64,000 bases of DNA, from NCBI RefSeq assembly GCF_007556595.1, contig NZ_VJNB01000011.1, positions 1 through 64,000 of the forward strand, in the 5' to 3' direction. Below the pieces are notes generated by a model. It did no database searches. It was not told the origin of the DNA and saw nothing but the letters and a program-made list of their open reading frames with translations. Positions 1 to 64,000 of the stretch are shown in pieces. Source of the stretch: Tepidimonas alkaliphilus. Its GTDB lineage: Bacteria; Pseudomonadota; Gammaproteobacteria; Burkholderiales; Burkholderiaceae_C. A program made the translations under genes and the position numbers. How positions within the stretch are numbered: position 1 is the stretch's first letter; every line of letters begins with the position of its first letter.

Positions 1-1123
1 GCCCCCCGATGGCGCCGGCCCAGCCACGCCGCAGACCGGGGCCACGGCAACCTCGACTCAGACGGATTCGGCGCTGGTTCCGGCCCTGGCCTCGTCCGAG
101 GCGACATCTGCCCCAACCGCCGCGCCCCCCTTGCCTGCCAGGCCCGCCCCGACCGCCGCTGCTGAGGCCGAGGCCGCCGCACCTGGCGCGGCCAGCGCCG
201 CCACGCGCCAGGGCTGGCTCGGCCGCCTGCGGGAGGGCCTCAAGAAGACCGGCGCCAGCCTGTCGGCGGTGTTCGCCGGCGCGCGCATCGACGAGACGCT
301 GTATGAGGAGCTGGAGACCGCGCTGCTGCTGGCCGACGCTGGCGCGCCGGCGACGCAGGCACTACTGGACGACCTGCGCCGGCGCGTGCGCCAGGCGCGC
401 GCCAGCGACGCGGTGCACGTGCGCGCGCTGCTGGTGGACGTGATCGCCGACTGGCTGCAGCCGCTGCAGAAGGCGCTGGAGGTCGGCGCGCAGCCCGACG
501 GCCCCACCGTCTGGATGGTGGCCGGCGTCAACGGCGCCGGCAAGACCACCACCATCGGCAAATTGACCTGGCACTTGGCGCAGCACGGCGCCACTGTGCT
601 ACTGGCCGCCGCCGACACCTTCCGCGCCGCCGCGCGCGAGCAGCTGGGCGTCTGGGCCGAACGCAACGGGGTGGACATCGTCGCGCAAGCCGGCGGCGAC
701 CCAGCTGCAGTGGCGTTCGACGCCGTCAGCGCCGGCCGCGCGCGCGGCAAGGATGTGGTCATTGTGGACACCGCCGGGCGGCTGCCAACGCAGCTGCACC
801 TGATGGAGGAGCTGCGCAAGGTCAAGCGCGTGGTGGCCAAGGCCGAGCCGGGCGCGCCGCACGAGGTGCTGCTGGTGCTGGACGGCCACACCGGCCAAAA
901 CGCCCTGGCGCAGGTCAAGGCGTTCGACGCGGCGCTGGGCCTCACCGGCCTCATCGTCACCAAGCTGGACGGCACCGCCAAGGGCGGCGTGCTGTGTGCG
1001 ATCGCGCAGTGGGCGCGCGAACAGCAGCGCGTGCTGCCGGTTTATTTCATCGGCATCGGCGAAAAGCTGGAGGACTTGCAACCCTTTGACGCGCGCGAGT
1101 TTGCTCAGGCGCTGCTGGCCTAG
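1..1123 (+). CDS. ftsY: FtsY, signal recognition particle receptor (5' end outside window)
   Basis: SRP-receptor GTPase that docks ribosome-nascent-chain-SRP complexes at the inner membrane. The reading frame is open back to the first base, so the true start lies upstream; a TTG near 131 is only an internal codon. About the first 45 visible residues are an Ala/Pro/Thr-rich linker, the usual N-terminal A-region. The N domain follows (ETLYEELETALLLAD), then the G domain: P-loop GVNGAGKTTT at nt 523-552, DTAGR near 767-781, and TKLDGTAKGG from about 959. The C-terminus YFIGIGEKLEDLQPFDAREF is typical of the family. The gene is complete at its 3' end and no terminator hairpin is obvious after it. 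Identification is secure; only the start is missing. Confidence 0.97.
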   Translation, partial: PPDGAGPATPQTGATATSTQTDSALVPALASSEATSAPTAAPPLPARPAPTAAAEAEAAAPGAASAATRQGWLGRLREGLKKTGASLSAVFAGARIDETLYEELETALLLADAGAPATQALLDDLRRRVRQARASDAVHVRALLVDVIADWLQPLQKALEVGAQPDGPTVWMVAGVNGAGKTTTIGKLTWHLAQHGATVLLAAADTFRAAAREQLGVWAERNGVDIVAQAGGDPAAVAFDAVSAGRARGKDVVIVDTAGRLPTQLHLMEELRKVKRVVAKAEPGAPHEVLLVLDGHTGQNALAQVKAFDAALGLTGLIVTKLDGTAKGGVLCAIAQWAREQQRVLPVYFIGIGEKLEDLQPFDAREFAQALLA

Positions 1124-1167
1124 ACCGCATGCGCCATACCCCTTACCCGTTTCGGACATGCACAAAC

Positions 1168-1181
1168 TTGATCTAGCGCAA
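1168..1181 (+). promoter_or_regulatory. Candidate FNR/CRP-type site upstream of the cytochrome-FccB genes
   Basis: The 14-mer TTGATCTAGCGCAA has a perfect left FNR half-site (TTGAT), a 4-nt spacer and a partial right half (CGCAA against ATCAA, 3 of 5). It lies about 105 nt before the start of the monoheme cytochrome gene, in the only intergenic gap upstream of the sulfide dehydrogenase locus. No strong -35/-10 pair was found next to it. Assignment rests on consensus resemblance only. Confidence 0.3.
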
Positions 1182-1287
1182 ACCCTGATTCCGAATATCA
1201 GTCAGTCGTGATACACATCGCATGACTGTCACACCTCGCGTTTCTTACTGCCCACGATAACCCAACCCCCCAGAGGAGCACACCCCG

Positions 1288-1590
1288 ATGAACATCGTGC
1301 GAACCGCCCTTGCATGTGCAGCAGCCGCGGTGGCCATGGGCTCAGCCCAGGCCCAGGTCGATCAAGTCAAAGTTTGGGCTGCCGCCTGCGCCAACTGCCA
1401 TGGCACCAACGGTCATGCCCAGCCCGGCATGGAAGCGCTGGCCGGCAAAAACGCCGATGACATGACCAAGGCGCTGCTGGACTTCAAAGCCGGACGCAAG
1501 CCCGCCACCATCATGCACCAGATCGCCAAGGGCTACACCGACGACGAGCTGCGCGCCATTGCCGCTTACTTCGCCGCCCAGAAAAAATAA
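1288..1590 (+). CDS. Small periplasmic monoheme c-type cytochrome
   Basis: A 100-residue class I cytochrome c. Residues 1-22 form a Sec signal peptide ending in SAQA, so the product is periplasmic. One heme-binding motif is visible, CANCH at residues 34-38, and Met residues further on (for example in GMEAL and TIMHQ) could supply the distal ligand. It sits 19 nt upstream of an FccB-type flavoprotein. It is therefore most likely the electron acceptor or cytochrome subunit of the sulfide dehydrogenase, equivalent in role to FccA or SoxE. The well-known FccA of purple sulfur bacteria is diheme, so this is a shorter relative. An RBS (AGAGGAG) precedes the ATG. The cytochrome c call is secure; the partner role is inferred from adjacency. 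Confidence 0.9.
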   Translation: MNIVRTALACAAAAVAMGSAQAQVDQVKVWAAACANCHGTNGHAQPGMEALAGKNADDMTKALLDFKAGRKPATIMHQIAKGYTDDELRAIAAYFAAQKK

Positions 1591-1609
1591 ACCTTGAGGA
1601 GAACCTGCC

Positions 1610-2902
1610 ATGATGCAACGTCGCCAATTCGTTTCCACCGTCGCCGCTGGTTCGGCGTTAGGTTCTCTGGGTTTGCTGGGCGGCTGCGCCGCGCCCGCCG
1701 TAGGCGGAGCCGGCAGCCCGCATGTGGTCGTCATCGGCGGCGGCTACGGCGGGGCTACCGCGGCCAAATACACGCGCATGTTCTCCGAGGGCAAGGTGCA
1801 GGTCACGCTGATTGAGCCGAACGAGGCGTTTGTCTCGTGCCCGATCTCCAACCTGGTGATCGGCGGCTTGAAGCAGATGAGCGACATCACCGTGCCGTAT
1901 GACAATCTGGCCAAGCGCCACGGCGTCAAAATCATCCGCGACCGCGCCACCGCGGTGGATCCGGACAAACGCGTGGTCAAGCTGGCCGGTGGGGGCGAAG
2001 TGAAATACGACCGGCTGATCGTGTCGCCCGGCATCGATTTTATGTGGGAAACGCTGCCGGGCATGAATCGCCCGGGCGCGCAAGACCAAGTGCTGCACGC
2101 CTGGAAAGCCGGCCCGCAGACGGTGGCGCTGCGCAAGCAGCTGGAGGCCATGCCCGACGGCGGCGTCTATGCGCTGGCTATTCCGCTGGCGCCTTACCGG
2201 TGCCCGCCTGGACCCTATGAGCGCGCCTGCATGGTGGCGCATTACTTCAAAAAAGCCAAGCCCAAGAGCAAGGTCATCATCTTTGACGCCAACGACGACG
2301 TCACCTCCAAACCGGCGCTGTTCAAAAAGGCCTGGGAAGAACACTACAAAGGCATCATTGAATATCGCCCGAAGCACCGCGTGGTCGATGTGGATGTGGC
2401 CGCCAAGACGCTGAAGTTCGAATTCAACGACGATTTCAAAGGCACAGTGCTCAACGTCTTGCCGAACATGCGCGCGGCCGACATCGCCGTGCAAATGGGC
2501 CTGGCCACGGCCAACAAGCGATGGTGTGAAGTGGACTTCCTGACCATGGAGTCGGTGGCGGTGAAAAACGTCCACGTGTTGGGTGACGCCATTCAAATCG
2601 CGCCTGCGATGCCGAAATCGGGTCACATGGCCAACCAACACGGCAAGACCTGCGCGGCGGCGGTGGTCAGCCTGCTGATGGGCAAAGAGCCGCCCAAGCA
2701 GCCGCTCTACGCCAACACCTGCTACAGCTTCGTCACGGACGAGGACGTGGTGCACGTGGCCAGCGTCCATCGCTACGACCCCGAGAAGAAAACCATGCTG
2801 ACGGTGCCTGGCTCAGGCGGCGTCTCCACGCGCGCCAGCGAGCTTGAAGGTCGCTACGCGCTCGCCTGGGCGCGCAACATCTGGGCCGATACGCTGGCCT
2901 GA
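1610..2902 (+). CDS. fccB: Flavocytochrome c sulfide dehydrogenase, flavoprotein subunit
   Basis: A 430-residue FAD-dependent sulfide:cytochrome c oxidoreductase of the FccB/SoxF family, which oxidises sulfide to sulfur or polysulfide in the periplasm. Residues 1-30 are a Tat signal: twin arginine RRQF at 4-7, a hydrophobic stretch, then LGGC at 23-26, which also resembles a lipobox. The dinucleotide-binding motif GGGYGGATAA follows at about 43-52. Cys77 in FVSCPISN aligns with the cysteine that binds FAD covalently in FccB. Cys198 (APYRCPPGP) and Cys371 (YANTCYSF) are the likely redox disulfide pair. HVLGDA near 322-327 is the second FAD contact. The upstream cytochrome is 19 nt away with an AGGAG RBS between them. 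GC content is visibly lower than in most neighbours. Confidence 0.93.
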   Translation: MMQRRQFVSTVAAGSALGSLGLLGGCAAPAVGGAGSPHVVVIGGGYGGATAAKYTRMFSEGKVQVTLIEPNEAFVSCPISNLVIGGLKQMSDITVPYDNLAKRHGVKIIRDRATAVDPDKRVVKLAGGGEVKYDRLIVSPGIDFMWETLPGMNRPGAQDQVLHAWKAGPQTVALRKQLEAMPDGGVYALAIPLAPYRCPPGPYERACMVAHYFKKAKPKSKVIIFDANDDVTSKPALFKKAWEEHYKGIIEYRPKHRVVDVDVAAKTLKFEFNDDFKGTVLNVLPNMRAADIAVQMGLATANKRWCEVDFLTMESVAVKNVHVLGDAIQIAPAMPKSGHMANQHGKTCAAAVVSLLMGKEPPKQPLYANTCYSFVTDEDVVHVASVHRYDPEKKTMLTVPGSGGVSTRASELEGRYALAWARNIWADTLA

Positions 2903-2919
2903 TCCGCTGCCCTTTGAGT

Positions 2920-2957
2920 CATCGGGGCCGCTCCACCGAACAAAGGAGCCCCCGATG
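2920..2957 (+). terminator. Hairpin terminator or attenuator after fccB
   Basis: An 8-bp outer stem (CATCGGGG pairing with CCCCGATG) and a 5-bp inner stem (GCTCC with GGAGC), separated by a 2-nt bulge, enclose a 10-nt loop. A T-rich run (TTTTCTCTTT) follows about 11 nt downstream. The hairpin lies between fccB and the diheme cytochrome gene, so it may end the fccB transcript or only reduce read-through. Confidence 0.6.
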
Positions 2958-3006
2958 GCTCTGGGGTTTTCTCTTTGGTGCAATATTCATATAAGCATGG
3001 TTGCAC

Positions 3007-3020
3007 ATTGGAATTCCAAT
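3007..3020. promoter_or_regulatory. Perfect 14-bp palindrome upstream of the diheme cytochrome
   Basis: ATTGGAATTCCAAT is a perfect inverted repeat centred about 25 nt before the ATG of the diheme cytochrome gene. It is AT-rich in a GC-rich region and is preceded by TATAAG at 2990-2995, a possible -10 element. It could be an operator. No matching factor is encoded nearby, so function is inferred from symmetry and position only. Confidence 0.35.
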
Positions 3021-3038
3021 TGCATGAAGCAAGGTGCC

Positions 3039-3665
3039 ATGAGCGTTAACCGAGCGTCTGTTTGGCGGCGTAGCTTGCGACCCCTAGCCGTGCTGATCGC
3101 AATGGCCAGCGCCACAGCGGTGTGGGCTCAGGCTGATGAAGCCCGCGCGCGTAAAATCGCTAATGGCACATGTTTTATGTGCCACGGCGAAAATGGCGAA
3201 TCCACCAGCGAGATCTTTCCCCGCCTGGCGGGCCAAAATGCGGAATATCTGGCCAAACAACTCAAAGCGTTCAAAACGGGGGAGCGCAAGAGCACCGCAA
3301 TGGCCGAGATGGTGGCCAAATTAACCGACGATGAAATGATCGCGCTCGGTCGTTATTACGAAAAAATGCCGGCTGTGCGCGAGGAAGCCAAAGATCCCCA
3401 GCTGGCGCTGGTCGGCAAATACATTTACCATAACGGCAACAAATTCAGCGGCGTGCCGGCTTGCTCCTCGTGCCATGGCGCGGACGGCTACGGCACCGCT
3501 TCGCTGCCGCGTCTGAGCGGGCAGTTGTCCAGCTATCTCTTCACACAACTCAAGCAGTTCAACAAGCGCCAACGCACCAACGACAACGTCGTGATGCACA
3601 CGGTGGCCGAAAAAATGACGGAATTTGAAATGGCTGCCGTTGCGGAATACCTCAGCAGCAAATAA
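3039..3665 (+). CDS. Periplasmic diheme cytochrome c (c4/FccA-like)
   Basis: The start at 3039 is chosen because AAGG at 3031-3034 sits at RBS distance and a clean signal peptide follows (residues 1-30, ending VWA). In-frame starts further upstream would add non-signal sequence. The mature protein has two cytochrome c domains: CFMCH at residues 45-49 and CSSCH at 142-146. The internal repetition (PRLAGQNAEYLAKQL and PRLSGQLSSYLFTQL) is typical of cytochrome c4, which carries electrons to terminal oxidases, and of diheme FccA. At 208 residues it fits both. Proximity to fccB suggests it takes electrons from sulfide oxidation. The hairpin between them means it may be a separate transcript. Confidence 0.9.
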   Translation: MSVNRASVWRRSLRPLAVLIAMASATAVWAQADEARARKIANGTCFMCHGENGESTSEIFPRLAGQNAEYLAKQLKAFKTGERKSTAMAEMVAKLTDDEMIALGRYYEKMPAVREEAKDPQLALVGKYIYHNGNKFSGVPACSSCHGADGYGTASLPRLSGQLSSYLFTQLKQFNKRQRTNDNVVMHTVAEKMTEFEMAAVAEYLSSK

Positions 3666-3686
3666 ACGCCATCTGCACGCCAAGCC

Positions 3687-5018
3687 CTAGGCGGCGTGCA
3701 GCTTGTCGTGAATGCGGCGGTTGATGCGCCACACCGCCCACAGCACCAACGGCATGGCCAGCCCTGCCGCTAATTCTGGATGCAGCGGCACGCCCGCAGA
3801 CTTCAGCGCCTTGGCGCCGTAGAGCACCAAGCTGATGACGTAATACGAAATCGCCGCGATCGACAGCCCCTCCACCGTGGTCTGCAAGCGCAATTGCAGC
3901 GCTTGTCCGCGCGTCAACTTTTCCAGCAGCACGCGGTTTTGCTCCTCGCGCGCGATGTCCACGCGGGTGCGCAGCAGCGCGCTGGTGCGCGTCACGCGCC
4001 CCGATAGCGCCCCCAGCCGCTGCTCCACCGAGGCCACCGTGGCGATCGCGGGCGCCAGGCGGCGCTGCATGAATTCGCTGATGGTTTGCGTGCCGGGAAT
4101 GGGGCGCTCGCGCAACTCACCAATGCGCTGCTGCACCAGGCGATCGTAAGCTCGGGTGGCTGAGAAGCGGTAGCCGTGCTCGGCGATGCTGCGTTCCACC
4201 CGCGCGGCCAGCGCCACCAGCGCATCCAGCAGCACCTGGTCGGAGACGGCCTTGGCCTCCATCGCCGCCGTCAGGCGGGCCAGCTCCACCTCATCCCGCG
4301 CCAGCGGCCCCAGCAACCCTTTGGCCACGGGCAAGCCCAGCAGCGCCATCATGCGGTAGGTCTCCAGCTCCAGCAACCGGGCCGAGATGCGGCCCGCGCG
4401 CGTCTCGCTGGTGGTGGACGGCGCCAGCACCAGCATGCGCTCGAAGCCGTCAGGCCGCAGGTGAAAATCCGTCACCACCAGCGAGTGCGACGGGTTGCCC
4501 AGCAACGAGGCCACGATGGGCCGTCCGTCAAACCAGACCCGCGCGCGCTCCAGCAAGGCTGGCGGGTCGTCCAGCGGCTGCGGATCCATGGCCAGCTCCA
4601 CCGCGGCGATGGTGCGTCCTGGAATGGCCGCCAGCCATCCCGGCGGCAACAGCAGTTGCGATTGCCACACCGGATCGCGCGCGCCCAAGCCTGCTCCAGC
4701 CGGCAGCGGCTGCACCAGCGAGTAGCGCGTAAATTCCGTATGGCGCTCCCATTTCAGGGTGTAGCCACCGCAGCGCAAACGCAAAAAATGGCGGCTCAGG
4801 TCATCCAGCGTCAAATGCTGCTGCCCAGGCAGTTGTCGCAAATGGGCCAGCTCGTGTTCGCGCTTGACATCCTCGTTGAGCACAGCCACATACACCACCA
4901 GCGCCGGCAATCGAATACGCGCCGCGGGGCGGGCGTGGATTTCCTCATGCAGCGCCCGCCGGCGATCGTCGTCAGGCGGCAAATCGACTCGACAGACCTC
5001 TTCTGCAAACTGGCTCAT
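3687..5018 (-). CDS. DUF3422 family membrane-anchored protein
   Basis: A 443-residue protein of the DUF3422 family, whose function is unknown. The start at 5018 is supported by AAGG about 9 nt upstream; longer in-frame extensions would run through the promoter region of the divergent gene. The N-terminal part includes DRRRALHEEIHARPA and is followed by a long soluble region. Residues about 300-370 are predicted helical and rich in Arg, Gln and Glu (SVEQRLGALSGRVTRTSALL, LLEKLTRGQALQLRLQTTVEG). Two C-terminal hydrophobic segments (AAISYYVISLVLYGAKAL and LAAGLAMPLVLWAVWRI) likely form a membrane hairpin. The gene converges on the cytochrome gene and diverges from the GGDEF-EAL gene with 65 nt between starts. 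Confidence 0.85.
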   Translation of the reverse strand: MSQFAEEVCRVDLPPDDDRRRALHEEIHARPAARIRLPALVVYVAVLNEDVKREHELAHLRQLPGQQHLTLDDLSRHFLRLRCGGYTLKWERHTEFTRYSLVQPLPAGAGLGARDPVWQSQLLLPPGWLAAIPGRTIAAVELAMDPQPLDDPPALLERARVWFDGRPIVASLLGNPSHSLVVTDFHLRPDGFERMLVLAPSTTSETRAGRISARLLELETYRMMALLGLPVAKGLLGPLARDEVELARLTAAMEAKAVSDQVLLDALVALAARVERSIAEHGYRFSATRAYDRLVQQRIGELRERPIPGTQTISEFMQRRLAPAIATVASVEQRLGALSGRVTRTSALLRTRVDIAREEQNRVLLEKLTRGQALQLRLQTTVEGLSIAAISYYVISLVLYGAKALKSAGVPLHPELAAGLAMPLVLWAVWRINRRIHDKLHAA

Positions 5019-5083
5019 GAGCGCAACCTTAGCACAGCCCGGCTCTGGCGGTCGCGCAAGTGTGCCGCTACCATCCAAACCCG

Positions 5084-8000
5084 ATGACATCCTTGCTGGG
5101 TTTGGATCCCCGAAATCTCTCAGGCAACCTGCCCGAGCGGCGGGTTGTCTGGGCGTTGACCGCGCTCGCCCAGGATTTCGGCAGCCCGCGCGGCTGGCGC
5201 CGCGCCTTGGCGTTGCTGGTTGCGCTGACGCTGGCCACCTCTGCATCGGCCCGGCTGCTGCCTGAAGCGCTGCAACAGCACGCCGTGCCCGCGTGGGTGA
5301 TCGATCCGCAGGACGGCACCATCGTGGATGCCAACACCGCCGCCGTGGCCTTCTACGGCTACCCTGATCTGGCCAGCGGCCGCCTCCACATCACGCAGAT
5401 CAACCAGCTTTCTCAAGCCGAAATCCGCGCCGAAATCGAGCGCGCCCGGCGCGAAGGGCGTGGCTACTACCTCTTCCCGCACCGCCTGGCCGATGGCCGC
5501 ATTGTCACCGTAGAGGTGCACAGCAGCCCCTTCGAAGCCGAGGGACGCACGCTGCTGCTGTCGCTGTTGCTGCCTGAAAGCCGCAGCCTCGCGCTGCAAC
5601 AGGAGCTGCAGCGCTACCAAAACCGGCTGGAGGCGTTGGTGGCGCAGCGCACCCAACAGGCGCTTGGGGCTTTGCAAACCCTCAACCGCGTTTTGGTGGC
5701 GGCGCTGGCCGGCGCGGGGATCGCCCTAGCCGTGGTGTGGGCCATGATGCTGCGGCTACGGCGGTCGTTGCGACGCGAGCGCACGCTGGCCAATCGGCTC
5801 GATGACGTGCTGCTCGGCGCCCAGCTCGGCTACGGCGAATGGGACTTGGAGCGTGACCGCATCACGCTGCACCCGCGTCTGTGGCAGTTGTTGGGTGAAG
5901 CGTCCATACCCGCAGAGGCAGGACTCACCAGCGCTCAGCTGGCCGCCCGGCTGCACCCCGAAGACGAGCCGACGCTGCGCGCCACGCTCATTGCGCATTT
6001 GAAAGGCCAAACCCAAGCCGCGGATATGCGCTTCCGCGCCCGGCACGCCGCCGGCCATTGGGTTTGGCTGCAAGCGTGGGGCCGCGTGGTGGCGCGCGAC
6101 CCGCAAAGCGGGCGGGCCCGGCAGTTGGCCGGCGTGGTGCGCGACGTCAGCCATGAAGTGGCGCTGGAGCAATCGCGCGCGATTGCGCTGAGCGTCTTTC
6201 AGGATGCCGGTGAGGCCATCGTGGTCACAGATGAACACGGCGTGGTGCTGGAGATCAACGACGCCATGGTGCAACTCAGCGGCTACGCGCGCGAGGAACT
6301 CCTCGGCCAAGCCCGCCTGCCTTGGCGCGCGGAGCAGCACCACGCCACGCCGAGCTGGACGCGGCTGCGACGACGCCTGCTGCGCGAGGGCCGCTGGCGC
6401 GGCGAAGCTTGGTGGCGCCACCGGGACGGACGTCTCATCCCGGTCATCGAAACCGTCTCGGTGGTGCGCGACGGCGGCGGACGCGTCATGCGCTACGTGG
6501 CGCTGGCGCAAGACATCTCGGCGCTCAAAGCGCAACAGCAGGCGCTGGAGCACCAAGCGTTTCACGATGTCTTGACGGGCCTGCCCAACCGCGCGCTGCT
6601 GGCCGACCGCTTGGCCCTGGCGATCGCCAGCGCCCACCGCCACCAGCGGCGCGTGGCGGTGGCCTATCTTGATTTGGACGGCTTCAAGCACATCAACGAC
6701 CGCCACGGCCACATGGTGGGCGATGCCGTGCTGCGCGAAATCGCCCTGCGGCTGCAGCGCGCGCTGCGCGAAGGCGACACGCTGGCGCGCGTGGGCGGGG
6801 ACGAGTTTGTCGCGGTGCTGGCCGACCTCGACGACGGGCCAGGTTGGCAAGCCGTCATCGAGCGGCTGCTCAACGCCTGCACGCAGCCGCTGAGCAGCCT
6901 CAGCGGCGCCACGCAACTCACCACCAGCATCGGCGTCACGCTCTACCCCGACGACGGCGCCGACGCCGAAGTGCTGCTGCGGCACGCCGACCAGGCGCTC
7001 TACCGCGCCAAGCGCGAGGGCAAAAACCGCTGGGTGCTGTTCGATCCGGCTGAAGATCGCGAGGCGGTGGCGCACGCCGAACGGGTGGCCGACCTGCGCC
7101 GCGGGCTGGCCGCCGGTGAGTTCGCCTTGCACTTGCAGCCGCGGGTGCGCCTGTCGGATGGCGCGGTGCTAGGGGCGGAAGCGCTGCTGCGCTGGCGGCA
7201 CCCGCGCGACGGCTGGCGCTTGCCCGGCTCTTTTCTGCCGGCCATCGAACACGACGACGTGATGATCGAGCTGGGCCAGTGGGTTCTCAACGAGGCGCTG
7301 GCCATCCTGGAGGATTGGCAGCGCCGGCAACGGCCGCCGTGGCAGCTTTCAATCAACGTGGCGGCGCGCCAGCTGCGCGACCCCGCATTTGCCGACCGGC
7401 TGGAACAAGCGCTGCAGCAGCATCCCGGTGCCGACCCTCGGCAGCTCGAGCTGGAAATCGTCGAGACCAGTGCGCTGGAGGGCGTGGAAGCGTTGCAGCG
7501 TTTGCTGGCGCGCTGCCGCGCGCTTGGGGTGGGCGTGGCCATCGACGACTTCGGCACCGGCTACTCATCACTGGCTTACCTGAAGCGCCTGCCGGCCACC
7601 GTGGTCAAAATCGACCAAAGCTTTGTACGCGACCTGTTTGACGAACCGAGCGATCTGCGCATCGTAGAGGGTATCGTTGCGCTCGGTCATGCGTTCGGCC
7701 TGCAAGTTGTGGGCGAAGGGGTCGAGACCGCGCAGCATGGCGCGCTGCTGCTGCGCTTAGGCGCCGATGTCGGACAAGGCTGGGGCATCGCCAAGCCGAT
7801 GCCCGTGCATGACTGGCCCGCGTGGGTCGCCAGCTGGCAACCGCCGCGCGAGTGGCTGCGCTGGGCGCCTTGGGCGCGCACGCCAAGCGCGCGCGCCTTG
7901 GTGCGGCTTGAGGTGCTAAGCCAAGTTGGCCATAACCGCTTGCTCGAAGGCGAACCACTGGATCCGAGTCTGCTGGAGACCGCGCTGCAAGAGCTGGCCG

Positions 8001-8209
8001 CCGCGTGGCCCGGCGGAGTCAACGACCCCGTCGTGGCGTCGGCCCGGGCGGCGTTGGATCACGTCAAAACCACCCTGGCAACCCACGCCAACGTTCGCGA
8101 AACCCACGCCCCGCCGTGGCAAGCGGCTTGGCAGCAGTGGCAGCAGGCGGTGGAGGGGCTGGGCCAAAGCTTGACCGATCGGTCACCGCATCTTCTGCAA
8201 AAGGTTTAA
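5084..8209 (+). CDS. Membrane-bound PAS-GGDEF-EAL cyclic-di-GMP enzyme
   Basis: A protein of about 1041 residues that should both make and degrade c-di-GMP. A hydrophobic segment near residues 40-58 is followed by a PAS-like sensor (WVIDPQDGTIVDANTAAVAFYGY), a helical stretch, a second membrane segment near 207-228, and two more PAS domains. The GGDEF domain (about 490-650) has intact GGDEF preceded by the inhibitory I-site RxxD with the standard 5-residue spacing (REGDTLARVGGDEF). The EAL domain (about 670-910) keeps EALLRW, SINVAA, EIVET, IDDFGTGYSS, VKIDQSF, VVGEGVE and QGWGIAKP, so phosphodiesterase activity is expected. The last 110 or so residues match nothing I recognise. An alternative GTG start lies at 5060. 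The gene is followed by the sugar cassette. Confidence 0.93.
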   Translation: MTSLLGLDPRNLSGNLPERRVVWALTALAQDFGSPRGWRRALALLVALTLATSASARLLPEALQQHAVPAWVIDPQDGTIVDANTAAVAFYGYPDLASGRLHITQINQLSQAEIRAEIERARREGRGYYLFPHRLADGRIVTVEVHSSPFEAEGRTLLLSLLLPESRSLALQQELQRYQNRLEALVAQRTQQALGALQTLNRVLVAALAGAGIALAVVWAMMLRLRRSLRRERTLANRLDDVLLGAQLGYGEWDLERDRITLHPRLWQLLGEASIPAEAGLTSAQLAARLHPEDEPTLRATLIAHLKGQTQAADMRFRARHAAGHWVWLQAWGRVVARDPQSGRARQLAGVVRDVSHEVALEQSRAIALSVFQDAGEAIVVTDEHGVVLEINDAMVQLSGYAREELLGQARLPWRAEQHHATPSWTRLRRRLLREGRWRGEAWWRHRDGRLIPVIETVSVVRDGGGRVMRYVALAQDISALKAQQQALEHQAFHDVLTGLPNRALLADRLALAIASAHRHQRRVAVAYLDLDGFKHINDRHGHMVGDAVLREIALRLQRALREGDTLARVGGDEFVAVLADLDDGPGWQAVIERLLNACTQPLSSLSGATQLTTSIGVTLYPDDGADAEVLLRHADQALYRAKREGKNRWVLFDPAEDREAVAHAERVADLRRGLAAGEFALHLQPRVRLSDGAVLGAEALLRWRHPRDGWRLPGSFLPAIEHDDVMIELGQWVLNEALAILEDWQRRQRPPWQLSINVAARQLRDPAFADRLEQALQQHPGADPRQLELEIVETSALEGVEALQRLLARCRALGVGVAIDDFGTGYSSLAYLKRLPATVVKIDQSFVRDLFDEPSDLRIVEGIVALGHAFGLQVVGEGVETAQHGALLLRLGADVGQGWGIAKPMPVHDWPAWVASWQPPREWLRWAPWARTPSARALVRLEVLSQVGHNRLLEGEPLDPSLLETALQELAAAWPGGVNDPVVASARAALDHVKTTLATHANVRETHAPPWQAAWQQWQQAVEGLGQSLTDRSPHLLQKV

Positions 8210-8239
8210 AGAAAACGCATCGGGCAATCGCAGCTATCC

Positions 8240-8321
8240 CTGTTCAGGTTCAATTGGCAAATGTTGCATCTTGCATGGCCCGCACAAGCCGAGTTACAGT
8301 TGAGCGAGTTCGACTGAACAG
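8240..8321. repeat. Widely spaced 8-bp inverted repeat in the leader of the sugar cassette
   Basis: CTGTTCAG at 8240-8247 and its exact reverse complement CTGAACAG at 8314-8321 bracket a possible sigma70 promoter: TTGCAT at 8271-8276 and TACAGT at 8295-8300 with an 18-nt spacer. The region is the 184-nt gap before the ketoisomerase gene. The repeat could be a paired binding site or chance. Confidence 0.3.
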
Positions 8322-8393
8322 GCTAAACCACCTCGGTGAGCTGTCCGCAACTGCCATCGTATCCGGAGACTGATTTTCAGAAAGGATGGATCC

Positions 8394-8822
8394 ATGACCG
8401 AGCAGCTCGCTTCCCCCTCGCGCTTTGCGTTGATCGAGCTGCCATTCGTGCACGATGCACGGGGTGACTTGACCTTCATCGAAGGCCGGCGCCACATTCC
8501 CTTCGAAATCGCACGGGTTTATTATCTTTTCAACGTCCCGGTTGATTCAGTTCGCGGAGGACATGCTCATCGTAAGCTTGAGCAAGTCATCTTTGCCTTG
8601 TCAGGCAGCTTCCGCGTTCGTGTGGACACCGGGCAGCAGCGCGCGGATTTTTGGCTACGCGACCCTCGCAAAGGCCTTTATTTAGCCAACTATGTATGGC
8701 GCGAACTCGACTCGTTCAGCCAGGGAGCAGTGGCCATGGTGCTAGCCTCCACCCCCTATGAGGAAGCCGACTACATTCGTGACTATCATATCTTTCTGCG
8801 CGAAGTGGAGGCCCTACGATGA
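8394..8822 (+). CDS. FdtA/QdtA-like dTDP-4-keto-6-deoxyglucose 3,4-ketoisomerase
   Basis: A 142-residue single-domain cupin. The family moves the keto group of dTDP-4-keto-6-deoxyglucose from C4 to C3, giving the substrate for a 3-aminotransferase. The diagnostic active-site segment VRGGHAHRKLEQVIF, with the paired histidines, is at about residues 52-66, and the cupin strands SGSFRVRVD and YVWRELDSFSQGAV follow. An AAAGGA RBS precedes the ATG. The stop overlaps the start of the aminotransferase (ATGA), showing translational coupling. Whether the product is the galacto (FdtA, Fuc3N) or gluco (QdtA, Qui3N) epimer cannot be told by eye. GC is lower than in surrounding genes, pointing to lateral transfer. 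Confidence 0.85.
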   Translation: MTEQLASPSRFALIELPFVHDARGDLTFIEGRRHIPFEIARVYYLFNVPVDSVRGGHAHRKLEQVIFALSGSFRVRVDTGQQRADFWLRDPRKGLYLANYVWRELDSFSQGAVAMVLASTPYEEADYIRDYHIFLREVEALR

Positions 8823-9937
8823 GCGCTACAGTAGCGTTTCTTGACCTTGGAGCTGCTTATCGCGAATTGAAGGAAGAAATCGATGCGGCCGTCCACCGTG
8901 TGTTGGCCAGCGGGTGCTATGTGCTCGGCGCCGAGGTGGAGGCTTTCGAAGCCGAGTGGGCCGCTTATTGCCAAGCTCAACACGCAGTGGGCGTGAGCAA
9001 CGGTCTGGACGCGCTCATACTCGCTCTGCAGGCGCTTGGCATTGGCCCAGGTGACGAAGTGATCGTGCCAAGCAACACCTACATCGCAACTTGGCTTGCG
9101 GTCTCTGAAGTCGGCGCTGTGGTCGCGCCGGTGGAACCCGACCCCTCCACCTACACCCTCGACCCAGCGAGGGTTGAAGCTTCCATCAGTCCGCGCACCC
9201 GGGCTATTTTGGCGGTGCATCTTTACGGCCAGCCCGCTGATCTAGATCCCCTTCTGACTCTTGCACGTCGATACGGGCTTTACCTGATCGAAGATGCAGC
9301 GCAGGCACACGGGGCGCGTTACAAAGGCCAACGCATCGGGGCACACGGCGATGCCGTATGCTGGAGTTTTTATCCCAGCAAAAACCTCGGCGCACTTGGC
9401 GACGCGGGAGCTGTTACCACAAACGACAGCGCTATCGCCGAGCGCATCCGACTGCTACGTAACTACGGATCACGCCGTAAGTATCATCATGAACTGCGAG
9501 GCCGTAATGCAAGGCTCGACCCCATCCAAGCTGCGGTATTGCGGGTGAAGCTCGCTTACCTCGACAGCTGGAACGAACGGCGGCGCGCGCTAGCTGCGTG
9601 TTACCATGAAAAGCTGGCTTGCAGCGAGCTCGCGTTGCCCAAACAAGCCCCTTGGGCTGACCATGTCTGGCATCTTTTTGTAGTGCGCACCCCAAAACGT
9701 GATGAGCTTCAGCGCCACCTCGCCACCCAGGGCATTGAAACCCTCATCCACTACCCCATCCCTCCTCATCGACAGACGGCCTATCGCGATCTTTTCTCTA
9801 CCGATAAGACGGTGCTGCCGATCGCTGAAATCTTAGCCGGTGAAGTGCTGAGCCTGCCTATAGGGCCGCATGTTAAGTTGGAAGCCGCAGAGCGCATTGC
9901 GCAGCTAACCATAACCTGGCAAGGATTACAAACATAA
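8819..9937 (+). CDS. DegT/DnrJ/EryC1/StrS sugar 3-aminotransferase
   Basis: A 372-residue PLP-dependent sugar aminotransferase, most like FdtB/QdtB, which makes dTDP-3-amino-3,6-dideoxyhexose. The PLP-binding lysine is Lys188 in SFYPSKNLGALGDAGAV; IEDAAQAHGA at about 157-166 holds the conserved Asp and Gln cofactor contacts, and NYGSRRKYHHE is also typical. The ATG overlaps the ketoisomerase stop by 4 nt. That pairing is why a 3-amino sugar is preferred over the 4-amino sugars made by other family members. GC is intermediate between the host level and that of the next gene. Confidence 0.88.
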   Translation: MSATVAFLDLGAAYRELKEEIDAAVHRVLASGCYVLGAEVEAFEAEWAAYCQAQHAVGVSNGLDALILALQALGIGPGDEVIVPSNTYIATWLAVSEVGAVVAPVEPDPSTYTLDPARVEASISPRTRAILAVHLYGQPADLDPLLTLARRYGLYLIEDAAQAHGARYKGQRIGAHGDAVCWSFYPSKNLGALGDAGAVTTNDSAIAERIRLLRNYGSRRKYHHELRGRNARLDPIQAAVLRVKLAYLDSWNERRRALAACYHEKLACSELALPKQAPWADHVWHLFVVRTPKRDELQRHLATQGIETLIHYPIPPHRQTAYRDLFSTDKTVLPIAEILAGEVLSLPIGPHVKLEAAERIAQLTITWQGLQT

Positions 9938-9956
9938 ATCAACCGCCGAAAATAAA

Positions 9957-10799
9957 ATGACAACACCAAAAATTTTTTGTATTGCCGGAAAAAATAAAAT
10001 TGCGGTTACCATATTACGGAAAGCGCGCCGCCTTCTACCACCAGAAAATCTTTTTGTTTTACCCAACTCAGATGATAAAGGAATAAATGATTGGCAACCA
10101 TCTCTACTGGCCACCGCCCGAAAAACAAATACTCCCATCATCCGCCTTGAAGACTTGTACGGCATCCAAGATCTTGTTTTGCTATCACTAGAGTCAAATA
10201 TTCTTTTTAAAGTAGAAAAATTTAAATCACAAAATCTATTTAATCTACATTTTTCACTACTTCCTGCGTACAAAGGATGCCACACCTCGGTTTGGCCTAT
10301 ACTTCGGGGAGAGAAGGTTACAGGCGTTTCACTTCATAAGATAGATTTCGGAATCGATACAGGACCAATTATTGCCCAAAAGAAAGTCAGGATAAAACCA
10401 GAATATACAGCGCAGGACTTATATCTAAGGCTCATGGACGCGGGAGTAGACCTAGTAAGCCAATACCTTGAAACATTAATATTCTCCCCTGAAACTCTAC
10501 AGCTTCACCCACAATCATCAGATAACAGCAGCTATTATCCAAGAAGCTCTATCGATTACAAAAGTATTACCATTCCATGGAAAAGCACAGCCTATCAAAT
10601 AATTAATTTTCTCCGCGCCTTTACTTTTCCAAAGTATCAATTCATAAAAGAAAGAGGAAAAATTATAGAATCATGGAAAATAGAGGAGCAAAGATCAACT
10701 TTACCTCCTGGATCCATAATTGAAGAAGATGAAATAAGCGCATGCTTTGCAACAATAGACTATAATATTCGACTTTTTTGGAAAAAGCAAGATACCTAA
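9957..10799 (+). CDS. Sugar N-formyltransferase (formyl-THF dependent), AT-rich
   Basis: A 280-residue protein with a methionyl-tRNA-formyltransferase-like catalytic core. The invariant Asn-x-His is N96-L-H98 in FNLHFSLLP and the catalytic Asp is D134 in FGIDTGPII. The Gly-rich GCHTSVWPILRGE segment is typical of sugar formyltransferases. Following a 3,4-ketoisomerase and a 3-aminotransferase, it should N-formylate dTDP-Fuc3N or dTDP-Qui3N to a 3-formamido-3,6-dideoxyhexose. The C-terminal 100 residues are more divergent. Base use is very unlike the neighbours: AT-rich throughout with many AAA, ATA and TTT codons, against a host near two-thirds GC. No good SD precedes the ATG, which is 19 nt after the aminotransferase stop. 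Confidence 0.85.
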   Translation: MTTPKIFCIAGKNKIAVTILRKARRLLPPENLFVLPNSDDKGINDWQPSLLATARKTNTPIIRLEDLYGIQDLVLLSLESNILFKVEKFKSQNLFNLHFSLLPAYKGCHTSVWPILRGEKVTGVSLHKIDFGIDTGPIIAQKKVRIKPEYTAQDLYLRLMDAGVDLVSQYLETLIFSPETLQLHPQSSDNSSYYPRSSIDYKSITIPWKSTAYQIINFLRAFTFPKYQFIKERGKIIESWKIEEQRSTLPPGSIIEEDEISACFATIDYNIRLFWKKQDT

Positions 10800-10822
10800 C
10801 TGGCTCAACTTTCTAAAAATAG

Positions 10823-10850
10823 AAAACCCTGTCAAAAATGACAGGGTTTT
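10823..10850. terminator. Perfect 12-bp bidirectional terminator
   Basis: AAAACCCTGTCA pairs exactly with TGACAGGGTTTT around an AAAA loop. The A/T ends of the stem provide a U-tract in both directions. The hairpin lies between the convergent formyltransferase gene and the rplS operon and should terminate both. Confidence 0.9.
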
Positions 10851-10918
10851 GTAATGCTTTTGCAAGATTAGACAAAAATCCGAAGAGCCGTAACCGATAC
10901 AAGAGCTTTTGCGCTTTT

Positions 10919-11275
10919 TTACACCCCCACCTTTTCCTTAATCCGCGCCGCCTTACCGGTGCGGCCACGCAGGTAATACAGCTTGGCGCGGCGCACGTCA
11001 CCGCGGCGCTTGACCTCGATACTGGCGATCAGCGGGCTATACAAGGGGAAGGTGCGCTCCACGCCTTCGCCGTTGGAGATCTTGCGCACAATGAAGCTGC
11101 TGTTGAAGCCGCGGTTGCGCTTGGCGATGACGACGCCTTCATACGCCTGGATGCGCTTTTTGTTGCCTTCGATCACATAGACGTTGACCACCACGGTGTC
11201 TCCGGGGTTGAAGTCCGGGATGGTCTTGTTCAGGCGCGCGATTTCTTCCTGCTCGAGGACTTGGATCAGGTTCAT
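10919..11275 (-). CDS. rplS: 50S ribosomal protein L19
   Basis: A 118-residue protein with the full L19 sequence pattern: [48 protein letters not shown], and the basic [16 protein letters not shown] end. L19 sits at the 30S-50S interface. It is the last gene of rpsP-rimM-trmD-rplS, transcribed leftward, and ends about 70 nt before the bidirectional terminator. A 122-nt gap separates it from trmD. That gap holds a short imperfect hairpin (11361-11368 with 11378-11386) without a U-tract. Confidence 0.98.
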
Positions 11276-11397
11276 GATGCTTCACCGTGATCGTGGCTGC
11301 ACCGCACTTTGCACCCACGGAGGCTATCGCCAAAGCTGGGTAAGTGGCTGCCTTCCGCAAGCTTGAAGCACCCTTCGCTTCAAAGCCAGCCAGAGGA

Positions 11398-12207
11398 TCA
11401 AAGCTTTCGATTATATCCCTGTAATGCCAAAAACGCCAGGTCTTCGGACGACAGGCGTCCGGCAACTCGCGCGGCTTCCAACAGGTCGGGGCGTGCACGC
11501 GCGGTGCGCAGCAGGCGCTGTTGGCGTCGCCAGTCCTCGATGCGCGCATGGTGGCCGGACAGCAACACCGGTGGCACGCCTTGCGGGCCGGCCGGGCCGT
11601 TCCACACTTCCGGGCGCGTGTAATGAGGACAGTCCAACAAGCCGTCCAGCGCCGGGTGAAAGCTGTCCTGCACGGCGCTGCCCTCATCCCCCAGAACACC
11701 CGGTTGCAAGCGCGCCACCGCATCCAGCAACGCCAGCGCCGCCAGTTCACCGCCAGACAGCACGAAGTCGCCCAGGCTCAGTTCCTCATCCACGCAGGCA
11801 TCGACGAAGCGTTGATCGATGCCTTCGTAGCGACCACAAAGGAGGATCGCGCCAGGGCTGTCCGCCGCCGCAAAGCGCGCCACCTGCGCATGATCGAGCC
11901 GCCGCCCCGCGGGGGAAAACAGCACCGTGGGCACCTCGGGCTGCGTTTTACCGACTCGCCGCGGCGGCAGCCCGCGGTCGGCGCGCACCGCTCGCCAGCA
12001 CCGCCACAGCGGCTCGGCCATCATCACCATGCCGGGCCCCCCGCCGAACGGACGGTCATCGACGCGGCGGTAAGCCCCTTGCGCAAATTCACGCGGCGAC
12101 CACAGCCGCACCTGCACCGCACCGCTGGCGAAGGCGCGCCGCGTCACGCCGGCGGCAAGCCACGGCTCCAGCAGCTCTGGAAACAGCGTGATGACATCGA
12201 ATCGCAT
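11398..12207 (-). CDS. trmD: tRNA (guanine37-N1)-methyltransferase
   Basis: A 269-residue SPOUT-class enzyme that methylates G37 of tRNAs reading CNN codons and prevents +1 frameshifts. It starts [16 protein letters not shown]. The [17 protein letters not shown] segment and the trefoil-knot region ([30 protein letters not shown]) are intact. [18 protein letters not shown] near the C-terminus is the family signature. It lies 31 nt downstream of rimM in the rpsP operon. Confidence 0.98.
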
Positions 12208-12238
12208 GACGCGCAGGCTGCAACCGTGGCATCGCGCC

Positions 12239-12844
12239 TCAGTCGTCGTAGTCGGGCTGCCAATCGACCGTGATGCGCTTGGCCGCCAGATCCACGCGAT
12301 CGATGTAGGCGCCTACGAAAGGAATCAAGCGCTGGCGCGGCGGCGCACTAGCCGCATCCTCCAGGCACAGCACGGCGTGGGGGCCGGTGCTGAGCAGCTC
12401 GCGCACCACGCCCAACGCGAGCCCTTGGCGGTTGACCACTTGCAGCCCGATCAAATCCACCCAGTAATACTCGTTGGGGTCTTGCAGCGGCGGAAAATCG
12501 GCTCGCGCCACATGCACCACAGCCCCCCGCAGCTGCTGCGCTTGCGTGCGATCGGTGATGCCGTCGAGGCACGCTACCCACGCTGCGGCGTGGCGGCGCA
12601 CTTGGCGCACGCTGACCTCGACGGGCGCCTGGAAAGCCTGGAACGCGCGCGCCAATGGGCCTTGATCAGGGGGCGCCAGATACCAGCGCTTTGCGTGCGC
12701 GAGCGCGTCGCCGCCCTGCGCGACGCCTTGCACACGAATCCAGCCGCGCACCCCCCACGCGTCGCGCACCCAGCCTACCGCCACCGCATCGGCTGGCAAC
12801 ACCGCCGGCGTCCAAGGCGGGCTGGACGGTGGCAGCGGCTTCAT
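12239..12844 (-). CDS. rimM: Ribosome maturation factor RimM
   Basis: A 201-residue factor for 30S head maturation that binds S19. The N-terminal barrel carries [18 protein letters not shown]. The C-terminal PRC-barrel part contains [24 protein letters not shown] and ends with [23 protein letters not shown]. The gene is 19 nt after rpsP and 31 nt before trmD on the minus strand, in the conserved operon order. Confidence 0.97.
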
Positions 12845-12863
12845 TCCGCCGCCCGCATGAGGA

Positions 12864-13142
12864 TCAGGCCGCCGCTGGGGCCGGCTCTGCCGCCGGGGCC
12901 ACCTTCGGCGCTTTCTTGATCAGGCGCGCCACAGCATCAGACGGCTGGGCCCCGACGCTCAGCCAATAAGCCAAACGATCTTGCGCGATGTTGAGCGGCA
13001 CATCCTGACCCCGCGCAATCGGGTTGTAAAAGCCAATACGCTCGATGAAGCGACCATCGCGGCGGCAGCGCTTGTCGGCCACCACGATGTGATAAAAGGG
13101 GCGCGCTTTCGAGCCGCCCCGAGCAAGACGGATCACGACCAT
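12864..13142 (-). CDS. rpsP: 30S ribosomal protein S16
   Basis: A 92-residue S16: [23 protein letters not shown] at the start, then [12 protein letters not shown] and [17 protein letters not shown]. The C-terminus is an Ala/Pro tail. The start at 13142 is fixed by the invariant N-terminus; longer in-frame openings upstream are spurious. It is the first gene of the leftward rpsP-rimM-trmD-rplS operon. Confidence 0.98.
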
Positions 13143-13188
13143 GGGTGTTCCTTGTGTTGGACTGGTCCACAAATGTTGCAAACCTGCC

Positions 13189-13194
13189 ATTATA
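13189..13194 (-). promoter_or_regulatory. Candidate -10 element for the rpsP operon
   Basis: The minus strand reads TATAAT here, a perfect sigma70 -10 hexamer in a GC-rich setting, about 47 nt upstream of the rpsP start. No good -35 hexamer is seen at 16-18 nt. Placement before a highly expressed ribosomal operon supports the call. Confidence 0.5.
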
Positions 13195-13205
13195 CTCGGC
13201 GGCTT

Positions 13206-13772
13206 GTGAAATCGATCCTGATCCGCCCAAGCCGCGAAGAGGATTTGGCCGCCATCGCGGCGCTCTATGCCCATCACGTCCTGCACGGCACAGGCACCTT
13301 CGAAACCGAGCCGCCTTCGGTTGCCGAGATGGCCGCGCGTCGCGCCGACGTGCTGGCCAAGGGCCTGCCGTGGCTGGTGGCCGAGGTTGACGGCGCGGTG
13401 CAGGGCTTCGCCTACGGCAACTGGTTCAAGCCGCGCCCGGCCTACCGCTATTCGGTGGAGGATTCGATCTACGTCGCGCCGCAGACGGTGGGCCGGGGCT
13501 TGGGACGCGCGCTGCTGGCCGAGCTGCTGGCGCAGCTGGAGGCGCGCGGCATCCGCAAGGTGATGGCGGTGATCGGCGACTCGGCCAACGCCGCCTCGAT
13601 CGGGCTGCACACGGCGCTGGGCTTCACGCGCGTCGGCGTGGTGCGCGCCTGTGGTTGGAAATTTGGCCGCTGGCTTGACATCGTGCTGATGGAGCGCGCG
13701 CTGGGCTGGGGCGATCGCACGCCGCCGGACGACGGGGCCGCGGGAACCGGCAGCGCCGCCGCGGCCTCGTAG
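13206..13772 (+). CDS. GNAT N-acetyltransferase (phosphinothricin-acetyltransferase-like)
   Basis: A 188-residue GNAT enzyme using a GTG start. It shows the features of the Pat/YncA branch, which acetylates amino-acid analogues such as phosphinothricin, methionine sulfoximine or sulfone: [32 protein letters not shown] at the N-terminus, [13 protein letters not shown], and the acetyl-CoA loop [27 protein letters not shown] and the closing [13 protein letters not shown] are also typical. The last 20 residues are an Ala/Gly tail. It diverges from rpsP with 63 nt between the starts. No SD is visible before the GTG. The true substrate is unknown. Confidence 0.87.
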
Positions 13773-13838
13773 CGCGGGCAACCCCGTGCGCAGGAATCAT
13801 GGTGCGTGCCCACCCGCTGCCTTGCGATCCGGACTGCG

Positions 13839-14324
13839 ATGAACGCCGTGACCCCGCCTCCTCCCTCCCCTCGCCGCGCGCGCCACAAGACCGTGGCGGC
13901 GTGGCTGGCCTTCGTCGGCGGCGCCTTCGGCTGGCACCGCTTCTACCTGCACGGCTGGGGCGACGTCTGGGGCTGGGTGCACGCCATCCCGACCGCGCTG
14001 GGCCTGTGGGGCGTGGACCGGGTGCTGACCTACGGGCAGGACGATAAACTCTCGTGGGTGCTGCTGCCGTTCCTCGGGGTTTCACTGGTGGCGGCGTGCC
14101 TGAGCGCGATCCTGTATGCGCTGCAGCCGCCCGAGCGCTGGAACACGCGCCACAATCCGCAGCTGCCGCCCGAGGCGCCGGCCGGCCAGACGAACTGGCT
14201 GACGGTGCTGGCCATCGTGCTGGCGCTGATGGTGGGCGCCACCGCGTTCATGGCGGGGCTGGCGTTCAGCTTCCAGCGCTACTTCGAATACCAAGTCGAG
14301 CAGGGGCTGCTGATCAGCCAGTGA
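13839..14324 (+). CDS. TM2-domain membrane protein
   Basis: A 161-residue protein. The start is placed at ATG 13839, since upstream in-frame codons add only a short Arg-rich stretch. Residues about 15-70 form a TM2-like unit: a basic segment, AAWLAFVGGAFGWHRFYLHGWGD, then a second hydrophobic span. After a loop come two more membrane segments (LLPFLGVSLVAACLSAILYAL and WLTVLAIVLALMVGATAFMAGLAF), so four in all. TM2 proteins have no agreed function in bacteria. The gene is convergent with the AEC transporter. Confidence 0.7.
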   Translation: MNAVTPPPPSPRRARHKTVAAWLAFVGGAFGWHRFYLHGWGDVWGWVHAIPTALGLWGVDRVLTYGQDDKLSWVLLPFLGVSLVAACLSAILYALQPPERWNTRHNPQLPPEAPAGQTNWLTVLAIVLALMVGATAFMAGLAFSFQRYFEYQVEQGLLISQ

Positions 14325-14353
14325 CGCGCGCCCAGCGGGCGGCCCGGGCTCGG

Positions 14354-15310
14354 CTAGCGCGCCAGCGCGTCGGTCACCAGCATCCAGCCCGACAGCGTCA
14401 GCACCGCCAGCGCGGTGGAGACGGCGGTGGCGGCGGTGACGTCCTCCTGCGCGACACGGTAGCGCTGCGCGAACAGGAACACGTTGGCGCCGACCGGCAC
14501 GCCGGCGGCCACCACCAGCACCGTCCACGGCAGACCGCGCAGCCCCCACGCCCACGCCGCCAGCGCCACCAGCACCGGCAGCGCCACGTTCTTGGCCAGC
14601 GCCACGCGCAGCGCCGTGCCCCAGCGCCCCGCCAGCGGCGTGTGCGCCAGGCTGATGCCCACCAGCACCAGCGCCAGCGGCCCGAACGCCTGCCCGAGCA
14701 GGTGCAGGGGGCGATCGACCACCTGCGGCAGCGGCCAGCCCAGCGCCCCCCACGCCAGCCCGCAGGCGATCGGCAGCGGGATCGGGTGGATCACCGCGCC
14801 GCGCAGCGCCGTCCAGGCGGCGCGCAGCACGCGCGCGCGGCTGGGCGCGGCGCCGGCGCTGGCGGCGCGCGCCTCGGCCAGCTCCAGCGCCACGCTGGCC
14901 AGCGTCAGCAGGATCAGCGCGTGCACCGCGATCAGCGTCAGCAGCGTGACGACCCCGTCCTGCCCGTAGGCCAGCCCCACCAGCGCGATGCCGATCATCA
15001 CCAGGTTGGAAAACGTGCCGCCCAGCGCCAGCACGATGCCGCGCGGCTGCCAGCCCCACCCCGCGATCTGCAGCGCGAACCACGGCAGCACGGCGCTGAA
15101 GTAGGCCGCGATCGGCCGCCAGTCGAGCTGCTCCAGCCGCACCTGGCTCATGGTGCGAAACAGCAGCGCCGGGATCAGCAGCACGAAGACGAGGTTGGAC
15201 AGGTCCTTGACCGCCGCGGCGCCGACCCAACCGCGCCGGCCCGCCACCAGCCCGGCGGCGATCAGCAGGAACACCGGCACCAGCGCCTGAAAGACGGGAT
15301 GATCGGTCAC
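14354..15310 (-). CDS. AEC-family transporter (auxin efflux carrier type)
   Basis: A 318-residue inner-membrane permease with about ten hydrophobic segments and a GTG start. The family pattern is two five-helix repeats with conserved Asn/Gly/Pro positions, seen as FSNLVMIGIALVGLAYG and GVPVGANVFLFAQRY. Bacterial members export or take up small carboxylates such as malonate or malate; the substrate here cannot be predicted. It lies 125 nt downstream of msrA on the same strand. Confidence 0.87.
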   Translation of the reverse strand: MTDHPVFQALVPVFLLIAAGLVAGRRGWVGAAAVKDLSNLVFVLLIPALLFRTMSQVRLEQLDWRPIAAYFSAVLPWFALQIAGWGWQPRGIVLALGGTFSNLVMIGIALVGLAYGQDGVVTLLTLIAVHALILLTLASVALELAEARAASAGAAPSRARVLRAAWTALRGAVIHPIPLPIACGLAWGALGWPLPQVVDRPLHLLGQAFGPLALVLVGISLAHTPLAGRWGTALRVALAKNVALPVLVALAAWAWGLRGLPWTVLVVAAGVPVGANVFLFAQRYRVAQEDVTAATAVSTALAVLTLSGWMLVTDALAR

Positions 15311-15435
15311 GGCCGGCAGTGTAGCGGCGCAGGCCGACGCCGGCTGTCGCGCCGGTGGGCAGTGCGCGGCTCACCCAGTGGCGGGAGTCGCCGAACCGCG
15401 ATGAGCCCGCGGTCATGACGCCCGCCCGGGCCCGC

Positions 15436-15978
15436 TCAGGCCCCGGCCCGCAGCCGCTCGGCAAACCCCGCGCGCAGCTTGGCGAGCTTGGGCGCGATCA
15501 CCGCTTGGCAATAGCCGGCCCAGGGGTGGCGGTCGAAGTAGCCCTGGTGCTCGGGCTCCGCGGGCGTGAAGCGGCGCAGCGGCTGCAGCTCGGTGACGAT
15601 CGGCGCGTCGAAGACGCGCTGCGCGGCCAGCTCGGCCATCACGCGCAGCGCCACCGCCGCCTGCGCCGGCCGCGTCCAGTAGATGCCGCTGCGGTACTGG
15701 GTGCCGACGTCGGCGCCCTGGCGGTCCGGCGTGGTCGGGTCGTGCGTGGCGAAGAAGATCCGCAGCAGCGTCTCGAGGTCGATGGCGGCCGGGTCCCAAG
15801 CCAGGCGCACGGCCTCAGCGCAGCCGGTGGCGCCGGTGCAGACGCGCTCGTAGGTTGGCCGCTCGACGCAGCCGTTGGCGTAGCCGCACTCGGTGCGGCG
15901 CACGCCGCGCACGCGGTCGAACACCGCTTGGGTGCACCAGAAGCAGCCGCCGGCCAGCACGATCTCGTCGGTGTCCAT
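15436..15978 (-). CDS. msrA: Peptide methionine-S-sulfoxide reductase
   Basis: A 180-residue MsrA that repairs the S-diastereomer of oxidised methionine. The catalytic cysteine lies in GGCFWCTQAVFDRV (residues 10-23). Downstream are GYANG, TYERVCTGATGCAEAVRL, DPTTPDRQGADVGTQYRSGIYW and QGYFDRHPWAGYC. It diverges from the antiporter gene with only 29 nt between starts, so their promoters must overlap the neighbouring coding sequences. Confidence 0.96.
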   Translation of the reverse strand: MDTDEIVLAGGCFWCTQAVFDRVRGVRRTECGYANGCVERPTYERVCTGATGCAEAVRLAWDPAAIDLETLLRIFFATHDPTTPDRQGADVGTQYRSGIYWTRPAQAAVALRVMAELAAQRVFDAPIVTELQPLRRFTPAEPEHQGYFDRHPWAGYCQAVIAPKLAKLRAGFAERLRAGA

Positions 15979-16007
15979 GGCGCGGATTGTGCTACGGTGC
16001 CGGGGCC

Positions 16008-17507
<1,500 letters not shown>

Positions 17508-17519
17508 TCGGCGCCGCCG

Positions 17520-18533
17520 CTAGGGCAGACGCCACGAAGGGTGGCGTTCCAACAATGGGCGCAGCTGCTGCGTCAACAGGGCCATGCGGCGTTGCAGCGC
17601 GGCGCTGTCTCCAAGGCCCGGCAACCAACCCTGCCGCTGCAGCGCCGCTTGCACGGCGGGCTGGCGCAAGGTCTGCCGCAACGCCCGTCCCAGCCGCAGC
17701 AGCGCCGCCGCGCTCCAGGCTCGCCCTGCCACCAGGGCATACCAGTGGTCATACGCAGCATTGATCACGCCGAGCCGCTGCAAATCCAGCACCCCTGGCA
17801 ACAGCGCCCCGATGCCAGGCGCGGTGCCCGCCAGCACCGGCAACTTGGCAACACGCCACAGCGGGGCCACCAAGGCCGGCGGCAGCAGCGCGAGTTGCAC
17901 CTCGCCGTTCAGCAGCGCGTTGATGACTTGCGGGTTGCCGGGGTAGGCCACATGCTCCAGCGGCCAGCCCGTTTGGGCTTTCAGCCACTCCATGGCCAGA
18001 TGAAACGGCGTGCCCACACCCGGACTGCCGTAGCGCAGGCCATCGGCCAACTTGGCCAAGCTGCGCCACCACGCCGGGCTGCGCCACGAAACGTCGGGAC
18101 TGGCACACAGCGCCAACGGGGTGCTGGCGGCCACCCCGACCGGCACCAGATCGCGCGCGGGATCGTAGCCAACCTCCGCATGCAGCCACGGCGCCACCGT
18201 CAGTTGCAGGTTGAGCAGCAGCGCTGCGGTGTGGTCGTCGTCGCTGTGCGCGATCAGCCGCGCCGCCAACAAGCCGCCATACCCTGGACGGTTGTCCACC
18301 AGCACCGGCTGGCCCAACGCGGCGGCCAGCGGATCGGCCAATGTGCGGGCGATCTCGTCGGCTGAAGAGCCGCTCGGAAAACCGACCACCAGTCGCAGGG
18401 GTCGCACCGGCCAGGGATCGCTTTCGGCGGCGCGAGCCCGCGGCGGCGCGACCCACGCCAGCGGCATAAGGCAGGCTCCGACGCGCGCCATAAAGCGGCG
18501 ACGGGCGCGCAAAACCACGGTGCCGACGTCCAC
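17520..18533 (-). CDS. Bug/TctC-type periplasmic solute-binding protein
   Basis: A 337-residue receptor of the tripartite tricarboxylate transporter family, with a GTG start and a signal containing RARRRFMARVG, which looks like a twin-arginine leader. Mature features are WPVRPLRLVVGFPSGSSADEIARTLADPLAAALGQPVLVDNRPGYGG and YGSPGVGTPFHLAMEWLK. Such proteins bind carboxylates, and many Burkholderiales carry dozens without linked permeases; no TctA/TctB is present here. It begins 6 nt after the FAD-monooxygenase stop, so the two are probably co-transcribed, and its ligand may be an aromatic acid. That ligand is inference. Confidence 0.88.
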   Translation of the reverse strand: MDVGTVVLRARRRFMARVGACLMPLAWVAPPRARAAESDPWPVRPLRLVVGFPSGSSADEIARTLADPLAAALGQPVLVDNRPGYGGLLAARLIAHSDDDHTAALLLNLQLTVAPWLHAEVGYDPARDLVPVGVAASTPLALCASPDVSWRSPAWWRSLAKLADGLRYGSPGVGTPFHLAMEWLKAQTGWPLEHVAYPGNPQVINALLNGEVQLALLPPALVAPLWRVAKLPVLAGTAPGIGALLPGVLDLQRLGVINAAYDHWYALVAGRAWSAAALLRLGRALRQTLRQPAVQAALQRQGWLPGLGDSAALQRRMALLTQQLRPLLERHPSWRLP

Positions 18534-18539
18534 GGCGCC

Positions 18540-19781
18540 TCACCCCGCCTGCAGCCCCGCTGCCCCAGGCTGCGGCGGCCCGGCATACAACCAAGGCTGA
18601 TCCAGCAACCGACGGCCCAGCAGCGCCAGCGCCGCATCGCGCCCCCAGCGCAGCAGCCCGGTGGCGTGAAAGATGACGCCGTTGCGGCGCGAGCGCGCCT
18701 GCACGCGCGCGTTGCGTGCCCAGCGCGCCTCGGCCCAGCGGCGCAACACGGCTGGCCAATCGATGGGCTGCGGCGCCGCGGGCAGCAACCGCGCCAGCGT
18801 CCAGGCATCCTCCAGCGCCATGGCCGCACCCTGCGCCAGGTAGGGGCGCATCGGGTGCGCGGCATCGCCCAGCAAGCCCACGCGCCCCTGCGCGTGCTCG
18901 TGTGGCCCGCGCATTGGCGCGCGTCCAAACAGCGGCCACTGGCGCCATTTGGGCATCGCTTCCACGATCGCGCCCAGGTCGGGATGCACCTGCTGCAGCG
19001 TCTGCAACAACAGAGCCCGCGGCGCGGCGTGATCCCAACCCGGGGTATCACCGCTAGGCATGGGGCCTTCGATCACCAGCACCGCGTTGAGCCATTGGCC
19101 ACCTCGCACGGGGTAGTGCACCCCGTGCAGCCGCGGACCGAGCCAAGCGACCACGGCGTCACGCGCCAGCGCAACAGGCACGGCATCCATCGGCAGCAAG
19201 CCCCGATAGGCCACGTGTCCGCTGAACTGCGGCGCTCCGTCGCCCAGAAGCTGCACGCGCAACCGGCTCCAGACGCCATCGGCCACCAGCGCCGCGTCGG
19301 CCTCCCAGCTCTGCTCATCGGCGCCGAGGGCGCGCACGCCATCGCCGTGAACCTGTAGGCGCTGCACCGCCTGGCCGGTGTAGAGCGCCACGCCGGGCTG
19401 TTGCTGTAACGCATGCAGCAACAGCGCGTGCAGATCGGCCCGGTGCACGGTGGCATACGGCGCGCCGTAGCGACGCTGGACAGCCGCGCCCAGCTCCAGT
19501 GTGCCCAAGGTGGCGCCGTCGGCGACGCGGCGCACCATCAAGCGCTGCGGAAACGCCGCGACTTGGGCCAACGCCTCGGCCAGCCCCCAGTCGCGCAGCA
19601 CGCGCACCGCGTTGGGCCCTAGCTGCAGACCGGCGCCGATCTCCGAAAATTCTGGGGCTTGCTCCAGCAGGGTTGTTCGCAGCTCGGGCCGCGCCCGATG
19701 CAGCGCCAGCGCCGCGCTCAGCCCCGCGATGCCGCCGCCCACGATCAGCAGCCGCTGCGGCGCTCGATGGGTCAACGCCAT
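18540..19781 (-). CDS. FAD-dependent aromatic monooxygenase (salicylate/3-hydroxybenzoate hydroxylase-like)
   Basis: A 413-residue group A flavin monooxygenase. The N-terminus has LLIVGGGIAGLSAALALHRARP (GxGxxG). The second FAD site is GRVGLLGDAAHPMRPYLAQGAAMALEDAWTLARLL. The NAD(P)H-linked DG motif is ADAALVADGVWSRLR. Length and pattern fit enzymes that hydroxylate salicylate, 3-hydroxybenzoate or related phenolic acids. The start at 19781 overlaps the sppA stop by 10 nt, and the next gene is a solute receptor. No other aromatic-degradation genes are nearby, so the substrate stays open. Confidence 0.86.
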   Translation of the reverse strand: MALTHRAPQRLLIVGGGIAGLSAALALHRARPELRTTLLEQAPEFSEIGAGLQLGPNAVRVLRDWGLAEALAQVAAFPQRLMVRRVADGATLGTLELGAAVQRRYGAPYATVHRADLHALLLHALQQQPGVALYTGQAVQRLQVHGDGVRALGADEQSWEADAALVADGVWSRLRVQLLGDGAPQFSGHVAYRGLLPMDAVPVALARDAVVAWLGPRLHGVHYPVRGGQWLNAVLVIEGPMPSGDTPGWDHAAPRALLLQTLQQVHPDLGAIVEAMPKWRQWPLFGRAPMRGPHEHAQGRVGLLGDAAHPMRPYLAQGAAMALEDAWTLARLLPAAPQPIDWPAVLRRWAEARWARNARVQARSRRNGVIFHATGLLRWGRDAALALLGRRLLDQPWLYAGPPQPGAAGLQAG

Positions 19782-20767
19782 GCCGGCCACGCGGTTTGCG
19801 CCCAACGCATCATGCTGTCGGCTGCGCCGGCGCCGAAGCGCCGCGCCAGCCGCTCAGCCACGCTTTCGCGCTGGGTGTAGTCGACGATCTCTTCCGCCCC
19901 GACGACGTCGCGGGCCACCGAATCCAGGCTGCCCAAGTCATCCGCCAACCCCATCTCCACGGCGCGCTGTCCGGTCCAAACCAGTCCGGAAAAGGTCTCC
20001 GGCGTCTCCTTGAGCCGCTCGCCGCGGCCCTTGCGCACCACCTCAATGAACTGCTGGTGGATGTCGTCCAGCATGCGCTGCGCGTGCGCGCGGTGCGTCG
20101 GCGTCTGCGGGCTGAACGGGTCGAGAAAGCCCTTGTTCTCGCCGGCGGTCAGCAGCCGGCGCTCCACGCCGAGCTTGTCCATCAGGCCGGTGAAGCCAAA
20201 GCCGTCGATCAGCACGCCAATACTGCCGACCAGGCTGGCCTTGTCCACGTAAATACGGTCGGCAGCGGCAGCGATGTAGTAGGCTGCCGAAGCGCAGGTC
20301 TCCTCCACCACGGCGTAAACCGGCTTGTCATGCTTGTCTTTCAGGCGCCAGATCTCGTCGTTGACGATGCCAGCCTGCACGGGGCTGCCGCCGGGCGAGT
20401 CAATCAGCAGCACCACCGCCTGCGCCCCCGGATCCTCGAAGGCCGCGCGCAGCGCGCTCACGATCGCGCTGGCGCTGGCTTGCTGATCCGGTCCGATCGG
20501 CCCGCGCACCTCCACGAGCGCGGTGTGCGGCGTGCTTTTGGGCTTGCTGGGCAACACCGCTCCTCCCCAGACCATCCAACCCAAGGCCAAGGCGGCCAGC
20601 AGCCACAGCGTGCGCCAGATGTTGCGCCAGCGTCGCGCCGCGCGCTGCTCAGCCAGCGTGGCCATCAACCAGCGCTCGATGAGCGCGCGCTCCCAGCCTG
20701 CCGCAGCCGAAGCCGGGCCGGTGGCGTCACCAGAGTTGGCCGTGGAAGGATGGGATTCGGATGCCAT
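19772..20767 (-). CDS. sppA: S49-family signal peptide peptidase
   Basis: A 331-residue membrane-anchored peptidase of the short SppA type. One transmembrane segment lies near residues 55-75 (WRTLWLLAALALGWMVW). The catalytic domain has VVLLIDSPGGSPVQAG, the serine nucleophile in ETCASAAYYIAAAAD, and LVGSIGVLIDGFGFTGLMDKLGV. The general-base lysine is probably in GENKGFLDPF. It degrades cleaved signal peptides or misfolded membrane proteins. The start at ATG 20767 is preferred; a GTG at 20785 is possible. It follows the Rieske gene and overlaps the monooxygenase. Confidence 0.93.
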   Translation of the reverse strand: MASESHPSTANSGDATGPASAAAGWERALIERWLMATLAEQRAARRWRNIWRTLWLLAALALGWMVWGGAVLPSKPKSTPHTALVEVRGPIGPDQQASASAIVSALRAAFEDPGAQAVVLLIDSPGGSPVQAGIVNDEIWRLKDKHDKPVYAVVEETCASAAYYIAAAADRIYVDKASLVGSIGVLIDGFGFTGLMDKLGVERRLLTAGENKGFLDPFSPQTPTHRAHAQRMLDDIHQQFIEVVRKGRGERLKETPETFSGLVWTGQRAVEMGLADDLGSLDSVARDVVGAEEIVDYTQRESVAERLARRFGAGAADSMMRWAQTAWPAWR

Positions 20768-20827
20768 GTTGATGCGTTTGGGCACGAGGGGAACGAAAGC
20801 ACGCGGCGGCTCCTCGCCGAGACCGGG

Positions 20828-21226
20828 CTAAACGGGTTGCAAATCGTAACGCGAACGCCAATAGACCCAGCCGTCGGCTTCTCGCATCTCGATCGCTTGC
20901 AGGGGCCCGCGACCTGGGCCTGCGACGCAGCGACCACTGGCCGGATCGAACAGCGCCCCGTGCGCCGCGCACACCAGCCACTGACCGGTCAGGTCGAAGA
21001 AGCGATTGGGCTGCCAGTCCAACTCCAGCCCCACGTGGCTGCAACGGTTCAGGTAGCCATACACACCGCCGCGGTAGCGCACCGCAAACGCACGGCAGAC
21101 ATGGCCGCGCCAGCGCACCTCAAAGGGAACCGCCTCTGCGCCTGCGCGCAAGTCGGCGCTGCGGCACAACGGGTGCCAGCCCGAGGCAGTCGCCTCGGTT
21201 CCAGTTGCGTCAGGCGTCGCGCTCAT
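20828..21226 (-). CDS. Small stand-alone Rieske [2Fe-2S] protein
   Basis: A 132-residue ferredoxin-like Rieske protein. The cluster ligands are CSH in NRCSHVGLELDW and CAAH in LVCAAHGALFDPASGRC. There is no signal peptide or oxygenase catalytic domain. Such proteins often sit just upstream of the S49 peptidase gene in Burkholderiales, as here (61 nt). The role is unknown; it may be an electron carrier for an oxygenase encoded elsewhere. ATG 21226 is used; the GTG at 21229 is equally possible. Confidence 0.85.
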   Translation of the reverse strand: MSATPDATGTEATASGWHPLCRSADLRAGAEAVPFEVRWRGHVCRAFAVRYRGGVYGYLNRCSHVGLELDWQPNRFFDLTGQWLVCAAHGALFDPASGRCVAGPGRGPLQAIEMREADGWVYWRSRYDLQPV

Positions 21227-21300
21227 CACCCAGGCGCCTCAAGTGGCGTCGAACTCCACAACGAGTTTGTGCAACCTGAAGCATAGCGCTTGGCGACAAT

Positions 21301-21909
21301 ATGCGCATGGATGCCGCCGTTTCCCCGCTGCGCCGGGCGCTCGTGCTCGGCTCCACCTCCCCCTACCGGCGCGAGTTGCTGGCGCGCCTGCGCCTGCCGT
21401 TCGAGACCGTGGCACCGCACGTTGACGAAACACCCCGGCCGGGTGAGGCGCCGGCGGCGCTGGCGCAGCGGCTGGCGCGCGCCAAGGCCGAGGCGGTGGC
21501 GCGCCTGCGGCCTGAAGCGATCGTGATCGGCAGCGACCAGGTGGCCGACCTGGACGGCGCGGCGCTGGGCAAACCTGGCACGCACGAACGCGCCGTCGCG
21601 CAGCTGCGCGCGATGAGCGGGCGCACGGTGCGCTTTCACACCGCGCTGGCGGTGGTGTGCGGCGCCAGCGGCTTTGCGGCGCAGGAGCTGGCCACGGTGG
21701 AGGTGCGTTTCCGAACGCTCGCCGACGCCGAGATCGAGCGCTACCTGCGTGCCGAACAGCCCTACGACTGCGCCGGCAGCGCCAAGAGCGAGGGGCTGGG
21801 CATCGCGCTGCTGGAGGCCATCGTCAGCGACGATCCGACGGCGCTGGTGGGCCTGCCGCTAATCCGCACCGCGCGGCTGCTGCGCACCGCCGGGCTGGAG
21901 CTGCCGTGA
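21301..21909 (+). CDS. maf: Maf/YceF-family nucleotide pyrophosphatase
   Basis: A 202-residue Maf-like house-cleaning enzyme. YceF-type members hydrolyse m7GTP; others act on dTTP or UTP. Visible motifs are LVLGSTSPYRRELLARLRLPFE, VIGSDQVADLDGAALGKPGT and YDCAGSAKSEGLGIALLE, which points to the YceF branch. It is divergent from the Rieske gene. Its TGA overlaps the GTG of the next gene (GTGA), coupling the two. ATG 21307 is an alternative start. Confidence 0.92.
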   Translation: MRMDAAVSPLRRALVLGSTSPYRRELLARLRLPFETVAPHVDETPRPGEAPAALAQRLARAKAEAVARLRPEAIVIGSDQVADLDGAALGKPGTHERAVAQLRAMSGRTVRFHTALAVVCGASGFAAQELATVEVRFRTLADAEIERYLRAEQPYDCAGSAKSEGLGIALLEAIVSDDPTALVGLPLIRTARLLRTAGLELP

Positions 21910-22679
21910 GCGCGCCGCCGCCCGGGGCGCTGGTGCTGGTGCCGACCCCGCTGGACCACGGCTGCGGCGTGCAGCTGGATCTGCGCGAGGCGCTGCCGGC
22001 CTTCACGATCGAGCGCGCCGCCAAGCTGACGCACTGGATCGCCGAAAACGCCCGCAGCGCGCGCGCGTTCCTCAAGCGCGTCGGTGCCGTGCGGCCACTG
22101 GCCGCGCCGCTGCCGCAACAGGCCATCGTCGAGCTGCCGCGCGCCTGGCACAAGCATGGCGACGCCGGCGCGCAGGCGGCGCGCGAGGCGCGCGCGCTGC
22201 TCGCGCCGGCGCTCGCGGGGCACGATGTCGGGCTGCTCAGCGAAGCCGGCATGCCGGCGATCGCCGACCCGGGCGGCGCGGTGGTGCGCGCCGCGCACGC
22301 GCTCGGGCTGCGGGTGGAGCCGCTCGCGGGCCCGGTGTCGCTGGCGCTGGCGCTGGCCGCCAGCGGCTGCCCGGGCCAGTCGTTTGCGTTCCACGGCTAC
22401 CTGCCGGTGGAAGCGGCCGCGCGGGTGCAGGCGCTGCGCGCACTGGAGGCGCAGGCGCGCCGGCAGCGCCAGACGCAGCTGTTCATCGAGACGCCGTACC
22501 GCAACGCCGCGCTGCTGCAGACGGCGCTGCAGGCGCTGCAGCCGGACACGTGGCTCGCGCTGGCCTGCGGGCTGACCCTGCCGCGCCAGGCCGTGCACGC
22601 CGCGCGCGTGGCCGACTGGCGCCGCGGGGCGCCCGCGCTGCCGCTGGAGCTGCCGTGCGTGTTCGTGCTGGCGGTTTGA
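21906..22679 (+). CDS. Tetrapyrrole-methylase-family SAM methyltransferase (RsmI-like)
   Basis: A 257-residue protein starting with GTG. The RsmI-type region DVGLLSEAGMPAIADPGGAVVRAAHALG, followed by VEPLAGPVSLALALAASG, places it in the family of 16S rRNA (cytidine-2'-O)-methyltransferases. LFIETPYRNAALLQTALQAL matches the C-terminal part. The order maf then this gene is common in Burkholderiales, where a separate canonical RsmI usually exists elsewhere, so its rRNA target is uncertain. Confidence 0.85.
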   Translation: MSAPPPGALVLVPTPLDHGCGVQLDLREALPAFTIERAAKLTHWIAENARSARAFLKRVGAVRPLAAPLPQQAIVELPRAWHKHGDAGAQAAREARALLAPALAGHDVGLLSEAGMPAIADPGGAVVRAAHALGLRVEPLAGPVSLALALAASGCPGQSFAFHGYLPVEAAARVQALRALEAQARRQRQTQLFIETPYRNAALLQTALQALQPDTWLALACGLTLPRQAVHAARVADWRRGAPALPLELPCVFVLAV

Positions 22680-22710
22680 GCGCGACGCCGCCGCATGCCA
22701 GAATGCGCGC

Positions 22711-23607
22711 ATGAGCACGCTGCCCGAGCAAGGCTTGGTGGTCGCGATTTCCTCGCGCGCGCTGTTCGATTTCGAGGAGGAAAACCGCGTCTTCGAGCAG
22801 GGCGACGACCGCGCCTACATGGCGCTGCAGCTCAAGCGCCTGGAGCAGCCGGCACGGCCCGGCGTGGCGTTTTCGCTGGTGCGCAAGCTGCTGGCCTTCA
22901 ACGCCGACGGCGCCACGCGCGTGGAGGTGGTGATCCTGTCGCGCAACGACCCGGTCTCGGGCCTGCGGGTGTTTCGCTCCGCCGCCGCCGACCGGCTGCC
23001 GATCCAGCGCGGCGTTTTCACGCGCGGGGCGCCGCCGTGGCGCTACCTGCGGCCGCTCGGGGCGCACCTGTTCCTGTCGGCCAACCTGGACGACGTGCGC
23101 GCGGCGCTGGCAGCCGGCTTTCCGGCGGCACAGGTCTATCCGCACGCGCCGCGCGCCAGCGACGCCCACCCGCACGAGGTGCGCATCGCCTTTGACGGCG
23201 ACGCGGTGCTGTTTTCCGACGAGGCCGAGCGCGTGTATCAGGAGCAAGGGCTGGACGCCTTCCAGGCGCACGAGCAGCGCCACGCCTCCGTGCCGCTGCC
23301 GGGCGGGCCGTTCAAGCCGCTGCTGCAGGCGCTGCACCGGCTGCAGCAGGCCGGCACGCCCTCGATGCGCATCCGCACCGCGCTGGTCACCGCGCGCAGC
23401 GCCCCGGCGCACGAGCGCGCCATCCGCACGCTGATGGACTGGCACATCGAGGTCGATGAGGCGATGTTCCTCGGTGGCCTCGACAAGGGCCCGTTCCTGC
23501 GCGAGTTCGAGCCGGACTTCTTCTTCGACGACCAGACCCGGCATGTGGCCAGCGCCGCTGAACATGTGCCGGCCGGCCACGTCGCCGCGGGGGTCGCGGC
23601 TGGCTAG
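22711..23607 (+). CDS. Cytosolic 5'-nucleotidase (cN-I family)
   Basis: A 298-residue protein with the bacterial cN-I pattern: LVVAISSRALFDFEEENRVFEQG at the start, GVAFSLVRKLLAFN, VEVVILSRNDPVSGLRVFRS, then VRIAFDGDAVLFSDEAE with the HAD-type aspartates. MDWHIEVDEAMFLGGLDKGPFLREFEPDFFFDDQ closes the domain. It should dephosphorylate nucleoside monophosphates such as AMP or IMP. It lies 31 nt after the methyltransferase gene. The Ala/Val-rich final 15 residues are not conserved. Confidence 0.88.
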   Translation: MSTLPEQGLVVAISSRALFDFEEENRVFEQGDDRAYMALQLKRLEQPARPGVAFSLVRKLLAFNADGATRVEVVILSRNDPVSGLRVFRSAAADRLPIQRGVFTRGAPPWRYLRPLGAHLFLSANLDDVRAALAAGFPAAQVYPHAPRASDAHPHEVRIAFDGDAVLFSDEAERVYQEQGLDAFQAHEQRHASVPLPGGPFKPLLQALHRLQQAGTPSMRIRTALVTARSAPAHERAIRTLMDWHIEVDEAMFLGGLDKGPFLREFEPDFFFDDQTRHVASAAEHVPAGHVAAGVAAG

Positions 23608-23777
23608 GCGGCGGCCATGCAACCCAACGGCCCTGCATCGACCCATGCCGCGCCGCCGCCTCAACCGCTGGGCGCCCCGCCCAGCCCCAATCGGCGCCAG
23701 CGCCTGACTTCGCCTCGGGCGCACGCGTCTCCAACGCGCCTGTGTTCCCATCACCCTGTCTGCCTGGAGGACGACCT

Positions 23778-24161
23778 ATGCTGACTTCGGTTGTGGCCAT
23801 CGCTGCCGGCGCCAGCCTCGGCGCTCTGATGCGCTGGGGCTTGGGGCTGGCCCTCAACGCCGTGCTGCCCAACCTGCCGCTGGGCACGCTGGCGGCCAAC
23901 TGGATCGGCGGCTACGCCATCGGGGTGGTGGCGGCTTTTTTCTTGCATCATCCGGAGGTTGCCGCGCCGTGGCGGCTGTTTGCCATCACCGGCTTGCTGG
24001 GGGGGCTGACGACGTTTTCCAGCTTTTCGATCGAGATGACCACGCTGCTGCAAGAAGGCAAGCTGCTGTGGGCGCTGGCGGGCGTGGCGCTGCACGTGGG
24101 TGGCTCGCTGGCGCTGACCGCCTTGGGCGTGGCCAGCTACGGCTGGCTGCGGGCAGGCTAA
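23778..24161 (+). CDS. crcB: Fluoride channel Fluc/CrcB
   Basis: A 127-residue, four-helix membrane protein that dimerises to export fluoride. It starts MLTSVVAIAAGASLGALMRW, with NWIGGYAIG in the second helix. The third helix holds GGLTTFSSFSIE, the family signature with the selectivity-lining Phe, Thr and Ser. ATG 23778 follows a TGGAGG RBS. The 170-nt upstream gap contains no recognisable fluoride riboswitch. Confidence 0.95.
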   Translation: MLTSVVAIAAGASLGALMRWGLGLALNAVLPNLPLGTLAANWIGGYAIGVVAAFFLHHPEVAAPWRLFAITGLLGGLTTFSSFSIEMTTLLQEGKLLWALAGVALHVGGSLALTALGVASYGWLRAG

Positions 24162-24186
24162 GCAAGGCCGCACCCTGCCCATCGCC

Positions 24187-24192
24187 TACAAT
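24187..24192 (+). promoter_or_regulatory. Candidate -10 element upstream of pyrE
   Basis: TACAAT in the setting CGCCTACAATCC, a common betaproteobacterial -10 form, lies 129 nt before the pyrE ATG. No matching -35 is clear. Confidence 0.3.
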
Positions 24193-24320
24193 CCGATGGG
24201 TTGCCTGCGCAGCCTCGACCCTCGGCCGCTCGGCGGCACCACACTCCCGCCGACGGCTGGCGTGGTCGCTTGGCAAGTCGTCCCCGTGCACGCCGCAGCC
24301 CGCCCGGATCGCCTCGCGCC

Positions 24321-25016
24321 ATGACTTCGTGCCTGTCCCCCCACCCGTTGGCCCAACGTTTTATTCAGTTCGCGCTGCAAGCCGGGGCCCTGCGTTTTGG
24401 CGAATTCAAAACCAAAGCGGGGCGACTTAGTCCCTATTTTTTCAACGCGGGCTCGTTTGACGACGGCGCCAAACTGGGCCAACTGGCCGCGCTGTATGCC
24501 GAGGCTATCCTGGCCCAAGACTTGGCTTTCGACTTGATTTTTGGCCCGGCCTACAAGGGCATCCCGCTGGCCACGGCGCTGGCGGTGGAGCTGGCGCGGC
24601 GCGGTCACAGCAAGCCGTTTGCCTTCAACCGCAAAGAGGCCAAAGACCACGGCGAAGGCGGCACGCTGGTCGGCGCGCCGTTGCGCGGGCGGGTGCTGAT
24701 CGTCGATGATGTGATGAGCGCCGGCACCGCCGTGCGCGAATCGATCGAACTCATTCGTCGCGCAGGCGCCACGCCGTATGCGTTGGCGATCGCTTTGGAT
24801 CGACAGGAAAAGGCCACCGAGGTCGGCCCCGATGGCACAGTGCGCGAACTGCCCTACAGCGCGGTACAGCATGTGCAACGCGCATACGGTCTGCAGGTCT
24901 GCGCCATTGCGCAGCTGGACGATTTGCTGCAGTATTTGGAGCAGCATCAGCACCCCGAAATGGCGGCGCACCGCCAGCGCGTGTTCGACTACCGGGCTCG
25001 CTATGGCGTAGCTTAA
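24321..25016 (+). CDS. pyrE: Orotate phosphoribosyltransferase
   Basis: A 231-residue PyrE that joins orotate and PRPP to make OMP in pyrimidine synthesis. It starts MTSCLSPHPLAQRFIQFALQAGALRFGEF. Substrate motifs are FKTKAGRLSPYFFNAG, IFGPAYKGIPLA and FAFNRKEAKDHGEGG. The PRPP loop is GRVLIVDDVMSAGTAVRES. The start is fixed by similarity; a longer frame upstream is not coding. The gene is 36 nt before a DUF4124 gene. Confidence 0.97.
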   Translation: MTSCLSPHPLAQRFIQFALQAGALRFGEFKTKAGRLSPYFFNAGSFDDGAKLGQLAALYAEAILAQDLAFDLIFGPAYKGIPLATALAVELARRGHSKPFAFNRKEAKDHGEGGTLVGAPLRGRVLIVDDVMSAGTAVRESIELIRRAGATPYALAIALDRQEKATEVGPDGTVRELPYSAVQHVQRAYGLQVCAIAQLDDLLQYLEQHQHPEMAAHRQRVFDYRARYGVA

Positions 25017-25052
25017 GAGCGCTTTTCGCGGTGGTGCGCCGTCTTTCGCGCC

Positions 25053-25739
25053 ATGTCCCGACGTATCGCCATCCGCTTGCCCTCACGCCTATGGGCCGTC
25101 TTAGCCTGGCCTGCCATGGCCGCCTGGGCGCAGACCGCAGGCGGCTCGGCTTCCATTTACACCTGCATCGACGCGCAGGGCCGGCTGTTGTCGTCGGATC
25201 GACCGATCCCGGAATGCCGCGACCGCGTGCAACGCGAGCTGGGCCCCAGTGGCGCGGTGCGCCGCGTCCTCGAACCCCCGCCCAGCGCTGAAGAGCGCGC
25301 GCGGGCCGAAGCGCAGCAACGCGCCCAGGCCGAAGCCGCCGCCCGCGCCGCCGAAGCGCAACGGCGCGAGCAGGCGTTGCTGATGCGCTACCCCACCCCA
25401 GCGGCGCATCAGCGCGCGCGCGAGGCAGCCCTCGCGCCGGTGCAGGCCAGCTTGCAGCTGGCACAGCAGCGTCTGCAGCAACTGGAAGAGGAACAACGCC
25501 AGCTGCAACAGGAACTGGAGCGCAGCCGCGCCGCTTCGTCCCAACCGCCGGCAAGCGTGCAACGACGCCTGGACGACGTCCGCGCACAACGCGAAGTGCA
25601 GCGTCGCTTTGTGGCAGACCTCGAGCGGGAGCGCGCGCGCATTGACGAGCGTTTTGACGCCGAGCTGGCTGTTCTGCGCCGCTTGTGGGCCACCCCTACG
25701 GGGTCGAGCGACGCCTCCTTGCCCTCCGCTGGCCGCTAG
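25053..25739 (+). CDS. Exported DUF4124 protein with coiled coil
   Basis: A 228-residue protein. Residues 1-27 are a signal peptide ending AWAQ. A DUF4124 domain follows (IYTCIDAQGRLLSSDRPIPEC, with two cysteines that could form a disulfide). From about residue 75 on it is a long Ala/Glu/Gln/Arg-rich helical region, probably coiled coil (LQLAQQRLQQLEEEQRQLQQ). Its function is unknown; DUF4124 proteins are abundant periplasmic proteins in proteobacteria. It converges on gatB. Confidence 0.82.
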   Translation: MSRRIAIRLPSRLWAVLAWPAMAAWAQTAGGSASIYTCIDAQGRLLSSDRPIPECRDRVQRELGPSGAVRRVLEPPPSAEERARAEAQQRAQAEAAARAAEAQRREQALLMRYPTPAAHQRAREAALAPVQASLQLAQQRLQQLEEEQRQLQQELERSRAASSQPPASVQRRLDDVRAQREVQRRFVADLERERARIDERFDAELAVLRRLWATPTGSSDASLPSAGR

Positions 25740-25769
25740 CACCGCCCTGGACCCAACCGGGCGGCGGCA

Positions 25770-27260
25770 TCACCCCAACAACGCGCGGCGCAGCAGCTCC
25801 GCCACCTGCTGAGGGTTGGCCTTGCCCTGAGAGGCCTTCATGACCTGCCCCACCAGGGCGTTGAGGGCTTTGTCCTTGCCGGCGCGCACTTCAGCCACGT
25901 TCTTCGGATTGGCGTCGATCACCTGCTGCACCAGCGCCTGCAGCGCCGCGGTGTCGTTGAGCTGCCGCAGTCCGCGCGCCTCGATCAGCGCATCCACCGC
26001 CGCTGCCGCCGCCTCGGGGGCCGCCGGCTCCGTCCAGAGCGCATCCAGCACTTGCTTGGCCGCCGCTTGGCTGATCGTGCCCTCGCTGACGCGCGCGATC
26101 ACCGCCGCCAACGCCTGCGGCGGCAGCGGGCAGGCTTCGATGCCGATGTCGGCCGCGTTAAGGCGGCGCGCCAGTTCCACCATCACCCAGTTGCTGGCGG
26201 CTTTGGGCGCCGCGCCGGCTTGCACCACCGCCTCGAAATATGCGGCCATCGCCCGAGACTGCGTCAGGGTGACGGCGTCGTATTCCGGCAAGCCGTAGTC
26301 GGCCATAAAGCGCTGCGCCGTGGCGCGCGGCAGCTCCGGCAAAGCGGCGCGTTCCTGCTCGATCCACTGGGGCGCAATCACCAGCGGCGGCAAATCCGGA
26401 TCAGGAAAATAGCGGTAATCGGCCGCATCCTCCTTGTTGCGCATGGGGCGGGTCTCGCCGCTGTCGGGATCAAACAACACCGTGGCCTGCTCGATCGAGC
26501 GGCCCTCTTCCAATTGCTCAATCTGCCAGCGCACCTCGGCGTCGATGGCTTGCTGCAAAAAGCGAAACGAGTTGAGGTTTTTGATCTCGCGCCGCGTGCC
26601 CAACGGCTGGCCCGGCTTGCGCACGCTGACGTTGGCGTCGCAGCGAAACGACCCTTCCTGCAGGTTGCCGTCGCAAATACCCATCCACGTCACCAGCTTG
26701 TGCAACTCGCGCGCGTAGGCCACCGCTTCGGCGCTGCAACGCATGTCGGGCTCGGTAACAATCTCCAGCAGCGGCGTGCCGGCCCGATTGAGGTCGATGC
26801 CGCTCATGCCGTGGAAATCCTCGTGCAGGCTTTTGCCAGCGTCTTCTTCCAGATGCGCGCGCACCAGCCGCACGCAACGCCAGACGCGCCGCGCCTGCGG
26901 GCCTTGCCCGGTTTCCAACCAAAAGCCGATTTCGCCACCCTGCACCACCGGAATCTCGTATTGACTGATTTGATAGCCCTTGGGCAGGTCAGGGTAAAAA
27001 TAGTTTTTGCGCGCGAACACGCTGCGCGGCGCAATGCGCGCGCCCACCGCCAACCCGAAGCGGATGGCGCACGCCACCGCGGCGCGATTGGGCACCGGCA
27101 GCGTGCCGGGCAGCGCCGCATCCACCGCGCACGCCTGCGTGTTGGGCTCGGCGCCAAAGGCCGTGGACGCCGCGCTGAACATCTTGCTGCGCGTGCGCAA
27201 CTGAACGTGCGTTTCCAGGCCGATCACCACTTCGTAGCCATGGATCAGGGCAGCCTCCAT
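25770..27260 (-). CDS. gatB: Aspartyl/glutamyl-tRNA amidotransferase subunit B
   Basis: A 496-residue GatB, the kinase/tRNA-binding subunit that amidates Asp-tRNA(Asn) or Glu-tRNA(Gln) with ammonia channelled from GatA. Signatures are [56 protein letters not shown] and [10 protein letters not shown]. The C-terminal YqeY-like tail ends with [16 protein letters not shown]. The start at 27260 is fixed by the gatA stop: the sequence reads TGATG, so stop and start share one base. It is last in gatC-gatA-gatB. Confidence 0.97.
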
Positions 27261-28816
27261 CACACCTCCGTCTTGTCGTTGGGCCTGGATGTCGCTGGCG
27301 GCAACGGCGGCGTGCGCCGGTGCCAGTCGGTGACGTGCTGAAACTGATGCGCCACGCGCAACAGGCGCGCCTCGGTCAGGTAAGGCCCGATCAGCTGCAA
27401 ACCCACCGGCAGGCCGCCTTCGCCGACGCCGGCGGGCATGCTCAACGCCGGCAGCCCGGCCAGCGACGCGGGCAAGGTGTAGATGTCGGCCAGGTATTCC
27501 GCCACCGGATCGTCGCTCTTGGCCCCAATCGGCCAGGCTACGCTGGGCGCCACCGGGCCGGCGATCAGGTCGCAATGCGCAAACGCGGCGGCAAAGTCCT
27601 GGGCGATCAAGCGCCGAATCTTTTGCGCCTGCAGGTAGTAGGCATCGTAATAACCGTGCGACAGCACATAAGTGCCGACCAGGATGCGCCGCTGCACCTC
27701 GGGCCCAAACCCTTCGCTGCGCGAGCGGCCATACAGGTCCGCCAGGTCATCGCACGAAGCGGCCCGATGGCCGTAGCGCACGCCGTCAAATCGGCTGAGG
27801 TTGGAGCTGGCCTCAGCCGGGGCCAGCACATAATAGGCTGGGATCGCCAGCTCGCTGTGCGGCAGGCACACCTCCACCAGACGGGCGCCCAGCTGCTCCA
27901 ACACCTCCAACGCGGCGCGCAGCGCAGCCTGCACGTCCGCAGCGCAGCCTTGCGTGTGCCAAAACTCGTGCGGCAGGCCGATGCGCAGCCCTTGCAGCGG
28001 GCGTTGGGCGTCGGCGCCGGGCCATGGCTCGTCCAAGCCCTGCGTGTAGTCCTGCGGCGGCAGGTCCAAACACGTGGCGTCGCGCCACGGATCGGGGCCA
28101 GCCATGACGCTGAGCAGCAGGGCACAGTCGCGCGCCGAGCGCGCCATCGGCCCGGCCTGGTCAAGGCTGGAGGCATAGGCAATCAAACCGTAGCGCGAGC
28201 AGCGCCCGTAGGTCGGCTTGATGCCGGTGATGCCGCAAAAAGCCGCCGGTTGCCGGATGGAGCCACCCGTGTCGGTGCCGGTGGCCGCCGGCACCAGCCC
28301 CGCCGCCACCGCGGCAGCCGAACCGCCGGAAGATCCGCCCGGCACGCGCGCCGGATCCCAAGGGTTGCGCGCCGGCCCCCAGGCCGAGTGCTCGTTGCCC
28401 GAGCCCATGGCAAACTCATCGCAGTTGAGCTTGCCCAGCGTCACCGCACCCGCGCCTGGGTGAACGTCATCGCCTTGACCCAGCCGCGCCACCACAGTGG
28501 CGTCAAAAGGGCTGCGGTAGCCCGCCAGCATGCGGCTGCCGGCGGTGGTCGGCCAGCCGCGCGTGACCAGCACATCCTTGTGTGCGATCGGCACACCCAG
28601 CAGCGGCGCGACCTCACCGCGCGCCAGTCGCGCGTCCGCCGCGCGCGCTTGCTGCAGACTGAGCTCGGCGTCCACCGCCACGAACGCATTCAGATGACTC
28701 AGGGCTTGCACGCGCTGCAACAGCGCTTGCGTCAGCTCCACGCTGCTGAAGCGACGCGCGCGCAAACCTTCAGCCAGCTCCGCCGCCCCCATCCACGGCC
28801 ATGCATCCATGCTCAT
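27260..28816 (-). CDS. gatA: Aspartyl/glutamyl-tRNA amidotransferase subunit A
   Basis: A 518-residue amidase-signature glutaminase. The catalytic Ser-cisSer-Lys triad is visible: Lys in [11 protein letters not shown], and the serines in [17 protein letters not shown] and [18 protein letters not shown]. The ATG overlaps the gatC stop by 4 nt (ATGA). Unusually, the segment between VVARL and [16 protein letters not shown] is about seven residues longer than in other GatA proteins I know ([10 protein letters not shown] instead of about three residues). The extra DNA forms an imperfect hairpin. The frame stays open and all catalytic residues are kept. Confidence 0.96.
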
Positions 28817-29109
28817 TCGATCACCTTCGGAACCAGGAACAAGCCTGCCTCGGTGGCTGGCGCGTTGGCCAAAATCGCCTCGCGCTGCGGCGGCTCGCGC
28901 ACCTCGTCGTCGCGCAAGCGCAGCGCCACCTCGCTGAACAGCTCCGCGGGATGCGCCAGAGGCTCCACCCCTGTGGTGTCCACCGCACGCAGGCGCTCCA
29001 CCAAGGCCAACACGGCGTCGAGCTGGCCGCGCATGCGCTCGGCCGCTGGGGGATCCAGCGCCAGGCGCGCCAAGCGCGCCAGGCGCTGCACGTCATCAAT
29101 CGTGAACAT
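28813..29109 (-). CDS. gatC: Aspartyl/glutamyl-tRNA amidotransferase subunit C
   Basis: A 98-residue GatC, which wraps around the GatA-GatB interface and stabilises the complex. It starts [18 protein letters not shown], followed by [28 protein letters not shown] and the closing [16 protein letters not shown], all standard. It is first in the leftward gatCAB operon and diverges from mreB across 155 nt. Confidence 0.97.
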
Positions 29110-29122
29110 GAATCGGCACGCT

Positions 29123-30311
<1,189 letters not shown>

Positions 30312-30362
30312 CCGTCGCCCTCCTCGACTCCGAGCTATCAAGCCCGTCCACCATCCGTTACG

Positions 30363-31232
30363 ATGCCGCCGGGCACGCTCGAACGCCAGCCGCCGCCGTT
30401 TTTTCGCCAGGGCACGCCGGCCTTGGCCAAGCTGGTGGTGCTCAGCGCGTTGGCGGTTCTGCTGATGGTGCTGGATGCGCGGTTTCAGGTAACGCCGTGG
30501 GTTCGGCACGGCATCGCCGTGGCGCTTTACCCGCTGCAATGGCTGGCGTGGCAACCCGTTCGCGGCTGGCAGTGGCTCAGCCGCCACACCCTGGACTTGC
30601 AGCGCGCCCGGCGCGAGGCCGACGAGGCGCGGTTGGCGCTGGCCCAGCAAGCCGACCGCGCCGGTTTGGTGGAGCACCTGGCGCAAGAAAACCGTGAACT
30701 GCGCGCGCTGCTGGGGCTGCGTGAGCGCGTCTGGCCCCAGGCCATCGGGGCGGAAATTTTGCATGCCCTGCCCGACCCCTATCGGCCGATGGTGCTCATT
30801 GACCGCGGCGCGCAGCACGGCGTCACGGTGGGCGCTGCGGTCATGGACGGCTGGGGCGTGCTGGGGCAGGTCACGCGCGTGCTGCCGTGGACCAGCGAAG
30901 TCACGCTGCTGGCGCACCCCCGCTTGGCGGTGCCGGTGCTCAACACCCGCACCGGGGAGCGCCACCTGGCCTTCGGCAACGGCGATCTGGACGAGCCTGC
31001 CCTGCAGCTGCGCTTCGTGCCGGTCAGCACCGAAACCCAGCCGGGCGACACCTTGGTCACCAGCGGCATTGACGGCGTGTATCCAGCAGGGTTGCCGGTG
31101 GGCCAAGTGGTGCGGGTCGAACCGCAAGAGGATGGCCTGGCGCAGGTGCTGGTGCGGCCCTCGGCCCACGTGCGCGACGCGTTGCACGTGCTGGTGTTGC
31201 AGCGCCGAGCCGACGGCGAAGGGACGCGTTGA
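30363..31232 (+). CDS. mreC: Rod shape-determining protein MreC
   Basis: A 289-residue bitopic protein: short cytoplasmic N-terminus (PPPFFRQGTPALAKL), one membrane helix near residues 25-40 (VVLSALAVLLMVLDARF), a helical region (QRARREADEARLALAQQ), then the periplasmic beta domain (VLIDRGAQHGVTVGAAVMDGWGVLGQV and GDTLVTSGIDGVYPAGLPVGQVV). It activates PBP2 and scaffolds the elongasome. It follows mreB by 51 nt, and its TGA shares a base with the mreD ATG. Confidence 0.96.
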   Translation: MPPGTLERQPPPFFRQGTPALAKLVVLSALAVLLMVLDARFQVTPWVRHGIAVALYPLQWLAWQPVRGWQWLSRHTLDLQRARREADEARLALAQQADRAGLVEHLAQENRELRALLGLRERVWPQAIGAEILHALPDPYRPMVLIDRGAQHGVTVGAAVMDGWGVLGQVTRVLPWTSEVTLLAHPRLAVPVLNTRTGERHLAFGNGDLDEPALQLRFVPVSTETQPGDTLVTSGIDGVYPAGLPVGQVVRVEPQEDGLAQVLVRPSAHVRDALHVLVLQRRADGEGTR

Positions 31233-31756
31233 TGCTGCCGCGCGGTCAAGTCCTGCTGCTGCCCGCCAACCCAGCCTTTGTGTGGGGCAGCGTGGCCGCC
31301 GCCTTGGCGTGGATGATGGTGCAAGGCGCCTGGCTGCCACGGCTGGCCTTTCTGCCCGACTGGCTGGCGTTGACGCTGACGTTTTGGAGCGTGCACCAGC
31401 CCCGCCGCATCGGGGTGGGCACGGCATTTTCAGCGGGCTTGACATTGGATGTGGCTTATGGAACGCTGCTGGGTCAGCATGCGCTGGCCTACGCGGTGAT
31501 GAGCTACGGCGCCATTGCCTTGCATCGGCGCATCCTGTGGTTCGAACTGCGCGGTCAAACGCTGCACGTGCTGCCGCTGCTGTTGACGGCCAGCGCCTTG
31601 CAGTGGGGGGTGCGCTGGCTCGCCGGCGACGGCGGGCCGTCGTGGGCCCAGTTGCTGGCGCCGCTGACCACCGCGGCTGCCTGGCCCCTGGCCCATTATG
31701 TGTTGCTGGCGCCGCAGCGCCGCGCGCCCGATCCGGACGACACCCGTCCCCTGTGA
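31232..31756 (+). CDS. mreD: Rod shape-determining protein MreD
   Basis: A 174-residue, strongly hydrophobic protein with about five or six membrane helices. It has the family pattern LPDWLALTLTFWSVHQPRRIGVGTAFSAGLTLDVAYGTLLGQHALAYAVMSY. The ATG at 31232 overlaps the mreC TGA by one base (TGATG). Nine nt separate it from mrdA. Confidence 0.92.
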   Translation: MLPRGQVLLLPANPAFVWGSVAAALAWMMVQGAWLPRLAFLPDWLALTLTFWSVHQPRRIGVGTAFSAGLTLDVAYGTLLGQHALAYAVMSYGAIALHRRILWFELRGQTLHVLPLLLTASALQWGVRWLAGDGGPSWAQLLAPLTTAAAWPLAHYVLLAPQRRAPDPDDTRPL

Positions 31757-31765
31757 CGCCTGGCC

Positions 31766-33715
31766 ATGTCGCTGCATCACCAGGTCGATCGCCGCCTTGC
31801 CCGCCAGCAACGCCGCGCTTGGCTGGCGCTGGCCGTGGCGCTGGCCCTGCTGGCTTTGCTGGCTGGGCGCGCCTGGGTTTTGCAGGTGGTGCAACACGAG
31901 CGCCACGCCGCGCAGGCCGAAGGCAACCGCACCGCCATCGTGCCGCTGGTGCCGCCGCGCGGACGCATTCTGGATCGCCATGGTCTTGTCTTGGCCGACG
32001 ACGTGCCGGTCTATACGCTGGAGATCACCCCTGGACGGGTGACCGATCTCGAAGCGACCTTGCAACGCCTGGGCGAGCTGGTCGAACTCACCCCACGCGA
32101 CTTGCAGCGTTTTCGGCGATTGCGCGCCGAATCCAAGCGCTTCGATCCGTTGCCGCTCAAAACCCGCCTCAGCGAAGAGGAAATGGCGCGGGTGGCGGCG
32201 CACCTTTGGGCTTTGCCCGGCGTCGACATTCAAGCGCGGCGGCTGCGCCGCTACCCGTTGGGCGCCACCGCCGCGCATGCCATCGGCTACCTCGGTCGCA
32301 TCAGCGAACGCGATCGTGCGCGCATGGACGACTGGCCTGAGGAACGCCAGGCCAACTACCGTGGCAGCACCCATATCGGCAAGCTCGGGGTTGAGGCCGC
32401 GCAGGAAGAGCGGCTGCATGGCCGCACCGGCCTGGAACGCCTGGAAACCACCGCCACCGGGCGGGTGGTTCGGCGTCTTGATCTCACCCAGCCGCAAGCA
32501 GGGCAAGACATCCAGCTCACGCTGGACGCCCGCCTGCAGCATCTGGTCGAGCGCCTGTATGGCTCGCGGCGGGGGGCCTTGGTGGCGCTGGATCCGCGCA
32601 ACGGCGAAGTGCTGGCGCTGGTGAGCATGCCGACTTTTGACCCCAATTTATTCGTCGATGGCATCGACCCGGACAGCTGGCGCGCGCTCAACGAATCGCT
32701 CGACCGCCCGTTGCTCAACCGCGCCTTGCGCGGCACCTATCCCCCCGGCTCCACCTACAAGCCCTTCATGGCCTTGGCCGCGTTGGAGCTTGGGCTGCGC
32801 AAGCCGCAAACCGCCATTTACGACCCGGGCTACTGGGTGTTGGGCAACCACCGCTTTCGCAGTCACGGCGAGCACGCCTTGGGCATGGTGGATTTGCGGC
32901 GCAGCATCGCCGCCTCCAGCAACGTGTATTACTACACGTTGGCGCACGAGATGGGCGTGCAAGCGATTCACGACTTCATGGCGCCATTGGGCTTTGGCCA
33001 GCTCACCGGCATTGACCTGCCGGGCGAAGTGCGCGGCATTCTGCCCAGCCCCGCGTGGAAGCGCGCGACTTACCGCAAGCCCGAGCAACAGCGCTGGCAC
33101 CCGGGCGAAACGATTTCGCTGGGCATCGGCCAAGGCTACAACAGCTTCACCATGTTGCAACTGGCCACGGCACTGGCGGCTTTGACCAACGGCGGCCAGC
33201 GCATCACGCCGCACTTGGCGCGCGCCGCGGTGCCGCCCGGCCAAGCACCGCAGCCGCTGCCCCCCCCTGCGCCGCCTCGGCCGCTCGGCTATCGATCTGA
33301 ACATTTGCGCGTGGTGCTGGAGGCGATGGAAGCCGTCACCACTGAAGGCACCGCCGCCCGCGTGTTTGCCGGCGCGCCCTACCGCAGCGGCGGCAAAACC
33401 GGAACCGCGCAAGCCGTCACCATCGGCCAGCGCGACCGCTACGACCCCCAGCGGCTGGCCGAATTTCAGCGCGACCACTCGCTCTACATCGGTTTTGCGC
33501 CGGCTGAGGCCCCTAGCGTCGTGGTGGCCGCCATCGTCGAAAACGCCGGCGTTGGCGCGGCGCACGCGGCCCCCATCGTGCGCCGCGTGTTCGATTACCT
33601 TCTGCTGGGGCTTTACCCGAGCGAAGAGGACATCGCCGCGACGCAGAAAGGGCTCAGCGCCGCTCCCATTGGGACGGCGCGCCGCGCAGATGACATCGCG
33701 TGGCCGCCGCCTTGA
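31766..33715 (+). CDS. mrdA: Penicillin-binding protein 2 (PBP2)
   Basis: A 649-residue elongation-specific class B transpeptidase. One membrane anchor lies near residues 20-40 (ALAVALALLALLAGRAWVL), then the pedestal domain with VPPRGRILDRHGLVLADDVPVYTLEITP. The transpeptidase motifs are intact: STYKPF (SxxK, in YPPGSTYKPFMALA), SSN (in IAASSNVYYY) and KTG (in SGGKTGTAQAV). It works with RodA and MreBCD; rodA is not the next gene here. The C-terminal 30 residues are not conserved. Confidence 0.97.
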   Translation: MSLHHQVDRRLARQQRRAWLALAVALALLALLAGRAWVLQVVQHERHAAQAEGNRTAIVPLVPPRGRILDRHGLVLADDVPVYTLEITPGRVTDLEATLQRLGELVELTPRDLQRFRRLRAESKRFDPLPLKTRLSEEEMARVAAHLWALPGVDIQARRLRRYPLGATAAHAIGYLGRISERDRARMDDWPEERQANYRGSTHIGKLGVEAAQEERLHGRTGLERLETTATGRVVRRLDLTQPQAGQDIQLTLDARLQHLVERLYGSRRGALVALDPRNGEVLALVSMPTFDPNLFVDGIDPDSWRALNESLDRPLLNRALRGTYPPGSTYKPFMALAALELGLRKPQTAIYDPGYWVLGNHRFRSHGEHALGMVDLRRSIAASSNVYYYTLAHEMGVQAIHDFMAPLGFGQLTGIDLPGEVRGILPSPAWKRATYRKPEQQRWHPGETISLGIGQGYNSFTMLQLATALAALTNGGQRITPHLARAAVPPGQAPQPLPPPAPPRPLGYRSEHLRVVLEAMEAVTTEGTAARVFAGAPYRSGGKTGTAQAVTIGQRDRYDPQRLAEFQRDHSLYIGFAPAEAPSVVVAAIVENAGVGAAHAAPIVRRVFDYLLLGLYPSEEDIAATQKGLSAAPIGTARRADDIAWPPP

Positions 33716-33808
33716 CCGGACACCGTTGGCCAGATCGGCCCCGCCATAGGCCAGCCCGCGGGAGGGACGCTAGCCGAACCAGGCGGGCCGCCCCCCGCCG
33801 TCTGCGCG

Positions 33809-36403
33809 TTAGACCGTCACCGCTTTGGCGGTCTCGACGTATTCGTCGATCTGGTCGAAGTTCATGTAGCGGTAAACCTCGCCGGCCTTCTGATTGATCA
33901 CGCCCATTTCGGCCATGTATTCCTCCACCGTCGGCAAGCGGCCCAGACGCGAGGCGATTGCGGCCACCTCCGCCGAGGCCAAAAACACGTTGGTGTTGCG
34001 GCCCAGGCGGTTGGGGAAGTTGCGCGTGCTGGTGGAGACGACCGTGGCGCCCTCGCGCACCTGCGCCTGGTTGCCCATGCACAGGCTGCAGCCGGGCATC
34101 TCGGTGCGCGCCCCGGCGGTGCCGAAGGTGGCGTAGTAGCCTTCCTTGATGAGCTCGTTCTGGTCCATCTTGGTCGGCGGCGCCACCCACAGCCGCACCG
34201 GGATGTCACGCTGGCCGTGCAGCAGCTTGGCCGCGGCGCGGAAGTGGCCGATGTTGGTCATGCACGAGCCGATGAAGGCCTCGTCGATCTTGGTGCCGGC
34301 CACCTCCGACAGCGGACGCGCGTCGTCCGGGTCGTTGGGGCAGCACAGGATCGGCTCCTTGATCTCGTTGAGATCGATCTCGATCACCGCGGCGTACTCG
34401 GCGTCCGGGTCGGCCTCCAGCAGCTGCGGGTTCTCCAGCCACTTCTCCATCGCCTTGATGCGCCGCGCCAGCGTGCGCGCATCCTGGTAGCCGTTGGCGA
34501 TCATCCACTTCAGCAGCACGATGTTGCTCTGCAGGTACTCGATGATCGGTTCCTTGTTGAGCTTGATCGTGCAGCCGGCAGCCGAGCGCTCGGCCGAGGC
34601 GTCCGACAGTTCGAACGCCTGCTCCACCTTCAGGTCGGGCAGACCCTCGATCTCGAGGATGCGGCCGGAGAAGATGTTCTTCTTGCCCTTCTTCTCCACC
34701 GTCAGCAGGCCCTGCTTGATGGCGTAGTAGGGAATGGCGTGCACCAGGTCACGCAGCGTGATGCCGGGCTGCATCCGGCCCTTGAAGCGCACCAGCACGC
34801 TCTCGGGCATGTCCAGCGGCATGACGCCGGTGGCGGCGGCGAACGCCACCAGCCCGGAGCCGGCCGGGAAGCTGATGCCGATCGGAAAGCGCGTGTGGCT
34901 GTCGCCGCCGGTGCCGACCGTGTCGGGCAGCAGCATGCGGTTGAGCCACGAGTGGATGACGCCATCGCCCGGGCGCAGGCTGACGCCGCCGCGGCTGCTG
35001 ATGAAGACCGGCAGCTCGCGGTGCATCTTGACGTCCACCGGCTTCGGATAGGCCGCGGTGTGGCAGAACGACTGCATCACCAGGTCGGCCGAGAAGCCCA
35101 GGCAGGCCAGGTCCTTGAGCTCGTCGCGCGTCATCGGGCCGGTGGTGTCCTGGCTGCCGACGGTGGTCATCTTCGGCTCGCAGTAGGTGCCGGGGCGGAT
35201 GCCCTTGCCCTCCGGCAGGCCGCAGGCGCGACCGACGATCTTCTGCGCCAGCGTGTAGCCCTTGCCGCTGTCCACCGGCGCCTTGGGCAGGCGGAACACC
35301 GTGGAGGGCGGCAGGCCCAGGAACTCGCGCGCCTTGGCGGTGAGCCCCCGGCCGATGATCAGGTTGATGCGGCCGCCCGCGCGCACCTCGTCCAGCAGCA
35401 CCTCGCTCTTGAGCTGGAAGGTGGCGATGACCTCGCCGTTCTTCTCGATCCTGCCGTCGTAGGGGTAGATGTCGATGACGTCGCCGAACTCGATCCTGCT
35501 GACGTCCACCTCGATGGGCAGCGAGCCCGAGTCTTCCTGGGTGTTGAAGAAGATCGGCGCGATCTTGCCGCCCAGCGTGACGCCGCCGTAGCGCTTGTTG
35601 GGCACGTACGGGATGTCGTGACCGGTCCACCAGATGACGCTGTTGGTGGCCGACTTGCGACTGGAGCCGGTGCCGACCACGTCACCGACGTAGGCGACCA
35701 GGTGGCCCTTCTCCTTGAGCTTCTGCAGCACGCTGATCGGGCCGCGCTTGCCGTCCTCGTCCGGCTCGAACGGCGCATCCGGGCGCTTGTTCTTCAGCAT
35801 CGCCAGCGCGTGCAGCGGGATGTCCGGGCGGCTCCAGGCGTCCGGCGCGGGCGACAGATCGTCGGTGTTGGTCTCGCCGGGCACCTTGAAGGCGGTGACG
35901 GTGATCTTCTTCGGCACCTCCGGGCGCGACAGGAACCACTCCGCCTCGGCCCAGCTCTGCATGACGGCGCGCGCGTGCGCGTTGCCCGCCTGCACCTTCT
36001 CGGCCACGTCGTGGAAGGCGTCGAACATCAGCAGCGTCTTCTTCAGACCCTCAGCCGCCACCGGCGCCACCTCGGCGTCGTCGAGCAGGTCGATCAGCGG
36101 CTTGACGTTGTAGCCGCCGACCATCGTGCCGAGCAGCTCGGTGGCCTTGGCGCGGCTGATCAGGCCGACCTGGAGGTCGCCGTGCGCCACCGCGGCCAGG
36201 AAGGAGGCCTTGACCTTGGCCGCGTCGTCCACCCCCGGCGGCACACGGTGCGTCAGCAGCTCCAGCAGGAACTGCGGGTCCTCGCCCGCCGGCGGGTTCT
36301 TGATCAGCTCGATCAGCTCGGCGGTCTGCTGCGCGTTCAGCGGCAGCGGCGGGATGCCCAGCGCGGCGCGCTCGGCCACGTGCTCTCGGTAGGCTTGCAG
36401 CAT
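33809..36403 (-). CDS. acnB: Aconitate hydratase B
   Basis: An 864-residue AcnB, matching the usual length of this family, which interconverts citrate and isocitrate in the TCA cycle. The N-terminal HEAT-like domain starts [22 protein letters not shown]. Cluster-ligand and active-site segments include [49 protein letters not shown] and [12 protein letters not shown]. The start at 36403 is supported by GGAG about 9 nt upstream. It is the last gene of the leftward mdh-lyase-acnB unit, 36 nt after the lyase. Confidence 0.97.
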
Positions 36404-36439
36404 GGTGTGTGCTCCAGTGATGTGCAAGAAAGGTTTGGT

Positions 36440-37438
36440 TCAGGCGAAGTGGCCGCGCACCGGCTCGGGCAGCGCCACCCCGGTGGCGTGCGCGCGCTCC
36501 AGCACCTGCCAAAAGTAACGGTAGGAGGCCCGGTCGTGCAAATGCCCCTGATGGGCGATGGGGGCCCAGTCGGCCGCCTGCGCCGCCGCGATGATGGCCG
36601 CGGCCTGCTCGACCTGCGCCGCGTCGGGGCGCAGCGCCTCCAGGATCGGCTCGATCTGGTCGGGGTGGATGCTCCACATGCGCGTGTAGCCGAACTCGCG
36701 CGCGGCGCGCGCGGCGGCCTGGCGCACCGCGTCGCGGTCGCGGAATTCGGTCACCACGCAGTGCGACGGCACCTTGCCGTGCGCGTGCGCGGCGCTGGCG
36801 ATCTCGAGCTTCGCCCGGCGCACCAGCGGGTGCTCGAACTGCCCCTGCACGGTCATCGCGCTGGCGGGGATCGCCCCGCCGTGCGCGGAGACGAAGTCCA
36901 TCAGCCCGAAGCTCAGCGACGCCACGCGCGAATGCGCGGCGATGTCGAACGCGCGGTGCACCGCCGCCGGCGATTCGATCAGCGCGTGCAGCGGCAGCGC
37001 CGGCGCGCCGGCCGCATCGACCGCCGCCGCGGCGCGCTCGACGTCGGCCACCGACTCGACCTTGGGGATCATCACGTGCGTCAGCCGCGCGCCGACCGCG
37101 CCGACGATGGCCGCCACATCGGCCTCGAACGCCGGGTGATCCACCGGGTGCACGCGCACGCCGACGCGCGGGCGCACCGGGGCGGCCCAGTCCAGCCCGC
37201 GCACCAGCTCCACGATCAGCGCCGCGTGCTCGGCCTCGCCGCCCACCGGGGCGCCGTCCTCGCAGTCCAGCGTGACGTCGAACAGGCACACGCCGTGGCG
37301 CGCCGACCACTCGGCCTGCAGCGCCAGGCTCTTGCGCATGCGCGCCTCCACGCCCGCATAGTGGTCGCACGCCGGCAGGGCCGTGGCGGCGGCCTGCGGC
37401 CCCAGCAGCACCTCGCGGGGGTGGCGTGCGGCGCTCAT
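36440..37438 (-). CDS. HpcH/HpaI aldolase/citrate-lyase-beta-like protein
   Basis: A 332-residue TIM-barrel protein of the CitE-like CoA-ester lyase group. Seen motifs are [27 protein letters not shown] (Mg-binding acidic residues), [35 protein letters not shown] and [37 protein letters not shown], and a C-terminal [22 protein letters not shown]. Relatives cleave malyl-CoA, citramalyl-CoA or similar esters. It lies between mdh and acnB, so a malate- or citrate-linked thioester is plausible. No CoA-transferase or ligase is adjacent, so substrate is open. Confidence 0.83.
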
Positions 37439-37460
37439 CGCAGCGGTCCGTGGCGCGACC

Positions 37461-38447
37461 TCAGAGCAGGTGCGCCACCGCGGCGCGCTCTTCTTCCAGT
37501 TCGGCCAGCGTTTTGTTGAGGCACTGCTGGCTGAACTCGTCGATCGGCAGCCCTTCGACCACCGTGTATTCGCCATTGGCGCAAGTGACCGGAAAACCAA
37601 ACACAATGCCCTGCGGGATGCCATACCAGCCCTGCGACGGCACGCCCATCGTCACCCAGCGGCCGTTGGTGCCCAGCGCCCAGTCGCGCATGTGGTCGAT
37701 GGCGGCGTTGGCCGCCGAGGCCGCCGACGACAGGCCGCGCGCCTCGATAATGGCCGCGCCGCGCTTGCCGACGGTGGGCAGGAAGACGTTGCGGTTCCAG
37801 TCCTCGTCGTTGATCATCGCCTTGACCGACTGGCCTTCAATGGTGGCGAAGCGGTAGTCGGCGTACATCGTCGGCGAGTGGTTGCCCCAGACGCACAGCT
37901 TCTCGATCGACGACACCGGCTTGCCGGTCTTGGCGGCGATCTGCGACAGCGCGCGGTTGTGGTCCAGGCGCAGCATGGCGGTGAAGTTCCTGGCCGGCAG
38001 ATCGGGCGCGGACTTCATCGCGATGTAGGCGTTGGTGTTGGCCGGGTTGCCGACCACCAGCACCTTGACATTGCGGCTGGCCACTTCGTTCAACGCACGG
38101 CCCTGCGCGGTGAAGATCTGCGCGTTGGCCGACAGCAGGTCCTTGCGCTCCATGCCGGGGCCGCGCGGACGCGCGCCGACCAGCAGCGCGTAGTCGGTGT
38201 CGCGGAAGGCGGTCTTCGGATCGCTGTGCGCCTCCATGCCCGCCAGCAGCGGGAAGGCGCAGTCCTCCAGCTCCATCATCACCCCCTTGAGCGCCTTTTG
38301 CGCCTTCTCGTCGGGGATTTCCAGCAGCTGCAAGATCACCGGCTGGTTCTTGCCCAGCATTTCGCCAGCGGCGATGCGAAACAGCAGCGCGTAACCGATC
38401 TGGCCAGCGGCGCCGGTGACGGCGACGCGAACAGGCTTTTTGCTCAT
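37461..38447 (-). CDS. mdh: Malate dehydrogenase
   Basis: A 328-residue NAD-dependent malate dehydrogenase of the homodimeric, cytosolic-like type common in betaproteobacteria. It has [25 protein letters not shown] (NAD site), [16 protein letters not shown] (substrate arginines), [23 protein letters not shown] and the catalytic His in [21 protein letters not shown] precedes the ATG. It leads the leftward mdh-lyase-acnB unit and diverges from gntR; a candidate operator and promoter lie just upstream. Confidence 0.98.
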
Positions 38448-38489
38448 GAGGGTGACTCCGTAGAGGAATGAAACGCGGTCTGGAACCCG

Positions 38490-38519
38490 AGTGTACCCTT
38501 AGCCGCACGCCAGCGTCAA
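38490..38519 (-). promoter_or_regulatory. Sigma70-type promoter of mdh
   Basis: On the minus strand TTGACG (38519-38514) and TACACT (38495-38490) are separated by 18 nt, giving 5 of 6 and 4 of 6 consensus matches. The -10 is 42 nt upstream of the mdh ATG. The 12-bp palindrome at 38531-38542 begins 11 nt upstream of the -35, a position suited to regulation. Confidence 0.65.
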
Positions 38520-38530
38520 TTTATCTTATG

Positions 38531-38542
38531 TCTTATATAAGA
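38531..38542. promoter_or_regulatory. Perfect 12-bp palindrome, candidate GntR operator
   Basis: TCTTATATAAGA is a perfect inverted repeat in an AT-rich patch of the mdh-gntR gap; TCTTAT is also repeated directly at 38524-38529. AT-rich palindromes of this size are typical of GntR/HutC operators. Its place between the divergent mdh and gntR genes suggests autoregulation plus control of TCA genes. It also overlaps the region where a gntR promoter would lie. Confidence 0.55.
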
Positions 38543-38555
38543 TATGATTGCGCCC

Positions 38556-39359
38556 ATGACCACCAGCGACCCGGCGGCGCCTCGGCGCACCCTCCTCCTA
38601 TCCGGCGAAGCCAGCGCAGCCGCCGGCGCGGGCACGCCCGCTTTCAGCCCGCTGTATCAACAAATCAAAAGCCTGCTGCTACAAAGCTTGCAGCGCGGGG
38701 AGTGGAAGCCGGGCGACGCCATCCCCAGCGAACAAGAGCTGGCGGCGCGCTTCAAGGTCAGCCAAGGCACGGTGCGCAAAGCCATCGACGAGCTGGCCGC
38801 CGACAACCTGCTGGTGCGCCGCCAGGGCAAGGGCACCTTCGTGGCCACGCACGCCGAGCGGCACGTGCAGTATCGTTTTTTGCGCCTGCACCCCGACCAC
38901 GGCGATCGGCAGGCCGAGGGCCCCGCCACCCGCACGGTACTGGCCTGCCGTCGCAGCCGCGCCAGCGCTGAGGTGGCCGCCGCGCTGCAGCTGCGTGCTG
39001 GCGATGCGGTGGTGCAGATCAGCCGCGTGCTCTCCCTTGGCGGCGCGCCCACCATTCTGGAAGACCTGTGGTTGCCCGGCACCCCTTTTAAGGGTTTGAC
39101 GCTGGAAACCCTCACCGCCTGGGCCGGCCCGATGTATGCCCTGTTCGAAAGCCAATTCGGCGTGCGCATGGTGCGCGCGGAAGAGCGCATCAAAGCCGTG
39201 GCCGCCAGCGACATCGCGGCGCAGCGGCTGCAGGTGCCGCCCGGCACGCCGCTGCTGAGCGTGGAGCGACTCGCCTTCACCTACAACGACGCGCCGATGG
39301 AGCTGCGCCGCGGCTTGTATCGCACCGACCGCCACCACTACCGTAACGAACTCGGCTGA
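38556..39359 (+). CDS. GntR-family (HutC/UTRA type) transcriptional regulator
   Basis: A 267-residue regulator. After a 35-residue Ala-rich leader comes the winged helix: PLYQQIKSLLLQSLQRGEWKPGDAIPSEQELAARFKVSQGTVRKAIDELAADNLLVRRQGKGTFV. The UTRA effector domain covers about 95-260 (VVQISRVLSLGGAPTILEDLWLP, then LLSVERLAFTYNDAPMELRRGLYRTD). Its position between mdh-acnB and sdh-gltA makes it the likely TCA-cycle regulator; the effector is probably a small carboxylate (inference). Two starts are possible, 38544 and 38556. Neither has an SD. TATGAT at 38543-38548 would put transcription initiation at about 38556, so a leaderless message is possible. Confidence 0.92.
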   Translation: MTTSDPAAPRRTLLLSGEASAAAGAGTPAFSPLYQQIKSLLLQSLQRGEWKPGDAIPSEQELAARFKVSQGTVRKAIDELAADNLLVRRQGKGTFVATHAERHVQYRFLRLHPDHGDRQAEGPATRTVLACRRSRASAEVAAALQLRAGDAVVQISRVLSLGGAPTILEDLWLPGTPFKGLTLETLTAWAGPMYALFESQFGVRMVRAEERIKAVAASDIAAQRLQVPPGTPLLSVERLAFTYNDAPMELRRGLYRTDRHHYRNELG

Positions 39360-39362
39360 GAC

Positions 39363-39390
39363 GCAACAAAATGTTGCATTGCAATAGAAT
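39363..39390 (+). promoter_or_regulatory. sdh operon promoter region with short inverted repeats
   Basis: GCAACA and TGTTGC (39363-39368, 39372-39377) form an inverted repeat around AAA. TTGCATTGCAA (39374-39384) is a second, overlapping one. TAGAAT at 39385-39390 is a good -10 candidate, 85 nt before sdhC, though no clear -35 is present. The symmetry suggests regulator binding, but the sequence does not resemble the mdh-gntR palindrome. Confidence 0.35.
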
Positions 39391-39474
39391 GCCTTCGTTT
39401 GTGCTCGACGACGATGTCCGCCCTGCCTGCTGCGCAATAGGCAGCGGCGTTTCGTGCTTCCAGGAGAGATGCCG

Positions 39475-39906
39475 ATGACCCCCCTGCGACCCGCGCGGCC
39501 CGAGTTCCGCAACATCCACGTTTTTCGGGATCTGACCACCTACCGCCTGCCCGCCGCTGGCTGGGTGTCCATTCTGCACCGCGTCAGCGGCGCGTTGATG
39601 TTTTTGCTGCTGCCATTCGTCGTGTGGATGATGGACGCCTCGCTGTCGTCGGAAATCTCCTACGGTGCGTTCACGGCGGCTTTCTCTGCAGGTCTTGGTT
39701 TCGTACCGGGTTGGTTTCTCAAACTGGTGGCGCTGGCGCTCATCTGGGCCTACCTGCACCACTTTGTCGCCGGCGTGCGCCACCTGTATATGGACGCCAC
39801 GCACAAGGTTGACAAGGCATTTGGCCGCTCCTCGGCCATCGCCACGCTGGTGGTGAGTCTGGCGCTGACGGCGCTGCTGGGCGCCAAGCTGTTTGGCCTC
39901 TACTGA
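39475..39906 (+). CDS. sdhC: Succinate dehydrogenase cytochrome b556 subunit
   Basis: A 143-residue membrane anchor of complex II. The start at 39475 follows AGGAGA at good spacing; the ATG at 39469 is too close to it. Motifs are RPEFRNIHVFRDLTTYRLP and SILHRVSGALMFLLLP, then IWAYLHHFVAGVRHLYMD, whose histidines include a heme b ligand. Three membrane helices are visible. First gene of sdhCDAB-sdhE-gltA. Confidence 0.95.
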   Translation: MTPLRPARPEFRNIHVFRDLTTYRLPAAGWVSILHRVSGALMFLLLPFVVWMMDASLSSEISYGAFTAAFSAGLGFVPGWFLKLVALALIWAYLHHFVAGVRHLYMDATHKVDKAFGRSSAIATLVVSLALTALLGAKLFGLY

Positions 39907-39929
39907 CCCCCTCGGACGGAGATCCCCCC

Positions 39930-40295
39930 ATGGCTGTCAACTATGGTTCCAAGCGCGTCGTCACCGGCGCACACTACGGCTTGCGTGACTGGCTGGTGCA
40001 GCGCTTCACCGCGGTGCTGATGGCGCTGTTCACCTTGCTGCTTCTGGCGCAGGTGCTGCTGCACCCCGGCCCGCTCGGCTACGAGGGCTGGGCCGGCCTT
40101 TTCGCCGCGCCGTGGATGAAGTTCCTCACCTTCGCCGTCGTCGTCGCGCTGGCATGGCACGCCTGGGTCGGCATGCGCGACATCTGGATGGACTACATCA
40201 AGCCCGTGGGCCTGCGCCTGGCCCTGCATGTCTTCACCCTCGTCTGGCTGGTCGGTTGCACGGGCTGGGCGTTTCAAGTGCTCTGGAGGCTGTAA
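39930..40295 (+). CDS. sdhD: Succinate dehydrogenase membrane anchor subunit
   Basis: A 121-residue protein with three membrane helices. YGSKRVVTGAHYGLRDWLVQRFTAVLMALFTLLLLAQ includes the conserved Arg for quinone binding, and ALAWHAWVGMRDIWMDYIKP the heme b His. It follows sdhC by 23 nt with CGGAG as RBS. Confidence 0.94.
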   Translation: MAVNYGSKRVVTGAHYGLRDWLVQRFTAVLMALFTLLLLAQVLLHPGPLGYEGWAGLFAAPWMKFLTFAVVVALAWHAWVGMRDIWMDYIKPVGLRLALHVFTLVWLVGCTGWAFQVLWRL

Positions 40296-40298
40296 GCC

Positions 40299-42107
40299 AT
40301 GACCCTTGTCACCACCCCACTCCCCCGCCGCCGCTTCGACGTCGTCATCGTCGGCGCCGGCGGCTCGGGCATGCGCGCCTCGCTGCAGCTGGCGCGCGCC
40401 GGCCTCAACGTCGCGGTGCTGTCCAAGGTGTTCCCGACGCGCTCGCACACGGTCGCCGCGCAGGGCGGCATTGGCGCTGCGCTGGGCAACATGTCCGAGG
40501 ACAACTGGCATTACCACTTCTACGACACGGTCAAGGGCTCGGACTGGCTGGGCGACCAGGACGCCATCGAGTTCATGTGCCGCGAGGCGCCCAAGGTGGT
40601 GTATGAGCTGGAGCACATGGGCATGCCGTTCGACCGCAACCCGGACGGCACCATCTACCAGCGCCCGTTCGGCGGCCACACCGCCAACTACGGTGAAAAG
40701 CCCGTGCAGCGCGCCTGCGCCGCCGCCGACCGCACCGGCCACGCCATGCTGCACACGCTGTATCAGCAAAACGTGGCTGCCCGGACCACGTTCTTTGTCG
40801 AATGGATGGCGCTGGATCTGATCCGCGACGCCGACGGCGATGTGCTGGGGGTCATCGCGCTGGAGATGGAAACCGGCGACCTCTACATCCTGGAGGCCAA
40901 GGCCACGCTGCTGGCCACGGGTGGGGCCGGGCGCATCTACGCCGCCAGCACCAACGCCTTCATCAACACCGGCGACGGGCTGGGCATGGCCGCGCGCGCC
41001 GGCATCCCACTGCAGGACATGGAGTTCTGGCAGTTCCACCCGACCGGCGTGGCCGGCGCGGGCGTGCTGCTGACCGAGGGCTGCCGCGGCGAAGGCGCGA
41101 TCCTGCTCAACAGCAACGGCGAGCGCTTCATGGAGCGCTATGCGCCGACGCTCAAAGATCTGGCGCCGCGCGACTTCGTCAGCCGCTGCATGGACCAGGA
41201 AATCAAGGAGGGCCGCGGCTGCGGGCCGAACAAGGACTACATCCTGCTCAAGCTTGACCACCTGGGCCCGGAAACCATCCACAAGCGGCTGCCATCGGTG
41301 TATGAAATCGGCCTGAACTTTGCCAATGTGGACATCACCAAGGAGCCGATCCCCGTGGTGCCGACCATCCACTACCAGATGGGCGGCATTCCGACCAACA
41401 TCCACGGCCAAGTGGTGGTGCCCGACGGTCAGGGCGGCCAGAAGGTGGTGAACGGCCTGTATGCCGTCGGCGAATGCTCGTGCGTGTCGGTGCATGGCGC
41501 CAACCGCCTCGGCACCAACTCGCTGCTGGACCTGCTGGTCTTTGGCCGTGCGGCCGGCAACCACATCGTGGCCAACCTCGACCGCGGCCGCGAGCACAAG
41601 CCGCTGCCGAAGGACGCGGCCGAGCGCACGCTGGCGCGCCTGGCGCGGCTGGAAAGCTGCCGCGATGGCGAATACGCCCAGCATGTGGCCAACGACATTC
41701 GCCAGACGATGCAGCAGCACGCCGGCGTCTTCCGCACCCAGGCCAGCTTGGACGAGGGCGTGCGCAAGATCAACGCGATCCGCGAGCGCGTCGCGCACAT
41801 CGGGCTGAAAGACACCTCCAAGGTGTTCAACACCGCGCGCATCGAGGCGCTGGAGGTCGAAAACCTGATCGAAGCTGCACAGGCGACGATGACCTCGGCG
41901 GCGGCGCGCAAGGAGTGCCGCGGCGCCCACACGGTCAAAGACTACGAGCGCCCAGCCGACGATCCTGAGTGCCCGCTGGGCCGCAACGACAAGGAGTGGC
42001 TCAAGCACACCCTGTGGTTCAGCGACGGCAACCGGCTCGAATACAAGCCGGTCAACCTCAAGCCGCTGACGGTGGAATCCATCCCGCCCAAGGTGCGCAC
42101 GTTCTGA
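40299..42107 (+). CDS. sdhA: Succinate dehydrogenase flavoprotein subunit
   Basis: A 602-residue catalytic subunit oxidising succinate to fumarate. FAD binding is by [20 protein letters not shown]. The covalently flavinylated His is in [17 protein letters not shown]. Substrate residues lie in [22 protein letters not shown] and [16 protein letters not shown], and the C-terminal [21 protein letters not shown] is standard. GGAGG at 40284-40288 is the RBS; the ATG is 3 nt after the sdhD stop. Confidence 0.98.
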
Positions 42108-42142
42108 CCCGGGCTTGCAGCTCACGGCGAAGGAAACCGACC

Positions 42143-42844
42143 ATGGCCAAACGCACGTTCAAGATCTACCGCTACGACCCGGACAAAGACGCCAAGCCCA
42201 CCATGCAGACGCTGGAGGTGGAGCTGACCACCGAGCGCATGCTGCTGGATGCGCTGATCAAGCTCAAGGAAATCGACCCAACGCTGGCGTTTCGCCGCTC
42301 CTGCCGCGAAGGGGTGTGCGGCTCGGACGCGATGAACATCAACGGCAAGAACGGGCTGGCGTGCCTGACCAACCTGCGCACGCTGCCCGACACCATCGTG
42401 CTCAAGCCCCTGCCGGGGCTGCCGGTGATCCGCGACTTGATCGTGGACATGACGCTGTTCTTTAAGCAATACCACTCGATCAAGCCCTATCTGATCAACG
42501 ACACGCCGCCGCCGGAAAAGGAACGCTTGCAATCGCCGCAGGAGCGCGAGGAGCTCAATGGCCTCTACGAGTGCATCCTGTGCGCCAGCTGCTCCACCAG
42601 CTGCCCGAGCTTCTGGTGGAACCCGGACAAGTTTGTCGGCCCGGCGGGCCTGCTGCAGGCGTATCGCTTCATCGCCGACAGCCGGGATCAAGCCACCGCC
42701 GAGCGGCTCGACAACCTGGAGGATCCGTATCGGTTGTTCCGCTGCCACACCATCATGAACTGCGTGGACGTCTGCCCCAAAGGGCTCAACCCCACCAAGG
42801 CCATCGGCAAGATCAAAGAGCTGATGGTGCGCCGCGCGGTGTGA
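42143..42844 (+). CDS. sdhB: Succinate dehydrogenase iron-sulfur subunit
   Basis: A 233-residue subunit carrying three clusters. The [2Fe-2S] site is [20 protein letters not shown] with GLAC following. The [4Fe-4S] and [3Fe-4S] ligands are [16 protein letters not shown] and [17 protein letters not shown]. It passes electrons from SdhA FAD to the quinone. ATG 42143 follows AAGGAAA. 35 nt after sdhA. Confidence 0.98.
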
Positions 42845-42865
42845 AGCGCAGCAGGGTGGCCGGTG

Positions 42866-43153
42866 ATGGATGCACGCGCCGCGCAAAGGTTGGACGCCCA
42901 CGCCATCGCACGCCTGCGCTGGCGTTGCCGCCGTGGCCTGCTGGAAAACGATCTGCTGATCGAGCGTTTTTTTGAGCGACACGCGCACGCCCTCACCGAC
43001 CGCCACGCGCGCGGCTTGAACGTCTTGATGGAGCTGCCTGACAACGATTTGCTGGATCTGCTGCTGCGCCGCCGCGAGCCCGAAGGGGACTGGGTAACCC
43101 CTGAGGCGCTGGAAGTGCTGGCGTTGCTGCGTCCCCCTCGTCCCCAACCCTAA
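42866..43153 (+). CDS. sdhE: FAD assembly factor SdhE
   Basis: A 95-residue DUF339 protein that promotes covalent FAD attachment to SdhA. The family signature is [24 protein letters not shown] (usually RRGMxExD), followed by [15 protein letters not shown]. It sits directly after sdhB as in other Burkholderiales. ATG 42866 is used; GTG 42863 is the neighbouring alternative. Confidence 0.93.
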
Positions 43154-43184
43154 CTTGCCCGCCCCTAGCCAAGAGGTTCGCCCC

Positions 43185-44495
43185 ATGAAACTGCAAGCGC
43201 ACAAGGCCACTTTGTCGTTTTCCAACGGCGCCCCCAGCGTGGAGCTGCCGATTTACTCCGGCACCATGGGGCCGGACGTCATCGACATCCGCAAGCTCTA
43301 CGCCCAGACCGGCATGTTTACCTACGACCCGGGGTTTTTGTCCACCGCGTCGTGCCAGTCCGCCATCACGTTTATCGACGGCGACAAGGGCGAGCTGCTC
43401 TACCGCGGCTACCCGATCGAGCAGCTGGCCACGCAGTGCGACTACATGGAAACCTGCTACCTGCTGCTGTACGGCGAGTTGCCCAACGCGCAACAGAAGG
43501 CCGAGTTCACGCGCCGCGTCACGCTGCACACGATGGTGCACGAGCAGATGCAGTTCTTCCTGCGCGGCTTCCGGCGCGACGCGCACCCGATGGCGGTGCT
43601 GACCGGGCTGGTGGGCGCGATGTCGGCCTTCTACCACGACAGCACCGACATCAACAACCCCGAACACCGCGAGGTGGCGGCGATCCGCCTGATCGCCAAG
43701 ATGCCGACGCTGGTGGCGATGGCCTACAAGTATGGCATTGGACAGCCCTACATCTACCCGCGCAACGACCTCAGCTACGCCGGCAACTTCCTGCGCATGA
43801 TGTTTGCCACGCCGTGCGAGGACTACGTGGTCAACCCGGTGCTGGAGCGGGCGATGGACCGCATCTTCATCCTGCACGCCGACCACGAGCAAAACGCTTC
43901 CACCTCCACCGTGCGGCTGTGCGGCAGCTCCGGCACCAACCCGTTTGCGGCCATCGCCGCCGGTGTGGCCTGCCTGTGGGGCCCGGCGCACGGCGGCGCC
44001 AACGAAGCCTGCCTGAACATGCTGGAGGAAATCCAGGCGATGGGCGGCGTGGCCAAGATTGGCGAATTCATCGCCAAGGTCAAGGACAAGTCCTCCGGCG
44101 TGCGGCTGATGGGCTTCGGCCACCGCGTCTATAAAAACTATGACCCGCGCGCCAAGCTGATGCAGGAGACCTGCCACGAGGTGCTGGGCGAGCTCGGGCT
44201 GGAAAACGACCCGCTGTTCGCGCTGGCGCGCAAGCTGGAGCAGATCGCGCTGGAGGACGACTACTTCGTGCAGCGCAAGCTCTACCCGAACGTGGACTTC
44301 TACTCCGGCATCGTGCAGCGCGCCATCGGCATTCCCACCAGCTTGTTCACCGGCATCTTCGCGCTGGCGCGCACGGTGGGCTGGATTGCGCAGCTCAACG
44401 AAATGCTGGCTGACCCCGAATACAAAATCGGCCGTCCCCGTCAGCTCTTCACCGGCGCGGCGCGGCGTGACGTGCAGCCGATCGAGCAGCGCTGA
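43185..44495 (+). CDS. gltA: Citrate synthase (type II)
   Basis: A 436-residue hexameric-type citrate synthase condensing oxaloacetate and acetyl-CoA. Catalytic segments are [15 protein letters not shown] (His), [15 protein letters not shown] (His) and [17 protein letters not shown] (Asp). It starts [15 protein letters not shown]; the ATG is 31 nt after sdhE and follows AAGAGG. End of the rightward TCA run. Confidence 0.98.
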
Positions 44496-44502
44496 CGTTG
44501 TG

Positions 44503-44521
44503 CGGGGGCATGGCGCCCCCG
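44503..44521 (+). terminator. GC hairpin after gltA
   Basis: CGGGGGC pairs exactly with GCCCCCG around a 5-nt loop, 7 nt after the gltA stop. No U-tract follows, so it is at best a weak or factor-assisted terminator or an mRNA 3'-end stabiliser. Confidence 0.4.
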
Positions 44522-44562
44522 TCGTAACGAACCGGTCGTACCCGCGCCAACGCCAGACCGCC

Positions 44563-44568
44563 TACAAT
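44563..44568 (+). promoter_or_regulatory. Candidate -10 element for the leu genes
   Basis: TACAAT in the context CGCCTACAATGG lies 44 nt before the leuC ATG, after the gltA hairpin. The -35 position is poor. No leucine-rich leader peptide is seen. Confidence 0.35.
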
Positions 44569-44612
44569 GGGGGGATCGGGTTGCCCGCACCCGCCTGCAC
44601 TCTGCCACACCC

Positions 44613-46034
44613 ATGGGCCGCACGCTTTACGACAAGATCTGGGACGAGCACGTCATCCACACCGAGGAGGACGGCACCGCCATCCTCTACATCGACCGCC
44701 ACCTGGTGCACGAGGTCACCAGCCCGCAGGCGTTCGAGGGGCTGCGCCTCGCCGGGCGCAAGCCGTGGCGTGTGTCCTCGATCGTGGCCACGGCTGACCA
44801 CAACACCCCCACCACCGGCTGGGAGCTCGGCTACGACGGCATCGCCGACCCGATTAGTAAAGAACAGATCATCACGCTGGACGCCAACATTCGCGAATTT
44901 GGCGCAGCGGCCTACTTCCCGTTCTTGAGCAAGCGCCAGGGCATCGTGCACGTCATCGGCCCGGAAAACGGCGCCACGCTGCCTGGCATGACGGTGGTCT
45001 GCGGCGACAGCCACACCAGCACGCATGGCGCGTTTGGCGCGCTGGCGCACGGCATTGGCACCAGCGAGGTCGAGCACGTGCTGGCCACGCAGACGCTGCT
45101 GGCCAAAAAGGCGCGCAACATGCTGATCCGCGTCGAGGGCGAGCTGCCGCGCGGCTGCTCGGCCAAGGACATCGTGCTGGCCATCATCGGCAAGATCGGC
45201 ACCGCCGGCGGCACCGGCTACACCATCGAATTCGCCGGCAGCGCCATCCGGGCGCTCAGCATGGAAGGCCGCATGACGGTGTGCAACATGGCCATCGAGG
45301 CCGGGGCGCGCGCCGGTCTGGTGGCCCCGGACGAGAAGACCTTCGAATACGTGCGTGGCCGGCCGCTCGCCCCGCAGGGCGCGGAGTGGGAGATGGCGAT
45401 GACGCACTGGCGCACGCTGCACTCCGACCCCGACGCGCACTGGGACGCGGTGGTGGAGCTGGATGCCAGCCAGATCGAGCCGCAGGTGACCTGGGGCACC
45501 TCGCCGGAAATGGTGGTGCCGGTCAGCAGCCGCGTGCCCGATCCTGAACGCGAAAAAGACCCGGTCAAGCGCGCGGCCATGGAGCGGGCGCTGCACTACA
45601 TGGCGCTCAAGCCCGGCCAAGCGATCACCGACATCACGGTGGACAAAGTCTTCATCGGCTCGTGCACCAACAGCCGCTTGGAAGACTTGCGCGAGGCCGC
45701 CGCCATCGTGCGCAAGCTCGGCCAAAAAGTGGCGCGCCACGTGCGCCAGGCCCTGGTGGTGCCCGGCTCCGGCCAGGTCAAGGCCGCCGCTGAAGCGGAA
45801 GGGCTGCACGAGGTCTTTCGCGCCGCTGGCTTCGAATGGCGCGAGCCGGGTTGTTCGATGTGCCTGGCGATGAACGCCGACCGGCTGGAGCCTGGCGAGC
45901 GCTGCGCCTCCACCAGCAACCGCAACTTTGAAGGGCGGCAAGGCGCGGGCGGGCGCACCCATCTGGTCAGCCCGGCCATGGCCGCTGCGGCGGCGGTGTT
46001 GGGCCGGTTTGTCGATGTGCGGGCGCTGGCCTAA
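44613..46034 (+). CDS. leuC: 3-isopropylmalate dehydratase large subunit
   Basis: A 473-residue aconitase-family enzyme of leucine synthesis, isomerising 2- to 3-isopropylmalate. It starts [45 protein letters not shown]. Cluster-binding residues are [18 protein letters not shown] and [41 protein letters not shown] is also present. Partner leuD lies 169 nt downstream, with a small lipoprotein gene between. Confidence 0.98.
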
Positions 46035-46071
46035 ACGCGCGGCGCCACGCAGGATGCAGGAGGACTGCGCG

Positions 46072-46203
46072 ATGATGCAACGCCTGTTGGGTTGGGCCCT
46101 CGTGATCTGCGGGCTGGCGCTGGCCGGCTGCAACACCGTGGCGGGCCTGGGCAAAGACATTCAAAAAGGCGGCCAAGTGCTGCAAGATGCGGCCAAAAAA
46201 TAA
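46072..46203 (+). CDS. Entericidin-A/B-like small lipoprotein
   Basis: A 43-residue protein beginning MMQRLLGWALVICGLALAGC. The lipobox LAGC gives a lipidated Cys at position 20, and the mature part NTVAGLGKDIQKGGQVLQDAAKK is the amphipathic pattern of the entericidin family. In E. coli entericidins form an antidote/toxin-like pair; here only one member is present. CAGGAGG is a strong RBS. Its TAA is immediately followed by the leuD ATG, so leuD translation probably depends on it. Confidence 0.85.
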   Translation: MMQRLLGWALVICGLALAGCNTVAGLGKDIQKGGQVLQDAAKK

Positions 46204-46854
46204 ATGGAACGCTTCACCGTGCACCGCGGGCTGGTCGCGCCGATCGACCGCGAAAACGTCGATACCGACGCCATCATCCCCAAGCAGTACCTGAAGTCCA
46301 TCCGCAAGAGTGGCTTTGGGCCCTACTTGTTTGACGAATGGCGCTACCTTGACCCCGGCTGGCCCGGCAAGGATCCGGCCACGCGGCAGCCCAACCCCGA
46401 TTTCGTGCTGAACCAGCCGCGCTACCAGGGGGCCAGCATCTTGTTGGCGCGCCAGAACTTCGGCTGCGGCTCCAGCCGCGAGCACGCGCCGTGGGCGATC
46501 CAGCAATATGGTTTTCGGGCGCTGATCGCGCCCAGCTTTGCGGATATCTTTTTCAACAACTGCTTCAAAAACGGCCTGCTGCCGATTGTGCTGCCAGAGG
46601 CCACGGTGGATCGGCTGTTCCACGAGGTGTATGCCTTCCCTGGCTACGAGCTGACGATCGATCTGGAGCGTCAAGTCATCGTGCAGCCGGACGGTGCCGA
46701 AATCGCGTTTGAGGTGCAGCCGTTTCGCCGCTACTGCCTGCTCAACGGGCTGGACGACATCGGTCTGACGCTGCGTCATGCCGACAAGATTCGCGCCTTC
46801 GAAGCCGAGCGGCTGGCCCGCTTCCCGTGGCTGGCGCGCACTTGGGCAGGCTAA
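46204..46854 (+). CDS. leuD: 3-isopropylmalate dehydratase small subunit
   Basis: A 216-residue partner of LeuC. It has [29 protein letters not shown], then [41 protein letters not shown], the substrate-recognition swivel domain. There is no independent SD; the ATG abuts the TAA of the lipoprotein gene (TAAATG), implying translational coupling. Confidence 0.98.
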
Positions 46855-46875
46855 ACCGGCCTTCGCCACCCGTAA

Positions 46876-48000
<1,125 letters not shown>

Positions 48001-48242
48001 TGCTTACGCGCCCAGCTCGAGCGAGCGGGGTTGCAGCCAATAAAATTGGACGAGATGTCGGTTTTCCTCCGCGCCCCCTTCTCCCCCGCCGCCCGCCGGG
48101 CCGGCGGCGCGCGCGCGACCGCCAAAACCACGACCCCCATTGACGGCTGACTCCAGCCTGGTTCGTCGTGCGCCCTCCCGGCCAGACGAGCCGGGCCAGC
48201 CAAAGATCAATCTCCACGGCAGCAAAAGAAAGGGCACACGCG

Positions 48243-49361
48243 ATGAACCATGTAGGCAACAAGGTCGGCCTGGTCGGCTGGCGCGGCATGGTCGGCTCGG
48301 TCCTGATGGACCGCATGGTCGCCGAAGGCGACTTCGACCTGATCGAGCCGATCTTCTTCTCGACTTCCAACGCCGGCGGCCCCGCTCCGGCGCAGGCCAA
48401 GGCGCACCCGACGCTGCGCGACGCGCACGACCTGGCCGCGCTGGCCGAGTGCGACATCATCCTTACCTGCCAGGGTGGCGACTACACCAAGGAGGTGTTC
48501 CCGAAGCTGCGCGCCGCCGGCTGGCAGGGGCACTGGATCGATGCCGCCAGCGCGCTGCGCATGGAGCCGGACGCGGTCATCATCCTCGACCCGGTCAACG
48601 AGCACGTCATCCGCAAGGCGCTAGCCGCCGGCGGCAAGAACTGGATCGGCGGCAACTGCACCAACTCCATCCTGTTGATGGGGCTGGCCGGTCTGTTCCG
48701 CGAAAACCTCGTCGAGTGGGTCAGCTCCATGACCTACCAGGCCGCCTCGGGCGCCGGCGCCAACCACATGCGCGAGCTGCTCAAGGGCATGGGCGTGATT
48801 CACGGCGCGGTGGCCGACCTGCTGGCCGACCCGGCCTCGGCGATCCTGGAGATCGACCGCCGGGTGGCGCAGGCGATCCGCCAGGACGTGCCAACCGAAT
48901 TCTTCGGCGCGCCGCTGGCCGGCAGTCTCATCCCCTGGATCGACGTGCAGCTGCCCAACGGCCAGTCCAAGGAGGAGTGGAAGGGCCAGGCCGAGGTTAA
49001 CAAGATCCTCGGCACCGAGCAGACCATCCCCGTCGATGGCCTGTGCGTGCGCATCGGCGCCATGCGCTGCCACAGCCTGGCGCTGACGCTCAAGCTCAAG
49101 CGCGACCTGCCGCTGGACGAGATCGAGGCCATCATCAAGAGCGGCAACCCCTGGGTCAAGTGGGTGCCCAACGACCGCGCCCTTACCGTCAAGGAACTGA
49201 CCCCGGCGGCCATCACCGGCACGTTGCAGGTGGGCGTGGGCCGCGTGCGCAAGCTCAATATGGGGCCCGAATACGTTTCGGCCTTTGTGATCGGCGACCA
49301 GCTGCTGTGGGGCGCCGCCGAACCGCTGCGGCGCATGCTGCGCATCCTGCTGGGGGCTTAA
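48243..49361 (+). CDS. asd: Aspartate-semialdehyde dehydrogenase
   Basis: A 372-residue Asd of the Gram-negative E. coli type, reducing aspartyl phosphate to the semialdehyde for Lys, Met, Thr and diaminopimelate. It has [19 protein letters not shown] (NADP site) and the catalytic Cys in [30 protein letters not shown] and [16 protein letters not shown] follow. The 242-nt gap after leuB contains GC-rich short repeats but no classical promoter; AAAGGG is the likely RBS. Confidence 0.97.
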
Positions 49362-49531
49362 ACGCCGCGCGGCGTTGGCAGCCACGGCGGCCTGCAAAGG
49401 CTGCCGCGTTGTGCTTGGGCAACGCGGCGCGCCCAGGCGGCTCGCCCGTTTGCCGCGCAGCCGGGCGGGCCCGCACTATGATGTGGGGGTTGGCGGCCTG
49501 CGCCGCAGCAAACTCACGTCGAGGTTGTGTC

Positions 49532-51931
49532 GTGCCGAGCCTAGGATTCCCTTTGTTGTCACCGCGCGCCCGCTGGCGGCAGGTGGCGGCCATCGCCGCG
49601 CTGAGCGCTGCGCTGTCGGCCAGCGAGGCGTGGGCCTTGGCGCTGGGCCGGGTGTCGGTGCAATCGCAGCTGGGTGAGCCGTTGCGCGCCGAAATCGAGC
49701 TACCCGCCCTGACCGAAGAGGAGGCAGCCACCTTGCGGGTGGAGCTGGCCGATCCGGCACGCTACCGCAGCGCCAACTTGGACCCTGCGCCTTGGCTGCG
49801 GGACATTACGTTGCAGCTGCAGCGTCGCCCCGACGGACGTGCGATCATCGAAGTGCGCAGCGAACGTCGGATCAGCGAACCGTTTGTGGATCTTATCGTC
49901 GTGGCCCGCTGGGCCGGCGGGGAACTGCTGCGTGGCTACACCCTGTTGTTGGAGCCGCCCTCAGCGCGTGCACCGGCCCCGGTGACCCCGTTGCTGGAGC
50001 CAGCCGTGCCTGCCCCCCCCCAGGCGGCGGCGCCGCCCACGGCGGTCGCGCCCTCTGACCCCCAGACATCCGCCGACCCGGCGTCGTCCCAATCCCCTGC
50101 GCGCCGCGCAGGAACGGCGCGCGCCCAGGCGGACCACGGCTCAGCCGCCTCCAGCGCAGCCCCCACGCGCATCGTGGTGCGGCCAGGGGATACCGCCGGG
50201 CGCATCGCGCAGCGCCACCGGCCTGAAGGGGTCACGCTCGAACAGATGCTGGTGGCGCTGCTGCGCGCCAACCCCGATGCGTTCATCCGCGGCAACGTCC
50301 ACCTGATCAAAGCGGGCGCGGTGATCGACGTGCCTGACACCGCCGACGTTGGGCGCATCGACGCGGCCGAAGCCCGCGCGCTGGTGGCGGCGCAAACCCG
50401 TGACTTCAACGCGTACCGGCGCCGGCTGGCAGCGGCGGCGCCCGCGCAGCACACCGCCGCACCCCAGCGCCAGGCGCAAGGCAAGGTCGAGGCGGCAGTC
50501 GCCGATGCGGCGCCGCAAGCCAGCGCCCAAGACAAGCTCACCCTGAGCAAAGCCGAGCGGGACGCGCAGGAAGCCCAGCGTTTAGCGATCGAACGGCAAC
50601 AGCAAGAGCAACAACAACGCGCCGCGGAGCTGGAACGCAACCTGCGCGAGCTGGAGCAATTGCGCGCTCAAGCTCAAGCAACGGCGCCTTCGGAGCCGCC
50701 CTCGGCTGAAACGGGGGCGTCGGCCTCGACGGCGACCGAGGTGACCGGGGATGCTGCGCCCCAGGTCGGCCAAGACGCTTCTCCCGCCCAGCCCGCGGAC
50801 GTCGGAGCGAACGCTCCCACGCCAGCGGTCAGCGCCCCCCTGCCGCCGCAGCCGTCCGAACCTTCGGGCCCGGTGGAGGCATGGCTGCGGCACCCGTGGG
50901 CGCTGCCAGCCGCCGGCGGCGCGCTGGCTCTGCTGGCCGGTTTGGCGTGGTGGGGGCTGCGGCGGCGTCGCTCGTCCCAAACGGCGCCTGCGATGCCAGC
51001 GGCTGAGCCGACGCCGCAGCCTACCCCTGAGCCTGCCTCCGAAAGCGCCGACTCACCGGCAGATGACGATCGCCTCGATCCGGTGGCCGAAGCGCAGCTT
51101 CTGCTTGCGCATGGCCGCGAGGCGCAAGCGCAGGACCGGCTGCGGGAAGCGCTGGCCGTGCAGCCGCACCGCTTGGACGCTCGTCTCAAGCTGCTGGAGC
51201 TGTTGGCGCGGCGCGGCGACGCCGCTGCCTTCGAAACCGAAGCGCGCGCGCTGCAACCGCTGTGCACCGCCGACAGCCCCGAATGGCAACGCACCTGCGA
51301 GCTGGGTCGCGAGCTTGACCCCGACAACCCGCTGTATCGCTCCACTTCAGCGCCCGCCACGGCAGCGGTCGGGGCGGCGATGGTGGCAGCGGGCGTGGCC
51401 GCCACCGGGCTGTCGTCCGCGGCGGACGAGCCGCCGACGCTGGACGCCCCGCTGGAGGCCGCCTCGTCTTGGTCCGCGCCCGCCTCGACATCCTTCGAAA
51501 CCGCCGCCGCCTCTGACCCAGCGGCAGCCAGCGAGCCTGCGTCACCCGAGCAGCCAGGCCCTACCGAAGGCGATGACTTGGCGTTGGAACTGGATTGGCC
51601 TGAGGACGACGGGCAGAGCGTCTCCGAGGCGACGGCTCAAGCTCCCTCCCCTGCGGGTCTTCCGCCTGAGGTGGCGGAATTGTCGCTGGATCTGCCGCTG
51701 GATGACGGCCAGGAAGCCGCCGCGCCAGCCGCGGCCATGCCGGAGGACGCCTCCGCCGGCGCGCCCGCAGCCCCCGATCGCGACCCGCTGGAGACCAAGC
51801 TGTCGCTGGCACGCGAGTTCGAGGCCATCGGCGACATCGACGGCGCGCGCATCCTGGCCGAGGAAGTACTGGCCGAAGCGCAGGGCGAGCTGCGCGAACG
51901 CGCGCAGGCGTTCCTCGCGCAGCTGGGCTGA
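49532..51931 (+). CDS. fimV: FimV-family peptidoglycan-associated polarity protein
   Basis: A 799-residue protein. GTG 49532 is chosen because GAGG at 49521-49524 precedes it and a signal peptide follows (to SEAWA); ATG 49478 and 49481 are alternatives. The FimV N-domain is LALGRVSVQSQLGEPLRAEIELPALTEEE. A LysM-like segment comes next (RIVVRPGDTAGRIAQRHRPEG), then a Gln/Glu/Arg coiled coil, one membrane helix (ALPAAGGALALLAGLAWWGL), a TPR-like part, an acidic Ala/Pro-rich region and the C-terminal FimV domain (LAREFEAIGDIDGARILAEEVL). Between asd and truA, as in other Burkholderiales. It should organise cell poles and type IV pili. Confidence 0.9.
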   Translation: MPSLGFPLLSPRARWRQVAAIAALSAALSASEAWALALGRVSVQSQLGEPLRAEIELPALTEEEAATLRVELADPARYRSANLDPAPWLRDITLQLQRRPDGRAIIEVRSERRISEPFVDLIVVARWAGGELLRGYTLLLEPPSARAPAPVTPLLEPAVPAPPQAAAPPTAVAPSDPQTSADPASSQSPARRAGTARAQADHGSAASSAAPTRIVVRPGDTAGRIAQRHRPEGVTLEQMLVALLRANPDAFIRGNVHLIKAGAVIDVPDTADVGRIDAAEARALVAAQTRDFNAYRRRLAAAAPAQHTAAPQRQAQGKVEAAVADAAPQASAQDKLTLSKAERDAQEAQRLAIERQQQEQQQRAAELERNLRELEQLRAQAQATAPSEPPSAETGASASTATEVTGDAAPQVGQDASPAQPADVGANAPTPAVSAPLPPQPSEPSGPVEAWLRHPWALPAAGGALALLAGLAWWGLRRRRSSQTAPAMPAAEPTPQPTPEPASESADSPADDDRLDPVAEAQLLLAHGREAQAQDRLREALAVQPHRLDARLKLLELLARRGDAAAFETEARALQPLCTADSPEWQRTCELGRELDPDNPLYRSTSAPATAAVGAAMVAAGVAATGLSSAADEPPTLDAPLEAASSWSAPASTSFETAAASDPAAASEPASPEQPGPTEGDDLALELDWPEDDGQSVSEATAQAPSPAGLPPEVAELSLDLPLDDGQEAAAPAAAMPEDASAGAPAAPDRDPLETKLSLAREFEAIGDIDGARILAEEVLAEAQGELRERAQAFLAQLG

Positions 51932-51951
51932 AGGCTCCCTGCGGCGACACG

Positions 51952-52740
51952 ATGCGCATCGCATTGGGGATGAGCTACCTCGGCACCGCCTACCAAGGCT
52001 GGCAGAGCCAGCCGGGCGGCGCGACCGTGCAAGATCAGCTGGAGCGGGCGCTGGCCGCCTTCGCCAATGCGCCGGCGATTGCGACCCTGTGCGCTGGCCG
52101 CACCGACGCTGGCGTGCACGGGCTCAACCAGGTGGTGCACTTTGATGCGCCAGTGCAGCGGGCGATGTTTTCATGGGTGCGCGGCGTCAACCGCTACCTG
52201 CCGCCCGACATCGCGGTGCAGTGGGCGCAGGAGGTGCCCTCGAGCTTTCACGCGCGCAACAGCGCACGGGCGCGCCGCTACGCCTACATCGTGCTGGAAT
52301 CCCCGGTGCGCCCGAGCGTGGAGGCCGGACGCGTCGGCTGGGTGTTTCGCCCGCTGGCGCTGGAGCCGATGCAGGCGGCGGCGCGGCACCTGATCGGCGA
52401 GCACGACTTCAGCTCGTTTCGCGCCGCGCAGTGCCAGGCGGCCTCCCCGGTCAAGACGCTGCGCCGGCTCGACATCCGCCGCCGCGGGCCCTACTGGCGC
52501 TTCGACTTCGAGGCCAACGCCTTCCTGCACCACATGATCCGCAACATCATGGGCTGCCTGATCGCGGTGGGCCAGGGACTCAAGCCTCCCGACTGGATGG
52601 CCGAGGTGCTGGCGGCGCGCCGGCGCGAGGTCGCCGCCCCGACCTTTGCACCCGACGGGCTGTATTTTCTCGGGCCGGTTTACGATGCCGAGCTTGGCTT
52701 GCCGCAGCGCACGGCGGCCTTCGACTGGTTGCCCCTCTGA
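51952..52740 (+). CDS. truA: tRNA pseudouridine(38-40) synthase
   Basis: A 262-residue TruA modifying the anticodon stem-loop. It starts MRIALGMSYLGTAYQGWQSQPGGATVQDQLE. The catalytic Asp is in CAGRTDAGVHGLNQVVHFD. HARNSARARRYAYIVLES and FEANAFLHHMIRNIMGCLIAVG are standard. It begins 20 nt after fimV. Confidence 0.98.
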   Translation: MRIALGMSYLGTAYQGWQSQPGGATVQDQLERALAAFANAPAIATLCAGRTDAGVHGLNQVVHFDAPVQRAMFSWVRGVNRYLPPDIAVQWAQEVPSSFHARNSARARRYAYIVLESPVRPSVEAGRVGWVFRPLALEPMQAAARHLIGEHDFSSFRAAQCQAASPVKTLRRLDIRRRGPYWRFDFEANAFLHHMIRNIMGCLIAVGQGLKPPDWMAEVLAARRREVAAPTFAPDGLYFLGPVYDAELGLPQRTAAFDWLPL

Positions 52741-52751
52741 CGAATCCTGCC

Positions 52752-53420
52752 ATGCGTCGCACCCGCATCAAAATCTGTGGCCTGACGCGCGAGGCCGACG
52801 TCGAGCACGCCGCCGCCGCCGGCGCCGATGCGGTCGGCTTCGTGCTGTATCCGGCCAGCCCGCGCGCGGTGACACCGGCGCGCGCCGGCCAGCTGGCGCA
52901 GCGGCTGCCGCCGTTCGTCACGCCGGTGCTGCTGTTCGTCAACGCCCGCGCCGACGAGGTGGACGCCGGTCTGCAAGCGGTGCCGCACGCCTGGCTGCAA
53001 TTCCATGGCGACGAAACGCCGCAGGACTGCGCCGCGCTGGCGCAAGGCCGCCCGTGGCTGCGCGCGGCGCGCGTGCCGCTCGGGGCTGGTGCGGGCGGGT
53101 TCGATCTTCTAGAATTCAGCGATCGGTTTGCCGCTGCGGTGGGCCTGGTGGTCGATGCCCACGTACCCGGATATGGCGGCGGCGGCCATGCCTTCGACTG
53201 GAACGCGCTGCCGTGGTCACATCCTCGTCTTGGCGCCGCCGCTCGGGTCGTTTTGTCTGGTGGACTCACACCCGCAAATGTGACCGATGGCGTGCGGCGG
53301 GTGCGTCCCTGGGGCGTTGACGTCTCCTCCGGCGTCGAAGCCGCCAAAGGGATCAAAGACCCCGCGAAAGTGTCGGCCTTCATCGCCGCTGTGCGGCAGG
53401 CCGACGCGGAGGGGACGTGA
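52752..53420 (+). CDS. trpF: Phosphoribosylanthranilate isomerase
   Basis: A 222-residue TIM barrel for the third step of tryptophan synthesis. It has RIKICGLTREADVEHAAAAGADAVGFVLYPASPRAV (catalytic Cys), then WLQFHGDETPQDCAAL, and LVVDAHVPGYGGGGHAFDW (catalytic Asp), and VVLSGGLTPANVTDGVRRVRPWGVDVSSGVE. It lies 11 nt after truA and 93 nt before trpB. Confidence 0.98.
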   Translation: MRRTRIKICGLTREADVEHAAAAGADAVGFVLYPASPRAVTPARAGQLAQRLPPFVTPVLLFVNARADEVDAGLQAVPHAWLQFHGDETPQDCAALAQGRPWLRAARVPLGAGAGGFDLLEFSDRFAAAVGLVVDAHVPGYGGGGHAFDWNALPWSHPRLGAAARVVLSGGLTPANVTDGVRRVRPWGVDVSSGVEAAKGIKDPAKVSAFIAAVRQADAEGT

Positions 53421-53457
53421 CCGCTGCGCTCATGCAGCCTTTCGGATGGCCCGCTGC

Positions 53458-53475
53458 GCGGGCGCCTGCGCCCGC
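53458..53475 (+). other. 7-bp GC hairpin in the trpF-trpB gap
   Basis: GCGGGCG pairs with CGCCCGC around a CCTG loop, 38 nt before trpB. There is no U-tract, alternative pairing or Trp-codon leader, so it is not a classical attenuator. It may have no function. Confidence 0.3.
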
Positions 53476-53513
53476 CAACGCCGTTTGGCAGCGCTCCCTA
53501 GGATGGTCGAACC

Positions 53514-55621
<2,108 letters not shown>

Positions 55622-55691
55622 TCGGCTCTCATGCACGGCTCGGCCCCACCCTGCGCGGGGCTCAGCGCCTCTGCACAAAGGAGTCTTGCCC

Positions 55692-56555
<864 letters not shown>

Positions 56556-56579
56556 GCCACGCGCGCCGCGGCGCGACCA

Positions 56580-57662
56580 TCAGGGCAGCAGCTCCAGCGC
56601 GCGCTGGTAGCGCGGATCGGCCATCAGCTCGTCCCAGTCCGGGGCCGCAGCGGTCGGCAGCAGCGCGCGCCGGCGCGCCTCGGCAGCCTCGTCCGGCTGC
56701 CAGCGGCCCTCGTAGTAGGCGCGCGCCAGCTCCTCGATCAGGTCGTCGATGGCCGCTCCCCCGTCCACCGTGCTCTGGTTGCACAGCAGCACGAGGTCGC
56801 AGCCGGCCTCAAGCGCCGCCAGCGCCGCCTCGGTGTAGGTCAGCTCGCGGCCGTCCAGCCGGCGCGCGCCGGCCATCGCCAGGTCATCGCTGAAGATGGC
56901 GCCGGTGAAGCCGAGCAGCCCGCGCAGGATGTCCTGCAGCCAGCGGCGCGAAAACCCCGCCGGGCGCGCGGCATCGACCTGCGGGTAGAGCACGTGCGCC
57001 GGCATCACCGCCGCCAGCGTGGCGCTGAGCCAGCCGTACGGCGCCGCATCCTCGGCCAGGATCGCCTCCAGCGTGCGCTCGTCCACCGGCAGCTCGGTGT
57101 GCGAGTCGGCCTCGGCCCAGCCGTGACCGGGGAAATGCTTGCCGCAGTGCGCCATGCCGGCGGCGCGCATGCCGTGCATCAGCGCCTGCGCCAGCAGCGT
57201 CACCACGCGCGCGTCGGCGTCGAACGCGCGGTCGCCGATGACGGCGCTGCGGCCATGATCCAGATCGAGCACCGGCGCGAAGCTGAGGTCCACGCCGCAG
57301 GCGCGCAGCTCGGCGGCCATGACCCAGCCGGTGGCCGCCGCGGCGTTGCAGGCCGCAAGCGCCGCCTCGCCGGGCATGCTCTCGGGCGCCTCGCGCCACA
57401 GGCGGCCGAGCTCGCGCATCGCCGGCAGCGGCGTGAAGCCGTCGTCGCGGAAGCGCTGCACGCGCCCGCCCTCGTGATCCACGCAGATCAGCAGGTCGCG
57501 CCGCACGCGCTTGATCTGCGCGCACAGGCGCGCCAGCTGCGCGCGGTCGCGCCCGTTGCGCGCGAACAGGATCACGCCGCCGACCAGCGGGTGGCTCAGG
57601 CGCGCGCGGTCGGCCGGCGTCAGGCGCGGGCCGGCCACATCGATGATCAGCGGGGCGTGCAT
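56580..57662 (-). CDS. nagZ: Beta-N-acetylhexosaminidase
   Basis: A 360-residue cytosolic GH3 glycosidase that removes GlcNAc from anhydro-muropeptides in cell-wall recycling. Motifs are [48 protein letters not shown], the flexible catalytic loop [19 protein letters not shown], and the nucleophile Asp in [13 protein letters not shown]. Its ATG lies inside the acpS coding region (16-nt overlap). Last of the leftward lepA run and convergent with accD. Confidence 0.97.
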
Positions 57663-58069
57663 GGGGCGGGCTCCTCCGGCAGGGTTTCGACGACGACGAA
57701 GGCCAGCGCGTGGTCGCCCTCGTCGCTTAAGCTCACGTGCGCGCGCCAGCGGCGCTGCTCGAACCAGGCGCGCAGCGCGCCGTCCAGCAGCACGGTCGGC
57801 TGCCCGCTGGCCGCCGGCACAATCTGGCAGGCGCGCCACGTCATCGGCGCGCGCAGGCCCAGGCCGATGGCCTTGCTGAACGCCTCCTTGGCCGCAAAGC
57901 GCGTGGCGACGAAGCGCACGCCGCGCTCGGGGCAGCGCGCCTGGCGCTGACACCACAGCGCCAGCTCCCGCTCGCCGAGGATGCGCTGCGCAAAGCGCTC
58001 GCCGTGGCGCCGCAGCGCCGCGGCGATGCGACGCACGTCGCACAGGTCGGCGCCGACGCCGGCGATCAC
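57647..58069 (-). CDS. acpS: Holo-[acyl-carrier-protein] synthase
   Basis: A 140-residue phosphopantetheinyl transferase that activates ACP. It starts with GTG as [25 protein letters not shown] (Mg-binding Asp). The second signature is [20 protein letters not shown], and [18 protein letters not shown] closes the fold. The GTG overlaps the pdxJ stop (GTGA) and the end overlaps nagZ by 16 nt, so the three genes are tightly coupled. Confidence 0.96.
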
Positions 58070-58860
58070 GGCGCCTCCGCGCCGGCCTCGTAGGCGGCGT
58101 CGATGCAGCGCAGGTAAGCCTGCACGGTGGCGGCGTAGCCCAGCTCCAGCGCATCGGCCGTCAGCGCGTGGCCGATCGAGACCTCCACCACCCCCGGCAC
58201 GGCGCGCAGGAAGTCGGTCAGGTTGTCGCGGTTGAGGTCGTGCCCGGCGTTGACCTGCAGGCCGGCGGCCTGCGCCGCCAGCGCCGCCTCGCGGTAGCGG
58301 CGCAGCTGCGCGGCGCGCGCCGCCGAGTCGGACCACGCCGCCGCGTACGGCTCGGTGTAGAGCTCGACGCGATCGGCGCCGACGGCGCGCGCGGCGGCCA
58401 TCGGCTCGGGCTCGGGGTCCATGAACAGGCTGACGCGCGCGCCCAGCGCCTGCGCCTGCGCGATCACGGGGCGAAGCCGCTCGGCATCTTCAGGGAAAGA
58501 CCAGCCATGGTCGCTGGTGAACTGCCCCACCGCATCCGGCACGAAGGTCAGCTGGTGCAGCGGCAGGCCGCGCGCGGCCACCTCGCGCGCCACGTCCAGC
58601 AGGTTGTGAAACGGGTTGCCTTCAATGTTGAATTCGCGTCCCGGCCAGTCGCGCAGCAGCTCGGCGATGTCGAACACGTCGTGCCGGCGAATATGGCGCT
58701 CATCCGGACGCGGGTGCACCGTGATGCCGTGCGCGCCAGCCTGCAGGCACAGCGTGGCGGCGCGCACCACGCTCGGGATACCCAGGTGACGGCTGTTGCG
58801 CAGCAGCGCCACCTTGTTGACGTTGACCGACAGCGCGGTGCGGCGGCGGGCTTCGTTCAT
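58066..58860 (-). CDS. pdxJ: Pyridoxine 5'-phosphate synthase
   Basis: A 264-residue TIM barrel making PNP from deoxyxylulose phosphate and an amino-acetone phosphate. It shows [15 protein letters not shown], then [29 protein letters not shown], and [36 protein letters not shown] and [13 protein letters not shown]. The ATG overlaps the recO stop by 4 nt and its stop overlaps acpS. Confidence 0.98.
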
Positions 58861-59639
58861 GGCTCGAGTTCATCCGGACGATGGGAGGCAGACCACAGGC
58901 GGCGCAGCTCGCGCATCATTTCGCGGGCGTGCCACGCGCGCACGCCGCTATGGTAGTGCAGCAGCGCCCGCAGCTGCGTGCGCAGCGCCGCGCTGGCCAG
59001 CGTCTCGGCAGCCCCTGCGTGCAACGCCGACCACGGGTCGGGGCTTTGCAGCGCCGCTTGCAACGCCATCCACTGCGCGCCGAGCAGCGCGGCGCGCGCA
59101 TCGGCGATGAGGCCGTGTTCGGCCACCAGCCGATAGGGTCGTTGCGCTTGCAAGGGTCGCCGCGTCGCCGCCTCGATGGCCAAATCGGGCAGCCAGCCTT
59201 GGGCGTGCAGCAGCATCAGCTCAAAAGCCCGCAACAGCGGCGCCGGCGGCGCGCCCTGGGCCAGCGCGCGCACGGCCGCCGCGTAAGCGTCAAACAACAT
59301 AGGAAACGCTTCGCCCCGCGGCAGCAGGCGCAGCACGAGCTCATTCAGATGCAAGCCGGCCCACAGCGCCTGCTCTTGTGGCAGCACGTGACCACCGACC
59401 CAATGAGCGGCTTTGACCACCGGCAGCTCTTCTCCACCGCCCCAGTCCAGCCGCAGCGGCAGCAGCGCCACCAGCAACGGGCGCAACGCCGAGGCGGGCC
59501 GCTTGGCGCCTTTGGCCACCAGGGCCAGCCGACCGTGGTGGCGCGTGAACACATCCACAATCAGGCTGGATTCGCTCCAGTCGTAGTGATGCACGACGAA
59601 GGCTGGCTCATCGTGCACGCGGCTGCTGCGCCTTGCCAC
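58857..59639 (-). CDS. recO: DNA repair protein RecO
   Basis: A 260-residue mediator that helps load RecA with RecF/RecR. The N-terminal OB fold has EPAFVVHHYDWSESSLIVDVFTRHHGRLALVAKGAKRPAS; the C-terminal helical domain includes FELMLLHAQGWLPDL and RALLHYHSG. The zinc cysteines found in some RecO proteins are absent. It starts with GTG 6 nt after the era stop, and its stop overlaps pdxJ. Confidence 0.94.
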   Translation of the reverse strand: MARRSSRVHDEPAFVVHHYDWSESSLIVDVFTRHHGRLALVAKGAKRPASALRPLLVALLPLRLDWGGGEELPVVKAAHWVGGHVLPQEQALWAGLHLNELVLRLLPRGEAFPMLFDAYAAAVRALAQGAPPAPLLRAFELMLLHAQGWLPDLAIEAATRRPLQAQRPYRLVAEHGLIADARAALLGAQWMALQAALQSPDPWSALHAGAAETLASAALRTQLRALLHYHSGVRAWHAREMMRELRRLWSASHRPDELEP

Positions 59640-59645
59640 CGCCGC

Positions 59646-60569
59646 TTACTCGTAGCCGTAGGCGCGCAGCTTGGCTTCGTCATCAGCCCAGCCGGAGCGC
59701 ACCTTGACCCACAGCTCCAGAAACACCTTGCCCCCCCAGAGACGCTCCATTTCCTGGCGCGCCTCGGTGCCGATGCGCTTCAAGCGTTCGCCGCCTTCGC
59801 CGATCACCATGCCCTTGTGGCTGTCGCGCTCAACGATGATGGTGGCGGCGATGCGGCGCAGCTGCCCTTCTTGCTCAAAACGGTCCACCACCACCGTGGC
59901 GCCATACGGCAGCTCATCGCCGGTCAGCCGAAACAGCTTCTCGCGCACCAGCTCGCCAGCCAAGAAGCGCTCGCTGCGGTCGGTCAGGTCATCGGCCTCG
60001 TAGAGCCAAGGCTGCTGCGGCAGGTAACGCTCGCACAGCGCCAGCAGCCGCTGCACGTCGCGGGCTTGGCGCGCCGACATCGGGAAGAACTCCGCAAACG
60101 GATGCCGGTCCTGCATGCTGCGCAGCCAAGGGGCCAGCTCCGCGCGGCGGTGCACGCGATCAAGCTTGTTGGCCACCAGCAACACTGGCACATTGGACGG
60201 CAACAAGGCCAGCACCTTGGCATCGGCCAAATCGAAGCGCCCCGCCTCCACCACAAACAACACCACATCGACATCGGCCAGGGTGGCCACCACCGTGCGA
60301 TTCAGCGCCCGGTTCAGCGCGTTGTCGTGCCGGGTCTGAAAGCCGGGCGTATCGACGAAGATGTATTGAGTGGCCCCCTCGGTGCGGATGCCGTGGATGC
60401 GGTGGCGCGTGGTTTGCGCCTTGCGCGAGGTGATGCTGATCTTGGCCCCCACCAACGCGTTGAGCAGCGTTGATTTGCCGACGTTGGGCTTGCCGACGAT
60501 GGCGATGTAGCCGCAGCGCGTGGCCGTCGGCAAGGCCCCAGCGGTGGCAGCGAGGTGATCCGAATTCAT
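59646..60569 (-). CDS. era: GTPase Era
   Basis: A 307-residue GTPase for 16S rRNA 3'-end and 30S maturation. G domain: [38 protein letters not shown] (G1, G2), [10 protein letters not shown] (G3) and VANKLDRV (G4). The C-terminal KH domain has [40 protein letters not shown]. It follows rnc by 24 nt, the usual order. Confidence 0.98.
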
Positions 60570-60593
60570 TGCGAATCGCCCAATCTCGTGCGC

Positions 60594-61310
60594 TCAGACC
60601 GATGCCGGGGCAGGATGCTGCGCGCTGTCTTGCAACCGCTGCAGCATCGCCGCCGCCGCCTGTTGCTCAGCGGCGCGCCGCGAGGGTCCCTGTCCGCGGG
60701 CGGGCTGCGCGACCCCCTCGACCGAGCAGGCAACCTCGAAGGTTTGCGCATGCGCCTCGCCGTGCACCGCCACCACCTCGTATCGTGGCAAGGGCCGACG
60801 CCGGGCTTGCAACCACTCCTGCAAGGCGGTCTTGGGGTCTTTGCCGGCGGCCACGCCGAGCTGCGCCTCGTCATACCAGCGGCGCGCCACCGCCAGCGCA
60901 GCCTCAAAGCCGGCATCCAGATACACCGCGCCGAGCAATGCCTCCACCACATCGGCCAGAATCGAGGGGCGCGTCGACCCGCCGCTGCGGCGCTCGCCCT
61001 CGCCCAAACGCACCAGCGCGGGCACGCCCAGCTGCAACGCGATGCGGTGCAGCGCGTCCTGGCGCACCAGCGCCGCGCGCGCACGCGACAAATCACCCTC
61101 GCGCCCCTGCGGCAGGCGCTGCACCAGCAGCGTGGCCACCACCAGCCCCAGCACCGCATCGCCCAGAAATTCCAGCCGCTCGTAATGATCGGCACTCAAG
61201 CTGCGATGCGTCAACGCCCGCTGCAGCAGCGCCGGGTTGGCAAAGGTATGTCCCAAGCGACGTTGCAAAGCCGCCCACGCTTCGGCCTCTTCGCGGCCCG
61301 ACCTTGTCAC
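60594..61310 (-). CDS. rnc: Ribonuclease III
   Basis: A 238-residue dsRNA endonuclease. The catalytic acidic residues lie in ERLEFLGDAVLGLVV and DVVEALLGAVYLDAGF. The dsRNA-binding domain (about 157-228) has DPKTALQEWLQARRRPLPRYEV and GPSRRAAEQQAAAAMLQRL. The GTG start overlaps the stop of the DUF4845 gene (GTGA). Confidence 0.97.
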   Translation of the reverse strand: MTRSGREEAEAWAALQRRLGHTFANPALLQRALTHRSLSADHYERLEFLGDAVLGLVVATLLVQRLPQGREGDLSRARAALVRQDALHRIALQLGVPALVRLGEGERRSGGSTRPSILADVVEALLGAVYLDAGFEAALAVARRWYDEAQLGVAAGKDPKTALQEWLQARRRPLPRYEVVAVHGEAHAQTFEVACSVEGVAQPARGQGPSRRAAEQQAAAAMLQRLQDSAQHPAPASV

Positions 61311-61651
61311 TCGCTGCGACCTCGGTATTTGAGCACCAGGTAGGCCGGGCCAACCAGGTGGATTTCTTTGTCGTAGGCAAATTCCACCACGTAGCGGTCG
61401 CCCACTTTGGTGATTTTGAGATCTTGGCCGCTGATGGCTTGGAAATAATCGGCGGCCTTGGCGCGATCGAAGGCGTTGCGGATTTCGGTGGGATTGGAAC
61501 CGCTTTGCGCGGCGCGCTTGACGGCCTTCTGGATGGACGAATATTCACTGACCGACGGCACGATTTCGGCGGCCAGCACCACCAGCACCGCCACCACGAT
61601 GCCAGTCACGATCAGGCCCATCAGGCTCAGACCTCGCTGTTGGGTTCGCAT
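61307..61651 (-). CDS. DUF4845 family single-pass membrane protein
   Basis: A 114-residue protein. Start 61651 (MRTQQRGLSLMGLIVTGIVVAVLVVLAAEIVPSV) follows a GGAAGGGG run. The N-terminus resembles a type IV pilin-like signal anchor (QQRGLSLMGLI). The rest is a small periplasmic domain (AISGQDLKITKVGDRYVVEFAYDKEIHLVGPAYLVLKY). DUF4845 genes commonly lie between lepB and rnc in betaproteobacteria; function is unknown. It is translationally coupled to rnc. Confidence 0.87.
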   Translation of the reverse strand: MRTQQRGLSLMGLIVTGIVVAVLVVLAAEIVPSVSEYSSIQKAVKRAAQSGSNPTEIRNAFDRAKAADYFQAISGQDLKITKVGDRYVVEFAYDKEIHLVGPAYLVLKYRGRSE

Positions 61652-61723
61652 GCGTGGGTTCCCCTTCCGTGCAAGGAGCGTCATAGGCTGCCGGCATGAT
61701 AGCGCGCCTGCAGCCGCGGCGGG

Positions 61724-62704
61724 TTACTCAAAACGCCCAATGCGGCGAAGGTCGCCGAAGTTCATCCACACGAAAAATGCTTTGCCGACGATGTGATCCT
61801 CCGGCACGAAGCCCCAAAAGCGCGAGTCCAGCGAGTTGTCACGGTTGTCGCCCATCACAAAGTAATGACCGGGCGGCACGCGGCAGGTCACCCCCTCCAC
61901 CGTGTAGCGGCAGTGATCGCGGAACGGAAACTCCGCCACCGCCGGCACAAAAGCCGGGTGTTCGTCGTCCACCAAGGTGTGCACCCGCTTGCCGCCCAGC
62001 TGCTCCACAAACTGCTTGCGATAGCGCATGGCATCGGCGTCGTAGTAGTCGGGCGCGGCCTCGCGCGGCACCGGCTGACCGTTGATGAAAAGCTGCTTGT
62101 TCAGGTAGGCCACCTCATCACCCGGCAGGCCCACCACGCGTTTGATGTAATCCAAGCTTGGCTTGGGTGGAAAGCGAAAAACGATCACGTCACCGCGCTG
62201 CGGCGCGTGGTTGTCCATAAGTTTGGTGTGGGTCACCGGCAGGCGCACACCGTAGTGGTATTTGTTGACCAGAATCAGGTCGCCCACCTGCAAAGTGGGA
62301 ATCATGGAGCCGGACGGGATCTTGAACGGCTCGAACAAAAACGAGCGCAGCACAAAAACAGCCAAGATGACCGGAAACAGCCCCGCTGTCCAATCCAGCC
62401 ACCATGGCTGGCGCAACAAGCGCTGGCGCAACTCCGTCTCATCGTCGGTCGGCGCCGCCAAACCGATGCCGCGCGCTTCGGCCACGCGCGCGCGCAGCTG
62501 CTGCACCGCCGCCTCGGCGGCGGCGCGGCGCCGCGGCAAAAACACGAGCTTTTCGGCCACCCAATACACCCCGGTGATCAGCACCGCCGCCAACAGCAGC
62601 ACGGCGAAGTTGCCCTCCACCATGCCGAAGGCCCACGCCGCGCCATAAGCGCCGAAGGCGGCCAGCACCACGCCGGTCAGCGTGGCCATGGTCTGGTCGT
62701 TCAT
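61724..62704 (-). CDS. lepB: Signal peptidase I
   Basis: A 326-residue leader peptidase. Two N-terminal membrane helices (about 8-27 and 33-50) precede a basic/acidic cytoplasmic loop and a third helix near 105-125. The catalytic Ser is Ser133 in [15 protein letters not shown], and the Lys is in [16 protein letters not shown]. Box E is [19 protein letters not shown]. It starts in the lepA stop (ATGA) and is 72 nt before the DUF4845 gene. Confidence 0.97.
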
Positions 62705-64000
62705 GATTCCTCCACCTGCAGGATGGCGAGGAACGCCTCCTGCGGCACCTCGACGGTGCCGATCTGCTTCATGCGCTTCTTGCCGGCCTTTTGCTTTTCC
62801 AGCAGCTTGCGCTTGCGGGTGATGTCGCCGCCGTAGCACTTGGCCAGCACGTTCTTGCGCAGCGCCTTGACGGTCTCGCGCGCGATGATCTGCGCGCCGA
62901 TCGCCGCCTGGATGGCGACGTCGAACTGCTGGCGGCTGATGATCTCGCGCATCTTCTGCACCACGGCGCGCGCGCGCTGCTGCGCCTGGCTGCGGTGCAC
63001 GATGATCGACAGCGCATCGACCTTGTCGCCGTTGAGCAGGATGTCAACTTTGACGACGTCGGAAGGGCGGTATTCCTTGAACTCGTAGTCCATCGACGCG
63101 TAGCCGCGGCTGACCGACTTGAGCTTGTCGAAAAAGTCCAGCACGATCTCCGCCAGCGGCAGGTCGTACGTCAGCAGCACCTGCTTGCCGTGGTAGGCCA
63201 TGTTGAGCTGCACGCCGCGCTTGGCGTTGCACAGCGTCATCACCGGCCCGACGTAGTCCTGCGGCACGTAGATGTGCACGGTGACGATCGGCTCGCGGAT
63301 CTCCTGGATGCGCCCTGGATCGGGCATCTTGGAGGGGTTCTCGACCTCGATGACCTCGCCGTTGCCCTTGACGACCTGATAGACGACGCTCGGCGCGGTG
63401 GTGATGAGGTCCTGGTCGAACTCGCGCTCCAGCCGCTCCTGCACGATCTCCATGTGCAGCAGGCCGAGGAACCCGCAGCGAAAGCCAAAGCCCAGCGCCT
63501 GCGACACCTCCGGCTCGAAATGCAGCGAGGCGTCGTTGAGCTGAAGCTTTTCCAGCGCGTCGCGCAGCGCGTCGTATTCGCTGGCCTCGGTCGGGTACAG
63601 CCCGGCGAACACCATCGGCTGCACCTCCTTGAAGCCGGGCAACGGCTCGGTGGCCGCCGGCAGGTTGGCGCCACTCGAGGTCTTGAACGACGTGACGGTG
63701 TCGCCGACGCGTGCGGCCTTCAGTTCCTTGATGCCGGCGATCACGTAGCCGACCTCGCCGGCATGCAGCGTCTCGCGCGGCTGGTTGGCCGGCGTGAAGA
63801 CGCCGAGTTTCTCGACCTGGTAGGTGGCGCCGGTGGCCATCAGGCGGATGCGGTCGCCGCGGTCGAGCTTGCCGTCGACCACCCGCACCAGCATCACCAC
63901 GCCGACGTAGTTGTCGAACCAGGAGTCGATGATCATCGCGCGCAGCGGGCCGTCGGGGTTGCCGCGCGGCGGCGGCACCTTGGCCACGATCGCCTCCAGG
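62701..64000 (-). CDS. lepA: Elongation factor 4 LepA (5' end outside window)
   Basis: The C-terminal 433 residues of the back-translocase/elongation factor 4; the frame is open to the window edge, so about the first third, including most G motifs, is missing. Seen are [28 protein letters not shown], then [74 protein letters not shown], which is the diagnostic LepA tail. Its TGA overlaps the lepB ATG. Confidence 0.98.

Follow-up and report, generated by a model that had tools for sequence, protein, structure and literature searches.

Among the closest described counterparts of the locus studied here is the monoheme flavocytochrome c with PDB code 5n1t (chains A and B), whose source organism we take to be Thioalkalivibrio paradoxus; we know of no diheme companion for that system. 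Two further points of comparison are the diheme type of flavocytochrome c, found in purple sulfur bacteria (PDB codes: 1fcd and 3vrd), and cytochrome c4 (PDB codes: 6q2u, 8uf3 and 1etp). Except in phototrophs, the carrier to which flavocytochrome c hands its electrons is, to our knowledge, poorly defined. The accessible part of one report describes FccA as either monohaem or dihaem (PMC12010331), therefore a monoheme partner is not unusual. With the single-heme chain of the solved 5n1t_B, this makes the statement of the initial annotation of this DNA, that classical flavocytochrome c uses one diheme subunit, incomplete. The copy numbers of fccA and fccB vary in Thioalkalivibrio, according to the accessible part of another report (PMC6382920).

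The window, by which we mean the whole stretch of 64,000 nucleotides that was analysed, belongs to a genome of Tepidimonas alkaliphilus (2.46 Mb in 33 contigs). The initial annotation had described a sulfide dehydrogenase locus with two cytochromes, which is borne out, and the three genes and the hairpin were found in place (Table 1). The locus encodes a known enzyme type together with a conserved but optional companion cytochrome. It was compared with two overlapping sets of relatives: a set of 60, among which 54 gave a match and the 30 best loci were examined (the T. alkaliphilus locus included), and a named set of 80, which top a list of more than 586 candidates and are hence close relatives. 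FccB shares 86-90% identity with its orthologs from T. sediminis, T. thermarum, T. aquatica and one MAG.

Table 1 Features of the fcc locus in the window
Feature	Position	Strand	Remarks
Palindromic operator-like site	1193..1216	+	core ATATCA-N8-TGATAC at 1195-1214, upstream of fccA
fccA-type monoheme cytochrome c	1288..1590	+	100 aa, Sec signal by eye
fccB flavoprotein	1610..2902	+	430 aa; twin-arginine signal and lipobox (Cys26); Cys77, Cys198 and Cys371 kept
Terminator-like hairpin (2909-2967) with T-rich tail	2909..2976	+	-38.3 kcal/mol
Weak operator-like copy, best before the diheme gene in this genome	2971..2994	-	chance expectation for the region 0.26
Diheme cytochrome c, c4 family	3039..3665	+	208 aa, Sec signal by eye

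FccB matches both FCSD Pfam domains above the cut-off (FCSD_central, PF21706, 155 bits, 1e-45; FCSD-flav_bind, PF09242, 88.6 bits, 3.6e-25) and, with E values no higher than 2.1e-99, three FccB chains of known structure (3vrd_B, 1fcd_A and 5n1t_A). It resembles 5n1t_A over its whole length, and it shares with the FccB of the purple sulfur bacterial enzyme both the domains and the cysteines. The three cysteines listed in Table 1 align with Cys residues of 1fcd, 3vrd and 5n1t and are kept in 80/80 named relatives in an alignment-anchored count; presumably, they are the FAD-linking cysteine and the redox cysteine pair. The N-terminus carries a twin-arginine signal (RRQF) that ends in a lipobox (LGGC), a feature overlooked in the initial annotation. 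Alignment-anchored counts revealed an RR in the examined stretch of 79 of the 80 named relatives and a lipobox-like Cys in 63; the 17 relatives that lack this Cys include all five Cupriavidus and five of the seven Polynucleobacter rows. FccB is probably exported by Tat and lipid-anchored via Cys26, which would alter the picture of a soluble enzyme. The anchoring, if real, would be a lineage trait, because the lipobox Cys is missing in those 17 relatives as well as in 5n1t_A, which has no cysteine at the corresponding position. All 17 loci with an adjacent diheme gene have the lipobox Cys, versus 46 of the remaining 63; the chance odds were 0.007 in an earlier pattern-based count, and since the loci are related, no inference is drawn from this association. 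No report of an FccB with a lipoprotein or Tat signal was found in the titles and abstract openings of the open-licence literature.

The monoheme protein has one CXXCH motif, and its first structure match is 5n1t_B, a small single-heme chain of similar size. Its gene lies just upstream of fccB in all of the 30 best loci (own included) and, in 78 of the 80 named loci, shares the strand of fccB and starts no more than 300 bp ahead of it, the two exceptions being a locus with the monoheme gene 2.1 kb upstream (L104) and one with only 76 bp of upstream sequence (L116). Scored per domain on five chains (1h1o, 6q2u, 8uf3, 3vrd_A and 5lo9), the monoheme profile reached 73.6 bits on 3vrd_A, an FccA chain, in its N-terminal heme domain, vs at most 61.0 bits on a domain of the three c4-type chains. 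A c4 reading of the monoheme protein was rejected: c4-type chains lead the whole-protein ranking because the scores of their two domains add up, and the per-domain scores favour FccA. The monoheme protein is the FccA of this lineage, and it and FccB represent the monoheme class of flavocytochrome c sulfide dehydrogenases, which is a known one. In the diheme FccA of purple sulfur bacteria, the counterpart of the monoheme protein is the N-terminal heme domain; the FccA here differs in having one heme, and the diheme protein encoded downstream is not the FccA of the enzyme.

The diheme protein, which has two CXXCH motifs and whose likely start is the ATG at 3039 (alternative ATG at 3024), had been called c4/FccA-like. 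The c4 part of this designation stood and the FccA part did not: its profile scores 111-129 bits on c4-type chains, with a full-length match, vs 42-47 bits on FccA chains, and these scores together with the tree rule out a second FccA. In a tree of 54 dihemes, many inner forks of which are poorly supported, the diheme belongs to a clade (support 100/98) with 34 rows, among which 32 are near fccB and two are away from it. Outside this fcc-linked clade, which sets the diheme apart from otherwise similar c4 proteins, are 14 engB-linked c4 rows, one of them from the same genome, while three dihemes that stand beside a second FccB form a long separate branch, far from the diheme studied here.

The diheme gene directly follows fccB in 17 of the 80 named loci (L072, with only 469 bp of downstream sequence, cannot be judged) and lies within 2.4 kb of it in the opposite orientation in two more (L131 and L134). 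Among the 30 best loci it follows fccB in 13 and faces it in two (L033 and L034). Most relatives have no diheme gene beside fccB, e.g. the close relative Hydrogenophaga sp. IBVHS1 (76%, 8 kb of downstream sequence), therefore FccAB does not generally need the diheme. On account of these synteny counts (17/80 and 13/30) and of a clade found mostly near fccB, the diheme can be regarded, as far as sequence and gene order tell, as an optional companion specialised to the fcc locus and not as a core subunit. Among the papers listed from the open-licence literature, no title or abstract opening described a flavocytochrome c with a cytochrome c4 companion. A c4 paralog tied by synteny to the enzyme in part of the Burkholderiales would provide a concrete acceptor candidate.

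In one family member (L156, G034:C3:110000-126000), a second divergent diheme gene (6397-7008) faces the first, beside a gene similar to that of a YeeE-like sulfur transporter; it groups with an lpd-linked diheme of the T. alkaliphilus genome.

The gap between the monoheme gene and fccB is 19 bp, which suggests one transcript. The hairpin that had been noticed between fccB and the diheme gene is indeed present in their 136-bp gap, is strong, and beats all shuffles (0/60 dinucleotide shuffles were as stable). The sequence of this intergenic region varies among ten Tepidimonas genomes and the hairpin with its T-rich tail recurs: in six (own included) it is more stable than all 60 shuffles, in three it is weaker (7, 17 and 21 of the 60 shuffles were as stable) and in one it is missing. 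We read the hairpin as a putative terminator of fccAB, with the diheme gene transcribed separately. A scan of positions 1000-4200 found 10 terminator-like sites vs 4.0 in shuffles, and no sigma-70-like promoter was found in a scan of the same interval.

We consider it likely that the locus encodes an FccAB sulfide dehydrogenase and a locus-specialised c4-type carrier leading onward to an oxidase, the diheme being no second FccA. The proposal builds on what the DNA itself records, namely gene identities, conserved cysteines, signal motifs, hairpin, synteny and c4 membership. The monoheme FccA and FccB would form one flavocytochrome c, FccB being exported by Tat and probably held by a lipid on Cys26; sulfide, the presumed substrate, would be oxidised at the FAD and the cysteine pair of FccB, from where electrons would pass to the single heme of FccA. 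The c4-type diheme would most likely act as a periplasmic carrier from FccA to the terminal oxidase, and the locus may be under sulfur-responsive control. Between the two proposals of the initial annotation, a relay from flavin to monoheme to diheme to oxidase and alternative partners for FccB, the former appears to be the better fit and the latter is unlikely.

A role of the diheme as a general respiratory cytochrome c4, placed beside fccB by chance, is unlikely. Cytochromes c4 are general electron carriers; the diheme is a c4 by profile, and it would be separately transcribed if the hairpin terminates. However, a separate engB-linked c4 gene (L150), only 35% identical to the diheme, is present in the genome, and among the rows that are 49% or more identical to the diheme, 31 of 32 are near fccB, in both orientations.

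The exact palindrome ATATCA-N8-TGATAC upstream of fccA has no other exact match in its own genome; it is present in 9 of 11 genomes of the genus, where it occurs at the fcc locus only, and a backward control gave none. Looser palindromes precede fccA in a part of the more distant relatives, though not in the majority. Before the diheme gene, the best site is convincing in four of ten genomes (0.004-0.011 expected per region), marginal in four (0.04-0.18 expected; two at another place), absent in one and degenerate in T. alkaliphilus (0.26). With the same matrix, a site before an ArsR gene that adjoins soxC in the T. alkaliphilus genome scores 16.8, the best non-site in the window 6.4, and sites before a rhodanese gene score 8.0-14.0 in four of six orthologs, its own included; the ArsR and rhodanese domains of these genes were confirmed by Pfam. 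The operator-like site would thus connect fcc with sox and rhodanese genes at other places in the genome. Upstream of a gene on C33 that looks ccoN-like by eye, a near-match was discounted, as it overlaps an FNR-like box, and another on C17 was set aside, as it is inside an open frame; no FNR-like box was found upstream of fccA or of the diheme gene.

The rhodanese-domain protein (G000:C12:86562-87073) has a likely export signal, and the palindrome, kept in four of its six Tepidimonas orthologs, is located just before its start.

According to the accessible part of PMC10451225, Hyphomicrobium has an ArsR-type SoxR that senses sulfane sulfur and acts as a repressor of sulfur oxidation genes. 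Similarly to such SoxR/SqrR-type regulons, ArsR genes accompany the locus in 13 of the 80 relatives, where they are upstream of fccA, in the orientation of fccB and at most about 1 kb ahead of it, and the palindrome occurs both at fcc and at the soxC-linked ArsR gene. Unlike in them, no ArsR gene adjoins fcc in Tepidimonas. The best ArsR homolog in the T. alkaliphilus genome (58%) is on C23, away from fcc, in a locus that yielded no strong operator. We infer that the fcc locus may belong to a SoxR/SqrR-type regulon, with a putative site that is weak at the T. alkaliphilus diheme gene. Both the lipobox on FccB and the shared operator-like site are apparently unreported, no report having been found in the literature searched. 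More tentatively, and with considerable doubt, the locus could be a lipid-anchored three-part sulfide respiration module, in which FccAB would be fixed to the membrane by the Tat lipoprotein anchor of FccB, and the dedicated c4 paralog, on its own transcript under a related sulfur-sensing operator, would be the mobile carrier to the oxidase.

The initial annotation had stated that no other sox gene is present. This holds for the window, where searches for SoxA, SoxB and SoxC gave no match, and does not hold for the genome, where these families match other contigs: SoxB on C7 (883 bits), SoxA on C1 and C12 (248 and 199 bits) and SoxC on C32 (608 bits), with SoxX adjoining both SoxA genes. The absence is therefore an effect of the window. 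A SoxY search had no match in this genome nor in any control genome and is uninformative. One of the soxA-soxX pairs (G000:C12:201795-204230) is beside a gene of the metallo-beta-lactamase fold, apart from other sox genes.

It is quite improbable that the fcc genes are a SoxEF-like part of the Sox system, serving thiosulfate oxidation or the reactivation of Sox proteins and not sulfide oxidation as such. In two family members (L157 and L158), fccAB and the diheme gene share a cluster with soxA, soxX and soxB, joined by soxY and soxZ in L158; besides the sox genes elsewhere in the genome and the operator-like site before the soxC-linked ArsR gene, other FccB-like proteins and an SQR-like protein could perform the sulfide step. 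FccB is, however, closest to the FccB chains of structurally known sulfide dehydrogenases and retains all three cysteines, and most of the 80 loci have no soxB-like match in their flanks (limited flanks, SoxB alone sought).

The proposal that FccB pairs with the monoheme in some conditions and with the diheme in others is very improbable: both cytochrome genes are at the locus, the hairpin would permit their separate expression, and the two proteins are homologous (hhalign probability 99), but the diheme is of the c4 family with a far lower score on FccA, it is optional beside fccB, the near-invariant monoheme is retained where the diheme is missing, and the second FccB of the genus has a diheme of its own, far from this one in the tree.

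In T. alkaliphilus, the gene of that second FccB-like protein (G000:C1:385978-388016) encodes a product with 40-43% identity to FccB, and the diheme gene that follows it has an in-frame TAG; copies of this diheme gene in three relatives (G004, G005 and G009) are without it. A third FccB-like gene (G000:C28:55866-57083; 33% identity) has a lipobox-like Cys of its own and a CPPAPYER motif. In one Tepidimonas relative (G005:C11:15077-15692) the fccB match is in two pieces, its middle (about residues 29-285) being gone through a deletion or an assembly fault.
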